NCBI GenBank assembly: GCA_026390115.1
Contig: JAPLGO010000016.1
Location: forward strand, 124,001-188,000
From: Campylobacterales bacterium
GTDB lineage: Bacteria > Campylobacterota > Campylobacteria > Campylobacterales > Sulfurimonadaceae
Reading direction: 5' to 3'
DNA: 64,000 bases
Shown here: positions 1 through 64,000 of the stretch, piece after piece
How the letters are laid out: every line of letters begins with the position of its first letter
Position numbering within the stretch: the stretch's first letter is position 1
Notes under the pieces: generated by a model
The model's database searches: none
Seen by the model: the letters and a program-made list of their open reading frames with translations, nothing else
What the model was told of the DNA's origin: nothing
Position numbers and translations under genes: made by a program

Positions 1-1304
1 CTGACAAATGCATTGATCTTTTTTTGGTAGCTTAATTCATAGTGCGTTAAGAGTTCATTTTTAAGGTCAACATTTGGAACAGAAGTACCAAACTTTCTTG
101 AGTATCTATCTTTCATGGATGGCATGTATGTTTTTCTTGAAACACTTTCTCTTACTTTAGAACTTTCATCTGGTGAGTAGATAAGTGCTGCTTGTGGGCT
201 GAGTGAGCTTTGTGTCTCTAAGGCTAACATGTTAAGATTTGCAGTGTTTGTATCAAAGATTTTATCTGCAGTTCTTGTGTCATAACTCACACCGCCCAAA
301 AGTTCCCATTGTGATGTAATCTTGTAGGAATCCTCTATTCCTAGGGTTGTTGTGTGGTCTTCATAAGTTTCAGTCAATGTTTTTGTATCTGTCACTTTAT
401 TTAAATCATACCCTTCATGCACATTTTTTTTGTAATTTGCTGCGGCTTTGAGGTAGCTGTTTTCAAAATTTTTTTGTCCAGTTACAGAGAGCGTCTCTTT
501 ATCCCAAATAGGCCAATCCCAATATTTCAATTGACTGTAATTCAAATCCGTCGCCGGTGGCTGCTGTTTTACAGCTTTTTGGTTTGCATAACTCACTGCA
601 ATTTCACTATTATCATTTGCAACATATCCAGCGTTTAGGCTGATTTTTTTATCTTGTGCTTCTGAACGAAGTCTATCTCCATCGGGCTGATTCATGTTTG
701 CATCATAATCATTACTGAGTTTAAAGTGGTCTTGTTTACTATAAACCGCACCGAGTTGCGCATAGAAATTATCCTGTTTTGTACCTACATTGATACTTTC
801 CACATGCCGAGCCATAGCACCTGAACTGTCTAAAACTATACCGCCTTTAATATTTCCCTCAAGCTCTTTTGTCGGTTTTTTTGAGACAATATTTATGACA
901 CCGCCCATAGTATTGCCGCCATACATAACGGAAGAGTACCCTTTAGAAACATCTATCTGCCCAATATCTTCGGTTAAGAAACGGGCATAATCAAAATTGC
1001 CGTCATAAGGTACATAAATAGGAATACCATCAATATATACGCCGATTCTTTTTGCATCAAAGCCTCTAATATAAAGTGTTGATTCACCTCGTCCACCTTG
1101 AGTGTCTTGGTTTATGCCGCTTATATTATCCAGTGCATCAGAAACGGTTGCAGAGTTGTTTTATGTGATAACTTCAGAGGTGATACTCTGCTCAATCGGA
1201 TTGAGTTCTTCAACTTTTTCAGAAACACTCACTTGTCCCAGAGTGAAACTCTCCACCAATAGCATCGATGTTGCAATCGATAAACCTATAACGCTTTTTT
1301 TCAT
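1..1304 (-). pseudogene. TonB-dependent outer-membrane receptor, 5' part, interrupted by an in-frame stop
   Basis: From an ATG at 1304 the minus strand encodes a signal peptide (MKKSVIGLSIATSMLLVES) and a short linker, then reaches TAA at 1163-1161 (codon 48). The same frame then stays open to the window edge: I read every codon and saw no other stop. After the stop comes a typical receptor plug (SDALDNISGIN, STLYIRGFDAKRIGVYIDG, YGGNTMGGVINIVSKKP) and the beginning of a beta-barrel. The C-terminus lies outside the window. No in-frame ATG, GTG or TTG follows the stop before the plug core, so re-initiation could not give a secreted receptor. It is the last gene seen of the molybdenum-type locus, 15 bases after the molbindin gene. 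A single base change (AAA or CAA to TAA) would explain the stop; a sequencing error or strain-specific nonsense mutation cannot be told apart here. Confidence 0.85.
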
Positions 1305-1319
1305 TATTTTTTCCTTTAT

Positions 1320-1733
1320 CTAAGCTATTAAAATGACACTTGAAGCTTTAAAGATAGCATAAACTTCGTTACCTGCATTTATTTGCAAGTCGCTAATAGC
1401 ATCATTTGTAACAATCGCACAAAGTGATTTTTTACCTACAGAGAGTTTTACTTCACTGTTTACAGCGCCTTTGATTACTTCCGTTACTTTCGTTTTTATA
1501 TTGTTTCTAGCCGTTGCTTTTAATTTCTCTTTGCTTAGTAGCACTAATGAAGATTTTATAAGGGCAGATACATTGTCTCCAATTTTAAGCCCTAATGACT
1601 CTTTTGCATCATTTGTAATTGTTGCGGATATGGTAATGTCATCAGATATTTTTACTATAACTTCACTCATAACACCGCCGCTCTTTAGCTCTGTAATTTT
1701 CCCATTTAACTCATTTCTTGCACTTGTTTTCAT
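1320..1733 (-). CDS. Molbindin, tandem Mop/TOBE domains (ModG-like)
   Basis: The 137-residue protein is two copies of a ~68-residue Mop (TOBE) domain. Each starts with a related block (TSARNELNGKITELKSGGVMSEV; ATARNNIKTKVTEVIKGAVNSEV), and each ends in a strand containing ALIKSSLVLL or AIFKASSVIL. Proteins of this build bind molybdate or tungstate in the cytoplasm as multimers and buffer or store the oxoanion. The same fold forms the C-terminal half of the ModE protein encoded at 12071-12850. It has no DNA-binding domain, so it is a storage or delivery protein, not a regulator. It follows the broken oxidoreductase gene by 10 bases and precedes the broken receptor, inside the long minus-strand operon. 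It looks intact. Confidence 0.9.
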   Translation of the reverse strand: MKTSARNELNGKITELKSGGVMSEVIVKISDDITISATITNDAKESLGLKIGDNVSALIKSSLVLLSKEKLKATARNNIKTKVTEVIKGAVNSEVKLSVGKKSLCAIVTNDAISDLQINAGNEVYAIFKASSVILIA

Positions 1734-1743
1734 CTTTTATTCC

Positions 1744-2312
1744 TTATATTTTTGGTGTGATTTTTTGGCTAAACTCTTTTAGCATTCCTCGAACGACCTC
1801 CGCATCACTTGGTGCAACTTTTAATATTAAATGCAGATTTTTTATCCTCCCTTTTATAGTTTCAATTTGTTCAATATAATCATCTACGCTACCGATAATA
1901 GAGCTTCCATAAAAGTTTTTGCATCGAAAAAAGCGTATCTTTGAGCGAGAAGCTCTTCATAATTTTCTTCATTGAAATTTGCTTGCACTCCTTTAGCTTT
2001 TACGGCACGCATTGATTTGACAAAAGGATCTGTTGCCGGCAGTACTATCTCTTTTGCAAGTCTTATAGGATTATAAAACGGTGCCAAAAATGCTGCTGTT
2101 CCTATACGGATTTTGTCTGTCCTTGCTGCTAAAGTTGCCATCATTAAAGCAGGATTTGGAATCACGCTAAAAGAGTTAAAGTGGTGTTCTGCAAACCAAA
2201 CTTCATTAAACCGCAACTTTTCAGCATAAATCGCCAACTCAATATCGTTTAAAATTGCGTCATGAGCATTTTCGCCAAAATTCTCCGTGAGCAAAAAAAT
2301 ACCTAGCTTCAC
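1744..2312 (-). pseudogene. LLM-class flavin-dependent oxidoreductase, internally deleted and frameshifted
   Basis: The N-terminus (MKLGIFLLTENFGENAHDAI, WFAEHHFNSFSVIPNPALM, GTAAFLAPFYNPIRLA) is typical of bacterial luciferase-like flavin monooxygenases, which are about 330-350 residues long. After NPIRLAKEIV the sequence jumps straight to what looks like the C-terminal third (LPATDPFVKSMRAVKAKGVQ), so roughly 150 residues of the barrel are missing. Near 1911 the frame is also lost: the annotated frame ends at 1884, while the family-like tail (FYGSSIIGSVDDYIEQIETI ... KEFSQKITPKI) continues in another frame to a TAA at 1746-1744. Two independent lesions make it a pseudogene. It sits between the methyltransferase and the molbindin in the molybdenum-type operon. 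The original substrate is unknown. Confidence 0.82.
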
Positions 2313-2344
2313 ACTATTTCCTCTTTGTTCATCTCTTTACTCTT

Positions 2345-2983
2345 TTATTTCGTTATAAAAACCCAGTAACCGCTCTCATCATCTATTATGCGATGTGAAG
2401 CTGGATTAAGTGAGTTAAGTATTTGCGGTAGCGCTTCTCGCTCTGTTTTTACGTGATCTTTAAACGAGTTTCTCCAGTTAGGATTTTCTTTATTCATGTG
2501 GGCTGTTATTTGCTCTTTTAGCTCTTTTGTGCCAAATCCACCGCCAATATAGGCATATCCACCCACTTTTAAGACCCTTACAATCTCGCTGTATGCTTTG
2601 TGCCAATCTTCCCAAAATGGAGAAGAGCCGCGACTGATTACAATGTCAATACTCTCATTCGCAAGATTAATTTTGTGAATATCGCCTATTAAAAAATCAC
2701 TTCTATGTATCAAATTTTCTTCGTATGCATAGTCCATTGCTAGTTGTATCATCTCAATAGATTGGTCAAAAAATGTGACATGTACGTTGCTAAGTCGAGC
2801 TATAGCTCGGCCTAATGCTCCTGTGCCACATCCTACATCGAGGCATTTGCCAGTTGTAACTTGGGTTCGTACTAAGATTTGTTCTGCAATGGTTGGATAA
2901 ATAGGTGCAAAAACTTCGCGCACAATGCGATCAAAACTTTGTGTATTGCTTCCACCTTTATGCTCTTTAGTTGCTATATTCAT
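2345..2983 (-). CDS. Class I SAM-dependent methyltransferase
   Basis: I place the start at 2983 because AGAGGTG precedes this ATG at good distance; an upstream extension to 3070 would overlap the previous gene and lacks such a site. The 212-residue protein has a clear motif I (CLDVGCGTGALGR, about residues 47-59) and an acidic loop after the second strand (VTFFDQSIEM). DFLIGDIHKINLANESIDIVISRGSS follows, the usual layout of a Rossmann-fold methyltransferase. A Cys-rich SmtA/ArsM active site is not seen, so the acceptor is unknown. It lies 52 bases after the DUF438 gene and 32 bases before the oxidoreductase pseudogene in the molybdenum-type operon. A role in modifying a metal-binding small molecule is possible but only inferred from context. 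Confidence 0.8.
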   Translation of the reverse strand: MNIATKEHKGGSNTQSFDRIVREVFAPIYPTIAEQILVRTQVTTGKCLDVGCGTGALGRAIARLSNVHVTFFDQSIEMIQLAMDYAYEENLIHRSDFLIGDIHKINLANESIDIVISRGSSPFWEDWHKAYSEIVRVLKVGGYAYIGGGFGTKELKEQITAHMNKENPNWRNSFKDHVKTEREALPQILNSLNPASHRIIDDESGYWVFITK

Positions 2984-3035
2984 TATTTTCACCTCTTTTT
3001 TATTTGTATCGTTTTTCATATAATGATATATATAT

Positions 3036-4217
3036 CTATTTCCAATCCAAAAGGCGTCTTTCACCCTCAATATTTTTTATGTCGGTAATATCTTGGGTTA
3101 TCTCAACTACGCCTTTGTAGTTTTTGTCTTTATCTCTAAGTGCAAAATAGCGGATGTGAACAAGTTTGGCGTTAAAAGTGATCCAAAACTCGGCATTTTC
3201 TTTAGTTCCTGCTTTAAAAGCTTCTAAGATTTTTAAGACTGTATCAACACTCTTTGGAGGATGACAAAATTTCACTTCTCTGCCGATTACTCCTGGACTT
3301 CTTAAAAAAGTTCTCTCGGAGCCTTTGTTGAAAAATGCCACTCGGTCATTCTCATCTACAAAAGTTACATCAAATGGTAAATGGCTAAAAAAGAGATTTA
3401 ATTGCTCTTGTGAGAGAGAACCTTCTTGTAGAAATATTGAACTCATAGATGATGCCATATCTGGTTTTTTGCTCTCTTTTGCGGGCCAAATTGGAGGATT
3501 TTGTATGAAAACATACCCTATCTCTTTTTCTTCTTTGCTCATCTTTATCCACTCATCATTTGAGAGTAGTTTTACAGAGGTAGGAAGTAGCATCTTTTCT
3601 TCTCTGGTCGTCATGTCAAAAATATCTTTTATGACATCATTCATTAGAGTTTGCATCTCTTTATTTAACTCATTCTTTTCAAGCGCTTTTGTAACCGTTT
3701 TTAGATTTGCTCTTATTTCATCTTGAAACTTCCACATGCCGGTGCTTGGATAAGTAAAGTTGTGTTTTTCTAAGTAGGGAAAGAGTTGATCCTCTTTTCT
3801 TAAGTAGTGCGTATGGATTTTAGATAGCTCATGTAAAAGCGTGAGGGTTGCATTATAACTTTCTGGTTCGTTTGCATTAAAGGTATCTGTTATTTTCTCA
3901 CACAACTCTCTAATGAACGTATTTTCTTGAAGATAGTTTGTAACAGGATGCCCTTTTGGCTGCAAAAGAGGGTCTGATTTGACTCTGTTTTTTATTACAT
4001 CTAAGAAGAAATCTCTCCTTGGAATAGATCTTTCTCTTGGACCGTCTTCATCAAAAACTCTCTGATTGGCTTTAAAAAAATGTTCTATGTCTATATCTCC
4101 CATCTCTTCAAGCCATGCTTCTCTTTGAGTTTGGCTCATAGCATCAAAAGATCTGTGAAACTTCACAATCTTCTCTATTTTTGCTTTTTCATTGTTCTTT
4201 GTTAAAAATTCACTCAT
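3036..4217 (-). CDS. DUF438 / hemerythrin-like / PAS protein
   Basis: The 393-residue cytoplasmic protein matches the DUF438 family architecture as I know it. An N-terminal helical region (about 70-115) is followed by a hemerythrin HHE-like bundle with spaced His and Glu residues (LLHELSKIHTHYLRKEDQLFPYLEKH, about 125-150; TTREEKMLLPTSVKLL near 205). A C-terminal PAS domain (about 280-385) contains LPFDVTFVDENDRVAFFN and ends in ITQDITDIKNIEGERRLLDW. Proteins of this family are thought to sense or bind iron, oxygen or NO; no catalytic domain is visible. The gene lies 16 bases after the truncated tonB and upstream of the methyltransferase. Its presence in a molybdenum-type uptake operon suggests a redox or metal status sensor, which is inference. 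Confidence 0.82.
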   Translation of the reverse strand: MSEFLTKNNEKAKIEKIVKFHRSFDAMSQTQREAWLEEMGDIDIEHFFKANQRVFDEDGPRERSIPRRDFFLDVIKNRVKSDPLLQPKGHPVTNYLQENTFIRELCEKITDTFNANEPESYNATLTLLHELSKIHTHYLRKEDQLFPYLEKHNFTYPSTGMWKFQDEIRANLKTVTKALEKNELNKEMQTLMNDVIKDIFDMTTREEKMLLPTSVKLLSNDEWIKMSKEEKEIGYVFIQNPPIWPAKESKKPDMASSMSSIFLQEGSLSQEQLNLFFSHLPFDVTFVDENDRVAFFNKGSERTFLRSPGVIGREVKFCHPPKSVDTVLKILEAFKAGTKENAEFWITFNAKLVHIRYFALRDKDKNYKGVVEITQDITDIKNIEGERRLLDWK

Positions 4218-4233
4218 CTTTTTTTTCCTTTTT

Positions 4234-4755
4234 TTATAAATTTAATTTAAATGCAATAGGTAAAACTATTGACATGTTGTTTTGTGGAGGAACATCAAAC
4301 GGCGAAACACTCAAAATAGTATTTATTGCTTGTCTGTCCAAACTTGTATATCCGCTTGAGTTTTTTATTTCTATGGATAACTCTTTTACGCTTCCATCCG
4401 ATAAAATTGTAAAGGCTACAATACTTTCCCCTTCTAACTTTAGTCGTTTTGCAAGAGGCGGATAATTTAGATTTTCTTGGATTTTTGCTCTGATTTTAGA
4501 GAGATAAAGTGTTAACTCATCTTGAATTATTTTGGATTTTGTTTCCTGTTTTTCTTTTTGAGCTATAAGATTCTCTTGTGAATTTGCATCTCTTTCATTT
4601 TGAACGATTTTTTGAGGTTCGTTATATGGTTTTATTATGCTTTGAACTATCGGTTCTTTTTTGACAACAAGTTTTACTTTAACTATTGGCTTTGGTTCGA
4701 TTGTTTGTTTTGGCGTAACCTCCTCTTTTTTTTCAATTTCTGGTTTATTTAGCAA
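4234..4755 (-). pseudogene. tonB: TonB C-terminal remnant, lacking its membrane anchor
   Basis: The frame encodes a charged, Pro/Lys-rich linker (PKQTIEPKPIVKVKLVVKKE) and a good TonB C-terminal domain: NYPPLAKRLKLEGESIVAF, SSGYTSLDRQAINTI, and an end in PIAFKLNL. The N-terminal cytoplasmic tail and single transmembrane helix that TonB needs are absent. The only possible start near here is a TTG at 4755 without a ribosome binding site. Upstream the frame remains open through NRVNQPQITTQKTVEIA into the end of the truncated exbD, where the two reading frames differ by one base. The simplest reading is a deletion that removed the 3' part of exbD and the 5' part of tonB. One extra T at the junction would give an in-frame ExbD-TonB fusion (see findings). 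A complete tonB is present at 11197-11862. Confidence 0.75.
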
Positions 4756-4805
4756 TGCTATTTCTACGGTTTTTTGAGTAGTAATTTGTGGCTGATTTAC
4801 CCTAT

Positions 4806-4919
4806 TTAAAATGTCGCAGTCGCCATAAAGATAACTAAAACTACAAGAACGATATCCACAAAAGGGGTCATGTTTATCTCAGATATTTCGTTATCTTCGT
4901 AAGCGTTATTTGTTGTCAT
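4806..4919 (-). pseudogene. exbD: ExbD N-terminal fragment (37 codons)
   Basis: ATG at 4919 overlaps the TGA of exbB (ATGA), as expected for an exbBD pair. The peptide reads MTTNNAYEDNEISEINMTPF and then VDIVLVVLVIFMATATF before TAA at 4808-4806. This is a textbook ExbD start: the cytoplasmic N-terminus and the single transmembrane helix with its proton-carrying Asp (VDIVLV). Normal ExbD has about 130-140 residues, so the whole periplasmic domain is missing. The sequence runs directly into the tonB remnant in the -1 frame. ExbD without its periplasmic domain should not form a working motor, so another exbD elsewhere in the genome would have to serve the intact TonB of this locus. Confidence 0.8.
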
Positions 4920-5359
4920 TTCTCATATACCTCCATCTCAAGGAGTATCATCTTTATTTTTCTTACAAAATAGTTATAAGCAATAACGCTGGGAATCGCC
5001 ACAAAAAGTCCAACGGCAGTTGCAACTAAAGCCTCGGAAATACCTCCCATAACGGTGTTTACTCCAAATTCACTTCCCTCTTTTGAGAGTGAATGAAAAG
5101 CGTTAATTATCCCGAGTACGGTTCCAAAAAGTCCGACAAAAGGAGCATTATTTCCAAATGTTGCAAGAATCCCGAGTCTTTTTTCAAGTAAAATTCTTAA
5201 TTCTGTTTTGCTTAAATTTTGTAAACTGTTTTTTATGTGTACAAATACAAGCACTCTTTCTATAATTACTCCAAAAGAGATAATACTCATGGATATAAGC
5301 ACCCATAACACAGGTTCAACTCCGATAATGGCAACTCCTAAAAGTTTTTCGATTAGCAT
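4916..5359 (-). CDS. exbB: ExbB-type proton-channel protein
   Basis: The 147-residue protein has three hydrophobic segments (about 10-33, 64-86 and 104-128). It carries the MotA/TolQ/ExbB signature NAPFVGLFGTVLGIINAF, followed by GGISEALVATAVGLFVAIPSVIAYN. This short ExbB form is usual in Campylobacterota. It would form the pentameric inner-membrane channel that, with ExbD, uses the proton gradient to drive TonB and outer-membrane receptors. It starts 3 bases after modD and its stop overlaps the exbD start by 4 bases. It appears intact although its immediate partner exbD is truncated. Confidence 0.9.
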   Translation of the reverse strand: MLIEKLLGVAIIGVEPVLWVLISMSIISFGVIIERVLVFVHIKNSLQNLSKTELRILLEKRLGILATFGNNAPFVGLFGTVLGIINAFHSLSKEGSEFGVNTVMGGISEALVATAVGLFVAIPSVIAYNYFVRKIKMILLEMEVYEK

Positions 5360-5362
5360 TTT

Positions 5363-6181
5363 TTAACGCTCCTCTTCAATTTTGACTTTTATATCAACTG
5401 GTTTTGCATGATAAGGCGATGAAGTCACGATAAAATCAACTCCGCACTTTGTAAAGTCGGCAATATTTTCCTCATGGATTCCACCTGTTGCAGAAAGTAA
5501 AAGATGAGGAAACTCTTTTTTTAAAGCAACACATTCTTTTAAGAGTTCAAAATCCATCTTTTCACATTGAAGAATGTTCGCACCTAGTGAGGCAAAGTAC
5601 TTTGCTTGTTGAAAGTTTTCAACTTCAACAGCGATTTTTTTTTCTATAAACTCATGTTTTAGTTTTTTAAAACTTTTTTCTAATTCTGCTTTATCAGTAA
5701 AAAAATTTAAGTGCTGTTCGAAAATCAAAATAGAATCAAATAATCCAAGTCTGTGAGGTACGCCGCCGCCGCACATGACGGCTTTTAACATAATCTCTTT
5801 TGCTCCTGGAAAATTTTTTCTGGTTGTTGAGATACTTATGTTTGGATTTATTGCTTTAGCATTTTTTACAAGTCTGCTTGTGTATGTTGCAATACCGCTC
5901 ATATACTCAAAAATATTTTGAGATATTTTCCAAGCTTTATGTAATGCCCCTGCATCTGCTTTACACACCAAGAGAATTTCATGTGAATGAAGCAAATCGC
6001 CATTTTTTTTAAAAAAAGTGTGTTGAATATTAAGCTTTTGTAAAATTTTTCTCACTTCATCGACTCCGCAGAGCACTATTTCATCTTTAGGAGCAAAAGT
6101 CATCAAGCCATTTTTATCTCCAATCTCAAGACCGTATGTGGTTAAATCAAAATAACCTGTATCTTCAAATAGTAAATCCAT
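5363..6181 (-). CDS. modD: ModD, nicotinate-nucleotide-pyrophosphorylase-like protein
   Basis: The 272-residue protein belongs to the quinolinate phosphoribosyltransferase fold and resembles ModD, a member repeatedly found inside molybdenum transport operons. Visible markers are LLFEDTGYFDLTTYGLEIGD at the N-terminus, VCKADAGALHKAWKISQNIFEYMSGIATYT (about 75-105) and STTRKNFPGAKEIMLKAVMCGGGVPHRLGL (about 119-150). TGGIHEENIADFTKCGVDFIVTSSPYHAKP stands near the end. The biochemical role of ModD is not established. Its presence is the best single hint that this FecCD-type transporter handles molybdate or tungstate, not iron. It begins 1 base after the ATPase stop and is followed at 3 bases by exbB. 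Confidence 0.88.
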   Translation of the reverse strand: MDLLFEDTGYFDLTTYGLEIGDKNGLMTFAPKDEIVLCGVDEVRKILQKLNIQHTFFKKNGDLLHSHEILLVCKADAGALHKAWKISQNIFEYMSGIATYTSRLVKNAKAINPNISISTTRKNFPGAKEIMLKAVMCGGGVPHRLGLFDSILIFEQHLNFFTDKAELEKSFKKLKHEFIEKKIAVEVENFQQAKYFASLGANILQCEKMDFELLKECVALKKEFPHLLLSATGGIHEENIADFTKCGVDFIVTSSPYHAKPVDIKVKIEEER

Positions 6182-6182
6182 T

Positions 6183-6983
6183 TTAAAATCCTTTGTTTAA
6201 TATATTTTTTTGAAAAATTGGAATACATCTTTTATGCGAATCGTGTACGATAATGTCTGCTTTGATGGAATAAACATCTTGAATCATCTCTTTTGTAATC
6301 ACTTTATCTGGCGTACCGTTTGCAATGATTTTACCGTCGTTCATAACTATTACACGACTTGATATCAAAAGTGCATGATCAGGGTAATGTGTGGTTTTTA
6401 AAAAGGTATATCCCTGTTTGCTTAATTCATGTATAAGTTCCAAAAGTCTTATCTGATTACCATAATCAAGCCCAGCGACAGGCTCATCCATAATGAAAGT
6501 ATCTACTTCCTGAGCGATAGCACGAGCGAGCAAGACCATTTGTTTTTGTCCACCGCTTAATTGTCCAAAAGCTTTTTCCTTAAGGTGTTCTACTCCGACT
6601 TTTTTGAGAGCATTTTTGGCTATCTCAAAATCATGTGCCGAAGGTGAAGCAAAATAATCAAGCTTTGAGACTCTTCCCATAAGCACCATTTCCATTACAG
6701 AATAGTTAAAAGGTGTGTTGTTATATTGAGGAATATAAGCTATGCGTGAAGCAATCTCTTTGTGTGAATATTTTTCTATATCTTTATTATTTATAAGAAT
6801 CTCACCATTGCCACGGAGCAGTTTTAAAATAAGTCTGATTAAAGTACTCTTTCCACACCCGTTTGGTCCAAGCAAAGAGATAATTTCACCTTTGTAAAGT
6901 TTTAAATCTACACCTGCTAAAACTTGATGTTTTTTGTATGAAAAATGAAGATTTTTGACATCTATAACAGGTCTTAGTTCCAT
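6183..6983 (-). CDS. FecE/FepC-type ABC transporter ATPase, molybdate-type importer (MolC-like)
   Basis: The 266-residue ATPase has Walker A GPNGCGKST (about 39-47), Q-loop IPQYNN, signature QLSGGQKQ, Walker B FIMDEP and H-loop TTHYPDH, all intact. It starts inside the permease gene (10-base overlap), so the two are translationally coupled. FecE/BtuD-type ATPases power importers of iron complexes, cobalamin or haem. In Haemophilus the closely organised MolBCA system carries molybdate or tungstate. With modD directly downstream and ModE-type operators upstream, molybdate-type substrate is the best inference. It would act at the inner membrane, receiving substrate from the binding protein at 10245-11264. 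Confidence 0.9.
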   Translation of the reverse strand: MELRPVIDVKNLHFSYKKHQVLAGVDLKLYKGEIISLLGPNGCGKSTLIRLILKLLRGNGEILINNKDIEKYSHKEIASRIAYIPQYNNTPFNYSVMEMVLMGRVSKLDYFASPSAHDFEIAKNALKKVGVEHLKEKAFGQLSGGQKQMVLLARAIAQEVDTFIMDEPVAGLDYGNQIRLLELIHELSKQGYTFLKTTHYPDHALLISSRVIVMNDGKIIANGTPDKVITKEMIQDVYSIKADIIVHDSHKRCIPIFQKNILNKGF

Positions 6984-7993
6984 GCTGCCCTCGCATTTTT
7001 TAAAACAATAATAAAAATAGGTATTCCTATAAGAGAAGTCAAAATCCCAATCGGTATTTCAACGCTAAGAGCCAGTCTTGAAATGGCATCTGCAAGAAGT
7101 AAAAAAGCAGCTCCGATAATTGCAGAAAGCGGAATAAGAAGACGGTGGGCAGGTCCGACCGCCATGCGGACAATATGGGGGATAATGAGTCCGACCCATC
7201 CGATAATTCCAGCCATAACAACAGAGAGCGAACTCGCCAGAGTTGCCAAAAGAATGGCAATAATACGGACAAGCGTTACATTGACGCCAAGTGCTTTTGC
7301 CTCCTCGTCGCCAAGACTTAAGAGGTCAAAATATTTACTCATAAACACCATTCCAAAAAGGCTGAATGAAATAGGAATTGCTGCAAGTAAAACCTCATGA
7401 AGCTGTGCCATGGAGAGTGAGCCCATAAGCCAATAAACTATGGCGGGAAGAGTGCTGTATGGGTCTGCTACATATTTTATAACCGATAAAAGTGAAGTAA
7501 AAAGTGAGCCGCTGATGACGCCGCCCAAAACCAGCATAACCGTAGAACGTGAGTTTGTAACCATGGAACCGATGGTTATGGCAAAACCGACAGCAATAAA
7601 TCCAAAGATAAAAGCAAGCGTCTGTACGACAATCCAGTGATTGCTGATAAGCATTCCACATGCCGCACCAAAAGAAGCACCGGCAAGAACACCCAAAATA
7701 CCAGGAGAGACGAGAGGATTTACAAACATCGCCTGAAAAACAGCTCCAGAAGTTGCTAAAGATGCTCCGATAAGAATCGCTAAAAGTACTCGTGGAAGGC
7801 GAATTTCTAAGATTATGTTGTCAATGAGTGAAAAAGTACTTGCATCCATGTTGGCATTACCTACAAATTTATATTGTAAATATTCAATAAAAGTTGCTAC
7901 ATCAATATGATATTGCCCCCAAAGCAGTGACAAAAATGCCACTACTATGAGAAGTGTTGTACCGTAGAGTAGATATTTGGTTTGTTTGCTCAT
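6974..7993 (-). CDS. FecCD-family ABC permease, molybdate-type importer (MolB-like)
   Basis: The 339-residue protein is very hydrophobic with about ten membrane segments. It shows FecCD hallmarks: LPRVLLAILIGASLATSGAVFQAMFVNPLVSPGILG (about 63-100), GWVGLIIPHIVRMAVGPAHR (about 266-285) and a final PIGILTSLIGIPIFI. Two copies would form the inner-membrane channel for the substrate delivered by the binding protein. It lies 8 bases after the receptor gene and overlaps the ATPase gene. The length and all core motifs are normal, so this part of the locus looks functional. Confidence 0.92.
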   Translation of the reverse strand: MSKQTKYLLYGTTLLIVVAFLSLLWGQYHIDVATFIEYLQYKFVGNANMDASTFSLIDNIILEIRLPRVLLAILIGASLATSGAVFQAMFVNPLVSPGILGVLAGASFGAACGMLISNHWIVVQTLAFIFGFIAVGFAITIGSMVTNSRSTVMLVLGGVISGSLFTSLLSVIKYVADPYSTLPAIVYWLMGSLSMAQLHEVLLAAIPISFSLFGMVFMSKYFDLLSLGDEEAKALGVNVTLVRIIAILLATLASSLSVVMAGIIGWVGLIIPHIVRMAVGPAHRLLIPLSAIIGAAFLLLADAISRLALSVEIPIGILTSLIGIPIFIIVLKNARAAWN

Positions 7994-8001
7994 TTGTAAT
8001 C

Positions 8002-10245
8002 TTAATACTTTAGATTTGCACTAAAAAACATACCCATTGGTGCACCCGTCTGATATGTACTTGAAGTGCCATCTGCTGCAAGGGCGTTATCAGCAGAATT
8101 TATTATTGCAATATATTTTTCGTTTGTTAAATTAGTAGCAGTTGCTCTAAAGACTGTACTTTTTGAGCCCATAAACGGATGTGCTTTGAAGGAGATATCA
8201 AAGTCAATTATTGTAAAGGCATCTATTGTTTGCGTATTTGCAACATCTCCATAACGGCTTGATGTGTATCTAGCACTCGGAGTAAATGTCCATTTTTCAA
8301 TAGAGTAGGAGAGAGCCGTTTTTACCATAAACTCAGGAGCATCTGGGAGTTGGTTTCCTTTGATAGCAGTTGAAGTTGTAGCTCCTGTTTTGAAATCTTG
8401 TGTAAATGCATATTTGTTGTAAGAGAGACCGAGCAAAAATTCTAAATTTTCATTTATTGGACCATTCGCAGAAAATTCTGCTCCATATCCAAAAGCATCG
8501 CCGACATTTGCAGGATAGTTTACCCCATACTCAGCGTCATATGCATTCGCTTGTTTATTTTTTACAAAGGAGACAAACAGGCTAGGATTGAGAATAATAC
8601 CGCCAATTTCTGTTTTTACACCCAAATCAATATTGTCTGAAGTTTCAAGGTTTAGTTTGTCCCAAAGATGCTGAAGCGTTGCTCCCTTTTGCACAAAAGT
8701 TGCTCTGTTTGATAGATAGGTCGGAAAAAGATTGACATCAAAACCATAAGTACGGGAGTAGTTGGTATAAATAGAGGTGTTATCGTTGAGCGCGTATCCG
8801 AGATAGAACGATGGAAGAAGCGTATTAAATGTTTTTGCATCTACGCTTGCCCATGGATCTAGTGTGCCTTTTGCTATGGCTGTATCATAATCCACACTTG
8901 ATGTGGCGCTGGTTCCGTTTGTGTAGCTTTTAATGGAGCCGACTTCAAATTTTTGGTATTGAACTCCCGCAGAGTAGTTGAATTTATTGATTGTACCGCT
9001 TAGCTCTGCAAAAGGTGCCGCTGTTGTGTGGTAATCATTTTTAGCGAGAACTGCATAACCGTCAAAAACCAAATCACCGTTGACAACCTTGTATTTGCTC
9101 TGATCGCTCGGGGGTCCCGGAGGGAGCTGTTTGTGGTACCAATAACCGATTTTACTTTTTAACTCCTCTGAAAATGTATGGTCATAAGAAGCAACGGCTC
9201 CAAAAAGATCATGATTCATATCCCAATCCATGACACGGTTTTTTGATGCGTTGGCGTCTGTTTTTGTAAACCAATAACCGCCTTCATCCTTTTTGTAGTA
9301 TGGTTTAATGGTGATTGTATCTTGTGAACTCGGTTTAATAGTTATATCCGCAAAAACATTTGTCGTATCGAATTTTTGCTTATTCCAATCAAAATAGTTC
9401 ACATCGTTGGAACTTGTAGGTTTTGTTTTGCCGAAATCTTTGCCATAAAAACTACCTAAATTTTGAGTCTCTGCATAGCTTAAACTGTAGTAGTTGTTAT
9501 GTTCGTCATGATTTTTAATTGCGTAAATATCTGCTTTGAAATTCTCACTTGGTTCATAGGAGAGTCCGGTCATGAGGTTATATCTTTTGAGTTCACCATC
9601 GCCTTTTGTTTTTTCGTTAGAGATATTTGAGACTGAACCAAAAACGGCAATATCACCCATTTTACCACTGTCAAAGCGTACAAAAGTTCTTTCAAAATTA
9701 TCTGCACCGAAGGATTGAGATACGGTAGTTTCCATCTTTTTTGAAGGAGCCAGAATATTCATATCTACCTTACCGATAAGACTCGAAAATCCTAAATTTT
9801 TATCTACGGGCAAGTATCCTTTGAGTAAATCAATGGAAGAGATGTTTTCCATGTCCACCATCTCTTTTCCGCCGCCAGGATTGCTTGAAAGTGGCATGCC
9901 GTTTATCATATAAACACCGCCGGGACCGGATTGGCTTTTGCCGCGTATGCGAATCGGATCGTGGTAGGATGGCTCATTGGAACCTGCCGCATCTACCGGA
10001 GAGAAGTTTACGGAGGGCGAAAACTGAGTTACGGTATAAGGATTCATATTGGCATGTGTACTGAGAGTAGCTATGCTTTTTTGAGAGAATTTTTGGCTGT
10101 TTTGTGTCTCTGATATATTCACATCCGAGATAAAAAGAGTTTCGTCATCCTGTGTACTGTTTACCACAATTTTTTCTATACTGATTGGACTCGCCGTAAC
10201 TATAGTCGCGGCAACCAAAGAGATAAGTAGATATTTAGATTTCAT
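8002..10245 (-). CDS. TonB-dependent outer-membrane receptor (probable molybdenum-compound receptor)
   Basis: The 747-residue protein has a signal peptide (MKSKYLLISLVAATIVTASP) and a plug domain (about 60-170) with PIRIRGKSQSGPGGVYMING and MENISSIDLLKGYLPVD. A long beta-barrel ends in MGMFFSANLKY, with the terminal aromatic residue needed for outer-membrane insertion. Aromatic alternating strands such as NDNTSIYTNYSRTYGFDV support a barrel. The stop codon of the binding-protein gene overlaps its start by 1 base, and the permease follows after 8 bases. The ligand cannot be read from sequence; the operon points to molybdate, tungstate or a chelate of them. It is unrelated in detail to the broken receptor at 1-1304, which has a different plug. 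Confidence 0.9.
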   Translation of the reverse strand: MKSKYLLISLVAATIVTASPISIEKIVVNSTQDDETLFISDVNISETQNSQKFSQKSIATLSTHANMNPYTVTQFSPSVNFSPVDAAGSNEPSYHDPIRIRGKSQSGPGGVYMINGMPLSSNPGGGKEMVDMENISSIDLLKGYLPVDKNLGFSSLIGKVDMNILAPSKKMETTVSQSFGADNFERTFVRFDSGKMGDIAVFGSVSNISNEKTKGDGELKRYNLMTGLSYEPSENFKADIYAIKNHDEHNNYYSLSYAETQNLGSFYGKDFGKTKPTSSNDVNYFDWNKQKFDTTNVFADITIKPSSQDTITIKPYYKKDEGGYWFTKTDANASKNRVMDWDMNHDLFGAVASYDHTFSEELKSKIGYWYHKQLPPGPPSDQSKYKVVNGDLVFDGYAVLAKNDYHTTAAPFAELSGTINKFNYSAGVQYQKFEVGSIKSYTNGTSATSSVDYDTAIAKGTLDPWASVDAKTFNTLLPSFYLGYALNDNTSIYTNYSRTYGFDVNLFPTYLSNRATFVQKGATLQHLWDKLNLETSDNIDLGVKTEIGGIILNPSLFVSFVKNKQANAYDAEYGVNYPANVGDAFGYGAEFSANGPINENLEFLLGLSYNKYAFTQDFKTGATTSTAIKGNQLPDAPEFMVKTALSYSIEKWTFTPSARYTSSRYGDVANTQTIDAFTIIDFDISFKAHPFMGSKSTVFRATATNLTNEKYIAIINSADNALAADGTSSTYQTGAPMGMFFSANLKY

Positions 10246-11264
10246 TATTTTTCTCCTAAAAGTTTTTTAATCTCTTCATCTGTCGGTTTGACACCTAAGT
10301 AGAGTTCATAAAACTCTGCAACTCTTTGGTGCAAGTCTATGGTGTACTCTTTTGGATGAAAGAGTTTTGTGAGCCACTCTATCCCGATAATACGCATAAA
10401 AGAGGGTGGTCTGTCTATCCAGTTGAAGGGATTATTCGGAACAAGGTGGATGTTTTTATTTTTGACTGCCATGAGATGCTGCCAAAGAGGATTTTCTGCT
10501 ACCTCATTAAAAACAAGTGCATTTTGTACGATGATAACATCTGGGTCATACGCGATGAGTGCTTCAAAGTTGATTTTTTCAAGTCCTAAAACACCGCTTT
10601 GTTGGCACTTGTGAACATTCTCACCTCCTGCAAAATTGAGTGCTTCGACATGGAATGAACTAGCACACTCTGTGGAAAGCCCATCAGTGCCCTCAGCATA
10701 GTAGTAACGAAGAGGTTTTGTATTTTTGAGTGCAGCGATAATTTCATTAATCACTTTTTGAGCATAGGCGGACAAAATATCGCCTCTTTTTTCTTCATTG
10801 ATGATTGCTCCTGCAAATTTAATTGCTCTTGGCATGTCCTCTACTTTTCTAAATGGAAGAGTGATAGTTGGAATTTTTGTTTTGTTTATCTCACTTTTTA
10901 CCTTCTCAACCAACATGTCATCTTCCCAAACCAAAATTAAATCGGGCTGGTATTTTATGATGGTCTCAAGATTGATATTTTGACCGCCACCATGAAAAGA
11001 GCCGATGAGAGGAAGGGATAGAAATGTTTTTTTCAAAAACTCACTCCCTGCATAGTTGTTTGGATTTTTAGCATTAAAATTAAGTCCTATCATTTTGTTT
11101 GGATTAAGTGCATAGATAAGATAGTTCATAGGCGGTGAAGAGCCAAAGATTTTTTCCATTTTGTCAGGTACTGTTATTTGTTGATGATTTAAATCTTCAA
11201 CAACTTTGGCATGTGCAGTAAAACTTAGAATAAGAATAAAACTTAAACGAATAAGTAGAGACAT
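10245..11264 (-). CDS. Periplasmic metal-compound binding protein, FepB/BtuF (TroA-like) fold
   Basis: The 339-residue protein has a clear signal peptide (MSLLIRLSFILILSFTAHA). It then shows the two-lobe TroA/BtuF pattern: ITVPDKMEKIFGSSPPMNYLIYALNPNKMIGLN, LETIIKYQPDLILVWEDD, and in the second lobe INFEALIAYDPDVIIVQNALVFNE. It would hand substrate from the outer-membrane receptor to the FecCD-type permease. The class is used for ferric complexes, cobalamin and, in MolA, molybdate. A cluster of Trp, Asp and Arg near the end (FNWIDRPPSFMRIIGIEWL) may help bind ligand. Its start lies 68 bases inside the end of tonB; the signal peptide makes this start convincing. Confidence 0.88.
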   Translation of the reverse strand: MSLLIRLSFILILSFTAHAKVVEDLNHQQITVPDKMEKIFGSSPPMNYLIYALNPNKMIGLNFNAKNPNNYAGSEFLKKTFLSLPLIGSFHGGGQNINLETIIKYQPDLILVWEDDMLVEKVKSEINKTKIPTITLPFRKVEDMPRAIKFAGAIINEEKRGDILSAYAQKVINEIIAALKNTKPLRYYYAEGTDGLSTECASSFHVEALNFAGGENVHKCQQSGVLGLEKINFEALIAYDPDVIIVQNALVFNEVAENPLWQHLMAVKNKNIHLVPNNPFNWIDRPPSFMRIIGIEWLTKLFHPKEYTIDLHQRVAEFYELYLGVKPTDEEIKKLLGEK

Positions 11265-11862
11265 TTTGATTTCCTTTTGATTTCTTGAGTGAAAATGCGA
11301 TTGGAATTTGCAATTGCACCTCTTTGTTTAGTTGTAGGTATTCTCCACTCAAAGCTAATACGGTTTGAATGGCTTTAGAATCTAATGAACTGCTTCCGCT
11401 GTTATTGAATATGATTGCACTCTCAACGCGTGCGTCTCGCGTGAGAACAAATGAAACAACCACAACTCTATCAATTTTAGCCATTGCTGGATAAACAAGA
11501 AAATTTTGAATCATGGCTCGAATTAATTCTATAGCAGTAAAATCAATTTGGCTTGAAGATTCACTCGGTGCGAGTAGTGTATTTGGCATGTCAGATGATG
11601 GCTTTATAGGAGAATATGAAGACTTTGTATCTGAATTTGTATAGGAAGCAGCACTAGAAGCTTGAGGCGTAAACGCCTCAAAAAATGGCACGGTACTTAT
11701 AGATTTTTGTGCTATCTTTTGAAGGGTTTGAGCTAAATAGAGTGTGATAGCAAAAAGAGTCGAATGAATAGAGAATGAAGCAATGAGCGCATTAAATTCT
11801 GAATTTTTATATTGTATCTTTTTTGATATAACGACAGAGCTTAAAGTGCTTTGTGTGAACAT
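11197..11862 (-). CDS. tonB: TonB energy transducer
   Basis: The 221-residue protein has a short cytoplasmic tail and one membrane helix (about 24-45, FNALIASFSIHSTLFAITLY). A Ser/Pro-rich periplasmic linker follows, then a TonB C-terminal domain (about 120-200: YPAMAKIDRVVVVSFVLTRDARVESA, SGSSSLDSKAIQTVLALSG, LQIPIAFSLKK). It transmits proton-motive force from ExbB/ExbD to the outer-membrane receptor. The family-like part ends at PIAFSLKK; the last ~22 residues are read across the start of the binding-protein gene and may be an unimportant tail. AAGGAG precedes the ATG. It is the first gene after the ModE-type operators, so it heads the operon. Confidence 0.85.
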   Translation of the reverse strand: MFTQSTLSSVVISKKIQYKNSEFNALIASFSIHSTLFAITLYLAQTLQKIAQKSISTVPFFEAFTPQASSAASYTNSDTKSSYSPIKPSSDMPNTLLAPSESSSQIDFTAIELIRAMIQNFLVYPAMAKIDRVVVVSFVLTRDARVESAIIFNNSGSSSLDSKAIQTVLALSGEYLQLNKEVQLQIPIAFSLKKSKGNQNVSTYSFKFYSYSKFYCTCQSC

Positions 11863-11874
11863 AATTTTTCTCTC

Positions 11875-11898
11875 CTTTATATATTAAATGATATAACG
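11875..11898. promoter_or_regulatory. Imperfect ModE-type operator at the tonB promoter
   Basis: The forward strand reads CTTTATAT, 8 bases, then ATATAACG. It differs from the CGTTATAT-N8-ATATAACG arrangement of the second site by one base in the left arm. The E. coli ModE operator has the same TATAT...ATATAACG core. The site ends immediately upstream of the AAGGAG ribosome binding site of tonB, where a bound repressor would block transcription start or early elongation. Molybdate-loaded ModE repressing its uptake operon is the established pattern; binding here is inferred. Confidence 0.72.
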
Positions 11899-11996
11899 AT
11901 AATATGTTTGCAATTTGTATTCTAGTAAAATCTCAAGAATAATTTTATATTTGTTGAATATTTTTTACATTAGGCATATAAAATATACAAAAAAGA

Positions 11997-12034
11997 ACAA
12001 TTTCGTTATATCTAAAAAAATATAACGAAATTGT
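11997..12034. promoter_or_regulatory. Perfect ModE-type palindrome, also a possible modE terminator
   Basis: Two identical 15-base arms (ACAATTTCGTTATAT and its reverse complement) are separated by 8 bases. They contain CGTTATAT-N8-ATATAACG, a close match to known ModE operators. The site lies 36 bases past the modE stop and about 135 bases upstream of tonB. Read on the minus strand the same palindrome is a 15-bp hairpin followed by TCTTTTTT, which is the form of an intrinsic terminator for the upstream modE transcript. Both roles are compatible with the sequence. Confidence 0.75.
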
Positions 12035-12070
12035 ATATAAATATATCTTAAAATTTTATTACATTTGCTA

Positions 12071-12850
12071 CTATGAACCTATAATGATATTATTTGCAGA
12101 TATCAAAGCATAAGCTTTTTCTCCGACTTGAAATGTATTATTGCTAGATTTATTCAAGAGTGCGATGAGTGTTGTATTCTCATTGAGAGAAAAACCAATC
12201 TCAATGAACTCCTCAGAATTTTCAACCGAATTTATAACACCTTCTAATATATTTATGTCGTCATTCGCTGTAACCGGAAGCTCTTTTGTTAGAGTTATAT
12301 CGCTTGATTTTATGATGGCATACATGTCACTGCCTTCTGTTAATCCCATATTTTTAGCTGATTTCGCGGTTATATTTGAAGTTAACATGACACCGCCAGA
12401 TATAGATAGGCTTAATTTTGCATTGAGTCCATGAAACTCTATTTTGCCTATTTTTGATGGAATTTGATTTCTTGCACTTGTGGTTAAAAAAGTTCTGCTT
12501 AGAATTCTTGCTAATTTTTCAGGATTGTCTCCGGCTTCTGCAAAACGGTTTATAAATTGACGGTGAAGCTCATTGAAGCGGTTATAGGTTTCGATAAGCT
12601 TATGGGCATACGGAGTAAGAACTGTTCCCCCACCGCCCTTTCCTCCTATAGTTCGTGTAATGAGCGGCTCATCGGCAAGATTGTTCATACTGTTTATCCG
12701 CTCCCATGCGGCTTTATAGCTCATTTTAATCTCTTTTGCGGCCGCATGAATGGAACCTGTTTTTTGAATTTTATTAAGTAATTCAATTCGGCCGGAGCCT
12801 AAAAAACTCTGTCCATCTTTTGTAAGCCAGAATCGTCCGTCAATTTTCAT
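12071..12850 (-). CDS. modE: ModE, molybdate-responsive transcriptional regulator
   Basis: The 259-residue protein has the full ModE layout. An N-terminal winged helix-turn-helix (about 1-105) contains GSIHAAAKEIKMSYKAAWER, RTIGGKGGGGTVLTPYAHKL, and a helix used for dimerisation. Two Mop/TOBE molybdate-binding domains follow (about 125-190, starting TSARNQIPSKIGKIEF; and about 195-259). Molybdate- or tungstate-bound ModE normally represses uptake genes and can activate molybdoenzyme genes. AAGGTG precedes the ATG. The gene is 22 bases after the NicO gene and thus may be co-transcribed with the zinc operon. The operator-like palindromes just downstream make the tonB operon its obvious target. 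Confidence 0.94.
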   Translation of the reverse strand: MKIDGRFWLTKDGQSFLGSGRIELLNKIQKTGSIHAAAKEIKMSYKAAWERINSMNNLADEPLITRTIGGKGGGGTVLTPYAHKLIETYNRFNELHRQFINRFAEAGDNPEKLARILSRTFLTTSARNQIPSKIGKIEFHGLNAKLSLSISGGVMLTSNITAKSAKNMGLTEGSDMYAIIKSSDITLTKELPVTANDDINILEGVINSVENSEEFIEIGFSLNENTTLIALLNKSSNNTFQVGEKAYALISANNIIIGS

Positions 12851-12872
12851 ATTTAAGCACCTTAGAAATAAA

Positions 12873-14375
12873 TTATGTAAACAGTAAAATGAAGCCTAAA
12901 ATTAGTATGATCAATAAACTCGCATACTCCAAATATTTTTTTAAATTGCTGTTTGTGTCTGCTGTTTTTTTACGAATAGCAACACTGAGTATCGCGGAGA
13001 AAAATATAATCGTACTCATCCCTAAACTCATCACAAACGCCGATAAAAAACCTGCATAATATAATCCAAGCGAAAGTGAAAATATAAAAATGGTTACAGT
13101 TCCTGGGCAGGGGATAATTCCAGCCGAGATAATGAGTGCCATGTCTGTTGAGTTGTTATCCACTTTGCAAGAGGAGCATGCACAAGTAGCAATATGCGCC
13201 GTGAGTGGCAGTGAGGAAGTGCCCTTGGGGTACGCCGTGAGCGCTAGCGAGGAAGCGCCCTCGGGGTGAGGAGTTGCACTAAAGGTGAATCCGCTGCTTT
13301 TTTTGGATATTTCTTTATACACTTTATACTTCTGATAGATGAGATAGAGCGCTATGACAATTATAATGAGTGCCGATGTTTTTGTGGTGTAATAAACGGT
13401 GTCATTTAAAAATTGTGCTAAAAATGTGTTGACAAAAAAGTAAATGACAACAGTTAAAAGAAAGGCTGAAAAAGTATGTACAACACCGATAGCAAGGGAG
13501 ACAAAAAGAGCTTTTGCGTAGGATCTTTCGTTTGAGAGAAAGTAACTCGCCACCAATGTTTTTCCATGTCCCGGTCCGAGTGCATGGATAACCCCGTAGA
13601 TGTAGGCAAAAAAGAGCAAAAAAAGATAGGTGAGCGGGTTTTTTTCATCTTTGATAGACTCAAAAAGAGATTTTATTTTTGTGATGCTCTCTTTTAAAAT
13701 ATTCGCCTGGAGAGACTCCTCTTCTTTTGGAGTTGCAATCTCCTCTATTTTTGTTTGATTTGCCTCTTGAATTACTGCCTTACTCTCCTCTTTTGGTTGA
13801 AGTTCACTCTGTGTCTGCATGTCAGAAAAGAGTATAGAAGCTGTAAAAAGATAGAGATTTTCTGAATGATGAGAAAATTCGTTCTTTGAGACATTTATCT
13901 TTGTTGTTACAAAACTAAAATAGGATTCATTATCTTCAAAAGCGAGTGAAATGGCAGATTTATCCCTGATGGCAATGCTTACTTCTGAATCGTAGGTAAA
14001 AACTAAAAAGCCGTTTATCATCTGAATATCAAAATTTTCGTATCTTGGTTTTATTATTGTCGGCTCTTTGGAGTCATTGTCTGAGTACTGAATTTTTGTA
14101 AGCATCTCTTTTGGTTTGAGGTAATCTAGCATGGCACCCAGTATAACTTTCAGTTCGTTAGCATCTAAAACTTGATTTCTGTTTTTATCATACTGCTTTA
14201 GTAACTCTGCCGAGTAAAGGTCTGCAAAATGCCACTCTATGTGGATGTTGTTTACACTTTTGTCTTTCATTTGCAAATTTATCTGTATCTCTGCAGTTGG
14301 AATCATAAGCTGACAAGTGGCACATCCAAAAAGAGTGGTTTGGAGCAGTAGATATATAAAAAGGAGTTTTTTCAT
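12873..14375 (-). CDS. DUF1007-NicO fusion, metal (nickel/cobalt-type) transporter
   Basis: ATG at 14375 overlaps the TGA of znuB (ATGA), so I prefer it to an in-frame ATG at 14435. The 500-residue protein starts with a signal-like segment (MKKLLFIYLLLQTTLFG) and a DUF1007-type periplasmic domain (to about 190) with an EF-hand-like stretch DKNRNQVLDANEL. After a Glu/Lys-rich linker come six or so membrane helices of the NicO/RcnA family, with IHALGPGHGKTLVASYFL and AGIIPCPGTVTIFIFSLSLG. The cytoplasmic loop that is His-rich in many NicO proteins instead carries a 24-residue tandem repeat and then CACSSCK. In this operon it could export or balance zinc or nickel; substrate is not determined. 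Confidence 0.85.
   Translation of the reverse strand: MKKLLFIYLLLQTTLFGCATCQLMIPTAEIQINLQMKDKSVNNIHIEWHFADLYSAELLKQYDKNRNQVLDANELKVILGAMLDYLKPKEMLTKIQYSDNDSKEPTIIKPRYENFDIQMINGFLVFTYDSEVSIAIRDKSAISLAFEDNESYFSFVTTKINVSKNEFSHHSENLYLFTASILFSDMQTQSELQPKEESKAVIQEANQTKIEEIATPKEEESLQANILKESITKIKSLFESIKDEKNPLTYLFLLFFAYIYGVIHALGPGHGKTLVASYFLSNERSYAKALFVSLAIGVVHTFSAFLLTVVIYFFVNTFLAQFLNDTVYYTTKTSALIIIVIALYLIYQKYKVYKEISKKSSGFTFSATPHPEGASSLALTAYPKGTSSLPLTAHIATCACSSCKVDNNSTDMALIISAGIIPCPGTVTIFIFSLSLGLYYAGFLSAFVMSLGMSTIIFFSAILSVAIRKKTADTNSNLKKYLEYASLLIILILGFILLFT
13197..13268 (-). repeat. Two tandem 36-base repeat units inside the NicO gene
   Basis: Two adjacent units of 36 bases each encode HPEGASSLALTA and YPKGTSSLPLTA. 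The DNA units share CCCC, AGGGC, CTTCCTC and CTCACGGCG and are clearly more GC-rich than the surrounding gene. A related sequence lies between hemE and the radical SAM gene at 61512-61546 (shared TCCTCACCC start and GCTTCGCTTACAGCG-like end). Because each unit is a multiple of 3 it does not break the frame. This suggests a small dispersed element that has entered, and then duplicated in, a tolerant loop. Confidence 0.65.
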
Positions 14376-15172
14376 CTTATCTTTTGAGCAATCATAAAAA
14401 GCATAAGCGAAAGAGCTGACACCAAAATAATGCAAGCACCCGAAGTTAAATCAAAACTGTAAGAGAGCCAAAGCCCCACAATTGTGAAGAGTGAAGCAGT
14501 AAACCCTGAGATGAGCATCATGCTGTAAAGCGAAGAGGAGAGATTTTGAGCGATGTAAATTGGAATGGTAAGAAGAGCGATAACCAAGATAAGCCCGACT
14601 ACTTTTATGGCAATAACAACAGTAAGTGCTGATAAAATCAGTATAAGTGTGTAGAAAAATTTTACATTGATTCCGCTGAGTGAGGCATATTCGCTATCGT
14701 AAGAGACGGCTAAAATATCTCTATACCAAAAGGTCATAACAAGGATAATCACTACAAACAGAGCGGACATAAAGTAAATATCTTCTCTCGTAACTGCTAA
14801 AATTGAACCAAAAAGATAGCTCATCAAATCCACATTGTATCCTGGAGTCAAATCGACGAGAATAATTCCGATTGCCATCCCGACAGCCCAGATTAAACCT
14901 ATAAAAGTGTCTATATTTTCTCTCTCTTTTATGGTTACAAAAGCCATGATAAGTGCAGCAACTACGGCGAAAACAGTTGTTCCAAAAAAGATAGGAATAC
15001 CTGAAAAAATTGCTATTCCAATCCCACCATATGCGGCATGTGCAATTCCTCCAGCCAAAAAAACCATTCTGTTTACAACTATGAGTGAGCCGATAATTCC
15101 AGAGATGAGGCTAACCAAGATTCCTGCAATGATGGCATTTTGAATAAATTCATAAGAGAGAACTTCTAGCAT
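14372..15172 (-). CDS. znuB: Zinc/manganese-type ABC permease (ZnuB family)
   Basis: The 266-residue protein has seven to eight membrane segments and the ABC-3 family pattern: FIQNAIIAGILVSLISGIIGSLIVVNRMVFLAGGIAHAAYGGIGIA at the N-terminus and SLSGINVKFFYTLILILSALTVVIAIKVVGLILVIALLTIP in the C-terminal half. It forms the inner-membrane channel of a high-affinity zinc (or manganese) importer. It overlaps znuC by 7 bases and the NicO gene by 4 bases, so all are translated together. The His-rich loop of the partner binding protein favours zinc. Confidence 0.9.
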   Translation of the reverse strand: MLEVLSYEFIQNAIIAGILVSLISGIIGSLIVVNRMVFLAGGIAHAAYGGIGIAIFSGIPIFFGTTVFAVVAALIMAFVTIKERENIDTFIGLIWAVGMAIGIILVDLTPGYNVDLMSYLFGSILAVTREDIYFMSALFVVIILVMTFWYRDILAVSYDSEYASLSGINVKFFYTLILILSALTVVIAIKVVGLILVIALLTIPIYIAQNLSSSLYSMMLISGFTASLFTIVGLWLSYSFDLTSGACIILVSALSLMLFMIAQKIR

Positions 15173-15921
15173 TTACATTTTCCTAACATTTGCAGAAGTT
15201 CAACTTCGCAGACATGATTGTTGCCGATATCAAACTCTTTTTTTATTGAACTTAAATCATGAAATGCCAATTTTTTATTTATGTGGGCAACTTTTGTAGC
15301 ATACTCCAAAACGACTGAGAGGTCGTGGCTCACGACTATGACGGTTATTTTTTTATTCAGCTCTTTGAGCAGTTCATAAACCTGTTTTTGCCCGTCCGCA
15401 TCTATGCTTGAAGTCGGCTCATCTAAAAGAAGAATTTTAGGGTTTGCGCAGAGCGCTCTGGCAATCATCACTCTTTGTCTCTGTCCGCCGGAGAGCGAGC
15501 CTATTTTTTTGTCTGCAAACTCCTCCATTCCGACCTGTCTGAGTACATGCATAGCATGTTCTGTCTCCTCTTTTTTGTATCCAAAAATTGCCCGTTTATG
15601 TGCGTGGTGCCCCATCATTACTACTTCGATTGCTTTGATTGGAAAGTTAGTATTTACATTCGTATTTTGCGGAACATAGCCTATTTGGGTAAGACTTTTG
15701 TGAAGGGGCTTATTTAAAATTTTTATAAAGCCGCTTTGGATAGGGTTTATGCCTAAAATAAGTTTAACAAGAGTGCTCTTTCCACCCCCGTTTGGGCCTA
15801 TAAGAACCAAAAAGTCTCTGTTATCAACAATCAAATTTATATTTTCCAGTACAAACTCTTTGTCGTAGACAAAAGAGAGATTTTCTATCTCAATAACGCG
15901 TAAATTAAATTTTGTTTGCAA
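15166..15921 (-). CDS. znuC: Zinc-type ABC transporter ATPase (ZnuC family)
   Basis: The 251-residue ATPase has Walker A GPNGGGKST (about 42-50), Q-loop VPQNT, signature SLSGGQRQR, Walker B LLLDEP and H-loop VVSHD, all intact. ZnuC proteins often end in a metal-binding tail; here the tail has HVCEVELLQMLGKCKC, with His and three Cys that might sense zinc. The start overlaps the end of znuA by 17 bases and its end overlaps znuB by 7 bases. It energises zinc import at the inner membrane. Confidence 0.9.
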   Translation of the reverse strand: MQTKFNLRVIEIENLSFVYDKEFVLENINLIVDNRDFLVLIGPNGGGKSTLVKLILGINPIQSGFIKILNKPLHKSLTQIGYVPQNTNVNTNFPIKAIEVVMMGHHAHKRAIFGYKKEETEHAMHVLRQVGMEEFADKKIGSLSGGQRQRVMIARALCANPKILLLDEPTSSIDADGQKQVYELLKELNKKITVIVVSHDLSVVLEYATKVAHINKKLAFHDLSSIKKEFDIGNNHVCEVELLQMLGKCKC

Positions 15922-16765
15922 TTGCTTTTGCCATTTTTATGAGATTAGGAGACCAATCAGCAGCCATTGGAGATTCTATTTCAACCCTTACTCCTACCTC
16001 TTTTGCGATGATTTGAGCACTTTTGTCTGAAAACTCCGGTTGAGTGAAAATAGCTTTTACTTTTTCCTCTTTGGCCTCATTAATAATTGTAATCATCTCT
16101 TTTGGTTTTGGATTTTTGCCATCGACTTCAACAGCAATCTGAGTTAAACCATAATCATGTGCGAAATATCCCCACGATGGGTGAAAAACCATAAATTTAC
16201 TATTTGGTTTCATATCTTTGAGAGATTCTTTTATCTGTCTGTCTGTATCTTCTATCTCTTTGAGAAAATCATTCAAATTTGCTTTGTAAACTTGCTCGTT
16301 TTTCGGGTCTAACCTTGCTAGTGTTTCATAAATGGATTGAGCCATGATTGCAACATTCTTAGGTGAAGTCCATGTGTGCGGGTCGAGTCCGCTATTGTTT
16401 TGCTCACCTTTATTGTGTTCGCCCTCATGATGATGTTTGCCCATTTCTATTTTGGTGATAGCGTCGCTTAGATTTACAAATTTAAGTGCTGGATTTTGTG
16501 ATTTGAATTTATTCAGCCAAACATTTTCAAACTCAACACCGATGCTAAAATAGATATCTGCTTTTGAAATAGAAATCATTTGTGAGGACTTCGGCTCATA
16601 GGCATGTGGAGAGCTTCCCGGCTCAACCATAACGGTAATATCAGCCATCTCTTTTGCTATTTTTTCTATAAATGTTTTTTCCGGAAGTATGCTTACAACC
16701 ACGATTGGCTTTGCAAAGAGAAGAGAGCTAAAAAATAAAAATAGTAAAAATATAATTTTTCTCAC
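15905..16765 (-). CDS. znuA: Periplasmic zinc-binding protein (ZnuA family)
   Basis: I take GTG at 16765 as start because AAGGG precedes it at 6 bases and the product then begins directly with a signal peptide (KIIFLLFLFFSSLLFAKP); an ATG at 16813 would add an unlikely 16-residue extension. The mature protein shows the cluster A-I pattern: PGSSPHAYEPKSSQM, VEFENVWLNKF, DPHTWTSPKNVAIMAQSIYE, FMVFHPSWGYFAHDYGL and an acidic C-terminal ligand region. A His/Glu-rich loop (GKHHHEGEHNKGEQ) is diagnostic for zinc-type members and helps capture zinc. First gene of the zinc operon. Confidence 0.9.
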   Translation of the reverse strand: MRKIIFLLFLFFSSLLFAKPIVVVSILPEKTFIEKIAKEMADITVMVEPGSSPHAYEPKSSQMISISKADIYFSIGVEFENVWLNKFKSQNPALKFVNLSDAITKIEMGKHHHEGEHNKGEQNNSGLDPHTWTSPKNVAIMAQSIYETLARLDPKNEQVYKANLNDFLKEIEDTDRQIKESLKDMKPNSKFMVFHPSWGYFAHDYGLTQIAVEVDGKNPKPKEMITIINEAKEEKVKAIFTQPEFSDKSAQIIAKEVGVRVEIESPMAADWSPNLIKMAKAIANKI

Positions 16766-16883
16766 ATGCCACCCTTTATGATATTTTGAAGCAGTATTGT
16801 ACTTATGAGCCACTTAATTGCACCATAATAAAGGCAGTTAGCTAATAATTCGATATGATTTCAATCCAAAAAAGGAAATAAAT

Positions 16884-17090
16884 ATGAAATTTCAACTTCA
16901 AGATGAGTATATAGAACTTTTTAAACTTTTGAAAGTTTTAGATTTGGTAGACAGCGGTGCTCAGGCAAAATTACTTATAGCGGATGGGTATGTGAAGAGA
17001 AACGGTGCAACTGAGCTTAGAAAAAGAGCCAAAATAGTTGATGGTGATGTGATAGAGATTGCCGATGCTGTGATAGAAGTACATAAGTAG
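16884..17090 (+). CDS. Small S4-domain RNA-binding protein
   Basis: The 68-residue protein is a single S4 domain: ELFKLLKVLDLVDSGAQAKLLIADGYVKRNGATELRKRAKIVDGDVIEI, with the usual basic helix-turn surface. Members (YbcJ-like) are thought to bind structured RNA such as ribosomal RNA; no enzyme domain is attached. AAAAAAGGA precedes the ATG and TATGAT about 30 bases upstream is a plausible -10. It is divergent from the zinc operon and ends in front of a convergent two-component system. Confidence 0.85.
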   Translation: MKFQLQDEYIELFKLLKVLDLVDSGAQAKLLIADGYVKRNGATELRKRAKIVDGDVIEIADAVIEVHK

Positions 17091-17193
17091 AGTTTTGCAA
17101 GAACTCTAAAAATTATACTCTCGTGAATAAATTTCTACGCTTGTTAGCTACTAGAATAGAAGAAATATTACGGCATGCGGAAATTATTTATTT

Positions 17194-18447
17194 TTACACT
17201 GCATCTAGAACAATACTAAAACAGTTATACCCGTCTGCGTAATGATACAGTAGGCGAAAATTATGCTTGTTGATAATAGAATCACTAATATACAGACCTA
17301 GCCCGAGACCTGCTGAAGAGTTTTCAAAAGCACGATTAAACAACTTGTTGAAATTTTGTTTTTCAATTGGAAGTGCTTCTCCGACAGTGCGAATATCAAT
17401 AGATTCGACACCAATTATTACAATGGGCTTGCCCTCAGAATATTTGAGTGCGTTATCGATTAGATTTTTAAGGGCAACAGTAAAAAGTTCAAAATCAACA
17501 TTCAAGATAAGCTGTGATTCTTCGCCTTTAACAACTATGCTTTCTTTATCGCAAAGCAATACATCACATGCATGGTCAAGAATATCTACAAATCTGTACT
17601 CTTGAAGATTCAAATGCCATTCGCCGCTGCTAAACCTTTCCATTTTTGCAAATTCATTGAGAAGATAATCCATGCGTGTGAATATTCTCTTTAACCGCTC
17701 TTGCTCTACGGATGGTTCTAAACAGTCCGTTGTGAGAGAACCTTTCATAATCGGTGTTTTTAATTCATGAAGAATATTGCGTAAAAATAGGGAACGCGCT
17801 TCACGCATCGACGCTATTTTTTCGAGAGTGCAGTTGAACTCATGCGTAATTTGCGAAATTTCATCTTTACCGCTAACGGGTAAATCCAGATTAGTGTCTC
17901 CCTCTTTAAATGCAATAATGGCATTTTTAAGGCGATGCAAAGGGAGGAGTTTGCGGATAATGTAGGCAAAAAACAGCAAGATAAGAGTGTCTGTGGCAAC
18001 TAAAACCATCCAAAATATTGCCAAAGAGTGTGGCTGAATATCTTCAAGCACAAAAGAAGTAAATTGTTTTATGTCATGTGGCGGCGGTGGCATGAATTCT
18101 CGTTCTTTATGAGAATCTGACGGTGGCGGTATATTTACAAAAAAAGTGTGAGAATCAAATTTTATTATTTTGCCAAACGGCAACTCTATTATTGTTTTGC
18201 CCTCAGATAAGATTTTTTTGGCGGGTATTGCAGAGTGGCGAATCAATAGTTGCTCTAATTCAACTGAAAAATCATTTTGGTTGTGATGAAATAATTTGTC
18301 AGCTAAAAGAAAACGACGTATCTGCTCTACTTCATGTTGCTTGGAAAAGTGCTGCTGTGTGAGCCAAAACAGTCCATTGATGAGGAGAAAAATCAGGATA
18401 AAAAAGAGAGTAATAAGACGGATTATGGAGTGTTTATTCATTGACAA
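17194..18447 (-). CDS. Sensor histidine kinase, ArsS-like
   Basis: The 417-residue membrane kinase has two membrane helices (about 8-28 and 142-165) around a short periplasmic domain. That domain has Pro-rich patches (NIPPPSDSHK, MPPPPHDIKQF). A HAMP-like linker, a HisKA helix with FLRNILHELKTPIMKG (phosphorylated His) and an ATPase domain with NLIDNALKYSEGK and GLGLGLYISDSI follow. It overlaps its response regulator by 14 bases. The family is the acid/metal-type ArsS group common in Campylobacterota; the signal is unknown. Downstream is the convergent S4 gene. Confidence 0.88.
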   Translation of the reverse strand: MSMNKHSIIRLITLFFILIFLLINGLFWLTQQHFSKQHEVEQIRRFLLADKLFHHNQNDFSVELEQLLIRHSAIPAKKILSEGKTIIELPFGKIIKFDSHTFFVNIPPPSDSHKEREFMPPPPHDIKQFTSFVLEDIQPHSLAIFWMVLVATDTLILLFFAYIIRKLLPLHRLKNAIIAFKEGDTNLDLPVSGKDEISQITHEFNCTLEKIASMREARSLFLRNILHELKTPIMKGSLTTDCLEPSVEQERLKRIFTRMDYLLNEFAKMERFSSGEWHLNLQEYRFVDILDHACDVLLCDKESIVVKGEESQLILNVDFELFTVALKNLIDNALKYSEGKPIVIIGVESIDIRTVGEALPIEKQNFNKLFNRAFENSSAGLGLGLYISDSIINKHNFRLLYHYADGYNCFSIVLDAV

Positions 18448-19102
18448 ATTTGTATCCTACGCCTCGAACCGAGACTATATATCGTGGGTTTTTCGGGTCA
18501 TCCCCGATTTTTTGGCGAATGCGCCCTATAATGACATCAATACTTTTAAGACTGCTTTCATATCGAATAGAGCCGATATTGAGCAATAACTCTTCGCGCG
18601 CAATAACAAAACGGTCTTTTTTTATCATGTAAGAGACAATGTCGTATTCCGCCTGCGTGAGATGTAAAAGAGTTGCATTTCTGGAAATTTCATGACGTTC
18701 TTCATCAATTTCAAAAGGAGTTGATTTTTTTGGCAGTGTCGGGTGAATGCGCCGCATAATCGCCTCGATTCTAAAAATGAGTTCCTGTGAATCATACGGT
18801 TTTGGAATATAATCGTCCGCGCCGCGCGAAAATCCCATCATTTTGTCCCGTATATCTGAGCGGGCAGATGAGATGATAATAGGAATATCGCTTTCTTGAC
18901 GAATAAGTGAGCATATCTGCATGCCGTCCATTTGCGGCAGCGATAAATCGAGTACAAGTAAATCGTAGGAACTTTTCTGAAAGAGAGTCAGCCCTTCTAA
19001 GGGTGTGAGAGCAATAGTCACTTCAATATTGTCTTTTTTGAGACGTATTTTTAACAATTGTGCCAACTCATTATCATCTTCAATCATTAAAACATTCGTC
19101 AT
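18434..19102 (-). CDS. OmpR-family response regulator
   Basis: The 222-residue protein has a receiver domain with the acidic pair IEDD, phospho-acceptor Asp in DLLVLDLSLPQMDG, and Lys in YIPKPYD. The C-terminal winged helix (about 125-222) contains LTQAEYDIVSYMI, RSIDV-type SLKSIDVIIGRIRQKIGDDP and RYIVSVRGVGYKF. It should bind DNA when phosphorylated by the kinase encoded next. It lies 61 bases after the EF-hand gene, with an intrinsic terminator between, so it probably has its own promoter or depends on readthrough. Confidence 0.92.
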   Translation of the reverse strand: MTNVLMIEDDNELAQLLKIRLKKDNIEVTIALTPLEGLTLFQKSSYDLLVLDLSLPQMDGMQICSLIRQESDIPIIISSARSDIRDKMMGFSRGADDYIPKPYDSQELIFRIEAIMRRIHPTLPKKSTPFEIDEERHEISRNATLLHLTQAEYDIVSYMIKKDRFVIAREELLLNIGSIRYESSLKSIDVIIGRIRQKIGDDPKNPRYIVSVRGVGYKFVNE

Positions 19103-19139
19103 AATTTGATTATAACTTTAAGAGAGTAAATAAAAAGTA

Positions 19140-19160
19140 ACATGCCCAAAGAGGGCATGT
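19140..19160 (-). terminator. Intrinsic terminator after the EF-hand gene
   Basis: On the minus strand ACATGCCC and GGGCATGT form an 8-bp GC-containing stem with a 5-base loop, followed by TACTTTTTATTT. It begins 4 bases past the stop codon of the EF-hand gene, exactly where a terminator is expected. Confidence 0.85.
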
Positions 19161-19163
19161 ACA

Positions 19164-19856
19164 TTAAGCACTAAGGCTCAAAAGAGATTTTGTATCACTG
19201 CCGATACTTCCATTGCTGCCATAAGAAGAAAGAATTTGTTTTAGTAAATTTTGACTTAGTCGTTTAGCAATTGTATCTGCTTCTGATGCAGAAGTTGAAG
19301 CGGTAGAAGTTGACGAAGCGGATGTTGCATCACTGCTTGTGCTTGTTGAACTGTTGCTTTTGTCTTTTGAATCTTTAAACAAAGCCATTAATTCATCCTG
19401 ACTGATAGCACCGTCTTTGTTGGTGTCAAGTGTGGAAAATATTTCACTAAGGCTCGAAGTAGTCGAACTATCCGATGAAGATGACGAATCACTCGGAGGA
19501 GGTGGAGGTGGCATACCGCCGGCTTTGCCTTGTGGAGGTTCAGGCGGTTTCATATCTTTAAGCGCTGCTATAAGCTCCTCAGAACTCATACTTCCATCGC
19601 TGTTTGTATCTAGTTTACTAAAGGCATCTGCTGCTTTTGTGCTACTATCACTAGCGCTGCTTCCTGAATTCGATGCGAGAGCTTGTGCCGCCGCGGTAAA
19701 TTCTGCTTTGTCAATCGAACCATTGCTATTAGTGTCTAAAGCACTTATTAACTGCTGAGCCATATCTTCAAAGTTTGGTTTTTCACGTTTTGAAGAAGAT
19801 GAGACACCTGAAGAACTATAAGACGAATACGCATTTGTATTAGTATTAATAGTCAT
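19164..19856 (-). CDS. EF-hand calcium-binding-type protein, Ser/Thr-rich
   Basis: The 230-residue protein has three canonical EF-hand loops: DTNSNGSIDKAE (about 41-52), DTNSDGSMSSEE (about 83-94) and DTNKDGAISQDE (about 147-158), each with the Asp/Asn/Glu calcium ligands. They are separated by Ser/Thr-rich low-complexity linkers and a Pro-rich block (MPPPPPPSD). No signal peptide is visible at the N-terminus, which is also Ser/Asn-rich. Function unknown; proteins of this type occur beside two-component systems in several proteobacteria. The adjacent kinase has similar poly-Pro patches in its periplasmic domain, which may only reflect low complexity. AAGGAG-type sequence (CAAGGAG) precedes the ATG. 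Confidence 0.85.
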   Translation of the reverse strand: MTINTNTNAYSSYSSSGVSSSSKREKPNFEDMAQQLISALDTNSNGSIDKAEFTAAAQALASNSGSSASDSSTKAADAFSKLDTNSDGSMSSEELIAALKDMKPPEPPQGKAGGMPPPPPPSDSSSSSDSSTTSSLSEIFSTLDTNKDGAISQDELMALFKDSKDKSNSSTSTSSDATSASSTSTASTSASEADTIAKRLSQNLLKQILSSYGSNGSIGSDTKSLLSLSA

Positions 19857-20005
19857 GGTAAACTCCTTGTCTGGTGTAGTAAGGGAACGCCTTACTCGAT
19901 TAAAATAGTAAGCTAGATATGGTAATTTAAAAGTAACATAGGGAAGGAATTTGATTAATTATTAATACAAAGAAATAAATAAGGTCCTGAAGTTAGTAGA
20001 GTAGC

Positions 20006-20716
20006 TCAGAGAAAAAAGGAGCTAACTATTCCAATCAACGCTCCAAATACTCCGCCCCAGACAACCAGCCAGTCGAGGTGTTCCTCAATTAATCTTTGAA
20101 CAATCTCTTTCACCATCTGCGGTGTGAGCTCGTTTAATCTCGCATCAATAACTTTTTCTATTGACTCAATTAGATCACTGTTTAGTGATGAGCTTTGCAT
20201 GTGGTTTTGAACTGTTTGATTAAAGGCTTCAGAATTTACAATGGATATGACCGCATTTTTCATTTTTAGAGAAAAAGGCTCGCGAAGCCCCTCTAGTGCA
20301 CTCTCCCCTCCAAACATGCCAAGCATTCCGCCAAAAGAGGACTCCATAACGGTTTTGCTCAGTGCATTAAATGCAGGTGCGAAGTCTGTTTCTTCTATAA
20401 TCGGTTGCAGATTTATTTTTTTCTCTTCACTTTTAAAGAAGTTGTCGAGTTGCTCTCTTGTAAAAAATTCGCTCATCATAAGGTTTTTTATAGCACTCTT
20501 AAAAGCTTCAAACCGTGCGAGAATAACCCCTGATCCGTAAAGAAATGGAACTTTTTCGAAGAGCATGTAGATTGCCAACTGATTTGTAACAGCTCCAGAG
20601 AAAGCAAAAAGCCCTCCGTAAAGCAGATAAGTTTTTAAGTCACCTTCTATAAAAAACGAGAGGCCAAAAAGTGCGAGAGCAATAGCGTTAGTCATAAAAC
20701 TTTTGTTGAATTTCAA
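20006..20716 (-). CDS. DUF445 family membrane protein
   Basis: The 236-residue protein has hydrophobic segments at both ends (about 10-48 and 215-236) around a long amphipathic helical region. Family-like sequences are GGLFAFSGAVTNQLAIYMLFEKVPFLYGSGVI near the N-terminus and VQRLIEEHLDWLVVWGGVFGALIG at the C-terminus. DUF445 (YheB-type) proteins are widespread with no assigned function. It is transcribed away from the gene at 20794 and shares a short divergent promoter region with it. Confidence 0.82.
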   Translation of the reverse strand: MKFNKSFMTNAIALALFGLSFFIEGDLKTYLLYGGLFAFSGAVTNQLAIYMLFEKVPFLYGSGVILARFEAFKSAIKNLMMSEFFTREQLDNFFKSEEKKINLQPIIEETDFAPAFNALSKTVMESSFGGMLGMFGGESALEGLREPFSLKMKNAVISIVNSEAFNQTVQNHMQSSSLNSDLIESIEKVIDARLNELTPQMVKEIVQRLIEEHLDWLVVWGGVFGALIGIVSSFFL

Positions 20717-20793
20717 AGTAAATCTCCTGTTTAAAAATGAGATTATACTAAAAAGGTATGATTATGCAAATTATAGTTTTACAAAGGCAAAAG

Positions 20794-21267
20794 ATGAAAC
20801 AAGAGAGTTACGAACTATTTAAGAACAGTGATTTAGAGACAATAGCAAAGGTGATAGAAACTGAGCTAAAAAAAAGAAATGAGTCCCCTTTTTGGGGTGA
20901 TAAAATTGTACCTTTCACGAAGGCAATATTGAGTGTACTTATTCCGCTTCGAGATAAAGAGATGCTTTTTACTCCAGAGGGTGAACATGTAAATGAACTT
21001 ACCCCCGAACTGTTTTTAAAATTTAATGATTTGGTGAGCCTGAAAACTCTGGCTTTTACAATTCAAAAATCAAACGAAGCAGGGGAGTTGCTTAGAACAA
21101 AATGTGAGAGTGCTACATGTGAAAAATATGAGACAATTGCACTTGATGTTTTGGCGGAGTATCTGAACAGATATAATATAAATCTTGAAAAGGAGTCTCT
21201 GGATTTTCCGATTTCTAGCTATAACTTGCATCAGGGTGTAAGTAATGTTATAAAGTCGCTGTTGTAA
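20794..21267 (+). CDS. Conserved-looking hypothetical protein
   Basis: I prefer ATG at 20794 (AAAGGCAAAAG before it) to the ATG at 20758, which has its purine block too close. The 157-residue product is soluble and mainly helical, with KQESYELFKNSDLETIAKVIETELKKR at the start. A middle segment is SVLIPLRDKEMLF, and a Cys pair CESATCEKYE (about 112-121) follows. I do not recognise the family. It is 13 bases upstream of the ModA-like gene and probably co-transcribed with it. Confidence 0.6.
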   Translation: MKQESYELFKNSDLETIAKVIETELKKRNESPFWGDKIVPFTKAILSVLIPLRDKEMLFTPEGEHVNELTPELFLKFNDLVSLKTLAFTIQKSNEAGELLRTKCESATCEKYETIALDVLAEYLNRYNINLEKESLDFPISSYNLHQGVSNVIKSLL

Positions 21268-21280
21268 AGAGAGAGAAAAA

Positions 21281-22033
21281 ATGTCAAAAAAGTTATTTAT
21301 TTGCATTCTGTTGTTTTCTGTATCACTTTTTGCTGCAGAAATTAAAGTGGCAGTCTCGGACAACGAAAGCTATGCAATTGAAGAAGTCATCTTGGAGTTT
21401 AAGAAGCAGCATCGTGATGTAAAAGTAAAAGTTACGCAAACAAGCAATAAGGAGTTAAGAAGTTCAGTAAATGGCGGAGCCAGTTATGATTTTCTTATTT
21501 CTGATGATAGAGACTTTTTAGAATCTTTGTATAAAAATGGGATGAGTGTCACCGAACCTCTTGTCTATGCAGTAGATGAATTGGCACTCTTTAGTGCCAA
21601 AGAACCGGATTACAATAAAGGATTAAAACTTTTAAAAGATGCGAGCATATCAAAAGTTTTAATGTTGGATGTAAATGCAACTATTTATGGAAATTCGGCG
21701 ATAGAAGCCATGCGAAGAGAAAAAGTTTATGAGCAGATAAAGCAAAAAATAAGTTTTGTGGATTCATTTTCTGACTCTTTGTTATCTGATTTGGCGGAGA
21801 ATGAGATAGCGATTATCCAAAAATCTTTACTTTACATGCCGTCTCTTAAAAAATTTAAAAAAGATAAAAATTGGATTGAAATCTGTTCAAAACTTTATAC
21901 TCCAATCAATCAGAATATTTTGATGCTAAAAAATGGTGAGAATAACAAAGAAGCAAAATTGCTTTATGATTATATTTTAAGTGAAGATGCTAAACAAATA
22001 TTTAAAAATTTTGGCTACAGCACAGAGTGGTAG
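21281..22033 (+). CDS. Orphan ModA-like periplasmic substrate-binding protein
   Basis: The 250-residue protein has a signal peptide (MSKKLFICILLFSVSLFAAE). A type-II binding-protein fold resembling ModA follows: IKVAVSDNESYAIEEVILEFKKQ, the central SKVLMLDVNATIYGNSAIEAM (aligned with the ModA stretch before the second lobe), and EAKLLYDYILSEDAKQIFKNFGY at the end. No permease or ATPase gene is adjacent. The ligand-pocket Ser/Tyr residues of true ModA are not obvious, so molybdate binding is uncertain. It may work with a distant transporter or as a periplasmic sensor component. Confidence 0.7.
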   Translation: MSKKLFICILLFSVSLFAAEIKVAVSDNESYAIEEVILEFKKQHRDVKVKVTQTSNKELRSSVNGGASYDFLISDDRDFLESLYKNGMSVTEPLVYAVDELALFSAKEPDYNKGLKLLKDASISKVLMLDVNATIYGNSAIEAMRREKVYEQIKQKISFVDSFSDSLLSDLAENEIAIIQKSLLYMPSLKKFKKDKNWIEICSKLYTPINQNILMLKNGENNKEAKLLYDYILSEDAKQIFKNFGYSTEW

Positions 22034-22048
22034 AGAGTATAAAATGTT

Positions 22049-22171
22049 TTAAACAAACAGAAGATACAAAGCACCCCAAAGCAGAAAAATAATAAAGCCT
22101 AAAACTGCAAAAGTTATTACGAGTCTTAGGCTGAAAAAGAGGAAAAATTTTATAAATGAAGGTATTTTCAC
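22049..22171 (-). CDS. Small single-helix membrane protein (40 residues)
   Basis: From GTG at 22171 to TAA at 22051-22049 the minus strand encodes VKIPSFIKFFLFFSLRLVIT and then FAVLGFIIFLLWGALYLLFV. It has a basic amphipathic start and a long hydrophobic helix. It starts 7 bases past the rhodanese stop, suggesting coupling, but has no good ribosome binding site. It fills an otherwise empty gap. I do not recognise a family. Confidence 0.45.
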   Translation of the reverse strand: MKIPSFIKFFLFFSLRLVITFAVLGFIIFLLWGALYLLFV

Positions 22172-22178
22172 TAGGATA

Positions 22179-22583
22179 CTATTTGTAGGGAACTATAGGA
22201 AAATTCATAGATTTGTAATACACCATTCCATCTGCAAAATCGATAACACTGTATTTAAGCTCAGCAGAGAGGAAGTTCGCGAGAACCTTTGTTCTGCTTC
22301 CTGTGTGGCAAATAAGAGCAAAAGGTTTTTTTGTATCTACTTTTGCATTCAGCTCTTTTAAGAAAGCCTCTACATTATATCCGCCTCTTTCGTCAAAAAA
22401 AGTAATCCCTAAAGCACCTTGTGCAATACCTGTTTCTCTCCATTCCCCTGGAGTTCTGATGTCAACTATCGGTATCTTAGAATTCAATATTTTTTGAGAG
22501 GGGTGCAGGGTTGATAATTCCGCATAAAGCGAAGATATTAAGATTATGAATGAAAGAAAGATTTTCTTCAATTGTTTCTCCAT
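22179..22583 (-). CDS. Secreted rhodanese-like protein
   Basis: ATG at 22583 gives a product that starts with a signal peptide (MEKQLKKIFLSFIILISSLYA); an upstream ATG at 22658 overlaps the divergent gene and adds an unlikely extension. The 134-residue protein is a single rhodanese domain: PIVDIRTPGEWRETG, and the active-site loop ICHTGSRTKVLANFL, with Cys in the sulfur-carrier position. It probably handles sulfane sulfur in the periplasm, or is a redox-type rhodanese. Sulfur oxidation is common in Sulfurimonas, but the partner is unknown. Confidence 0.85.
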   Translation of the reverse strand: MEKQLKKIFLSFIILISSLYAELSTLHPSQKILNSKIPIVDIRTPGEWRETGIAQGALGITFFDERGGYNVEAFLKELNAKVDTKKPFALICHTGSRTKVLANFLSAELKYSVIDFADGMVYYKSMNFPIVPYK

Positions 22584-22643
22584 GTGTAATTTTGAGGGTA
22601 TAATTATAACCACATATAAACAATAATATAAATTAGGGCATAA

Positions 22644-23015
22644 ATGGCAGCATCTCAAAAAGTAGTTGACAATTCAAAAAGGCTTCGTTATATAAGGGCT
22701 TTGGAGAGATTTCACAACGGTATTATCTCCTATCTCTCCAACACTCCGGAGCTTAAAAAAGAGGGTTATAATAAAAAAATAGAGAACTCCCTAAAACTTC
22801 TCAAAAGAGTTGATGAAATAGCACTCTATAAAGGTGAATTGCAAGATTTACAAAAGCTTGTGCAAAAGATGATTTCACTAAAAGACTCAGAAAAAGAGAT
22901 AGAAGAGATAAAAGAAGAAATTTTACACAGCTCCAACCAACTAGATAAAAGTAAAAATGCCAGAAGATACAAAAAAGACAAACATACGAGCGATAAATAT
23001 CAAGATTGGGAGTGA
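22644..23015 (+). CDS. Hypothetical basic coiled-coil protein
   Basis: The 123-residue product is strongly charged and helical: NSKRLRYIRALERFHNGIIS, then a coiled-coil-like stretch (about 40-100, KSLKLLKRVDEIALYKGELQDLQKLVQKM and EKEIEEIKEEIL), ending in a basic tail ARRYKKDKHTSDKYQDWE. No membrane segment or enzyme motif. It precedes the two-component genes by 60 bases; the gap holds a possible 14-codon reading frame and the GAGGAG site used by the response regulator. Function unknown. Confidence 0.6.
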   Translation: MAASQKVVDNSKRLRYIRALERFHNGIISYLSNTPELKKEGYNKKIENSLKLLKRVDEIALYKGELQDLQKLVQKMISLKDSEKEIEEIKEEILHSSNQLDKSKNARRYKKDKHTSDKYQDWE

Positions 23016-23075
23016 AAAGTTTCCTATGGCTAAAAATATTGCTGGTACGAAGAAACGCTTTGAGGAGTAATACAG

Positions 23076-23729
23076 ATGGCTAGAATACTCTTAGTTGAGG
23101 ACGACCCAATCCTCTCAGAAACATTAGCAGAGCTTTTAGAAGCGGATGGCTATAGTTTAACCCTTGCTTCAACTGCAACGGAAGCTCTTGATGCCACATA
23201 CAGACAAGAGTATGAAATCATGCTTTTAGATGTAAATATTCCCGATTTTAACGGCTTTGAACTTTTGACCATGTTAAGAAATTCAGGAAATACTACACCA
23301 TGTATTTTTTTAACGTCCCTGAATGATATCGCCTCACTCTCTCGTGGTTTTCAGGTTGGAGCGGACGATTATCTCAAAAAACCTTTTGATTTTGATGAAC
23401 TTTTGGTGAGAATAGGGGCACTGCTACGAAAATCTTTCAGTGCAAAAAGTAATGAAGTAAAGTATCACTCATTTACATATAAAATTGCAACAAATGAACT
23501 TTTAAATAGCGGTGGGTTAGTCCTGCTTGCTCCGTTAGAGAAAAAACTGCTTTCAATTTTTTTTAAACGAATGAACGAGACGATAACAAAGCAAGAACTT
23601 TTGCATGAGTTGGATAGCGTCAATGAGTCTAGTGAGGGTGCCTTGAGGGTTTATATAGCTAAGCTGAGAAGAGTTGGCTTGGAGATACAAACCATGAAAG
23701 GGATAGGGTACAGACTTGTTAAAGCATGA
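23076..23729 (+). CDS. OmpR-family response regulator of the export operon
   Basis: The 217-residue protein has a receiver domain with VEDD, phospho-acceptor Asp in YEIMLLDVNIPDFNG, Thr in FLTS and Lys in YLKKPFD. The C-terminal winged helix has LLAPLEKKLLSIFFKRMNET and GALRVYIAKLRRVGLEIQTMKGIGYRLV. GAGGAG stands 8 bases upstream of the ATG. The kinase gene overlaps its end by 14 bases. It most likely controls the TolC/ABC export genes that follow. Confidence 0.9.
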   Translation: MARILLVEDDPILSETLAELLEADGYSLTLASTATEALDATYRQEYEIMLLDVNIPDFNGFELLTMLRNSGNTTPCIFLTSLNDIASLSRGFQVGADDYLKKPFDFDELLVRIGALLRKSFSAKSNEVKYHSFTYKIATNELLNSGGLVLLAPLEKKLLSIFFKRMNETITKQELLHELDSVNESSEGALRVYIAKLRRVGLEIQTMKGIGYRLVKA

Positions 23730-24783
23730 GAAGAAAGCATTTTGGAAATTTTTTACCACCTATTTCGGCAGCGTCGCACTCCTCATCTTAGCCTCCGGGT
23801 TTTTCTATTTTGAAGAACAGAGCAAGGGACTTATAGAGCAGGAGCATCTCTCTATGATTGAATATGCAAGACAGCTGAAGATGAATATTCCTCTTGAAGA
23901 TAAAAAAAATATAACACACACAATTACAGATGTTAAAATTGAAAATTTTTCAATGAATAATTTTAAAATAGAGGATAATTTTTTTGTTAAATTTGTTCCC
24001 TATACTTGGGATACGGGCTTCATAGAAATAAGAAAAGATAAATCTTTCTTTTATGAGCAACTTAATTCTATAAAAATGCATATTATTGCCGTGCAAATAG
24101 TGTTGCTTTTTTTGTTTGCATCCATTAGCTATTATCTCTCAATTCGGGCGCTCAAGCCTATGCAAGATGCCATCACAAAACTGGATAATTTTTCAAAAGA
24201 TTTAATTCACGACTTGAATACACCAATAACTTCCATACTCTTAAATATGAAGATTTTGGAAAAAAGTGATGTGTTTCATGCAAATAAAGCCATTGGTAGG
24301 ATAAAAAGAAGTGTAAAAGATATGAGCGACCTTCACAATAATCTTACTATTTTGCTTCAAGAAGAGACCATGATTATGAGCAAACAGAATATCTCTGAGA
24401 TTGTAAAAGATGTAATTTTGGTACATAAGCGAATGTATGGCGATATTCACTATGAGACGGATGTAACAGACTTTTATGCAAACATAAACCCAAATGCACT
24501 CAAACAAGTGCTAATAAACTTAGTCTCAAATGCTTCAAAATATAACAAAAGAAATGGGTTTGTTAAGATTTATGCAAAAAACAGAACTTTATGTATAGAA
24601 GATGGAGGAGTAGGGATAAGAAATACCGATTTAATATTTAATCGTTCTTACAGTGAACAAAGCAGTGGCACAGGGATAGGATTAGATATAGCAAAAAGAT
24701 TATGTGAATCCATGCAAATAAAAATTTCTGCTATTTCTGAAGTTGATAGAGGAAGTGTGATCTCATTGAATTTCAAAAACTAG
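23716..24783 (+). CDS. Sensor histidine kinase of the export operon
   Basis: The reading frame has no ATG near its beginning; TTG at 23716, with AGGG upstream and overlapping the regulator stop, is the likely start. The 355-residue kinase has two membrane helices (about 12-30 and 120-140), a small periplasmic domain, and the HisKA motif FSKDLIHDLNTPITSILLNM. The phosphorylated His here is followed by Asp-Leu-Asn in place of the usual Glu-Leu-Arg. The ATPase domain has NLVSNASKYNKRNG, IEDGGVGI and GTGIGLDIAKRLCESM. Signal unknown. Confidence 0.87.
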   Translation: MLKHEKKAFWKFFTTYFGSVALLILASGFFYFEEQSKGLIEQEHLSMIEYARQLKMNIPLEDKKNITHTITDVKIENFSMNNFKIEDNFFVKFVPYTWDTGFIEIRKDKSFFYEQLNSIKMHIIAVQIVLLFLFASISYYLSIRALKPMQDAITKLDNFSKDLIHDLNTPITSILLNMKILEKSDVFHANKAIGRIKRSVKDMSDLHNNLTILLQEETMIMSKQNISEIVKDVILVHKRMYGDIHYETDVTDFYANINPNALKQVLINLVSNASKYNKRNGFVKIYAKNRTLCIEDGGVGIRNTDLIFNRSYSEQSSGTGIGLDIAKRLCESMQIKISAISEVDRGSVISLNFKN

Positions 24784-24851
24784 CACACCCTTAACATTCT
24801 CCTAATATAGAAAGAGTAGTATTGCAATATAATAAAATAAGGATTCAAGTT

Positions 24852-26099
24852 GTGAAAAAAAATTTGTTACTTTTAGCACTTTTATGGGTAACTCCGCATG
24901 CTGATATATTAACGCTGCAAGAAAGTATAGATAAAACGCTGAGCGCACATCCTAATATAAAAAACTTTATGCTCGATGTTTCTTTGGGTGAGCAGAACTA
25001 TCTCTCTGCGCGTTCGGCATATTTGCCACAAATCAATCTTCAAGCCGAGTATGATGTGCAACATACTTATTCTTTAGCTCAAAACCGACAATTTAATACG
25101 CTTGAAAAAGCAGGATATCAAGCAGGTGTGATTGTAGGACAGAAAATTTGGGATTTTTCCAAAACAAGCTCAAAAATAGATGCCGCATCACTTGATGAAG
25201 AGATAGCAAAACTTTCAGTTCTTGAAGCAAAGGCACTTTTAATATATAAAGTGGAATCACTTTATGCGACAATGATTGTTCAAAAAAAAGCGATTTTAGT
25301 GCGCCAAAAAGATATGCAAACAAAACAAGAACTCTATAATCAAGCACAATCTCTTGTAAAAGAGGGAATTAAAACGAGTTCGGATGAGACACGATTTTTG
25401 TCCTCTTATTATGAGGCAAAAGATGTTTTAGGTGTCGCACAAGCTTCCTTTGATAAAGCCAGGTCAACTCTCTCTCTTTACATGGGTGAGAAAATTGATG
25501 CTGAGGTTACTCTCGAAGGCGGTTTATTAGAAAATAAAAAGAATATGAAAAGTTATGATGATAGTCTTTTAAGTGAGAATAATGAGCTAAAAATTCAAGA
25601 CCAAAGTATTCAAAAAAATATCCTTCAGCATAAATCTGCAAAAGCCGCGCATTACGGCTCAGTCGATGCAGTTGCTTCCTATACACATTTTGATACATTA
25701 AATGCTTATGATACAAGTGTTGTTGGCGTTATGTTCACTGTTCCTCTTTACAGTGGTGGAAATATCAGTGCTACGGAGCAAATGGCTAATATCGCAACAA
25801 ACAAATCAAGAGAGCTGAAAAATGCAAAACTTCTTGAACTTCAAGATGAACTTCATAGTTTATTCATTGACCTTGAACGCTATGAAAATACTATAGTTGC
25901 AAAACAAGCGCAACTTGAAGCTGCAAAATCAACCGAAAAAGTTCTGGGTGCACGCTATAAAGAGGGCTTGGCAACTTATATTGAACTTCTCGATGCAACA
26001 ACATTTTTGTTGGCATCTGAACTTGGGCTATTAGAAGCATATTACAGCCGTAGTATGGCTCAAAATCGTATTAAATATCTCACAGGAAAACAAATATGA
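24852..26099 (+). CDS. TolC-family outer-membrane efflux protein
   Basis: GTG at 24852 follows AAGGA at 7 bases and starts a signal peptide (KKNLLLLALLWVTPHAD), better than the ATG 30 bases upstream. The 415-residue protein has the two-repeat TolC organisation with long helices (about 20-210 and 220-415) and the usual barrel-type strand VVGVMFTVPLYSGGNIS near 290. RYKEGLATYIELLDA stands near the end. It forms the outer-membrane duct for the ABC exporter encoded next; the last 4 bases overlap the adaptor gene. Confidence 0.88.
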   Translation: MKKNLLLLALLWVTPHADILTLQESIDKTLSAHPNIKNFMLDVSLGEQNYLSARSAYLPQINLQAEYDVQHTYSLAQNRQFNTLEKAGYQAGVIVGQKIWDFSKTSSKIDAASLDEEIAKLSVLEAKALLIYKVESLYATMIVQKKAILVRQKDMQTKQELYNQAQSLVKEGIKTSSDETRFLSSYYEAKDVLGVAQASFDKARSTLSLYMGEKIDAEVTLEGGLLENKKNMKSYDDSLLSENNELKIQDQSIQKNILQHKSAKAAHYGSVDAVASYTHFDTLNAYDTSVVGVMFTVPLYSGGNISATEQMANIATNKSRELKNAKLLELQDELHSLFIDLERYENTIVAKQAQLEAAKSTEKVLGARYKEGLATYIELLDATTFLLASELGLLEAYYSRSMAQNRIKYLTGKQI

Positions 26100-27244
26100 A
26101 AACTTGGAAAAAATATCTCATTGGTGCTTCTGTTTTAGCACTTGTTGCACTCGCTTTTTACTTCAAAGTATATATCCCAAAAACAACTTTTGAGATACAA
26201 ACTCCTAAAATTGCCTCTTTAGATGCGCAAGTTTTTGGAATAGGAACTGTAAATGCCAAAGAAATTTATACCATAAGCTCACAAGTTGGTGGCAAAATCA
26301 CTGATATTTTAACTGATGAGGGTTTGTGGATAAAAAAAGATGCACTTTTAGCTGTAATCGACCCAGTTGATTTGCCTTTATTGCTTCAAGAGGCCGAAGT
26401 TTCACTTCAAAAAGCAAAGTATGAATCAATTGCTTTAAAAAAAGAGATAGAGAGCTTAAATGCTCAAAAAACATTAGCTCAAATCACTTATAACCGTTAC
26501 GAAAAATTGTTTCAACAAAAGTATGCTGCAAAAGCTGAGTTTGACAAAGCAACTGCAGATTTACAAAGCATAAATGCACAAATAGCATCAAGTAATGCTC
26601 GTATTGATTCAAGCACTTCTGAGGTACAAAGAGCACAAAAAAATATAGAGGCTTTGGAAACAAAGCTCTCAAGACTTAAAATTTATGCACCCATAGATGG
26701 ATATGTTATCTCAAAAGATGCACAAATTTCTCAAACAGTTGTACCGGCACAAGCGATTATAAAAGTGGTTGATACAAAAAGTGTTTGGATTAAAGCATAT
26801 ATAGACGAGCAAATAAGTGCAAATGTCAAAGTGGGACAAAATGCTGCAATTACTCTTCGTTCACAAAGTGATAAAATATTTTCTGGTCGTGTCGCTCGTA
26901 TATCAAGTATAAGTGATGCCGTTACACAAGAGCGAGAGGTAACGATTACATTTGATGCGCTGCCTATACCTTTTTATATCAATGAACAGGCACAAGTGCA
27001 AATTACCACGCAAGTATTTGATAATATTTTCACATTTCCTGCAACTCTTCTAACACAAGAAAAAGCAAAGCAAGGTGTTTGGGTAGCTAAAAATCAAACA
27101 GCACATTTTGTGGCATTGGATATTGTTGCCCGTTCAAATAATTTTGTAGGTGTAAAATCCGGAGTGGATGAGAGTACAAAAATTTTAGTCTTAAATCCAA
27201 ACAAAAAGCCATTATCTGAGGGAATGAAAATTCAAAATGATTAA
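26096..27244 (+). CDS. Membrane fusion (adaptor) protein, HlyD/MacA-like
   Basis: The 382-residue protein has one N-terminal membrane anchor (WKKYLIGASVLALVALAFYF) and a biotinyl-lipoyl half-motif (VFGIGTVNAKEIYTISSQVGGKITDI). A coiled-coil hairpin (about 95-185) and a second lipoyl half (YAPIDGYVISKDAQISQTVVP) follow, with the beta-barrel domain after that. It links the inner-membrane ABC transporter to the TolC-like protein. ATGA overlap with the TolC gene and an 8-base overlap with the permease show a tight operon. Confidence 0.88.
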   Translation: MKTWKKYLIGASVLALVALAFYFKVYIPKTTFEIQTPKIASLDAQVFGIGTVNAKEIYTISSQVGGKITDILTDEGLWIKKDALLAVIDPVDLPLLLQEAEVSLQKAKYESIALKKEIESLNAQKTLAQITYNRYEKLFQQKYAAKAEFDKATADLQSINAQIASSNARIDSSTSEVQRAQKNIEALETKLSRLKIYAPIDGYVISKDAQISQTVVPAQAIIKVVDTKSVWIKAYIDEQISANVKVGQNAAITLRSQSDKIFSGRVARISSISDAVTQEREVTITFDALPIPFYINEQAQVQITTQVFDNIFTFPATLLTQEKAKQGVWVAKNQTAHFVALDIVARSNNFVGVKSGVDESTKILVLNPNKKPLSEGMKIQND

Positions 27245-28388
27245 TTTAGCGCAAAAAGATATTTCTCACACTTTAGGAAAGTTTGTCGTCACGGCGATGG
27301 GTGTTGGAATGTTGCTTGGAATTGTTTTGATTATGATTGGTGTCTATCGTGGATTGCTCGTGGATGCCCAAATACTACTTGATAGTGTCCATGCAGATAT
27401 ATGGGTTGTTCAAGAAAACACTATGGGACCTTTTGCAGAATCATCACGCATACATGAAGATTTAAAAGATTCACTCAAAGTGATAGAGGGAATTGATAAA
27501 GCAGAAGCTATGACTTTTCAAAATTTACAGCTTTATGGGCAAGAGAAGCCGGTGCGTGTTACTGCGGTCGGATACAACCCACATGCCGAGATTAATCCCA
27601 TAAATAAGAACCATTTAATTCAGGGAAGGGTACTAGGGCAGGCACATTATGAGGTGGTTGTTTCAGTTGAAACTGGCTTTAAGCTTCATGACACTATCAA
27701 TATCGGACGCAATATTTACACTGTTGTGGGTGTTCTCACAAAAGGGTGTGTCTCTTCAAGCGGTGACCCACTTATTTATGTAAGCCTTAAAGATGCTCAA
27801 GAGTTGCAGTTTAGCTACTCCAATGCAAATATACGCAACGATAGAGACAGAGGCATCGCTAGCGGCGGAGATACGCATATAGCAAATGCAATAGTAGCAA
27901 CTATAAAAGCTGGTTATGATGCCAAGGAGATAGCAAAAAAGATTAGCATGTGGAAACATCAAAGTGTTTTTACAAATGAGGAACAAATCACGGTTTTGAC
28001 CAAAAATCTTGTTGAGAGATCCGCAAAGCAGATAGGTCTTTTCACGGTGATTTTAGTTGTTGTTTCTACGATTATTATAGGGCTTATCATCTACACCATG
28101 ACGCTTGAAAAAATAAAAGAGATTTCCATTATGAAACTTATCGGTATTCCAGATAGTCTGATTGTGAAGATGGTAGTTCAAGAGACTGTTTTGCTTGGCT
28201 TTTTTGCCTTTGTGTTTGGCACTGTTTTTTCCCAACTCACTTATGATAAATTCCCAAAAAGAGTAGTTCTGGAGAGTCCAGATGCATTCATACTCTTTGG
28301 CGTGATTATAATTGCCTCGATTTTAGCCTCTTTTGTAGGGGTAGCTAAAGTAGTTCATGCCGACCCTACCGTAGCGATAGGAGGCTAA
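27237..28388 (+). CDS. FtsX/MacB-type ABC permease
   Basis: The 383-residue protein has an N-terminal membrane helix (about 15-38), a large periplasmic domain, and three membrane helices near the C-terminus (about 262-285, 310-335, 347-370). It contains the FtsX-type segment TLEKIKEISIMKLIGIPDSLIVKMVVQETVLLG. The periplasmic part has the MacB-core-like VRVTAVGYNPHAEI and VVGVLTKGCVSSSGDPLIYVSL. It works as a mechanotransmission exporter with the ATPase and adaptor. Substrate unknown. Confidence 0.85.
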   Translation: MINLAQKDISHTLGKFVVTAMGVGMLLGIVLIMIGVYRGLLVDAQILLDSVHADIWVVQENTMGPFAESSRIHEDLKDSLKVIEGIDKAEAMTFQNLQLYGQEKPVRVTAVGYNPHAEINPINKNHLIQGRVLGQAHYEVVVSVETGFKLHDTINIGRNIYTVVGVLTKGCVSSSGDPLIYVSLKDAQELQFSYSNANIRNDRDRGIASGGDTHIANAIVATIKAGYDAKEIAKKISMWKHQSVFTNEEQITVLTKNLVERSAKQIGLFTVILVVVSTIIIGLIIYTMTLEKIKEISIMKLIGIPDSLIVKMVVQETVLLGFFAFVFGTVFSQLTYDKFPKRVVLESPDAFILFGVIIIASILASFVGVAKVVHADPTVAIGG

Positions 28389-28389
28389 T

Positions 28390-29079
28390 ATGCAAAAAGA
28401 ACAGAGTATGAGAGTTGAAAATCTAGTAAAAAACTTTGGAAGCGGAGAGAGTCTTGTAAGCGTTTTGGATGGTGCCTCTTTTACCATAAACAAGGGTGAA
28501 CTCATCGCCCTTGTAGCTCCGAGTGGAGCAGGAAAGACAACTCTTTTGATGATGCTTGGCTGTGTGGTTGAGCCAACTTCGGGTGGAATCTGGCTCGGAG
28601 AAGAGAAAGTGTATGGGAACCGTTGGCTGACACACAATTCAAGAAAAATCCGTCGCCAAAAAATCGGTTTTATCTTTCAGGCACACTATCTTATCCCCTT
28701 TTTAAATGTACTCGAAAATGTAACTTTAGTGCCACAAACTAACAAAGTTCCAACGAAAGAGGCAAATGCACATGCCATGGAACTGCTCAAATATTTTGAT
28801 ATCGCAGAAAAAGCATATGCTAAACCATCGCAACTCTCAGGCGGACAAAATCAGAGAGTCGCAATTGCAAGAGCTTTAGCCAATAATCCTGAAATTATCT
28901 TAGCAGATGAGCCGACAGCAGCCCTTGACACCGAGCGTTCCATCAGTGTAGTGAAAATGCTTAAAAAAATTGCCACAGAACAAAATGTAGCAATTATTAT
29001 GGTAACACATGATGAGAGAATGCTAGAGTATTGTGACCGTGTGATGAAGATAGAAAACAAAAAAGTTGTGTTTGAATAA
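28390..29079 (+). CDS. ABC exporter ATPase (MacB/LolD type)
   Basis: The 229-residue ATPase has Walker A APSGAGKTT (about 39-47), Q-loop FQAHYL, signature QLSGGQNQR, Walker B ILADEPTAALD and H-loop MVTHDE. The DEPTAALD sequence and FQAHYLIPFLNVLENV are typical of the LolD/MacB/FtsE group. It starts one base after the permease stop and ends the operon, facing the convergent cheR gene 24 bases away with no clear terminator in between. Confidence 0.9.
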   Translation: MQKEQSMRVENLVKNFGSGESLVSVLDGASFTINKGELIALVAPSGAGKTTLLMMLGCVVEPTSGGIWLGEEKVYGNRWLTHNSRKIRRQKIGFIFQAHYLIPFLNVLENVTLVPQTNKVPTKEANAHAMELLKYFDIAEKAYAKPSQLSGGQNQRVAIARALANNPEIILADEPTAALDTERSISVVKMLKKIATEQNVAIIMVTHDERMLEYCDRVMKIENKKVVFE

Positions 29080-29103
29080 ATTTTTATGAATTATCAGCGG
29101 AAG

Positions 29104-29880
29104 CTAAAACAGATCCGCATGACCAAAAAACACATCATGCTCTGTGTCCTTACGCATACTTTCTAAAATAGTTTTCGCTTTTTGTTTCGTATCTTTGTCA
29201 AAATAGATAAGCATGTTTCTTGAAAAAACAAAGTCGAATTTACCTAAAGCAGTAAATGAAGTGTCGAAAATATTTATTAATTTGAAAGTAACATGTGACT
29301 TTATAGAGTTGTTTAGAACATATTTTTCACCTGTAAAAGTAAAATATTTATTTATTATTTCAGGTGTTAAATTTCTAACATTTCGCTCTCTGTAAACTGC
29401 CTCTTTTGCTTTTGTGAGCGCATCCGAGTTTATGTCAATGCCCATTATATTAAAATTACTAGCCGATACTCCGGCTTCAAGAAGTGCGATTGCAATGCTA
29501 TATGGTTCTTCTCCGGTAGCAGAGGGTGCGCAGAGAATATTCACATGTCGATTACTTTTTTTTACAAGTTTTGCCAATGCATCAATCTGATTGAACTCTC
29601 TGTAAAAGAATGTCTCGTTTGTGGTTAAGTAGTCAATTAGTTCCTGTTTTATCTGTCTATCCTTTTCGATGATTTGCAGAAGAGTTGTAAAAGAGTTTAT
29701 CTCCCTTTGTTTGCAGAAGGTTGTTACTTTATTTGTTAAAATACTTATCTGCTTATCAAAAGTGATGCCCGTTGCATCCTTGAAGTATTCGGCGACTTGT
29801 AAAACATTTGAATAATCTTGAGAAATCTCTACCTTGCTCTCCTCGGCCTCAACCGACTTTTTTTTAAAAAAACTAAACAT
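29104..29880 (-). CDS. cheR: CheR, chemoreceptor glutamate methyltransferase
   Basis: The 258-residue protein has the CheR N-terminal helical domain and then the SAM-binding domain with LTTNETFFYREFNQID, ILCAPSATGEEPYSIAIALLEAG and FDFVFSRNMLIYFDKDTKQK. It adds methyl groups to receptor glutamates, setting chemotaxis adaptation. It overlaps or abuts the cheB start codon at 29880 and lies downstream of a chemoreceptor gene, so receptor, CheB and CheR appear to be expressed together. Confidence 0.93.
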   Translation of the reverse strand: MFSFFKKKSVEAEESKVEISQDYSNVLQVAEYFKDATGITFDKQISILTNKVTTFCKQREINSFTTLLQIIEKDRQIKQELIDYLTTNETFFYREFNQIDALAKLVKKSNRHVNILCAPSATGEEPYSIAIALLEAGVSASNFNIMGIDINSDALTKAKEAVYRERNVRNLTPEIINKYFTFTGEKYVLNNSIKSHVTFKLINIFDTSFTALGKFDFVFSRNMLIYFDKDTKQKAKTILESMRKDTEHDVFFGHADLF

Positions 29881-30473
29881 TATTCGCAGAACTCCCTTAT
29901 AGTTTCTATTATCTCATTTATACCGGATACTTTGATATTTGCAACAACCAATCTTGCCCGGGAAGGCATTCCATCGACTATGGCATGTTCATTCTCTGTA
30001 ATACACTGAGCACCGTTTAAACTTAACTCATTGCATCCATTTACCCCATCCTCTCCTATGCCGGTCAGTATAACACCCATTGTTTCGAAATCTTTCGTGA
30101 AACCGGAAAAAGAGCTAAAGAGAAGATTGATATCTGGATTGTAAGAGTCTTTAGGCGCTGGTTTTTGTAAAAAATAGAGTTGCGACATCTTTCTTATGAT
30201 TTGAGTATGTCCACTGCATACATAGATAGTTCCAGCCTCAATTAAACAGCCATCAAGAGCCATAGTGACACGATTTTTACTATTGTTACCTAGTCGATTC
30301 ATAAAACTTGGTAAAAAGCCATCAACCATGTGTTGTGCTATAACAATTGATGTGGAGCAAAGGGGATTTAGAGCGTTGATTATTTTTTCTATTTCTCCTG
30401 GTCCTCCTGTGGAGGCACCAATAAGGAGAAATTTTTTAAGTTCGGAAGGCTTCAAGTTTAGCGTGCAGGTCAT
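29880..30473 (-). CDS. cheB: CheB methylesterase without receiver domain
   Basis: The 197-residue protein is only the CheB catalytic domain, with the Ser-His-Asp triad visible in [23 protein letters not shown] and [11 protein letters not shown]. The usual phosphorylatable receiver domain is absent; this is the known Campylobacterota form (as in Campylobacter jejuni), so activity is not controlled by CheA phosphorylation in the usual way. Its start lies 38 bases inside the end of the chemoreceptor gene. It removes methyl groups from receptors and opposes CheR. Confidence 0.92.
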
Positions 30474-32481
30474 CTGTCATAGAGTTAAGATGGTCAGCCG
30501 CGGCTGCAATCTCTTCAACATTTCTGGCATTTTGTGAAGAGATTTTATTTATCTCTGAAACTTGAGAAACGATATACTCAACATCTTTTCCTGTTTTTTC
30601 AAAATCTGTTACCGTTTTGTCGCTTGCTTTTACAGCAGCATTTACAATGGTCACACTTGCATTAATCTTCTCTTCCACATCCGTTGAGACATTTGCAAGC
30701 TCTTGAACCTCTGCCGAATTAGAATTCATTTGTCCACTTACATCGCCAATAGATTGAACGATTACATTGATAGTTGCATTGATTTCGGTAAGTGATTTTT
30801 GCGTTCTCTCCGCTAATTTTCTAACTTCGTCGGCGACAACCGCAAAACCTCTTCCATGTTCACCGGCTCTTGCTGCTTCTATGGCAGCATTGAGTGCAAG
30901 AAGGTTTGTCTGATCAGCAATATCCGAGATAACTTCAAGCACGGTTTTTACTGCATTTGCTTCATTTGAGAGAGTATCCATTCTATGTGCCAGTTCTATC
31001 TCAAGTTCAGCACTCTGCTGTACTTTCGAAGTTAGAGCAACTATATCATTTCTTGCAGCATTAAGATTCTCATTTGCTCTTACAATATCTTTTTTACTCT
31101 CTTGAGCATCTCTAATCGCTAAAATTATTTCATTTCTTATCTCATTTGCTTTGATAGTCGCTTGGTCGATTACAGCTACTGACTTTTCAACATTATTTCC
31201 AACGCCCATTGCGGTTGTAGAGAGCTCATGTGCAATAGAAGCATTTTCAGATGAGCCTTGTTTCGCGGTCTCAATCAGCTCTTTCAACGAAGTAAGAAGC
31301 CCATTAAATCCATGTGCCATTTGAGATAGCTCTTGAGGTGCATTTTCATCCGCTTGAATCGTTAAATCTTTACTTGTACTTATTTTAAGAAGCGTATTTT
31401 TGAAGTTTTCTATAGGTTTTGCTACGCTTATGTTGATGATAAATATTGCGAGTAAAGTGATAAGAATAAGAACAACAATCGACTCGACAATAATTGAGTT
31501 ACGAATTGCATTTGGAGCTGCGAGAACTTCGCCCTCAGCTATTCTTGAAATAATAGCCCACTTCAAATCCTTTCCGACTTCTATAGGTGCATACGCAAGC
31601 AAAGTTTGATCACCGGTATATCCTGTTGCCATTATTATTCCGGTTTTTCCGGTTAATCCATCTCTAGAAGCGGGTGTATCCGATGAACCGGTGGCAGGAT
31701 TTGCAAAAGATGCTTTGATTGTATTTGTATCTTTTCTTAGAAAACTATCGCTTCGCATAAGTTTGTCCGGTCCAACAAGATAGTCCTCTTGTGTTGCACC
31801 GTAGCCGCCTCTAAAGTTCATAACTTTGCTAATGGCAGCGTCGCTTATCTGAAATGCAAGAACAGCTTTTACCTCTCCATCAACTGTAACGGGTGTTGCT
31901 AAAAACATAGCCGGTTCACCTTTGCTAGGTGCGTAAGGTCGCATATCTACAAAGGCAGGAGCATTGTTCGCAAGAGCTTTTTTATAGACTTCACCTAAGC
32001 CACTCTCTTTTAAAGAACCAGTAGTAAGATTAGCACCATAGTCAGACTCTTTGGCTGCTGTGTACATAACATGTCCATGTTTTGCGCAGATGATAAAAAC
32101 ATCATAGTATCCATACTCTTTCATGTATTCTTGAAAAAATTCTTCGTGGCTTTTTGTCTTTTCTATTGCAAGTTGATTTTTAACTGGATAAGGGTCTGTG
32201 CCTGCTACTTCTAGCTCTTTGTGAACGAGAATCAAATCTTTAACTAGATTTGCTACATTTTGTGAATGAGAGAGTGATTTGATGTTGCCAATGCTATCGT
32301 TAAAGAAACTTTCTATCTGATTCTTTTTTACATCTCTAAGTGACTCAAGTTTAGCATCTGTCATCTCTAAGAGTGCTGACTTACTGTTTAGGACAGAGGT
32401 TGTCCCTATGACGGTTGCCAAGATAACCAAAGCGATACTGACAAGTGCAATTGTTTGTAATTTTATGGAAAGTTTTCCCAT
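30436..32481 (-). CDS. Methyl-accepting chemotaxis protein with dCache sensor
   Basis: The 681-residue receptor has a membrane helix (about 8-30), a large periplasmic dCache-type domain ([47 protein letters not shown]) and a second helix (about 328-352). HAMP follows, and then a signalling hairpin with the tip [32 protein letters not shown] precedes the ATG. The cache domain suggests small organic ligands such as amino acids or organic acids, not determined here. cheB and cheR follow directly. Confidence 0.92.
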
Positions 32482-32587
32482 TTCCTTCTCCTTGTTTTAT
32501 GTTAAGTAAAGGATTATAGCTTAAGAAGCTTTTTTTGATTGTGTAAAGTTACTTTTATCTACAAAATCGTAGATAAAAAAGAGGGAT

Positions 32588-32611
32588 AAAGTAACATTCA
32601 AATGTTACTTT
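32588..32611 (-). terminator. Hairpin overlapping the stop of the CZB chemoreceptor gene
   Basis: AAAGTAACATT and AATGTTACTTT form an 11-bp stem with a 2-base loop; the stop codon of the receptor gene lies in the stem. On the minus strand it is followed by ATCCCTCTTTTTTATC. A second hairpin (TTATCTAC / GTAGATAA) lies at about 32556-32577. The pair probably ends transcription before the next receptor gene. Confidence 0.6.
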
Positions 32612-34512
32612 ATGCTTTTTGACTCTTCGAGCATTCTGTCCATGGCATTGAATAGCTCAGTTGAAGCCTCTTCCATGTTATTGAAATTTTGTATAATGAG
32701 TGGTGCATTTTTGAGAGTTTCATCTTCTGCATTATTTTCAAGATATACAAGATTTTTATTGACACTTGTGTGCACAGTGGCATGTGGAGTTGCAATATTT
32801 TTGAACGAAGTAGTTTGTGAAAATCGCTTTTTGCCTTCTCCGTCGCACCATACACCAAGATTACATTGATGCGGGTTCTCCTCTTTTAGAATTTTTTTGA
32901 GTGACATTACCGAGTTGTACGCACGAGATTTATAAAGGATATGATAGAGTTTTTCGAGCACAACATAGATACTGTTTTCCATGTGATAGGAATGGCTTAC
33001 TATTTTAGTAGAATTTTCGCTCAACTCTTCTAGGGTTCCCTCAAAACTGCTTATCATCTCTGCAGAATGGTTTACCGTCTCTTTCATTATGTCAGAGCTT
33101 GACTGGATGTCATTCATCCCTTGCTGAAGAGATTTTATAGAAACTGAAATTTCACTTGTTGCTTTGTGCGTTCTCTCTGCTAGTTTTCTTACTTCATCCG
33201 CTACAACGGCAAATCCTCTTCCATGTTCACCGGCTCGGGCTGCTTCAATCGCAGCATTGAGCGCAAGCAGATTGGTCTGTTCCGCAATATCCGTAATAAG
33301 TTCAATGACAGAAGTGATGTTGTTTGCTTGATGTGCGAGGTCGCCAATGCTATGATTATTATTATTTACCTGTTCGTTTAAATTATCGAGATTACTTACA
33401 ATCTCATTGATGTTTTCTCTGGAATCATTTGCCAAATCAGCAGCAGACTTTGTGGCATGTGTAATGGATTTTAAGTTGTTGATATTGTTTTGCAAATCAT
33501 TTAAAATAAGAGAGAGAGACTCAGAGACATGAACACTTTTGGTGCTGAGTTCTGCATTGAAGGCATCTCTTTGCACTTTTTTATTTTGCTCTTTCATAAT
33601 CTCTATGTTGTTTGCAACATTTTCTAGTGCCAAAATAAACTCACCTTTCATTCCCTGCGAAGATATTTTTTTGGTAAAGACACCTTTTGAAGCATCTGTT
33701 ATGGTTGAGTTTATCTCATGGATTACATGTTCTACCTGTTCAAGTAGTTTAGAGAGTTCTCCTCCCATGATTCCCAATTCCGTATTCTTGTTTGATTCGG
33801 TACATTTTTTACTAAAGTCACCATTTGCAGAGTAGCTGATGAGCGATGTAAATTTTTGGATGCCGCCTGTTATAGATGTACTAATTATGGTTGCCAAAAT
33901 AAGGACTACAATACCACAGATTACTCCAGCTACAAGAACCAAATATTTATAAAAGCTTAAGTTGTCCGCTAAGGCTATAGAGTCTGTGTCTAGCTCTTTT
34001 TGTTTAAACTCAACAAGTTTTTTAAATGATACTCTCGAAGCATCCGCTGAGGGTGTTAAGTCGTTGTGGTATTTTTTATAAATTTTTGTTTTGTTATTTT
34101 CTATATCATCTTTTGAGAGCGATTTCATCATGGCAAACGAGTTGTCTAAAAACAGCATTGTAGAAGTTTCTGCTTCTTTCACCATCTTTGAGGCAGTGTC
34201 ATGTTCCATCATCTTTTCTAAAGATAAAAAGAGTTTACGGCACTCTTCTATCGACTCACTGAGTTTAACCATGTTTTTGTCATAATCTCCGCCTAGCATT
34301 ATGTCCCGAGTCGTACGACTTACAAAATTTAGATTTTTTTCTATCTCTAAAGTTTGTATTGCCCCCCGCATAGAATTTTGATGAAGATGCTCATACTTTG
34401 ATTCTATATAGCTCATCGCTATAAATACAAAAATTGTTGCCGAAAAAATGGAAAACGTAGCCATGACAATGAGGAGATTCATCTTTTTTTTGATACTTAA
34501 GTTTGAAAACAT
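32605..34512 (-). CDS. Methyl-accepting chemotaxis protein with C-terminal CZB domain
   Basis: ATG at 34512 (AAAGG upstream) is preferred to an upstream ATG at 34551. The 635-residue receptor has a four-helix-type periplasmic domain (about 45-195) between two membrane helices. HAMP and a signalling tip with [20 protein letters not shown] follow. The C-terminal ~120 residues form a CZB (chemoreceptor zinc-binding) domain with the diagnostic [13 protein letters not shown] and further His ([10 protein letters not shown]). CZB domains bind zinc and can report hypochlorous acid or zinc status. The conserved zinc-ligand Cys is present. Confidence 0.9.
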
Positions 34513-34700
34513 TAATATAACCTTTTTTTTATATGTCTTAAATAATAACATATTTATTTACACATAATTATAAAAATAAATAAATTTGTGATAAATTTTT
34601 GATAAAAGTAGCGATATTCAACTCTCTGTGGCGAGTGCAAGCCATTGGTTTCATTTTTTACTTACAGGAGTAAATTCCGTACCAAGTACGGAATTATTGA

Positions 34701-35102
34701 TTAAGATTGCTTTTTTCTAAATAGGTGATAATTTTCAGCTTCTAGCATCTCTTCAACATATTTTTTTACACATTTGCTGCACTCCGTCCAAATGCCGGAT
34801 GGAAGTCTCACTTCAAGCTTTTTCTTTTGTCTGAATTTTATGATTTTTTTAGGAGATAAAACTTTTGTAACCGGAGTAAAATCTACATCCGTTAAGTCAA
34901 TATCGTTTTTATAAAAAATCGTTTGTTTCTTGAAATTACCCCAGCCTGGGATTCCGTCTTCGGTGTAAGGAACATCATATCCATTTTTAAACGAGACCAT
35001 CATTTTATAGTGACTGTTTTCAAATACCTGAGTTACCACCCCTGAACCAAATACCATTCCATAAAGCTTGTCGCCAACTTGAACCTTGTCAAAATATGCC
35101 AT
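34701..35102 (-). CDS. Hypothetical protein with small beta-rich domain
   Basis: The 133-residue protein starts YFDKVQVGDKLYGMVFGSGVVTQVFENSHYKMMVSFKNG, which looks like a small beta-barrel of the SH3 or Tudor kind. KKIIKFRQKKKLEVRLPSG follows, and a Cys pair (WTECSKCVKKYVEEML). I do not recognise the family. It stands alone between the CZB receptor and the diguanylate cyclase. A 10-bp inverted repeat (AATTCCGTAC / GTACGGAATT) directly past its stop may limit transcription, though no T-run follows. Confidence 0.6.
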   Translation of the reverse strand: MAYFDKVQVGDKLYGMVFGSGVVTQVFENSHYKMMVSFKNGYDVPYTEDGIPGWGNFKKQTIFYKNDIDLTDVDFTPVTKVLSPKKIIKFRQKKKLEVRLPSGIWTECSKCVKKYVEEMLEAENYHLFRKKQS

Positions 35103-35166
35103 TTTTTTTCCTTTTATATATTTTTATGATTATATCTTGGAAAGATTACACAAAGTTAACCAACTT

Positions 35167-37293
35167 TTATTCTTGCGAAACAATAACTCTGTTTCTTCCA
35201 CTGTTTTTAGCGCTATAAAGCGCATTGTCGGCTCTTTTTACGACCATTTTTGAATCTTCATCCTCAACTCTAAATTGTGAAATGCCAAAACTGCAAGTTT
35301 TACTGCCAATTGTATCAAATGTGTGATGCTCTATTTCACTTTTGAGTTTTTCAGCTAAGTATTTAGCTTCGTTCATGTCTGTTTGAGGTAAAATAATCAA
35401 AAACTCTTCGCCACCCCAGCGACCCAAAATATCTGTTGCTCTGATGTTTTGTTTGAGTATATTGACAACACCGACCAAGACTTCATCCCCCACATCATGT
35501 CCATAGTTATCATTGACAGCTTTGAAATGGTCAATATCGAGTAAAATAACCGAAAAAGTTGCATTGTATCTTTTGGCTCTATCTACCTCTTGTTTGAAAC
35601 TATTTTCTAAATGCAGTCGATTGAATATTTTTGTAAGCTGATCAGTTACTGCGAGTTCTTCAACTCTTTTTTTATCTGTAATATCTTGGCGAATAGAGCT
35701 ATATCCGTCTATTTTTCCGTTTTTGTCAAAAGTTGGGGCGACTATAATATTTACCCAGTAGTAGGAGCCATCTTTTTTTTGGTTTTTGATTTCACCAAGC
35801 CAACTTTTTCCCTGTGTTATGTTGTGCCACAAATCTTTATAAATGGAACTATCAAAATCTGGATGTCTTAAAATATTATGTTTTTTTCCTAAAAGTTCAG
35901 CTTTTGAATAGCCTGAAATTTTACAAAAAGCTTCACTTGCTTCTGTGATGACACCGCTTAAATCGGTTGAGGAAGTTATGACATATTTATCGATAATATC
36001 AATATGCTTTTTCATCTTTTCATTTATCTCTTGAAGGCTATTTTTACTATTTTTTAGCTCTTGAGTACGCATTTCGATTTTTATTTCAAGCTCTGTTGCA
36101 TAGTTTTTAATGATTTCTTGTGACTCATAAAGAGATTGCGACATGATGTTAAAACTCTCAGTAAGGGTTCCTATTTCATTCTCCAACTTTATCTCTTGAG
36201 TGTTTTGAGAAGGTTTAAATTCGCCTTTAGTAGTGATATTTCTTACTTTTGCTATTAAGGTTTCTATGGGGTCTATGACATGTTTAGTGACTAAAATAAT
36301 TGCAAGACTTATAAAAAACACAACGAAGAAAAGTATAAGTGCATTGACTAACATTCTATTGTAAATGGGTTGCATGATTTCATCATAATCTATTTTTACA
36401 TTCATTCCCCAGCGAAGAGAAGGTATATATTTCCATGCAGCAAATACTTTTGCCCCTCTATAATCTGTTGCTATTGATGTTCCATAATTTCCAAGAACTG
36501 CATCTTTTACAGGTGCGTTTTTCTCTTTTGAATCGCTTGATTGTAAAATCATATTGTCTTTAAAGGAGTTAGGAAAATGTCTCAGAGGCATCGCTGAAAC
36601 AACATTAAAATCTTTATCAAGATACCCCGCAACAATCTCTCCACTTTCTCCTAAATCATCATAGCTAAGAATTTTCTCAAAGAGCTTTGTTTCTGAGATT
36701 TGAATGGCAATGATGCCGAGTGTTTTGTTCCCATCAAAAAGGGGAATAGAGATAAAAGAGGCCTTTGATTTGGATGGCGTATAGTATTCAAATGTTGACA
36801 TTTGTGTATTTAAGGTAGATTTACTATTTTGAAAAACCCATGAAAGAGCAGAGTCGCTGAGAGGTCCACTTAATAAATTTTGGTACAAATCTGATTCTTT
36901 TTTAAGAGTGTAGAGTACATCGCCATTCGTGCTTATGAGAAACAAATCATAAAATCCATATTTTTTGCAGAGGCTTTCAAAAAAAGGATTTACATCGTGT
37001 ACATTGTTGCTTTTATTGTGTGCAAACTCCGTTCCATAGGATTGAAGCAGCTCTTTTGTTTTTGGTAACATAGCCATAACATCTAGCTGGTTATGGAGCA
37101 TGGCAACATAGGTTTCTGTTGTGTCCGCTTTTTTGTCTAGGATTTCAGTAAGATGCTTTTCTGTATTAATCTCAACATCTGATTTTAAATTAATAAAATA
37201 GAATAGAGATAAAAAGAGAAGCGGTACAATGGATACTACAAAAAACCATAATAAAATTTCATTTTTTATGTGTAAAGAGTACCATTTACTCAT
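35167..37293 (-). CDS. Membrane diguanylate cyclase: dCache-HAMP-PAS-GGDEF
   Basis: The 708-residue protein has a membrane helix (about 10-32), a dCache-type periplasmic domain (FESLCKKYGFYDLFLISTNGDVLYTLK), a second helix (about 308-330), HAMP and a coiled coil. A PAS domain (about 435-550, YSKAELLGKKHNILRHPDFDSS) precedes the GGDEF domain, which has active-site GGEEF and an inhibitory RxxD (RATD) five residues before it. It therefore should make c-di-GMP and be feedback-inhibited. Its start overlaps the stop of the binding-protein gene by 4 bases, implying that the periplasmic protein feeds its signal to this enzyme. Confidence 0.92.
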   Translation of the reverse strand: MSKWYSLHIKNEILLWFFVVSIVPLLFLSLFYFINLKSDVEINTEKHLTEILDKKADTTETYVAMLHNQLDVMAMLPKTKELLQSYGTEFAHNKSNNVHDVNPFFESLCKKYGFYDLFLISTNGDVLYTLKKESDLYQNLLSGPLSDSALSWVFQNSKSTLNTQMSTFEYYTPSKSKASFISIPLFDGNKTLGIIAIQISETKLFEKILSYDDLGESGEIVAGYLDKDFNVVSAMPLRHFPNSFKDNMILQSSDSKEKNAPVKDAVLGNYGTSIATDYRGAKVFAAWKYIPSLRWGMNVKIDYDEIMQPIYNRMLVNALILFFVVFFISLAIILVTKHVIDPIETLIAKVRNITTKGEFKPSQNTQEIKLENEIGTLTESFNIMSQSLYESQEIIKNYATELEIKIEMRTQELKNSKNSLQEINEKMKKHIDIIDKYVITSSTDLSGVITEASEAFCKISGYSKAELLGKKHNILRHPDFDSSIYKDLWHNITQGKSWLGEIKNQKKDGSYYWVNIIVAPTFDKNGKIDGYSSIRQDITDKKRVEELAVTDQLTKIFNRLHLENSFKQEVDRAKRYNATFSVILLDIDHFKAVNDNYGHDVGDEVLVGVVNILKQNIRATDILGRWGGEEFLIILPQTDMNEAKYLAEKLKSEIEHHTFDTIGSKTCSFGISQFRVEDEDSKMVVKRADNALYSAKNSGRNRVIVSQE

Positions 37294-38549
37294 TTTAGCT
37301 CCTTACTTGCTTCATATTTGTTACCCCATTTTTTATATAATTCATCTTGATATTGCAACATTGTGTCAGAGTCGATATACAAAGGAAATGGCTTTGGTTC
37401 TTGTTGGGTTTTAGAATCCCAAACGATTTGAGCTTCCCCTTTTGCATCTATTTTTGCTATAAGCACTTGTTTCCAGATATGATTATTTGTCTCTTCTATC
37501 GTTAAAATTTCTCCAGCTCCTCCAATACTTTGTTTGCCTATATTTTTCTTTAGAGTGCTTGTTTTATAGCAATTATATTTTGTCGCAATTTTTGCAAAGA
37601 GTTGCACACCCATAAAAGCGGTGTACATAGGTTCAGTTATGGTTGTTTGTTTTGCAAATGCAGTGTTAAAAAGTTTTTTAAGTTCTTTGTTTTGTGGCGT
37701 ATCTAAGGAATTGAAATAACTCCATGTGATGTAATTTCCCTCCATAGAACCAATCTCTTGGGCTATTTTTTGCATTTCGGTTTCGGTGATGGAAAAGGAA
37801 AAAACAGGTGTCTCATGCAACGATATTCCAGCCTCTTTAAGTGCTTTAAAGAAGGCTGTATTGCTATCGCCATTGAGAGTATTGAGTATAAAGGATGGTT
37901 TTGTTACTTTTATCTTTTCTATGATATTAGTAAAATCACGCTCTCCTAAAATTTTATACTCCTCTGCAACTATAGAAATACCCATATATCCGGAAATAGA
38001 CTCGATAAATTTGTTTGTCATTTTTGGATAAATATACTCAGAACCGACCAAAAAGGCCCTGTTTCCGAAATTTTTAACCGCATAATCGATTGTAGGAACA
38101 ACTTGTTGATTCGGAGTAAGTCCTAAATAAACGATGTTTTTTGAATTCTCAAAACCTTCATACTGGATAGGATAAAATAAAAGTGCATCATTTTTTTCTA
38201 AAATAGGTTTCATCGCTTTTCTTGAAGAGGATGTCCATCCGCCAAATATAGTTGTGATATTTTGCTTTATGAGTTGGTTGAGAGCATCTTTGAAACCTTC
38301 ATCATTCGATTTTCCATCGACCACAACGGCTTCAAGTTTTTTTCCTAAGATTCCACCCGCTTTATTTATCTCATCAATGCTCAAAAGCGTAGCATCTAAA
38401 ACACTCTTTTCACTCATCGCCATAGTTCCAGATAAAGAGTGGATGATACCAACCTTAATAGACTCTTTTTCAAATTTTGAAAAAGTAAATACAGACAATA
38501 AAACAAATAAAACAATAGAAAAAATAAGAGTGTAAAACTTTATATCCAC
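37290..38549 (-). CDS. Periplasmic amide/amino-acid-type binding protein paired with the diguanylate cyclase
   Basis: The 419-residue protein has an N-terminal hydrophobic segment (FYTLIFSIVLFVLLSVFTF) and a Leu/Ile/Val-type (Peripla_BP_5) fold resembling UrtA/AmiC. It contains KVGIIHSLSGTMAMSEKSVLDATLLSIDEINKAGGILG, TTIFGGWTSSSRKAMKPI and LLFYPIQYEG. The N-terminal segment lacks an obvious cleavage site, so the protein may stay anchored. No transporter genes are nearby. The 4-base overlap with the cyclase gene suggests a ligand sensor for c-di-GMP signalling instead of uptake. A urea, amide or branched amino acid ligand is likely by family. Confidence 0.85.
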   Translation of the reverse strand: MDIKFYTLIFSIVLFVLLSVFTFSKFEKESIKVGIIHSLSGTMAMSEKSVLDATLLSIDEINKAGGILGKKLEAVVVDGKSNDEGFKDALNQLIKQNITTIFGGWTSSSRKAMKPILEKNDALLFYPIQYEGFENSKNIVYLGLTPNQQVVPTIDYAVKNFGNRAFLVGSEYIYPKMTNKFIESISGYMGISIVAEEYKILGERDFTNIIEKIKVTKPSFILNTLNGDSNTAFFKALKEAGISLHETPVFSFSITETEMQKIAQEIGSMEGNYITWSYFNSLDTPQNKELKKLFNTAFAKQTTITEPMYTAFMGVQLFAKIATKYNCYKTSTLKKNIGKQSIGGAGEILTIEETNNHIWKQVLIAKIDAKGEAQIVWDSKTQQEPKPFPLYIDSDTMLQYQDELYKKWGNKYEASKELK

Positions 38550-38630
38550 CGCGCCTTCCTTCTTTGAATGAATTACAGTTTCATTTCATGTATAATACAC
38601 TTTTTTTAATATAAAATGATTAAATTGAAT

Positions 38631-39047
38631 TTACACATGCATAAATTGTGAGAGTAAAATGATAATCACAACTAAAGAAAATGGAAAGATATGGCTTGTA
38701 AAAACAAAAGGATTGATGCCAAATAGTTTCTGATTTATACCTCTCACACCAAGCCATGCGCCTAAAAATGCCTTAATGCTCAGCATTATTTGAAAACTAC
38801 TCATGCCATCCGCACCAATTTTTCCAAAAATCTGAGTAATCATATAGAAGCCGCTAGCAACAGCGACCATCAGAGCGTAGGGAACAACCTTTCTAACATG
38901 CACCATAATGGCTTCCCGTGCCACTTTATACTGCTCGTCGCTCAGAGAGCGGTTCATCTTAGACAAAAATAGAACATCAACAAATAAAAAACCGCCGTAG
39001 ATAAAAACCGAAAAGATGTGAATGGTGTGAATGAGTGTGTAAATGAT
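38631..39047 (-). CDS. Four-helix membrane protein with non-canonical start
   Basis: The frame carries convincing membrane sequence upstream of its first conventional start (TTG at 38966): IIYTLIHTIHIFSVFIYGGF then LFVDVLFLSKMNRSLSDEQY. No ATG, GTG or TTG is available there. The best match to a ribosome binding site (AAAAAGGA) is followed at 6 bases by ATC (39047) and at 9 bases by ATT (39044). From 39047 the protein would have 138 residues and four helices, ending in SHIFPFSLVVIIILLSQFMHV. It resembles small membrane proteins with a His in the first helix (TIHIFSVFIYGG), like CopD-type or haem-associated families, but I cannot assign one. Confidence 0.68.
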   Translation of the reverse strand: MIYTLIHTIHIFSVFIYGGFLFVDVLFLSKMNRSLSDEQYKVAREAIMVHVRKVVPYALMVAVASGFYMITQIFGKIGADGMSSFQIMLSIKAFLGAWLGVRGINQKLFGINPFVFTSHIFPFSLVVIIILLSQFMHV

Positions 39048-39142
39048 GGGAAATCCTTTTTATGTAATGCTAACATAAAATGATTTGAATCGTAGTTTTT
39101 TTATAGTAAAATGCACACTATTAAAAATTATTCGGAGATTGA

Positions 39143-39877
39143 ATGAAACAAGAGAAGATAGACAAAACGCCCGCAAGGTTAGATTTTCTTCAAAGTGTTA
39201 CGGGTCTGATTCTTGCTCTTTTTATTGTGGGACATATACTCTTTGAAGCTTCCATTTTAGTTAGCAACGAGATGATGTATAGAGTGACTCTTATGTTTGA
39301 AGGGTACTACTTTTTTGGAGAGACCTATCCGGGAATTGTCTCCTTTTTGGCGGCTGCAATCTTTACAATTTTTATTCTGCATGCAGCGCTCGCACTTAGA
39401 AAATTTCCTTCAAGTTATAAGCAGTACCGCACATTAAGAGAACATACACAAAGAATGCAACATGAAGACAGCTCTTTATGGATGATTCAGGTAGTTACGG
39501 GCTTTATGATGTTTTTTATAGGTTCGGTGCATCTCTATATTATGATGAGTCAACCCTCAAATATTGGTCCATTTGCCAGTTCTCACAGAGTTGTGAGTGA
39601 GTTCATGGGACCGCTCTACTTTATGCTTCTTCTCTCCGTTGTCTCACATGCCTTTATCGGGCTCTACCGTTTAGCCTTAAAATGGGGATTTATGGAGGGC
39701 AAACATACGGAAATTTCTCGTGTTAGATTTAAACTTATTATGAAAGCGATGATAGCTGTTTATATCGTCGTGGGTTTTTCATCCCTCGTAAAATACACAT
39801 ACATTGGGCTTACACATGATTTTAGCGATGGAGTGAAATACAAATCAGAAACTATCCACATGGAGAACCACGAATGA
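39143..39877 (+). CDS. frdC: Fumarate reductase/succinate dehydrogenase cytochrome b subunit
   Basis: The 244-residue protein has five membrane helices and well-spaced His residues for two haem b groups ([48 protein letters not shown]), as in Wolinella and Helicobacter FrdC. It anchors the enzyme and exchanges electrons with menaquinone. CGGAG precedes the ATG and TATAGT at about 39102 is a possible -10. It overlaps frdA by 4 bases. Epsilonproteobacterial enzymes of this type can run as fumarate reductase (reductive TCA cycle) or succinate dehydrogenase. Confidence 0.93.
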
Positions 39878-41862
39878 AAATAGTTTATACGGATGTCTTA
39901 ATCATTGGTGGCGGATTAGCAGGTCTACGGGTTGCAACAGGCGTAAAAGAGAGGGGGCATGATGCGGTAATTTTATCGCTTGTTCCACCAAAGCGCTCAC
40001 ACTCCGCAGCGGCTCAGGGCGGCATGCAGGCGAGTCTGGCAAATTCAAAAATGGGCGAGGGCGACAACGAGGATGTTCACTTCGGCGACACTATCCGCGG
40101 AAGCGACTGGGGAGCAGACCAAGAAGTAGCACGCATGTTTGTCCACTGCGCACCCAAAGCCATCAGAGAACTTGCGGCTTGGGGTGTTCCATGGAGCAGG
40201 GTTCAAAAGGGTGACAGAACTGCCATTATCAACGCCCAAAAAGTCATAATCAGTGAAAAAGATGACGCACATGGGCTTATCACCGCAAGAGATTTCGGCG
40301 GTACAAAAAAGTGGAGAACCTGCTACACGTCCGACGGAACAGGGCATAGCATGCTCTATGCGATGGACAACAAAGCACATCAGGATAAGGTGGAGATTCA
40401 TGAGCGAATGGAGGCTATCTCACTCATTACGGATGAGGGGCGCTGTTACGGAGCGGTGGCAAGAAACCTTATGACCGGAGAGCTGGTCGCGTATGTCGGT
40501 AAAGCCACAACGGTTGCAACGGGCGGATACGGCAGAATTTACAGTGTCTCAACCAATGCGATTATCTGTCAGGGAATAGGGCAGGCAATAGCACTGGAGA
40601 CCGGAATTGCAACTTTGGGAAACATGGAGGCGATACAGTTTCATCCAACCGCAATTGTTCCGGTCGGAATCCTCACAACAGAAGGGTGTCGCGGGGACGG
40701 TGGGCTTCTCCTTGACAAAGACGGGTATAGATTTATGCCTGACTACGAACCGGACAAAAAAGAGTTAGCTTCGAGAGATGTAGTTAGCCGCAGAATGACG
40801 GAGCATATCCGAAAAGGCAAAGGCGTTAAGAGCCGTTACGGAGACCACTTATGGCTTGACATTACTATTTTAGGACGCGAGCATATTGAGAAAAATCTTC
40901 GTGAAGTTAAAGAAATTTGTGAAAACTTTTTGGGCATAGACCCCGCTGTCAGCTGGATTCCGGTTCGCCCGACACAGCACTACTCCATGGGCGGAATCCG
41001 CACCAAATATACGGGCGAATCGCAAACGCTCAAAGGGCTTTACTCCTGCGGAGAGGCGGCTTGCTGGGACATGCACGGATTTAACCGTTTAGGCGGAAAC
41101 TCCGTAAGTGAAACTGTTGTTGCGGGCATGTTGGTCGCTGAATACATCTCGGATTTTTGCGATTCACCTGAAAGCTCAATGCACATTCACTCCTCTAAAA
41201 TTGAGATGGCTCTGAAATATGAGAGAGATAAACTTGAAGCACTTCTGACAAAACAAAATGGGGAAGATGCTTATGTTCTGCGTCGCCGCATGGAAGAGAT
41301 TATGATGGATAAAGTCGGAATTTTTAGAAACGGCAAAGATTTGCAAGAGGCGGTGAGTGAGCTCGAAGAGCTACTCAAACGCTCAAAAAATATAGAGGTA
41401 TTCCGTTCAAAAAGCCGCGCGGCAAATCCGGCTCTGGTGAACGCATACAGAACACAGAAGATGCTCAAAGTTGCCCTTACGGTGGCTTACGGGGCACTGC
41501 TGAGAGAGGAGAGCCGAGGTGCACACTCAAGAGAGGATTTCCCTGCGCGGGATGATGAGAACTGGCTCAAGCGAACCATTACCTCATGGCCGGATGAAAA
41601 CCAAACTATGCCGAGTGTGAGTTATGAGCAAATTCCTGTTGGAAATATGGAACTTCCTCCGGGATTTCGAGGCTATGGAGCGGATATGACAAAGCATCAT
41701 CATGAGACAAAAATGAGATTGGCAACAGTGGAAGCCGTACAAGAAAAACTACAAAAAGAGGGGGCAACCCGCTTTGAGATACAGAATGCTCTGATGCCCT
41801 ATCTTGATAAATTGCCAAAAAAATATCGTAATATAAATGAGAGATTAGGAGAAAATATATGA
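39874..41862 (+). CDS. frdA: Fumarate reductase flavoprotein subunit
   Basis: The 662-residue protein has the FAD-binding start [21 protein letters not shown] and the flavin-attachment His in [23 protein letters not shown] and [19 protein letters not shown] are in the active-site region, the catalytic region is [15 protein letters not shown], and [23 protein letters not shown] binds FAD. It reduces fumarate or oxidises succinate in the cytoplasm. Length and motifs match the Wolinella-type enzyme. It overlaps both frdC and frdB by 4 bases. Confidence 0.95.
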
Positions 41863-42599
41863 GTGAAGAAAAACCAAGAATCTTAAAAATAGCCGTTCTT
41901 CGCTTTGATCCAAATGATAAAAACGATTTTCCTCACATGGAACATTTTGAGATTGAAGAGGCGGATGGAATGACCCTTTTTATCGTTTTAAATGAGATTA
42001 GAGAACATCATGACAACTCTCTCATGTTCGATTTTGTCTGCCGTGCAGGAATCTGCGGAAGCTGCTCCATGCTTGTAAACGGGCGCCCGACTCTGGCATG
42101 TAGAACGCTCACCTCCAAGCTGGATACGAACATTACGCTTGCACCTCTTCCTCTGTTTAAGCTGATAAAAGATTTGTCTATTTATAGCGGTGAATGGATG
42201 CGTTATCTGAATGAGCATCTTGAGACTTGGATACATGATAAAGAAAAAGAGCAGAATTTTGACAAACTTGAGGAGAGAATGGAACCATCGCTCGCAGATG
42301 AAATTTATGAGCTAGACCGTTGTGTTGAGTGCGGCTGTTGTGTGGCAGGGTGTGGTACGATTCAGATGAAACCGAGTTTTGTTGGAGCGGTCGGACTCAA
42401 CAAAATTGCCCGTTACCACCTTGACCCGCGGGATAAGAGAAGCGATGAAGAGTATTATGAACTTATCGGTGATGAAGATGGCGTTTTTGGATGTATGACG
42501 CTTTTGGGATGTGAGGATGTCTGCCCGAAAGATTTGCCTCTGCAGAGCAAAATTGCGTATTTAAGACGCATGATGGTTAAAACGGCGTTAAAAAATTAA
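41859..42599 (+). CDS. frdB: Fumarate reductase iron-sulfur subunit
   Basis: The 246-residue protein has a plant-type ferredoxin domain with [2Fe-2S] ligands in [21 protein letters not shown]. The C-terminal domain has the ligands for [4Fe-4S] and [3Fe-4S] clusters in [11 protein letters not shown] and [17 protein letters not shown]. It carries electrons between the flavoprotein and the cytochrome subunit. It ends the frdCAB operon; a hairpin (CCGGCAT/ATGCCGG at 42616-42631) and a dispersed repeat follow. Confidence 0.95.
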
Positions 42600-42631
42600 A
42601 AAACTTTTTAAATCTCCGGCATTTATGCCGG

Positions 42632-42700
42632 TAGCTTTAGGGGGTTGTAAGGGACAATATTGTCCCTGCCATTAAAGCGGACTGGTTCGTTTTAATGCAT
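42632..42700 (+). repeat. Structured dispersed repeat, copy 1
   Basis: Starts TAGCTTTAGGGGGTTGTA, then a perfect 18-base palindrome (AGGGACAAT / ATTGTCCCT), then an imperfect stem CATTAAAGC ... GTTTTAATG around GGACTGGTTC-like loop sequence. A 7-bp hairpin (CCGGCAT/ATGCCGG) directly precedes it. Copy 2 is at 49235-49301 in the same orientation. It lies between frdB and gdhA. Confidence 0.8.
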
Positions 42701-42727
42701 AAAATCAAATAGAAAAAAAGGAGTTAC

Positions 42728-44083
42728 ATGTCAATAGCAGAAATGGAGATAGAAAAGTTTGAAAAGGGCGGGGGCGATGAAAATAAGGTCTTTTATCAAG
42801 CGATGGAGGAGGTTATCCGCTCTATTGCTCCGCTTTTGGAGTCTGACCCGAAATATACAAAATACGCAGTTTTAGAGAGACTTGTTGTGCCTGACAGGGT
42901 TATAAAGTTTAAAGTTACTTGGTTTGATGACAATCAAAATGTTATGGTAAATACGGGTTACAGAGTCCAGTTTAACAATTCACTTGGACCCTACAAGGGC
43001 GGTTTGCGATTTCATCCGAGCGTGAATGAGGGGATTTTGAAGTTTTTAGGGTTTGAGCAGATTCTAAAAAACTCACTTACAGGATTGCCTATCGGCGGTG
43101 CTAAAGGCGGAAGTGACTTTGATCCTAAAGGAAAAAGCGATTTTGAAGTTATGAAATTTTGTGCTGCTTTTATGACGGAACTTCATAAATATATCGGACC
43201 CCGCATCGATATTCCGGCGGGCGATATCGGGGTTGGAGGGCGTGAAATAGGGTATCTTTTTGGAGAATACAAAAAAATTACTCTTAAATATGATGGAGTT
43301 CTGACAGGTAAGCCCTTTATGTTTGGCGGTTCTTTGATGCGCCCTGAGGCTACGGGGTACGGAGCTGTTTATTTTACTGAAAAGATGTTGGAGATAGAGA
43401 ATAAAGAGCCGCTTTCTGGCAAGGTTTGTACAGTGAGCGGAGCGGGAAATGTGGCACTCCATGCCATAGAAAAACTGCAGCAGATTGGGGCGATTCCCGT
43501 AACATGTACAGACTCGCAAGGTACTATTTATCATTCAAAAGGTGTGGATTTAGTACTTCTAAAAGATTTGAAATTAGAGAAGAGAGCTTCGCTAGAAGAA
43601 TATATAAAAAGTCATCCTGAAGCAGTGTATATTCCAACTTCAAACTATCCTGATGGAGGGCATGCTGTTTGGAACATTCCTTGTTTTGCAGCATTTCCTT
43701 GCGCAACACAAAATGAGCTGACAGAAATAGATGCAAAAAATTTGATTGCAAACGGATGCATCAGCATAACTGAGGGTGCAAACATGCCATGTACTCCAGA
43801 GGCAACCGAGCTGTTTTTATCACAAAAAATCTGTTTTGCACCTGCAAAAGCGGCAAATGCGGGAGGTGTGGCAGTGAGTGAGTTTGAGATGAGCCAAAAC
43901 GCTTCCATGCAACGATGGTCTTTTGAAAAAGTGGATAAAAAATTAAAAATAATTATGAGACAAATTTGTACAAGGGTTGCCTTAACTGCGAAAGATTATG
44001 GAGTTGAAGGGAATTATGTCGATGGTGCGAACATTGCAGGATTTAAAAAAGTGGCAGACGCTATGATTGCAGAGGGAATTTAA
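42728..44083 (+). CDS. gdhA: NADP-type glutamate dehydrogenase
   Basis: The 451-residue protein matches hexameric bacterial GdhA. It has RVQFNNSLGPYKGGLRFHPSVN, the catalytic Lys region GLPIGGAKGGSDFDPKGKSD, DIPAGDIGVGGREIGYLFG, and a nucleotide-binding segment VCTVSGAGNVALHAIEKL. ITEGANMPCTPEA and APAKAANAGGVAVSEFEMSQN follow. It makes glutamate from 2-oxoglutarate and ammonia. AAAAAAAGGAG precedes the ATG. Length is normal. It has the repeat upstream and a degraded segment downstream. Confidence 0.95.
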   Translation: MSIAEMEIEKFEKGGGDENKVFYQAMEEVIRSIAPLLESDPKYTKYAVLERLVVPDRVIKFKVTWFDDNQNVMVNTGYRVQFNNSLGPYKGGLRFHPSVNEGILKFLGFEQILKNSLTGLPIGGAKGGSDFDPKGKSDFEVMKFCAAFMTELHKYIGPRIDIPAGDIGVGGREIGYLFGEYKKITLKYDGVLTGKPFMFGGSLMRPEATGYGAVYFTEKMLEIENKEPLSGKVCTVSGAGNVALHAIEKLQQIGAIPVTCTDSQGTIYHSKGVDLVLLKDLKLEKRASLEEYIKSHPEAVYIPTSNYPDGGHAVWNIPCFAAFPCATQNELTEIDAKNLIANGCISITEGANMPCTPEATELFLSQKICFAPAKAANAGGVAVSEFEMSQNASMQRWSFEKVDKKLKIIMRQICTRVALTAKDYGVEGNYVDGANIAGFKKVADAMIAEGI

Positions 44084-44153
44084 ACGTCGATTTTTTCCTA
44101 CATGGCAATCCTTTTGACACAGGAATTCTTGCAAAAAGCCTAATTGAAATATT

Positions 44154-44267
44154 GGCATACTTCTGTTATACCATTTAGTATTGTCAGCAAAATATAGAAG
44201 AGAAGTTTTCAATAAAAAAATTGACTTAACATTAAAAGAAATTTGTTTGGAAATAAATAATGATTAA
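44154..44267 (+). pseudogene. IS200/IS605-family TnpA remnant
   Basis: In the gap after gdhA, one frame reads GILLLYHLVLSAKYRREVFN then KKIDLTLKEICLEINND before TAA at 44265-44267. The pattern YHLV...KYRR.VF followed by a helix LKEI...I is the N-terminal hallmark of IS200/IS605 Y1 transposases (HxV...TKYR). No HUH motif or catalytic Tyr follows, and there is no start codon. It is a short scar, not an active element. The remaining ~390 bases between gdhA and the TPR gene show no other intact gene. Confidence 0.55.
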
Positions 44268-44377
44268 GACCAAGTTTATTCAAATATATAACAAAATATA
44301 GTAGACAATTAGTTACTAAGTATCGACTTGTTAGCTCTATTCAACCAATTATGGCTACATAAAAAAAGGAGTGAATG

Positions 44378-44482
44378 ATGTCATTAAATTTAGAAGATAT
44401 TTTAGTAGTCTATATTTCAGCAACTGCGTTATTTGATTTATCAACGCCTCCGGAATATAAGTGTGATATACCTCTGTGCTAG
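44378..44482 (+). pseudogene. Probable N-terminal remnant of a cytosolic 5'-nucleotidase
   Basis: AAAAAAAGGAGTG precedes ATG at 44378. The frame reads MSLNLEDILVVYISATALFD, then LSTPPEYKCDIPLC and TAG at 44480-44482. The first 22 residues resemble the start of PF06189-type 5'-nucleotidases (LVV.IS..ALFDL). After LFDLS the similarity stops, so a rearrangement likely fused this start, with its good ribosome binding site, to other DNA. Its stop overlaps the GTG start of the TPR gene, so it may now serve as a leader for that gene. Confidence 0.5.
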
Positions 44483-45978
44483 GACATGCCCAAGAGATAA
44501 ACTCCGCATCCGGTTTCAGCCTTGCAGCCTCTTGCGCTTACATGCTTGGAGAGTATGATTTAGCCGAGAAATATTGGCATAGTATTTTAGAGATAGAGCC
44601 TGATAATGCAGATGCTTATAATAATTTGGGAGTTTTATTTCTCAACATGGAGCGTTTTGAAGAGGCAAAAAATGCTTTTGTTCAAACAATAAAATTCAAA
44701 AAAGAGTCTTTTCAGGCATACAATAATTTGGGGATAACGCTTAAAGCACTTTTTCGTTTTGATGAGGCAAAAATCGCATATCAAAAAGCTTTAGAAATAA
44801 ATCCAAATGATGCGGAAATACTTAGTAATTTGGGTAATTTACATAGAGAGCTTCAACATTTTGATGAGGCAGAAGCCTTCTATCGGGAGGCTATTGCTCT
44901 GCAACCGGATTATGTGAATGCTTATCGAAATCTTGGATTATTGCTTAAAGGAACAAAGCGTTTTATTGAGGCAGAAGAGACATATAAATATGTTCTAAAA
45001 TTAAAACCCACATGTGTCCAAACACAATCAAATCTTTCTTTTTTATTGCTGGAACAGGGAAGATACACCCAAGCATGGCCGCTCTTTGAAGTACGATATG
45101 CACCTTCTCTGCTTCACTCATCGGCTCACATGCCAATATTGTCTTTTCCTAAGTGGCAAGGAGAATCTTTATTCGGTAAATCCTTGATCATTCTACATGA
45201 ACAGGGATTCGGTGATGAAATTATGTTTGCACGCTATGTGCATGTTCTTGAAAAAATGGGTGCTTCACGCATCACTCTTGTCTGTAAAGCGCCCTTAATT
45301 AGTTTATTCCAATCTCTCTCTTCAAGTATTCTTAGTGTTACTTCTGATGAGGAGATTATGGAGCATGACTTTTGGAGCTTTTTACTGAGTTTGCCGCTTC
45401 ACTGCAAAACGACTTTAGAGACTATTCCCTCAGAGTTGCCTTATCTGAGTGTTCCAAAAAATTGTGTAGAGTATTGGAAAAATAAATTGCCCAAAGAGGG
45501 TATGAATGTTGGAATTGTATGGAAGGGTTCATCGCATCACCTCAATGATTTGCACCGTTCTCTTTCGTCGTTGTCGGAGATTAAACCTTTATGGTCAATC
45601 TCGGGTGTGCATTTTATAAGTCTTCAAAAAGGCTCAGGCGAAGATGAGGCAATCAATCCGCCTCTTGACCAACCGCTTATCCATTTGGGCACAGAGATAG
45701 AAAATTTTTTAGATACCGCAGCTATTGTTGAAGCCCTTGACTTGGTAATTTGTGTAGATACTGCAATTGTCCATCTTGCAGGCGCATTAGGAACGGAGTG
45801 TTGGGTATTGTTACCTGAAGTCGGTACGGATTGGCGATGGCTCAGAGATAGAGACGATTCACCTTGGTATCCAAATGTCATGAGACTTTTTCGGCAAAAA
45901 ACACCGCAGAGATGGAATGAAACAATCAATGAAGTAGCGTTTGCGCTGAAGAAAAAGATAAACATGCTAATTTTCTAA
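44476..45978 (+). CDS. TPR protein with glycosyltransferase-9-like C-terminal domain
   Basis: The 500-residue product begins (GTG 44476, no ribosome binding site) already close to TPR sequence. About five TPR units lie between residues 10 and 190 (YDLAEKYWHSILEIEPDNADAYNNLGVLF, FDEAKIAYQKALEINPNDAEILSNLGNLH, and so on). The C-terminal domain (about 215-490) resembles the TPR-linked heptosyltransferase-like group: LHEQGFGDEIMFARYVHVLEKMG, VGIVWKGSSHHLNDLHRSLS, DTAAIVEALDLVICVDTAIVHLAGALG, SPWYPNVMRLFRQ. It may glycosylate a protein or surface polymer. The N-terminus may be truncated by the rearrangement described at 44378; translation may depend on coupling to that leader. Confidence 0.75.
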   Translation: MLGHAQEINSASGFSLAASCAYMLGEYDLAEKYWHSILEIEPDNADAYNNLGVLFLNMERFEEAKNAFVQTIKFKKESFQAYNNLGITLKALFRFDEAKIAYQKALEINPNDAEILSNLGNLHRELQHFDEAEAFYREAIALQPDYVNAYRNLGLLLKGTKRFIEAEETYKYVLKLKPTCVQTQSNLSFLLLEQGRYTQAWPLFEVRYAPSLLHSSAHMPILSFPKWQGESLFGKSLIILHEQGFGDEIMFARYVHVLEKMGASRITLVCKAPLISLFQSLSSSILSVTSDEEIMEHDFWSFLLSLPLHCKTTLETIPSELPYLSVPKNCVEYWKNKLPKEGMNVGIVWKGSSHHLNDLHRSLSSLSEIKPLWSISGVHFISLQKGSGEDEAINPPLDQPLIHLGTEIENFLDTAAIVEALDLVICVDTAIVHLAGALGTECWVLLPEVGTDWRWLRDRDDSPWYPNVMRLFRQKTPQRWNETINEVAFALKKKINMLIF

Positions 45979-46193
45979 GATTTACATAATACCTCGTAGT
46001 TAGTAATATAGCTTGCATTTGCGTGTTGGAATAAAGGGGATAAAACTTTAATCTATAGCTTAAAGGCAACATGAAATATATTTTTACCTTTTACATACCA
46101 ATAATCGGCATGAAAAAATCCCTCTTACGATAGTTTCAGACTTTTTCGATAAAATCATTTTTCAAGAATTTATACTAATAAATAAGGTACTTT

Positions 46194-46811
46194 ATGGAAC
46201 AAACAAAATCAAGAGTAAATATTTATGGGCTTTTATCTCGTGTCTTACTTCAAGAGCTCGATTTGGAAGTTTTAAAAACTATAAAAAGTGATGAAAATAT
46301 TTTAGATTTTTTCCCAACTTTACGAGATTGGAAGGAGTTTAAAGAGGTTGATGAGAGCAAGCTTTTGGATGAGTATTTTAATCCTGACTTCGTAAATCTT
46401 TCTGTGTTACACCTCATTCCCTATGAAACTTTTTACACAAGAGAAGACCAGAAGATTGAGACGGGCGGAGCAAATCCTGTAACGGACATGTATAGTGCTT
46501 ATGATTTTATGGTAGATTACGAAGCTTCTCGCACTGTCTCGGCTGACCACATCGGGGTAGAGTTGGAGTTTATGCATCATCTTTGCGTGGCGGAGATGAA
46601 GGCTTTGCAAGAGGGTGATAAAGAGGCAATAAAAGAGCTTCAAGAGGTGCAACGTGCGTTTTTAAACAAACACCTTCTTCAGTGGGCGCCGATGTATCTC
46701 ATTAGCATGAAGTTTGAAGCCAGAACACCTCTCTACTACGATGCTGCAGATATGGCGTTGGAGTTTATTTTGAGCGATAATGAGTATTTGGTAAAAGAGT
46801 TAAACCTCTAA
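46194..46811 (+). CDS. TorD-family molybdoenzyme chaperone
   Basis: The 205-residue all-helical protein shows the TorD/DmsD pattern: RVNIYGLLSRVLLQELD, HLIPYETFYTREDQKIETGG (the family's P-Y-E-F-like region), DHIGVELEFMHHLCVAEMKAL and FLNKHLLQWAPMYLISMK (family H..W.P). Such chaperones bind signal peptides of molybdoenzymes and help insert the cofactor. It starts a tight four-gene cluster (1 base before the ferredoxin gene). AAGGT precedes the ATG. No molybdoenzyme gene is in the window, so the client is unknown. Confidence 0.9.
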   Translation: MEQTKSRVNIYGLLSRVLLQELDLEVLKTIKSDENILDFFPTLRDWKEFKEVDESKLLDEYFNPDFVNLSVLHLIPYETFYTREDQKIETGGANPVTDMYSAYDFMVDYEASRTVSADHIGVELEFMHHLCVAEMKALQEGDKEAIKELQEVQRAFLNKHLLQWAPMYLISMKFEARTPLYYDAADMALEFILSDNEYLVKELNL

Positions 46812-46812
46812 C

Positions 46813-47913
46813 ATGTCACTCATTCAGTTAAATGCAAGCAGATGTGTCCGTTCCCTCAGCAAAGAGAGCGAGTGTAACAGGTGTGAAGTTATCTGCCCGA
46901 CCGGAGCGATAGTTGTGGGGGATAATCCGCTCCCTGCTATAAATTTCTCCTTATGTGTGGGTTGCGGAGCATGTGATGCAATTTGTCCAAACGAGGCGCT
47001 CTTCCTTGATGACTTCAACTCTACAAACTTCTTTTTTGATTTTATAGAGGATGAGCAGAATATTATCTCTTGCCGCAAGAATGTTCCTTGTATTGCAGCT
47101 TTGGGGGTTGAATATCTTATCTCTTTGGCGGTGCTCAAAAAAGAGGTAGTTTTTGACATGGGGTATTGCGACACATGTGAGATTCAGTCCACATGCAAAG
47201 CCCAAATTCTCAAAAACCATGAAGAGGCTTCTTACCTGCTCGAAGCTATGGAAAATGGGGCTTTAATCAGATTGGAAAATATCTGCTATGAAAGTGAACT
47301 TAAAGAGAGCAACAGAAGAGATTTTCTTCGTTCAATTAACTTCACATCCATAGTAAAAACTAAACACAGTTTTGAGCAAGAGGTAAAAAAAGCTACGGAT
47401 GAGCTGGTGGAACACACTCTTAAAAAAGCGGATATCGCACTGCTAAAACAGAAGAGAATTCCACACAAAAGAAAGCTTTTTTTTACAGCGATTAAGAGAG
47501 TCCAAAAGCCGTCTCTTTACCATGTGGTGGATGCAGCAGAAATCTCTTTTACCTCGCAAAAACTTATGGATAAAGAAAGTTGCACGGCATGTCAGATGTG
47601 TTACAGAGTCTGTCCAACAGGTGCTTTGACTTCGGATGTGAAAAATTCTAAGATAGATTTTGATCCATTTTTGTGTATAAAGTGTAATATCTGCCATGAT
47701 GTGTGTGAGCCAAATGCGATAACGCTCTCGCCTTCTTATAATATAAAAGAATTTTTTGAGCCGGAGGTGCAGAATTTGATAACATTCAGTGTAAGAAGAT
47801 GCAATGAGTGCAGTGTGATTTTCAGCACAAATTCGGGCGAAAAACTCTGTTACAGATGTAAAGCAGAGGAAGAAGAGGCGAGAGAACTTTGGGGAATACA
47901 AAATGATGAATAA
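46813..47913 (+). CDS. Polyferredoxin-like 4Fe-4S protein of the TorD cluster
   Basis: The 366-residue protein has several [4Fe-4S] motifs: a partial one at the start (CNRCEVICPTGAI), CVGCGACDAICPNEAL (about 46-60), CTACQMCYRVCPTGAL (about 257-272) and CIKCNICHDVCEPNAI (about 288-303). Near the C-terminus CNECSV...CYRC looks like a zinc or extra cluster site. A middle region with CDTCEIQSTC separates the two ferredoxin pairs. No membrane helix is present. The sequence RRDFLRSI (about 175) resembles a Tat motif but is internal. It likely passes electrons in maturation or reactivation of a molybdoenzyme; it overlaps the next gene by 11 bases. Confidence 0.82.
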   Translation: MSLIQLNASRCVRSLSKESECNRCEVICPTGAIVVGDNPLPAINFSLCVGCGACDAICPNEALFLDDFNSTNFFFDFIEDEQNIISCRKNVPCIAALGVEYLISLAVLKKEVVFDMGYCDTCEIQSTCKAQILKNHEEASYLLEAMENGALIRLENICYESELKESNRRDFLRSINFTSIVKTKHSFEQEVKKATDELVEHTLKKADIALLKQKRIPHKRKLFFTAIKRVQKPSLYHVVDAAEISFTSQKLMDKESCTACQMCYRVCPTGALTSDVKNSKIDFDPFLCIKCNICHDVCEPNAITLSPSYNIKEFFEPEVQNLITFSVRRCNECSVIFSTNSGEKLCYRCKAEEEEARELWGIQNDE

Positions 47914-48664
47914 CGCAAATGAAATTTCTAAGAAAACAAAACTCTATGGTTTTATCGGTGAACATGCCGGTGTAAGCAGGTTTAGCACGCTGATAAACAA
48001 GATGTTTAAAGAGCATGGCGATGATGCCATGATGATTCCGATGAATATTAGAGAGGATGATTTTTACTTCACACTCTCCAATATGAAAAAATCGCATGTG
48101 GATGGAGCGGTTATTTCAAACGAATATGTGAGCAGAGTTATTGAAGTTCTTGATGAGACTTCTTCTCTGGTAAAGCGAAGCGGCATGTGCGATATTGTCT
48201 TCAAAGAGGGTGAAAAACTCAGAGGTGATTTGTTTGGTATGCGGGTTTTGCTGGAGCATCTCAAAGATTTGAGACTCTCTAAAATAGCTCTTATCGGTAC
48301 AACTTCGCATGCTAAAGCCTTTTCATTTTTGTCATGCGGATTTGAGGTGAGTTACTTTGGAGAAAATCTTGAAGAGCTTATGCAGTTCTGCGAGGAGGTT
48401 GAGATAAAAGACGGCGATTTGAACCGCTTGGCAAAGGGTTTAAATAGTGATTTGTCCGGCTTTGATGCGGTTCTGGACTTCTCCAATATGAGGAGTTTAG
48501 AGAGCGTTGAAATATTGCCTCTCTTTAATTTTGACATGAAAAACAATAAAGAGTACTCGCCACTAAAATCAAGAGCGCACGATCTTGGTGCGGAGTACAC
48601 AAGCTATGACGACATGATAGAAATATTTGCCCAAAAAGCGTACAAAACTATAAAAGGAAATTGA
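47903..48664 (+). CDS. AroE (shikimate dehydrogenase)-like protein of the TorD cluster
   Basis: The 253-residue protein starts KTKLYGFIGEHAGVSRFSTLINKMFKEHGDDAMMIPMNIREDDFYF, which resembles the substrate domain of AroE with the catalytic Lys region replaced (MKKSHVDGAVISNEY). A Rossmann-like segment follows (LSKIALIGTTSHAKAFSFLS, around 125), with the glycine-rich loop degraded, so dehydrogenase activity is doubtful. It is encoded between a ferredoxin and a hypothetical protein in a molybdoenzyme maturation-like cluster, not near aromatic amino-acid genes. Function unknown. Confidence 0.62.
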   Translation: MMNNANEISKKTKLYGFIGEHAGVSRFSTLINKMFKEHGDDAMMIPMNIREDDFYFTLSNMKKSHVDGAVISNEYVSRVIEVLDETSSLVKRSGMCDIVFKEGEKLRGDLFGMRVLLEHLKDLRLSKIALIGTTSHAKAFSFLSCGFEVSYFGENLEELMQFCEEVEIKDGDLNRLAKGLNSDLSGFDAVLDFSNMRSLESVEILPLFNFDMKNNKEYSPLKSRAHDLGAEYTSYDDMIEIFAQKAYKTIKGN

Positions 48665-48665
48665 T

Positions 48666-49166
48666 ATGAATGAACATGATTTAAAAGATTTAAGAGTTGA
48701 GTTTGATAAGTTTGTAAATGAAGGTTGTACGCTGGATTCACAGTCCGGTGCAACCCGAAATACGGCTGATAAAGAGGAGGAAGAGCCAGTTCCACAGTTT
48801 GTGGATGCACTCACTACGATACTTTTGGCACCGGCACATAGCGGAGTTTACCTTTCAAGACTCGATATAAAAAGAATTGCCGAAGCGATTGATGAGTCTA
48901 TTCCAATCAAAGAGCGACTCAAAATGGTTCGCTCGCTTTTTAGACACACAACAAAAAAAGAGTATCTGGAAGAGGCTTTTGGTGAGATAAATAAGCACAT
49001 AAACGGGCGTATTTTAATCTATCAAGAACTCGGTGAAGCGTTTCCTGCATCAAAGTTTATTTTTGCCGAGCATACAAAAAAAGCAGAAAAAACTATGAAA
49101 ATGTTGCAGCAGATTATAGAGGATTTTGAAGAGATAGAGCCGACAAGCGACCCCTTAGCTATTTAG
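48666..49166 (+). CDS. Hypothetical protein of the TorD cluster
   Basis: The 166-residue acidic, helical protein starts one base after the AroE-like gene and closes the cluster. Visible parts are PVPQFVDALTTILLAPAHSGVYLSRLDIKRIAEAIDESIPIKERLKMVRSLFRH and EAFPASKFIFAEHTKKAEKTMKML. No enzyme motif or membrane helix. The two internal helices around DIKRIAEAID and KERLKMVRSLF could be an interaction surface for the TorD-like partner. I know it only as a likely conserved hypothetical of this gene set. Confidence 0.65.
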   Translation: MNEHDLKDLRVEFDKFVNEGCTLDSQSGATRNTADKEEEEPVPQFVDALTTILLAPAHSGVYLSRLDIKRIAEAIDESIPIKERLKMVRSLFRHTTKKEYLEEAFGEINKHINGRILIYQELGEAFPASKFIFAEHTKKAEKTMKMLQQIIEDFEEIEPTSDPLAI

Positions 49167-49170
49167 TTGA

Positions 49171-49201
49171 TTTTACGCACTTTTCAAAAAAGTGCGTAAA
49201 A
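49171..49201. terminator. Strong hairpin after the TorD cluster
   Basis: TTTTACGCACTTTT and its exact reverse complement form a 14-bp stem with a 3-base loop, 4 bases past the stop of the preceding gene. No T-run follows outside the stem, although the stem's own end is T-rich on either strand. It may act as a bidirectional terminator or mRNA 3' stabiliser. A second 8-bp hairpin (CGAAAAAC/GTTTTTCG, 49216-49234) follows. Confidence 0.6.
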
Positions 49202-49234
49202 CACCTTGAAATTCTCGAAAAACAGAGTTTTTCG

Positions 49235-49301
49235 TAGCTTTAGGGGGTTGTAGGGACAATCTGTCCCTACCACTAAAACGGACTTGTTTGTTTTAGTGCG
49301 T
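49235..49301 (+). repeat. Structured dispersed repeat, copy 2
   Basis: Matches copy 1 (42632-42700) along its whole length: TAGCTTTAGGGGGTTGTA, then AGGGACA / TGTCCCT, then CACTAAAAC / GTTTTAGTG around GGACTTGTTT. Relative to copy 1, the stem bases change in pairs (T-A to C-G) and a G-T pair becomes A-T, so pairing is kept. It is preceded directly by the 49216-49234 hairpin and lies between convergent genes. Confidence 0.8.
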
Positions 49302-49309
49302 AACATCAG

Positions 49310-49504
49310 TTAGTTACTTCTCGCCAAAGCAGCAAAATCAATCTCTTGAGATTTTTCTTGCGCTCTTTTTTTATCTTCTTCGTAATTACCGGAGCTGAAG
49401 GTATATTCGCTTTTGTTTAGAATACACCCTTTGATACCCGGCAAACAAGGCTTGCTTAGAAATTTGCATTCGCCTTTAAAATCGTGCTGACATGTCCAAC
49501 CCAT
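49310..49504 (-). CDS. Small Cys-rich hypothetical protein
   Basis: The 64-residue product starts MGWTCQHDFKGECKFLSKPC and continues LPGIKGCILNKSEYTF, with Cys-His-Cys-Cys-Cys spacing that could bind a metal or iron-sulfur cluster. A charged helical tail follows. It starts one base after the pgpA stop and looks like the last gene of the ispDF-regulator-Sat-pgpA operon. Function unknown. Confidence 0.7.
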   Translation of the reverse strand: MGWTCQHDFKGECKFLSKPCLPGIKGCILNKSEYTFSSGNYEEDKKRAQEKSQEIDFAALARSN

Positions 49505-49505
49505 T

Positions 49506-50009
49506 TTAAAGACCTTGAAGTGCTAAAGAGCCTTGCCAGAGAGCAGCACTCAGTATTCCGGCTACAAATCCGGCGATAACATCATCACCGACTACGCCTA
49601 AACCGCCTTTCATTTCTCTATCGATTCTGCCGATGATGGAGGGTTTTGTGATATCAAAATATCTAAAAAGCAGAAATGACAAAAAGGATTGAATTAAAAA
49701 TCCATTCCCCCATATACCGAGTTCACCCAAGTTTATAGTTATCGCAGGTGCAACGCTCAGAGCAAACCACATGCCGGCTAACTCATCGATTACTATGCGT
49801 TTATCGTCATGGATTCCGCTTATTTTTTCATATTTATCGATGGCTTTAATCGCGATAACGGTGACAAGAAGTGAGGCTAAAAAAAGAGTTTGTGCATCAA
49901 AAGCGATGAGTACCCACATTCCAAGAAAAAGAGCGACAACACTCCCAACAGTTCCGGGAGCTTTCGGTGCAAGTCCGCTGTATCCCAAAGTTATAAAAAA
50001 CCAGTTCAT
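49506..50009 (-). CDS. pgpA: Phosphatidylglycerophosphatase A
   Basis: The 167-residue membrane protein has the PgpA pattern: LGYSGLAPKAPGTVGSVVAL at the N-terminus, DDKRIVIDELAGMWFAL (conserved DE) and FLLFRYFDITKPSIIGRIDR, and then KGGLGVVGDDVIAGFVAGI. It dephosphorylates phosphatidylglycerophosphate to phosphatidylglycerol at the inner membrane. It begins 7 bases after the Sat-like gene. As I recall, the same neighbours occur in Campylobacter jejuni (Cj1607-Cj1610). Confidence 0.9.
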   Translation of the reverse strand: MNWFFITLGYSGLAPKAPGTVGSVVALFLGMWVLIAFDAQTLFLASLLVTVIAIKAIDKYEKISGIHDDKRIVIDELAGMWFALSVAPAITINLGELGIWGNGFLIQSFLSFLLFRYFDITKPSIIGRIDREMKGGLGVVGDDVIAGFVAGILSAALWQGSLALQGL

Positions 50010-50016
50010 AAAAATC

Positions 50017-51207
50017 CTAAGTGAGAGATGTTGTTTGATAGAGTTTCATCAACTCTTGGTAAAAATCTTTTTCTGTATGTGTTTCTATCAGCCCCTCTAC
50101 AGGCAAAAGGTCGTAGTAAAGCCTGTCCAGATTTTTAAATCTGTTTGGAAATAGTTTGGAGAGCAAAAAGGCTGAAATCTCTTTTCTCATGAGCACTGCA
50201 GGCGGCAGAAGCCCCATCTCTAACAGCTCTAAAATAGAGTCTGAATGGTAAGAGATTTGGTGGTGCTGCCCATGCGGACAGGTATTTTTGCTAACAAGGG
50301 TCGTGCACTGATTGCAGTAAACATACTCGCTTGCAACCTGTATATCTATCTCTATTCCAATAACTTTATCTATGATAGATTTGTTTGAGTTGCAATCATA
50401 AAACATCCCAAGTCCTGCATGATTCCTGCCGATTGTCAGCCTGTCACAGCCATAATTCTTTGCAACAATTGCATCTATAATTATCTCGTTATAACCTGCA
50501 AAAACATAGCTGTTGATAAGTGGAACTACAACAACACGATTTTTTGGCAGAAAATTTGATATAAAAAAGTCAAGTGATTCTTTTCTGATTTCATAATCTA
50601 AATTTCCACTGTTGTATGGCTTTAATAAAAATATAACGAGCAGGTCTGTAGTGTCTAAAGTTTGTCTAATAAGACGCTCGTGTGCGCGGTGAAGAGGGTT
50701 AGCAGCCATGAAGAGTGAACTAGTATGTTTTGCATTAATCAGAGTTTTAAACTCATCAATTATCTTTTTATTTTCATTTGAAGCTCTATTTAGCAGGGTA
50801 TATTCACCGCTAATCGCATAGGAACCAATTCTTTTAGTAGTCGCGATTACACCCGGATGTGTCTCATCATGCGTACCATATATATGTTTGGTTCTATCTT
50901 TGGCATTTATTTTAAACACTTCATCAACAATTAGTGAGGCATAAGGAATCTTTTCACAAAGAATGGTTATCTCTTCGCCTTTTTTTAGCGATTTCAGGAC
51001 CTCTTCATTCATAGCTCCCGAAGGTGCTAATATAAAAGGAAACGGAAAAGTTTTTCCGTTTATCAAACCTGTTCTTAAAACCTCTTGGCTCTCTTTTTCT
51101 CCCATCAGCCCAGTCGCGGGGTACAAAAGTCCATCTTTTATCAGTTCGAGTGCTGAAGCCGCCTCTTTATCTATTAAGAGTGTTTTATTTTTTCTTGATG
51201 ATGTCAT
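50017..51207 (-). CDS. Divergent ATP-sulfurylase-like protein
   Basis: The 396-residue protein has the PUA-like N-terminal and catalytic domains of sulfate adenylyltransferase. KEAASALELIKDGLLYPATGLMG is at the start, followed by GEYTLLNRASNENKKIIDEF, LFMAANPLHRAHERLIRQTL (HxxH kept), VVVPLINSYVFAGYNEIIIDAIVAKNYGCDRLTIGRNHAGLG and a zinc-like CNQCTTLVSKNTCPHGQHH. The canonical catalytic QxRNP is changed to AANP and GRDHAG to GRNHAG, so true ATP sulfurylase activity is uncertain. It overlaps the atypical regulator gene by 23 bases. No other sulfate-assimilation gene is near. Confidence 0.8.
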   Translation of the reverse strand: MTSSRKNKTLLIDKEAASALELIKDGLLYPATGLMGEKESQEVLRTGLINGKTFPFPFILAPSGAMNEEVLKSLKKGEEITILCEKIPYASLIVDEVFKINAKDRTKHIYGTHDETHPGVIATTKRIGSYAISGEYTLLNRASNENKKIIDEFKTLINAKHTSSLFMAANPLHRAHERLIRQTLDTTDLLVIFLLKPYNSGNLDYEIRKESLDFFISNFLPKNRVVVVPLINSYVFAGYNEIIIDAIVAKNYGCDRLTIGRNHAGLGMFYDCNSNKSIIDKVIGIEIDIQVASEYVYCNQCTTLVSKNTCPHGQHHQISYHSDSILELLEMGLLPPAVLMRKEISAFLLSKLFPNRFKNLDRLYYDLLPVEGLIETHTEKDFYQELMKLYQTTSLT

Positions 51208-52072
51208 ATTTTTTTCGTTTTTCCCATAAACTTTTTCTGCTTATTCCTAGTTTTTTAGAGAGTTCTGTGTCCGGAAATTTGTGTTGATAGTTTAAGATTA
51301 CAAATTTTACATAATCCTCTATCGGAAGAATTTCTCCCTGATCAAATATGTTGTTCTCGCTCTTTATCTCTAAAAGTTTATACTCAACATCATCAATTTT
51401 ATCAGTGCTTGCTATAATTGCCTGTTTATCGGCAATCAAGTCACAAAAAGGTTTTCTGTTCGCTTTTTTTAAAACTTGAAAGTCTATGATATAGATTATG
51501 CAATTTTGAGACATCGCATCTATTTTTGCCATGGCTTTTGGGTCGTTGAGTGTTACAAATTGTATAGGAAGATTCATTTTAGAGGCATATTCAAAAGCAA
51601 AAGCATCTGAATATTTTTGAAAACTCGATGAGATAAATACAGGAAGCTCTATCTCTTCATGTCTAAACTCATTACTTATTGAGGAGAAACTGTGTGTTAG
51701 ATAGCTCTCATATGCTTCATTTCGTTTTTTAACCTTCTCATAATCTTGATAATGGTCTATTTTCCTGATTAACTCTTCTATCATAAATGGTTTGAGGATA
51801 TAATCTTTTGCACCTGCGCTGAGTGGTTTTGAAACAGTGTCGTTGCTGATATATGAAACCATTAAAATAACGATTGATCTTTTAAATGTCTCTATAACAG
51901 GATTAAAATCTTGCCCATTTATATTTGTAGAGAGTAAAACCACATCATAATTTGTACTTTTTATCGCATCTTTTGTGGATGTACACAATTCACATGTGTG
52001 ACCTTGCTCGCCTAGTTTAGTAGCAATGCTTTGTGCTAAATAAACTTCATTTTCTATAATAAGTATCTTCAA
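51185..52072 (-). CDS. Atypical orphan response regulator, HP1021/Cj1608 type
   Basis: The 295-residue protein has a receiver-like N-terminal domain (about 1-120) in which the phospho-acceptor Asp is Ser (YDVVLLSTNINGQD). The acidic pair is Glu-Asn (IIENEVYL), while the Lys of YILKPF is kept. A central domain (about 145-245) of unknown role and a C-terminal FIS-like helix-turn-helix (TELSKKLGISRKSLWEKRKKY) follow. No kinase is adjacent. In Helicobacter, HP1021 is such a non-phosphorylated essential-type regulator and binds the origin region. It overlaps ispDF by 4 bases. Confidence 0.88.
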   Translation of the reverse strand: MKILIIENEVYLAQSIATKLGEQGHTCELCTSTKDAIKSTNYDVVLLSTNINGQDFNPVIETFKRSIVILMVSYISNDTVSKPLSAGAKDYILKPFMIEELIRKIDHYQDYEKVKKRNEAYESYLTHSFSSISNEFRHEEIELPVFISSSFQKYSDAFAFEYASKMNLPIQFVTLNDPKAMAKIDAMSQNCIIYIIDFQVLKKANRKPFCDLIADKQAIIASTDKIDDVEYKLLEIKSENNIFDQGEILPIEDYVKFVILNYQHKFPDTELSKKLGISRKSLWEKRKKYDIIKKK

Positions 52073-53190
52073 ATTAGTGTCCAGTCAAAATATTTTAAAT
52101 TTGCATTTGCAATTACGCAAATACCTTCGCTTCTGCCTATAAAACCCAATTTCTCAGTTGTTGTGGCCTTTATGTTAACTCTACTCGCATCTATATTTAA
52201 AATATTAGCAAGCGTTTTCCTCATTTGTGGTTTATACAAGTTCAATTTTGGTGTCTGTGCAGCGATGGTTATATCTATGTTTACTATTATAAAGCCGAGG
52301 TTGTAGATATTAGTAACAACTCTTTTTAAGAGCACTTTTGAATCTATCCCCTTGTATATCGCATCGCTGTCCGGAAACATCATTCCTATATCGCCCATTC
52401 CGGCAGCTCCCAAAAGTGCATCAATAAGTGCATGGATAGCTACATCTCCATCGCTGTGAGCTTTAAAACCGAACTCTGATTCAATCTTCACTCCGCCAAG
52501 AAGCATCTCACCTTTGTCATCAAACGCATGCACATCCATACCGCTTCCGCTAAGCGTATCGGATGATGGTTTTTCTAAACATGGAAGAAGATTTAAATCT
52601 TTTATAGTGGTGATTTTATGTGCATCATCTTCACCTAAAATGAATTCTCTGCTTCCTCCGTAGGCGACTATTGCACTGCTTTCATCTGTAAACTCTTCTT
52701 CACGCATAAGAGCATTTTTTAGGATTTGTGTGCGAGAGAGTTGAGGAGTTTGAACCCTTTTTACCTTCTCTCTGTCAATGGTTTTATTTTCGTAAATAAC
52801 TGTATCGTTTACTTTAAGATAGGGTACAATTGAATCGCTGCTGCCTCTTTTGTTTATGATTGAGCGAAGAAGTTTTTCACTCACACAAGAGCGGGCAATG
52901 TCGCTTACAAGAACAAACTCTGTATTTGCTTCGACAAGGGCATTTTTGAGTGACTCCTGTCTTGTTGCTCCACCGCATATAAAGGTGTAGTCACCATAAT
53001 TTTTCATAAATTCTAAGTCATCAAGGGAAGAGGTTATGACGATTTTATTAAAAAGTTCTGTTTTTTCGAGTCTATCTGCTACAAATTGCCACAGAGGTTT
53101 ATGTCCTATTCTGAGCCACTGTTTTTTAACATCGAGTTCAAAACGAGTTGAACTGCCGGCAGCCAGTAAAATAAGCGTAATATCAGACAA
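52069..53190 (-). CDS. ispDF: Bifunctional IspD-IspF isoprenoid enzyme
   Basis: The 373-residue fusion has an IspD half (LILLAAGSSTRFELDVKKQWLRIGHKPLW, TRQESLKNAL, RVQTPQLSRTQIL). An IspF half from about residue 214 (SGMDVHAFDDKGEMLLGGVKI, FKAHSDGDVAIHALIDALLGAAGMGDIG, TTEKLGFIGRSEGICV) completes it. It performs the CTP-transfer and cyclodiphosphate steps of the non-mevalonate pathway. The fused form is usual in Campylobacterota. It is the first gene of a five-gene minus-strand operon, with a 234-base divergent gap toward thiC. Confidence 0.94.
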   Translation of the reverse strand: MSDITLILLAAGSSTRFELDVKKQWLRIGHKPLWQFVADRLEKTELFNKIVITSSLDDLEFMKNYGDYTFICGGATRQESLKNALVEANTEFVLVSDIARSCVSEKLLRSIINKRGSSDSIVPYLKVNDTVIYENKTIDREKVKRVQTPQLSRTQILKNALMREEEFTDESSAIVAYGGSREFILGEDDAHKITTIKDLNLLPCLEKPSSDTLSGSGMDVHAFDDKGEMLLGGVKIESEFGFKAHSDGDVAIHALIDALLGAAGMGDIGMMFPDSDAIYKGIDSKVLLKRVVTNIYNLGFIIVNIDITIAAQTPKLNLYKPQMRKTLANILNIDASRVNIKATTTEKLGFIGRSEGICVIANANLKYFDWTLI

Positions 53191-53377
53191 TAAAACTCCT
53201 ATTTGTTAAAGTGTTACGAAATTATACACATCCAAAGCTTTTTTTTATCTTGAACGGGTCAACAATTTTTGAATAATTTCAACTTAATTGGCTAAAATGT
53301 CTTTCACAATTTACTTAATCAAACTTTAATTTTTTTTAATCATATTTTGAACGCATAAAATATTTTTAAAAAATATG

Positions 53378-53383
53378 TATAAG
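53378..53383 (+). promoter_or_regulatory. Candidate thiC -10 in the ispDF-thiC gap
   Basis: TATAAG preceded by TG lies 41 bases upstream of the thiC ATG in an AT-rich divergent region (53191-53424). TTTAGGAG precedes the ATG. I saw no TPP riboswitch core (no CTGAGA or GGGTGC-type helices) in this gap, unlike many thiC leaders. Confidence 0.35.
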
Positions 53384-53424
53384 TACAACCGAGTTTTATT
53401 TAGACTGAAATTTAGGAGAAATGA

Positions 53425-54819
<1,395 letters not shown>

Positions 54820-54891
54820 TTTAATTAATATGGGACAATTTTTGTCTTATTTAATTATGATAAAGTACAAAAAATTTATGAAGGAAATTAA

Positions 54892-56058
54892 ATGACAGAA
54901 GAAATTGTAAAGTCAGCACTCTCTAAAGTTCTTTATCCTGGTTTTACTAAGGATATAGTTACTTTTGGATTTGTAAATAATATAGTAATTGATGGTAATG
55001 ATGTGAGTTTTAATGTAGAGATAACTTCATCCGCTCCGGAAGTTTCACAGCAGATTAAAGATGACGCAGTATCTGAACTAAAATCAGTTGGTGCAGGAAA
55101 TGTAACTTGTACCGTTAAAGCACCCCTTATTCCAAGAGAAAGTTCATCTCGCGGTAAAAACATTGCTCCGCAAGTGAAAAACTTTTTGATGGTAAGTTCA
55201 GGTAAGGGCGGAGTCGGTAAGTCAACAACATCTGTAAATATTGCTATCGCTCTTGCTGCGCAGGGCAAAAAAGTGGGTCTTTTGGATGCGGATATTTACG
55301 GTCCGAATATTCCAAGAATGATGGGAATTGCAGATATCAAGCCGGAAGTTAACGGAAATAAAGTTCTTCCGATTAAAGCGTATGGAATTGAAGTGATGTC
55401 CATGGGTTCACTTATGGAACCTGGGCAGTCGCTCATCTGGCGTGGGGCTATGATTATGAAAGCAATTGAGCAGTTCTTACGCGATATTTTATGGTCGGAA
55501 CTTGATGTATTGGTTATTGATATGCCTCCGGGAACAGGTGATGCTCAACTTACATTGGCACAAAGTGTTCCTGTTACAGCAGGTCTGACTGTTACAACGC
55601 CTCAGGGTGTTTCACTCGATGATTCTCGCCGTTCACTCGACATGTTTAGAAAATTAAATATTCCTATTGCCGGAATAATTGAGAACATGAGCGGATTTAT
55701 TGCGCCAGATACGGGCGTAGAGTATGACATTTTTGGAAAAGGTACAACGCAACCGATGGCAGATGAGTTTGAAACTCAAATCATTGCAGAGATTCCAATT
55801 GAACCAAGTATCAGAATCGGAGGAGATGACGGTAAGCCTATTACTTTTGTCGCGCCTAGCAGTGAGAGTGCAAAAAGATATATGAAAGCGGCTGAGTCTA
55901 TCTGGGCTACGATTGAAGATATAAATGCAAAAGGCGGAGTAGATAATCAAGCTGTGCAGCCTACAACACCTCCAGGGGTAAGTGCATGTTCAACTTCTGC
56001 TGCTGCTGCTTCTAAGCCAAAACATGAGCATGGCGCAGGCGGATGTGGCTGTAACTAG
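54892..56058 (+). CDS. mrp: Mrp/ApbC iron-sulfur cluster carrier ATPase
   Basis: The 388-residue protein has an N-terminal DUF59 (MIP18-like) domain (about 1-80). A deviant Walker A P-loop ATPase (SSGKGGVGKSTTSVNIAIALA, about 102-122) with DADIYGPNIPRMMG, DVLVIDMPPGTGDAQLTLAQ and TTPQGVSLDDSRRSLDMF follows. The tail ends in Gly-Cys-Gly-Cys-Asn, with another Cys upstream, which may help bind a cluster. It carries [4Fe-4S] clusters to target proteins; ThiC, its upstream neighbour, needs such a cluster. AAGGAAAT precedes the ATG. Confidence 0.93.
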   Translation: MTEEIVKSALSKVLYPGFTKDIVTFGFVNNIVIDGNDVSFNVEITSSAPEVSQQIKDDAVSELKSVGAGNVTCTVKAPLIPRESSSRGKNIAPQVKNFLMVSSGKGGVGKSTTSVNIAIALAAQGKKVGLLDADIYGPNIPRMMGIADIKPEVNGNKVLPIKAYGIEVMSMGSLMEPGQSLIWRGAMIMKAIEQFLRDILWSELDVLVIDMPPGTGDAQLTLAQSVPVTAGLTVTTPQGVSLDDSRRSLDMFRKLNIPIAGIIENMSGFIAPDTGVEYDIFGKGTTQPMADEFETQIIAEIPIEPSIRIGGDDGKPITFVAPSSESAKRYMKAAESIWATIEDINAKGGVDNQAVQPTTPPGVSACSTSAAAASKPKHEHGAGGCGCN

Positions 56059-56089
56059 ATAAGTGACTGTTAAATATTAAATTACATTG

Positions 56090-56135
56090 CCGGTTGAGAC
56101 AGAGAGGTAAATTCTCTTTCAAACCGGTATTTTTC
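56090..56135 (+). terminator. Intrinsic terminator after mrp
   Basis: CCGGTT pairs with AACCGG around an inner stem-loop (GAGA.../...TCTC), followed by TATTTTTCACTTTTT on the plus strand. It lies between the convergent mrp and HD-GYP genes and could serve mrp; the reverse strand lacks an equally good T-run. Confidence 0.72.
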
Positions 56136-56143
56136 ACTTTTTA

Positions 56144-57541
56144 TTAGTCTTTGAAAATATCTCTTATTTCTAAAAACTGATTTAAATTGGCTAAAAACAG
56201 CTCAACAAGAGTTGGATCAAATTGCTTGCCTTTTTCTTCTTGAAAAAAATCGAGAATCTTATCAAGCTCCCAAGCTTTTTTGTAGCATCTGTCAGAACCT
56301 AGTGCATCAAACACATCACAAATGGCGGTTATTCTTCCATAAATATGAGTCTCATCACCTTTTAATCCCCTTGGATATCCGGTTCCATCCCACTTTTCAT
56401 GATGCTGATATGCAACAATTGCCGAAGTTTTAAGAATTTCTCTGCTGGATGTTTTTAACATCTCATAGCCCAGAGTTGAATGTCTTTTCATAACCTCAAA
56501 CTCATCAAAAGTGAGTTTACCGGGTTTATTAAGTATAGAATCAGGAATACCTACTTTTCCTATATCATGCATAGGGCTTGAGAGCTTTAGAAGTTCTGCT
56601 TCTTCTTGCGCCATACCGGATAGAGTAGCTAGGATGTAAGAGTATTCGGCAACTCTTTTTACATGAAAACCCGTCTCTTTGCTTCTTGTCTCAGCGATAG
56701 AACCCATTGTAAAAACGACTTCTTTTTGTGTATCTATTATATCTTTTACTGCCATTGAGAGCTGTTTCTGCAAATCATCTTTGTAGAGTTCAAGCTCTGT
56801 TATGTTATGTCTAATTCCCAAATATTCCATAATTTCGTTATTTGTGTCAAGCAGCGGCATTATAAGAACATCGGCAATATATTCAGATCCATCCTTTGCC
56901 ATGTTCTTTACTTTGCCTTTCCACTGCTTTTTTGCTTCTATTGTTTCCCACATCTCTTTATATAAACTTGAAGAAGTGTCTGGGTGTCTGACTATATTAT
57001 GCGGTTTGCCGATAAGTTCCTCTCGTGTATATTTTGATGTTCTGCAAAATTCTTCGTTAACATAAGTGATTTTCCCATCTTTATCGGTTTTGGATAAAAT
57101 TGTACTTGTATCGATTGCATGTTTGTATTGAACTAATAGTAGATTTGAGAGAGTCAGCTCTCTTTTTTGATTCACTAAGTTTATACTATCTTGTAAAACT
57201 TGATTAAATTTTTTTGGTTTTATAGGTTTTTCTACAAAAAAACTTATTCTAAGTTCAATTGCTCGTATCAAATCCTCTTTACTGTCGAGTCCCGTAACCA
57301 TCATAAATATTTGTTTAGGATTTATTTTTTTTATTTTTTCTATTAGTTCAAACCCATTCATGACAGGCATTATCATATCTGTAATAACTATATCAAATTT
57401 ACTATTTTCATAGAGTGTAAATGCTTCTTCACCATTTTGTGCATAGGTCACACTAAGATTGTCTCTCTTTTTAAATAAAATTTTGACAAATTCTATGATT
57501 GATTTTTCATCTTCAACATATAATATTTTTATATCATTCAT
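56144..57541 (-). CDS. Receiver-PAS-HD-GYP protein (c-di-GMP phosphodiesterase)
   Basis: The 465-residue cytoplasmic protein has a receiver (about 1-120: YVEDEKSI, phospho-acceptor in FDIVITDMIMPVMNG, Lys in FVEKPIKP). A PAS domain (about 145-260: YTREELIGKPHNIVRHPDTSSS) precedes an HD-GYP domain (about 285-455). That domain has SSPMHDIGKVGIPDSIL, AYQHHEKWDGTGYPRGLKGD and ITAICDVFDALGSDR, so the metal and catalytic residues are complete. It should break down c-di-GMP under control of phosphorylation. It lies about 200 bases after the hybrid kinase gene, its likely phosphodonor. Confidence 0.92.
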   Translation of the reverse strand: MNDIKILYVEDEKSIIEFVKILFKKRDNLSVTYAQNGEEAFTLYENSKFDIVITDMIMPVMNGFELIEKIKKINPKQIFMMVTGLDSKEDLIRAIELRISFFVEKPIKPKKFNQVLQDSINLVNQKRELTLSNLLLVQYKHAIDTSTILSKTDKDGKITYVNEEFCRTSKYTREELIGKPHNIVRHPDTSSSLYKEMWETIEAKKQWKGKVKNMAKDGSEYIADVLIMPLLDTNNEIMEYLGIRHNITELELYKDDLQKQLSMAVKDIIDTQKEVVFTMGSIAETRSKETGFHVKRVAEYSYILATLSGMAQEEAELLKLSSPMHDIGKVGIPDSILNKPGKLTFDEFEVMKRHSTLGYEMLKTSSREILKTSAIVAYQHHEKWDGTGYPRGLKGDETHIYGRITAICDVFDALGSDRCYKKAWELDKILDFFQEEKGKQFDPTLVELFLANLNQFLEIRDIFKD

Positions 57542-57649
57542 TTCATTCTCTTTTATATATAGTTAATTATAATATCATTTTCAATTTTTGACCTAATAAT
57601 TGTATCCAAAAAAACAACCTATGGGGGGAGGGTCTTTTATAAGAAATTT

Positions 57650-57671
57650 TGAAGTAACTTAAGTTACTTCA
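57650..57671. repeat. Perfect 22-base palindrome after the hybrid kinase gene
   Basis: TGAAGTAACTT followed by its exact reverse complement, at the junction between the kinase stop and the next gene. As RNA it would form an 11-bp stem with no loop, so it may instead be a protein-binding site or a cruciform. On the minus strand it is followed by AAAATTTCTTATAAAA, not a strong terminator tail. Confidence 0.6.
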
Positions 57672-57744
57672 TTACTTTCATACTCTATTAAATCATCTCT
57701 TGTTTTTTTGCTGCTGTTTCCTCTGAAGATTCAGCTATTAGCTA

Positions 57745-60090
57745 TTACATATTTTCTTTTGTTTCTTGCATGTTTAAAAAAATTCCCAGAATTTCGGTCA
57801 ATCTTTTTTTATCAATTGGTTTTGTTACGTATTCATCCATTCCGGCTTTAAGAAACTTTTCTCTATCACCTTTTAATGCGTTCGCTGTCAGGGCTATAAT
57901 TGGAGTATGTTTTAAGTTTTGTTCTTTCTCAAGTAATCGTATCTGCTTTGTGGCTTCTATACCATTGAGGTTTGGCATATTCTCATCCATTAAGATAGCA
58001 TCATATTCATTTTTTTTAAATGCCTCTACCGCCTCTAGCCCGTCATTCGCTATATCAAACGTTAGTGTTAATTTTTTCAGTATTATTTTCATAAACATCT
58101 GGTTGGCTTTGTTGTCTTCTACTAGAAGAACCTTTTTATCTTCAAATGTTATATCTTTGAAACTCTCATTTGTCTTTAAAAGGTTCTTTCCTATAGTTAT
58201 TGGAATAGAGAAGTAAAATTCACTTCCGATTCCAACTTCACTTTTAACTTTTAATTCACCGCCTAGAAGTTTTACCAGTTCACTGCTAATCGACAAACCT
58301 AATCCTGTTCCGCCAAACTCTCTTGTTGTTGAGCTATCTTCTTGAGAAAATGATTCAAATATATGAGATAGCTTATCTGACGCTATCCCTTTGCCTTCAT
58401 CTATTACAGATACATTTAATAGATTACCTCTATAGCTAATATCAACTATGATATTTTTACCTTCTTTGCTAAATTTTATAGCATTGCTTAGTAGGTTAGA
58501 GATGACTTGTTTGACTCTTAGTGGATCTGTATTTATAATTTGTGGCATATTTTCATCACAAATAAGCAATAAATTAATGTTGTTTTGTGAGCACTTGGCA
58601 CTAAAGAGATATGTTATAACTTCAAATTCTGCTTTTGTGTTAAAATCTATTTTATCAATATTAAGTTTGCCGCTCTCTATTTTTGAAAAATCTAAAATAT
58701 CTTCTATAATTTTTAGTAAACTTTTACTTGAGCTAGAGATGATTTCTACATACTTTAAAGATTTTCTGCCTTTGCTCTCCTCTTTTAATAAATCTATAAA
58801 ACCCAGTATCGCATTTAAAGGTGTTCTTATCTCGTGAGACATATTTGCTAAGAATTCTGCTTTTGCCTTCACTGATTGCACGGCTTTTTGATTTGCTTCT
58901 AAGAGCTCTTCATTTTGTTTGTGATTTATTTTGTCTTTTTCATTTAAACTTTCAACCATGCTGTTTAATGTATTTGCAATAGCGCCGAATTCATTTTCAC
59001 CATTTATTTTAATAGGCTTAAATAGTTCAATAGAGCCATCTGATAAGGTTAATATCGCTTTTGATATCCTTTGTAAAGAGTTGTTTATATTCGTCGCTAT
59101 AATTACGGCAATAAGAAATGTAATAATTAAAAGAGATAATCCAATGCTTGTGAAATTGGTTATCTCCTTATTTAACAATTCTTCTTTATTTGTAGTGTTT
59201 TCTATCATATGTTTTGAGAAATACTCTTCTATATCTTTTAAATTATCTATTTTTTTTGTCATTAGCTCAAACCAGAAAATTCCTTCTACGTGGAAATCTT
59301 TACTTTTGGCGCTATCTAAAAGCATAGATTCAATATCTTTTATTTCTTTTATAGTTTTATTATCCAATGTTCTGTTGTAAAAACGTTTTATATCTTCATC
59401 AGAAAATTTTAAAAAACGCTCTAAATAAAAGTTTTGAAAATATATAAGATTCGCTATTTTTAATCTCTCTTCTTCATCAATGGAATCTTTAATAAAAATA
59501 GATGCAGCTTCGGCTCTTAAAATACCTGCGTACTCTTTGGCATATAAAAAATCACTATATGCTAAAGCATCTTCTATTTCATGAGACTCCTTTGTATATT
59601 TAAAGTTTTGATATATAGAGTCTAAAAGTAATGAAACAGCGTTTGAATAGTAGTCGATGAGCTCTTTCTTGGATATATCAAAATCAAATAATTTGTCTCT
59701 AATATTCAATAACTCATTGTGAATCAAATGTAATTTTTTTATATCATTTGAAATTTTTTCACTATAAGAACTTTTACTATATTCATTGGAAATTTGCAAA
59801 AGTTCATCATATTTTGAGTCGGTTACTCTTTTTTGTTGTTCCAACTTGTCGGCAAAAATAGTACGACTATCGCCGCTACTAATTATGCTACTGCTTAAAC
59901 CTCTCTCTTTTTGAAGTTCATGCACTAAATCAGATATTTTTATGCTTATGAGAGTAATCTGCTTTAAATTTATAGCATTTTCACGCACTTTATACTTATC
60001 GGTGAGAATTACAAATGATAGATAACTAATCATTATAGAGGGTATCAAAAGCAACAGAAGCAATTTTGTTTTAATTTTTATATTATTCAT
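57745..60090 (-). CDS. NIT-domain hybrid histidine kinase
   Basis: The 781-residue protein has a membrane helix (about 8-30) and a NIT-type (nitrate/nitrite-sensing-like) periplasmic domain with LVHELQKERGLSSSIISSGD near 50-70. A second membrane helix (about 310-330) and HAMP follow. HisKA with AEFLANMSHEIRTPLNAILGF, the ATPase domain with NLLSNAIKFSKEGKN and GTGLGLSIS, and a receiver (about 640-760, phospho-acceptor in YDAILMDENMPNLNG) complete it. No Hpt is attached; a separate Hpt gene lies just upstream. It probably senses nitrate or nitrite, fitting a denitrifying organism. Confidence 0.9.
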   Translation of the reverse strand: MNNIKIKTKLLLLLLIPSIMISYLSFVILTDKYKVRENAINLKQITLISIKISDLVHELQKERGLSSSIISSGDSRTIFADKLEQQKRVTDSKYDELLQISNEYSKSSYSEKISNDIKKLHLIHNELLNIRDKLFDFDISKKELIDYYSNAVSLLLDSIYQNFKYTKESHEIEDALAYSDFLYAKEYAGILRAEAASIFIKDSIDEEERLKIANLIYFQNFYLERFLKFSDEDIKRFYNRTLDNKTIKEIKDIESMLLDSAKSKDFHVEGIFWFELMTKKIDNLKDIEEYFSKHMIENTTNKEELLNKEITNFTSIGLSLLIITFLIAVIIATNINNSLQRISKAILTLSDGSIELFKPIKINGENEFGAIANTLNSMVESLNEKDKINHKQNEELLEANQKAVQSVKAKAEFLANMSHEIRTPLNAILGFIDLLKEESKGRKSLKYVEIISSSSKSLLKIIEDILDFSKIESGKLNIDKIDFNTKAEFEVITYLFSAKCSQNNINLLLICDENMPQIINTDPLRVKQVISNLLSNAIKFSKEGKNIIVDISYRGNLLNVSVIDEGKGIASDKLSHIFESFSQEDSSTTREFGGTGLGLSISSELVKLLGGELKVKSEVGIGSEFYFSIPITIGKNLLKTNESFKDITFEDKKVLLVEDNKANQMFMKIILKKLTLTFDIANDGLEAVEAFKKNEYDAILMDENMPNLNGIEATKQIRLLEKEQNLKHTPIIALTANALKGDREKFLKAGMDEYVTKPIDKKRLTEILGIFLNMQETKENM

Positions 60091-60138
60091 AACTATTATT
60101 GGTTCTTTTAACCATGATTAAACCTCAAAATATATTTT

Positions 60139-60459
60139 CTACTCTATTTGAATATTCTCAATAGATTTTTTCAAATTTTCAAATTTTTGTACATAGTCAA
60201 CTGCCTTTCTTTCTCTTGCATCCTGTTCTATTTCGTTTGCCAAATTTGAAATTTTCATAAGTGTTAAATTTGCGGCACTGCCCTTTATGGCATGTGCAAA
60301 TTTAAAAATTCGTTCTAAATCATCTTTGTCAATTGCCTCTTTTAAAGCTGACAGAGAGTCTTTAGCACTTTCTAAAAAAACCTCTAATAACATCTCAATA
60401 TCTTCTAAATCGAATTCAAGTTCATCTGCTATTTTTTGTACATCTATGTTGTATTTCAT
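60139..60459 (-). CDS. Histidine phosphotransfer (Hpt) protein
   Basis: The 106-residue protein is a single Hpt domain: LEFDLEDIEMLLEVFLESAKDSLSALKEAI and the phosphorylated His in RIFKFAHAIKGSAANLTLMKI. It is 48 bases upstream of the hybrid kinase whose receiver needs such a partner, and would pass phosphate on to a response regulator, most likely the HD-GYP protein at 56144-57541. Confidence 0.92.
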   Translation of the reverse strand: MKYNIDVQKIADELEFDLEDIEMLLEVFLESAKDSLSALKEAIDKDDLERIFKFAHAIKGSAANLTLMKISNLANEIEQDARERKAVDYVQKFENLKKSIENIQIE

Positions 60460-60570
60460 ATTTATTCCTGTGGTGGTGCGATTCTATCTTATTAACTAAT
60501 TAAATCTATTGATTAAAATCATTTGCCGATTGAAACTAGCTTTGTTTCAGCAGAGTGAAAGGGTGTGGGT

Positions 60571-61503
60571 TTATTTTTGGCGTTTTCTTTTTATGTTGGT
60601 ATGTGGAACTAAAAATTCAAGATTTCCTGCTGCTTTTTTAACTACTTTTTCTTCATTGATAAGTTTTTTTAGCCGTTCTTTACTCTCATCATCAAAGAGC
60701 AGATTGATATCATCCATTGTAAGGGGTCTTTTATCGAGTGTATTTAGAATCTCTTCATTTTCATAGTGAGAGTTGTTTGGTTCTGCGTGTATTCTTGAAG
60801 CAATATGTATTGGCAAAGTGTTGTTAAACATCAATGAAATATCATGTAACTCTTTGTAACTTATTCCCATTACAGGATAAGCAGGAGGTCTATCGATTGT
60901 GCCTAAATCAACTCTTGCGCATTGAATGTTAAGTAACACCTCATTGAGCTTTTGCACCTCCTCTTTTGTATCGTTTAAACCATGAACAAAAAGTATCTCT
61001 ATAAAAAGCTTGCCTTTGTAAGCTTTGCTAAACTCCTGTACTTTTTGAACAATATTTTCTATTTTAATACTCTCATGCGGTCTGTCTATTTTTTTGAAAA
61101 TATCGCTGCTGATGGCATCCAGTGAAAGTTTTACTTGGTCAAGTTTTAGAAGTGTCGCAAATATATTTTCGTTTACCAGTGAAGCACTGTTCGTCAGTAT
61201 AAGGGTCTCTGTATGATTTTTGATTTTGTCTATTTCCTCTATGAGCTCATTTAGGTGAGGGTAGAGGGTTGGTTCGCCGTTGGCTGTGAGAGTGATGACA
61301 TCTATTTTTTCATCGAGATGTGTTTTAAGCTCATCTATTATTGTTTTAACGTTTACGATATCCGTCTGCTTATCTACGGTTGCCATAGGAGCAAGTTCAC
61401 AGTAGAGGCAGTCAAAATTACATTGTTTTAGGGCAGGAGAGAGGTCGATGCCCAGCGATGTGCCAAAACGGCGTGAGTTAATGGGTCCAAAGATTGTATT
61501 CAT
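60571..61503 (-). CDS. Radical SAM protein (COG0731-like)
   Basis: The 310-residue protein starts MNTIFGPINSRRFGTSLGI. It has a CX3CX2C iron-sulfur motif (CNFDCLYCELAP, about 28-39), followed by ITLTANGEPTLYPHL, LILTNSASL and QVKLSLDAISSDIFKKIDRP. It matches uncharacterised radical SAM proteins of the wyosine/COG0731 kind with an NTI.GPI.SRR start. The C-terminal 70 residues (EEILNTLDKRPLTMDDINLLF) resemble a helix-turn-helix appendix. Substrate unknown. Confidence 0.83.
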   Translation of the reverse strand: MNTIFGPINSRRFGTSLGIDLSPALKQCNFDCLYCELAPMATVDKQTDIVNVKTIIDELKTHLDEKIDVITLTANGEPTLYPHLNELIEEIDKIKNHTETLILTNSASLVNENIFATLLKLDQVKLSLDAISSDIFKKIDRPHESIKIENIVQKVQEFSKAYKGKLFIEILFVHGLNDTKEEVQKLNEVLLNIQCARVDLGTIDRPPAYPVMGISYKELHDISLMFNNTLPIHIASRIHAEPNNSHYENEEILNTLDKRPLTMDDINLLFDDESKERLKKLINEEKVVKKAAGNLEFLVPHTNIKRKRQK

Positions 61504-61511
61504 ATTTTCCT

Positions 61512-61546
61512 CACCCTAAGAGTAGTTCTTTGCTTCGCTTACAGCG
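61512..61546 (+). repeat. Copy of the GC-rich 36-base repeat
   Basis: CACCCTAAGAGTAGTTCTTT then GCTTCGCTTACAGCG resembles the unit found twice inside the NicO gene (13197-13268), including the preceding TCCT. It is followed by a 9-bp hairpin (ATTTCCACA/TGTGGAAAT, 61558-61585). It fills the gap between hemE and the radical SAM gene. Confidence 0.5.
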
Positions 61547-61590
61547 CATGCCAAGAGATTTCCACATGCCAAGGCTTGTGGAAATAAGAT

Positions 61591-62625
61591 TTAAGATTTT
61601 TTACTAACTCTATGACACTCATTTATAAAGTGTTTTGCATTTTCAACCGATACATCTGGAAGTATTCCATGCCCTAAGTTAAATATATGTCTTTTGCCTT
61701 GCATAATGTTTTGAAGAGCTTCTACACACTTTGTAGTCTCCTCTTTTGAGTACAATCTACATGGCTCCATGTTTCCTTGAAGTACATATCTGTCACCCAA
61801 TTTCTCTTTTGCAAGTGCCATAGGCGTTGACCAATCAACTCCGAACACATCAAAATTTCCATATACTTTGTCTAAGAATGCTGGAATGCCTTTTGGAAAC
61901 ATGATAATCGGAATATGTGGGAATTTCTCTTTTAGATAATCAGCAATCTCCACCATATATTTCCAAGAAAATTCATCATATTTTGAAGGTTCAATCGCCG
62001 CTGCCCAAGAGTCAAAGATTTGAACAACATCTATTCCGGCTTCAATCTGCTTTTGCATGTAAAGCTTTACAACTTCTGTGACTTTTGCCAAAATTTTATG
62101 TAAAAGTTCAGGATTTGAGTACATCATTTTTTTACAAATATTGTAAGTTTTTGTACCTTCTCCCTCTATCATATAGGTTGCAAGAGTCCAAGGGGCACCT
62201 GTAAAGCCTATAAGTGCCTTGTCTTCTGCCAACTCTTTTTTGATAAGTTTGATTGTGTCGTAAACATATGTTAGTTTAGAGGCGGCCTCTTCACCACCGA
62301 TAAGTTTGTCAATATCTGCTTCAGTTTTAATCGGGTCATTAAACTTAGGGCCTTCTCCTGCTACGAATTCCAAATCCATTCCCATTTCATCCGGAATAAC
62401 CAAAATGTCACTAAATAGTATCGCTGCATCTACACCAATTATATCCACTGGCTGAAGCGTTACTTCACAGGCCATTTTAGGGTTATGGCACAGATTTAAA
62501 AAGTTTCCGGCTTCTGCACGGACTTTCATATATTCAGGAAGGTATCTTCCTGCTTGTCTCATCATCCAAACCGGAGTGTACGGAGTCTCTTTTCCAAAAC
62601 ATGCATCTACAAATATTTTACTCAT
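61591..62625 (-). CDS. hemE: Uroporphyrinogen decarboxylase
   Basis: The 344-residue protein has the HemE signatures [20 protein letters not shown] at the N-terminus, [51 protein letters not shown] and [12 protein letters not shown] near the end. It decarboxylates uroporphyrinogen III to coproporphyrinogen III in haem synthesis. Length and motifs are normal. Start is 40 bases after the YqhA-family gene stop. Confidence 0.95.
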
Positions 62626-62665
62626 TTTAATCCTTAAATTTTATATATTTTTTTACGGTTAATTA

Positions 62666-63184
62666 TTAGTGTGCTTTTCCGACTTTGCTTAAAAAATAGA
62701 GACCAACGGAGATAGCAGCTATAGAGAGCGCAAGATAAAAAAGATCCAACGAATTATTGTATGAAGTATGTCCAACTTTTTGAAAAAATCCAACAACCAA
62801 AACCATAACAATAACTTTAGAAATTTTATCTTTTAGCTGATCGAGTGAATGAATAGCTAGGAGTTGATTTTCCTCTCCATTCTCATCTCTTGCAACATCT
62901 ATTTCAGATATAAAAAGTTCATAAAGACCAAAAGAGAAGATTACCATAACAACACCGATTAGATATAAATCAACTGCACCGATTATCCCGCCGATAACTA
63001 CCTCATGAAAATTTTCAGGATGTACATGTGTAAAATAGGAGTTTAGCACATATACAACTGTATCGTAGATGTCAAAACTGGCAACAACAAATAAAACGAC
63101 AGCACCGATAAGACCAAAAACCACGGCCAAAATTATTACAAATCTTGAACTCCATAGAGTGCTTTCAAATATATTTTCAAGCAT
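62666..63184 (-). CDS. YqhA/UPF0114 family membrane protein
   Basis: The 172-residue protein has four membrane segments and the family pattern: ENIFESTLWSSRFVIILAVVFGLIGAVVLFVVA at the start, VVIGGIIGAVDLYLIGVVMVIFSFGLYELFISEID in the middle, and DQLKDKISKVIVMVLVVGFFQK after it. Function unknown; widespread in proteobacteria. It begins 3 bases after asd and may be co-transcribed with it and hemE. Confidence 0.85.
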   Translation of the reverse strand: MLENIFESTLWSSRFVIILAVVFGLIGAVVLFVVASFDIYDTVVYVLNSYFTHVHPENFHEVVIGGIIGAVDLYLIGVVMVIFSFGLYELFISEIDVARDENGEENQLLAIHSLDQLKDKISKVIVMVLVVGFFQKVGHTSYNNSLDLFYLALSIAAISVGLYFLSKVGKAH

Positions 63185-63187
63185 AAA

Positions 63188-64000
63188 TTATTTTTCTCCT
63201 TCCATTTTTACCCATTTTTGGGCAATTCTAACAGCATTTGTAGCAGCGCCGACTCTCAGGTTGTCTGCAACTACAAACATGTGAATCATGTTTTTTCGAA
63301 AGTTGTCATTTCTAATGCGACCGACGAAAGTTTCATTTTTATCTACACTGCTAATAGGCATAGGATAGATTGATTCAAATGGTTTGTCTAAAATCACGAT
63401 GTTTGGAGCTTTACTTAATATTTCTCTCACTTTATCTGCTTCGACATCGCAGCCAAAAGTGAGAGTAAGTGCTTCTGCATGTCCTCTCAAAGTAGGAACA
63501 CGAACACAGGTGGCACTCAGTTCTATATTTTTGTGCATGATTTTAGTTGTCTCATTCACCATTTTCATTTCCTCTTTTGTGTATCCGTTGTCTGTAAAGA
63601 GATCTATTTGAGGGATAACATTGAGAGCTATTTGGTGTTTAAAAGATTTATGCTCTGACTGGTCAAGTTTAAATGTAAAAAAGTCTTGCATCTGTCTTAC
63701 AAGCTCTTCCATGGCAGTTTTTCCTGCTCCAGAAGTAGCTTGATAGGTGCTAACATCCACTCTCTTCAAGTCATATGCTTCATCAAGAGGCTTAAGTGCT
63801 TGAACCATCTGAATAGTCGAGCAGTTTGGATTAGCGATGATTCCTGTTTCTCTCCATTTTGCAATATCTTCAGGATTTACCTCTGGAACAACCAACGGCA
63901 CATTCGTATCCATTCTAAAGTGTGAAGTATTATCAATAACAACAGCCCCGGCTTCTACGGCATAGGGAGCAAACTCGGCACTCACGCTTCCTCCGGCGCT
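63188..64000 (-). CDS. asd: Aspartate-semialdehyde dehydrogenase, C-terminal part
   Basis: The frame runs off the window end, so the N-terminal NADP-binding part is outside. Visible are SAEFAPYAVEAGAVVIDNTSHFRMDTNVPLVVPEVNPEDI and the catalytic Cys in IIANPNCSTIQMVQALKPL. Then YQATSGAGKTAMEEL, the substrate-binding RVPTLRGHAEALT with catalytic His, and VADNLRVGAATNAVRIAQKW close to the end follow. It makes aspartate semialdehyde for lysine, threonine and methionine synthesis. Confidence 0.95.
   Translation of the reverse strand, partial: SAGGSVSAEFAPYAVEAGAVVIDNTSHFRMDTNVPLVVPEVNPEDIAKWRETGIIANPNCSTIQMVQALKPLDEAYDLKRVDVSTYQATSGAGKTAMEELVRQMQDFFTFKLDQSEHKSFKHQIALNVIPQIDLFTDNGYTKEEMKMVNETTKIMHKNIELSATCVRVPTLRGHAEALTLTFGCDVEADKVREILSKAPNIVILDKPFESIYPMPISSVDKNETFVGRIRNDNFRKNMIHMFVVADNLRVGAATNAVRIAQKWVKMEGEK

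Follow-up and report, generated by a model that had tools for sequence, protein, structure and literature searches.

BOX, RUP, ERIC and NEMIS are structured repeats that lie between genes, are folded and dispersed, and are probably non-autonomous. REP/BIME palindromes, which go with RAYT, lie at gene ends and have a hairpin next to GTAG. NCBIfam NF049921 is presumably the model tied to ISAba11 of the IS701 family, which we take to be the nearest IS701 member to the transposase discussed below, and a 2012 study by Rieck et al. is said to deal with ISAba11 and this family. According to the available part of PMC7885321, ISAba11 makes 5-bp target duplications (TSDs) and carries its own transposase. 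MITEAba12, found with ISAba12, is described in the available part of PMC6382973 as a short, non-coding element with many copies, inverted ends equal to those of the IS and TSDs of a fixed length, 9 bp.

These systems were compared with a repeat present twice in a 64,000-nucleotide stretch of a Campylobacterales genome (GCA_026390115.1, contig JAPLGO010000016.1, positions 124,001 to 188,000, forward strand), which is called the window here. The repeat is a small non-coding mobile DNA element of Sulfurimonas and relatives, with a tendency to occur at gene ends. It was probably moved by an IS701-type transposase. Like BOX, RUP, ERIC and NEMIS, it was intergenic, folded, dispersed and probably non-autonomous, a likeness of description; unlike them, its linker pattern (at least 80 matches) belonged to Campylobacterota in all of the matches listed. 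Gene-end palindromes and a GTAG-adjacent hairpin were common to the repeat and REP/BIME, but the repeat had inverted ends and TSDs, and no linked RAYT was seen. Its shortness, lack of coding, IS-equal inverted ends, fixed-length TSDs and many copies were as in the partial account of MITEAba12, which differs in its IS family and in the 9-bp TSD, against an IS701-type origin and 7 bp here. As far as that partial account goes, a core of three covarying hairpins and the placing of element ends at stop codons were particular to our repeat. The IS with the same ends resembled ISAba11, as partly described in PMC7885321, in belonging to the NF049921 family and in its length of about 1.1 kb, whereas the repeat itself was non-coding and had 7-bp instead of 5-bp TSDs. 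The end sequence had no match in the open-licence papers searched. There, a search for MITE and Sulfurimonas found only work on feedlot metagenomes, and one for stop-codon insertion found no title on the subject.

The two copies were in direct orientation at the positions given in the preliminary description. Their parts were as follows.

42613..42707, + strand: copy 1, decayed, between a frdB-like gene and gdhA (sequence; model match of 90.4 bits)
42616..42631, + strand: copy 1 hairpin 1, CCGGCAT/ATGCCGG (inverted repeat)
42632..42647, + strand: copy 1 linker, TAGCTTTAGGGGGTTG (sequence)
42650..42667, + strand: copy 1 hairpin 2, AGGGACAAT/ATTGTCCCT (inverted repeat)
42670..42697, + strand: copy 1 hairpin 3, CATTAAAGCGGAC/GTTCGTTTTAATG (inverted repeat and covariation)
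49167..49309, + strand: copy 2, full-length element of 143 bp with both terminal repeats (sequence; model match at 49213-49308, 111.4 bits; fold z -8.0)
49167..49181, + strand: copy 2 left terminal inverted repeat, TTGATTTTACGCACT, consensus CTGAYNTTACGCACT (sequence; same ends at IS701-type transposases)
49171..49201, + strand: copy 2 left hairpin (hairpin 0), formed by most of the terminal repeat and, after it, the inverse of that stretch (14-bp perfect inverted repeat, arms 3 nt apart)
49216..49234, + strand: copy 2 hairpin 1, variable and covarying (fold and covariation)
49235..49250, + strand: copy 2 conserved linker, TAGCTTTAGGGGGTTG (sequence comparison)
49251..49269, + strand: copy 2 hairpin 2, TAGGGACA/TGTCCCTA (sequence and covariation)
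49271..49298, + strand: copy 2 hairpin 3, CACTAAAACGGAC/GTTTGTTTTAGTG (sequence and covariation)
49295..49309, + strand: copy 2 right terminal inverted repeat, AGTGCGTAACATCAG (sequence)

Several observations of the preliminary description held for both copies: the shared leader, the palindrome at TGTCCCT (a GGGAC/GTCCC hairpin) and the stem with the arms CATTAAA/TTTAATG versus CACTAAA/TTTAGTG. Copy 2 was larger than had been noted, running from the left terminal repeat at 49167 to the end of the right one at 49309. The hairpin before each copy, which had been called unrelated, belonged to the element as its helix 1, which covaried although its sequence was variable. Copy 2 started directly 3' of the TAG codon that ends the upstream gene, and its flanks gave no convincing TSD. 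In copy 1, the core was intact, the left terminal repeat was unrecognisable and the right end was degenerate (GCATAAAATCA). Both copies folded better than their shuffles, with z values of -3.3 for copy 1 and -8.0 for the full copy 2. Up to an E value of 1, the model matched these two copies in the window, plus three weak matches on the opposite strand of the same palindromes.

The genome-wide covariance-model search that had been proposed as a check gave 37 matches to one dispersed family in the 2.64-Mb source genome, and 16 of the 40 relatives also carried it. The linker pattern matched 16 times in this genome, and 15 of the matches were full cores. Some Sulfurimonas genomes and one relative had dozens of copies. 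Counts in single genomes included 20 in G021, 11 in G016, 9 in G040 and 7 in G024. A full copy was 122-164 bp long and consisted of terminal inverted repeats (CTGAYNTTACGCAC), the left hairpin and then three hairpins around the linker, which was conserved though unpaired in the model. Both ends were present in 35 of the 97 copies fetched from six genomes, with lengths of 122-145 bp in 32 and 162-164 bp in 3. Among 127 copies, the left end was found in 41 and the right end in 106. The copies had no coding capacity, being too short and too filled with stems to hold a gene. The repeat was not found in viral contigs by exact-pattern search or in the phages searched, and one partial match was found on a plasmid of Sulfuricurvum kujiense.

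Pairing was preserved across copies, as the preliminary description had implied. In 15 copies of the source genome, 94.3% of cells were paired, and double-change cells numbered 40 versus 10 in shuffles. In 89 matches from five genomes (one on the opposite strand), 95.8% were paired, with 238 double-change cells versus 44. This strong covariation fits a cis-acting RNA element of the 3' UTR (a terminator, stabiliser or riboregulator) that spread as a domesticated repeat and was kept for its RNA fold, as do the gene-end location, the frequent presence of the core where an end was gone, and pair-keeping double changes at some orthologous sites (two each in L222/L255, L237/L387 and L231/L381). However, 17 orthologous pairs of copies gave 31 broken cells, as many as the 30 with two-sided paired changes, beside 22 one-sided ones. 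An RNA 3' element of fixed strand was unsupported by tandem gene pairs, in which the repeat was sense in 9 and antisense in 14 without strand preference. No intrinsic terminator, meaning a G+C-rich hairpin with a T run, was predicted at either window copy. Rfam gave no match in the window at the gathering score, and at a relaxed threshold (E up to 5) the 15 loci searched gave only two weak matches of one miRNA family. In addition, the signs of mobility account for the dispersal without an RNA role. These results made the RNA element quite unlikely.

Pairing might also be kept by mutation instead of selection, if template switching at quasi-palindromes and inter-copy conversion change both arms together; this concerns upkeep alone and is compatible with a MITE. 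The orthologous copies L002 and L390 had wholly different hairpin 1 sequences, and L383 and L388 held consensus-like cores where the relatives' L231 and L250 held diverged ones. Both observations are consistent with such rewriting, but the unpaired linker was also conserved, for which palindrome correction gives no account. We regard this upkeep as possible, though a tentative proposal.

The full copies were flanked by 7-bp TSDs with the consensus TTANTAA. Among the 35 copies with both ends, 21 matched in at least 6 of 7 positions, 7 of them exactly, compared with a shuffled mean of 1.4 and a maximum of 7 in 2000. Lengths of 4-6 and 8-10 bp in the same 35 copies gave nothing beyond the shuffled maximum. 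TTANTAA consists of two opposed stop codons, and the repeat was often located at stop codons, the position that the preliminary description had asked about. In 70 copies, a convergent ORF of 65 or more codons ended near the right end of the element; its stop coincided exactly with the first TSD base in 17 and with the terminal-repeat TGA in 19. On the left side, 8 of 20 ORFs ended exactly at the element. Among the 30 loci fetched for the permease-nusA site, for which L073 and L078 were manual additions, 2 matched the model, and one of these copies looked freshly inserted.

The preliminary description had considered a single-strand transposed substrate and a linked RAYT or IS200-type transposase. 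REP/BIME-like palindromes of this kind would be moved as single strands by a hairpin-binding Y1 transposase (RAYT or IS200/IS605). The hairpins, the GTAG before hairpin 2 and the gene-end position fit this reading, and an IS200-type remnant lay between the two copies at 44163-44270. The left terminal repeat was unrecognisable in 68 of the 106 copies with a right end, and TSDs there were not above shuffles. No other left boundary with its own TSD gave more matches than shuffles reach; with the terminal repeat kept as the right boundary, one-mismatch 7-mers between -34 and -20 numbered 9, against a mean of 5.5 and a maximum of 11. Comparison with L253 (= L070) at the orthologous site explained one such short copy, L217 (= L120), as an element that had lost its left end. 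Full copies had terminal inverted repeats and 7-bp TSDs, and single-strand Y1 transposases are not known to make either. At 15 Y1_Tnp loci with 1.5-kb flanks where the contig allowed, the sole model match was window copy 1, truncated where L018 ends, and the 14 other loci had no match nearby. G021, G024 and G040 had no Y1_Tnp match despite their 20, 7 and 9 copies. Thus, no Y1 gene flanked by copies or co-occurring with them accompanied the family, and movement by a Y1 transposase was highly improbable. The sole long Y1_Tnp-like gene of the genome (C38:5113-5451, 470 aa) was set aside, as it lies within a secretion locus and, by eye, seemingly lacks the catalytic HUH motif. The available part of a paper on a REP-finding tool tabulates Sulfurimonas gotlandica GD1 among many genomes, and generic counts of palindromes are therefore available for Sulfurimonas.

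In relatives, the same ends bordered IS701-family transposases (L184, L186, L185 and L206). The IS at L184 was 1102 bp long, and its 350-aa transposase scored 329.8 bits (cut-off 250). The one at L186 was 1121 bp long and scored 218 bits, under the cut-off. Neither full-length IS had a matching 7-bp TSD (4/7 each, by eye). L197 was a deletion derivative with the same ends and the TSD TTAATAA. L205, in the source genome, was an internally deleted IS701-type remnant with the same TSD; both of its ends aligned with L184 and the middle was missing. The ends and the TSD were thus common with an autonomous IS, the 7-bp TSD through L197 and L205. A second element of 239-269 bp in G027 had the same ends and 7-bp TSDs, read by eye. 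The core was not found to derive from the IS, and the parentage rests on the ends and the TSD length.

A scan of 30 PF01609 loci found an end within one mismatch in three (L163, L176 and L178), and L176 and L178 pointed to the IS701 type. At L163, the end belonged to a separate small element beside the gene. In G027, two distant end pairs came from small-element ends and chance matches and not from an IS; a third (L132) spanned unrelated genes. The copy-rich genomes showed no intact transposase bordered by these ends. The PF01609 profile had no match in G021 and G027, its matches in G004 and G005 all fell below the cut-off, and the three PF01609 loci of G016 (11 copies) all lacked these ends. 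The IS701-type search drew on a set of 248 genomes, whose listing leaves the inclusion of G004, G005, G021 and G027 unstated.

Because the ends match, the TSDs are 7 bp long and an IS remnant with the TSD TTAATAA is present in the genome, we suggest, with a probability of about 0.85, that the repeat is a MITE belonging to an IS701-type element, mobilised in trans by a DDE transposase of the NCBIfam NF049921 type with 7-bp TSDs at TTANTAA-like targets. The transposase would recognise the terminal repeats of about 14 bp, and the element would insert with a 7-bp duplication of the target. TTANTAA is a stop codon in both directions, and therefore insertion at a gene end can be nearly silent. The positions of the copies suggest that both stops may be kept, chiefly where the insertion falls between convergent genes. 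Once inserted, the element would lose its terminal repeats and its left hairpin by decay or deletion and would often keep the three-hairpin core.

The preliminary description had also proposed that recombination between the direct copies could delete or add the gdhA-TPR-TorD block. In six other genomes, gdhA followed the frdB-like gene and the repeat was absent. The 20 other frdB loci that were inspected all lacked a model match, and for the gene before copy 2, 29 of 30 loci had none at the copy-2 position. A repeat-mediated block was unsupported because both junctions exist in relatives without the repeat. The copies are not the borders of a mobile block, and the genes between them are there by ordinary ancestry.

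These results tied the repeat to a transposase family and corrected the first readings as RAYT-type repeats and as the borders of a mobile block. The stop-codon target provides a concrete route for transposon insertion with little harm. The core was often kept where an end was gone, which allows selection to be tested against mutational hairpin upkeep across orthologous copies. The core is most likely kept either by selection for structure at gene ends or by mutation that corrects palindromes together with conversion between copies. It is conceivable, though rather unlikely, that the transposase prefers TTANTAA, that the 7-bp duplication restores the stops of both convergent genes and makes the insertion silent, and that the ends are shed while the core is selected as a functional component of gene boundaries. 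If this were true, the core may act as a two-way roadblock or as a shield of mRNA 3' ends, and a parasite would have become a shared 3'-end architecture across the genus.

The two repeat copies that the preliminary description had placed on either side of the 6.6-kb gdhA-TPR-TorD block were present in the sequence as stated. The own genome (2,640,099 bases in 39 contigs, the window being C33:124001-188000) was searched with the linker, and 16 matches with at most one mismatch were found, 13 of them exact. Fifteen carried the full core, and the remaining one was a chance match. The alignment of these 15 copies showed one common architecture, with the following parts.

Hairpin 1: first part of the core, variable in sequence among the 15 copies
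Linker: between hairpins 1 and 2, TAGCTTTAGGGGGTTG
Hairpin 2: after the linker, TAGGGAC...GTCCCTG
Hairpin 3: after hairpin 2, CACTAAAACGGAC...GTTCGTTTTAGTG
Tail: after hairpin 3, GTAACATCA

The hairpin preceding each copy had been regarded as unrelated; the alignment identified it as hairpin 1 of the element. Copy L006 was without the part preceding the linker, L002 and L007 had a longer hairpin 1 of a different type, and the hairpin 3 loop of L014 and L015 contained additional hairpins. Another hairpin repeat, about 45 nt long (CTAAAGAAACATTTTCGC...GCGAAAAACGATTCTCTTGTTTTG), was also observed in the own genome, nested in hairpin loops of the element. It lay in hairpin 1 of L032, L033, L038, L039, L041 and L046, in the hairpin 3 loop of L036, and directly upstream of the element at L029.

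The paired changes noticed between the two copies held genome-wide. In the 15 copies, 94.3% of cells were paired and 12 of 28 pairs had two-sided changes, with 40 two-sided cells against a shuffle mean of 10 (reached by 0 of 500 shuffles). Pairing fell to about 37-46% when the partner was slid out of register. The same was found over five genomes (89 matches with 95.8% pairing; two-sided cells numbered 238, compared with 43.7 after shuffling, and 0 of 500 shuffles reached this), in an alignment that was fitted to the covariance model and so biased towards it, and in which one match was the opposite strand. Covariation was mostly in hairpins 1 and 3, and hairpin 2 showed little variation.

The proposed covariance-model search showed that the element was multicopy. 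At E <= 0.001 the own genome gave 37 matches, at least one being the opposite strand of a copy already counted, and 17 of 41 genomes had matches, own included. There were up to 20 per other member of the genus and 69 in G027, a genome of another family. The other 24 genomes, 12 of them of the same genus, gave no match at this threshold. An exact 22-base pattern was found in at least 115 stretches of genome contigs. Among the matches listed, all 80 were Campylobacterota by title and about half were Sulfurimonas; the other titles were Sulfuricurvum, Sulfurovum, Sulfurospirillum and names at family level or higher. No match was found in viral contigs (exact pattern) or in the phages searched, and the plasmids searched gave a single partial match.

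It had also been proposed that recombination between the two copies could delete or add the block. No sign of this was seen in the loci fetched for the genes beside the copies. The frdB-like gene that precedes copy 1 had matches in 59 of 60 genus genomes searched; among the 21 closest-match loci examined (own included) only the own locus had a copy, and gdhA followed this gene without the element in six other genomes. The 166-aa gene preceding copy 2 had matches in 65 of 80 genomes searched, and among 30 fetched loci only the own one had a copy at this position. L436 had a copy elsewhere in the locus, L444 had a weak match elsewhere (E 0.055), and L437 retained the same downstream sequence with the element absent. 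Since element-free orthologous junctions exist at both sites, copies 1 and 2 are separate insertions.

With longer flanks, full copies started with CTGAYNTTACGCAC and finished with its inverse; copy 2 (window 49167-49309) ran from TTGATTTTACGCACT (49167) to AGTGCGTAACATCAG (49309). Eight of 11 genomes matched in the terminal-repeat search, which revealed in G027 another element with the same ends (L141-L148; eight fetched copies in both orientations, 269 bp in seven and 239 bp in one) and 7-bp duplications by eye, such as TTATGAA and TTCCAAA. Judged from its sequence, this is a second miniature inverted-repeat transposable element (MITE). Its interior appeared G+C-rich by eye.

Target-site duplications (TSDs) of the repeat were tested in 97 copies, a chosen subset of those listed for six genomes (G000 7, G004 11, G005 19, G016 9, G021 19, G027 32). 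Both ends were recognised in 35 at the thresholds used. In 21 of these 35 there was a 7-bp duplication with at least 6 of its 7 positions identical; 2000 shuffles of the partners averaged 1.4 such copies and never exceeded 7. Sixteen of the 21 were in G027, as were all seven exact duplications. Lengths of 4-6 and 8-10 bp gave no count above the shuffled maximum in the 35 copies. The consensus of the duplicated site was TTANTAA.

An end within one mismatch was found in 3 of 30 PF01609 loci scanned, L163 and L176 (both G028) and L178 (G036). L176 and L178 adjoined genes of NCBIfam NF049921, IS701 family. L163 also contained one more small element, roughly 126 bp long (~628-753), with related ends and what by eye looks like a 7-bp TSD, TTATTAA, adjoining a transposase gene of another type. 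An intact partner transposase was not seen in the copy-rich genomes by the PF01609 search. NF049921 was then searched in 248 genomes of the order; 22 matched, two above the cut-off. Thirty loci fetched from this search were inspected for element ends, with these results.

L184: element ends flank a transposase gene; 1102 bp, 350 aa, 329.8 bits (cut-off 250)
L186: element ends flank a transposase gene; 1121 bp
L185: left end beside the gene, contig edge on the other side
L206: right end beside the gene
L197: 276-bp deletion derivative, TSD TTAATAA
L205: own genome, C12 ~252901-253264, 364-bp remnant, TSD TTAATAA

The two parts of L205 aligned to L184 positions 2-250 (71%) and 989-1102 (68%). 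A single such end was found at L204 (G016), L201 (G064, family of G027) and L208 (G043). Most of the more distant transposases inspected, for example L188-L195, had no such ends. Three results count against a tie to these transposases: the lack of an intact partner in the copy-rich genomes noted above, no clear TSD at the two intact insertion sequences, L184 and L186, and the distant end pairs in G027, which were considered as an insertion sequence and rejected on inspection. On the sequence comparisons as a whole, the repeat is probably a MITE of an IS701-type element. The repeat family is new, and the MITE kind is already known.

Two Y1-type sequences were observed separately. A degraded IS200-type TnpA fragment (window 44163-44270, + strand; Y1_Tnp, E 2.4e-5) lies between gdhA and the TPR gene, and no link to the repeat was seen. 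A 470-aa gene on another own contig (G000:C38:5113-5451, L017; L019, 5059-6471) has an N-terminal Y1_Tnp-like domain with the HUH motif apparently lost and, by eye, a SapC-like C-terminal part. It lies beside an ABC/HlyD-type secretion locus and looks like a domesticated transposase.

Of the 106 copies that have a right end, 68 had no left end, and these showed no TSD beyond shuffles at the boundaries tried. At one orthologous site (L217 and L253, the same copies as L120 and L070), the left end was present in G005 and lost in G004, and hairpin 3 was identical. Among 202 distinct copies in all fetched loci, 27 pairs matched on both flanks. Seventeen were used; the omitted 10 all compared copies at one site (L231, L250, L366, L381, L383, L388), with diverged cores in some genomes (L231/L250) and consensus cores in others (L383/L388). 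The pairs used are not independent of one another; in all, the 17 showed 30 two-sided paired changes, 22 one-sided changes and 31 broken cells. Twenty of the 30 came from L002/L390, L059/L367 and L059/L497, where re-insertion or conversion is likely. The clearest in-place cases were L222/L255 (two paired changes, two broken) and L237/L387 (two, no broken). Selection on the fold is plausible, not proved.

By simple ORF calling, gene order around 30 own-genome copies was convergent in 16, tandem in 7 and 5, and divergent in 2. Over six genomes both sides were assigned in 47 of 127 copies (the other 80 were unassignable), giving 21 convergent, 9 tandem sense, 14 tandem antisense and 3 divergent. 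Another dispersed gene-end repeat of the genus, AAAATAGC.ACGCATTTGCT.CGTTGCT...ATACT...GTATCCTTCCTC...CATCACTCTTTT, was observed at L434, L440, L441, L446, L450, L454, L505 and L508; by eye it is unrelated to the element.

The suggested location after stop codons was exact in part of the copies. In 70 of 106 copies with a right end, a convergent ORF with 65 or more codons finished near that end. Its stop codon started exactly at the first TSD base in 17 of these 70, and in another 19 it was the TGA within the terminal repeat. At the left end, the ORF ended exactly at the element in 8 of 20 (from 41 copies with a left end). The null for these positions was evenness over positions only. Because the element ends carry stop codons themselves, exact positions also arise from insertion just inside a gene, and therefore targeting is supported only by the TSD-start class and the left class. 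The site TTANTAA holds one stop codon per direction. The interest of the element lies in this stop-codon target and in a core that was kept where one end was gone.
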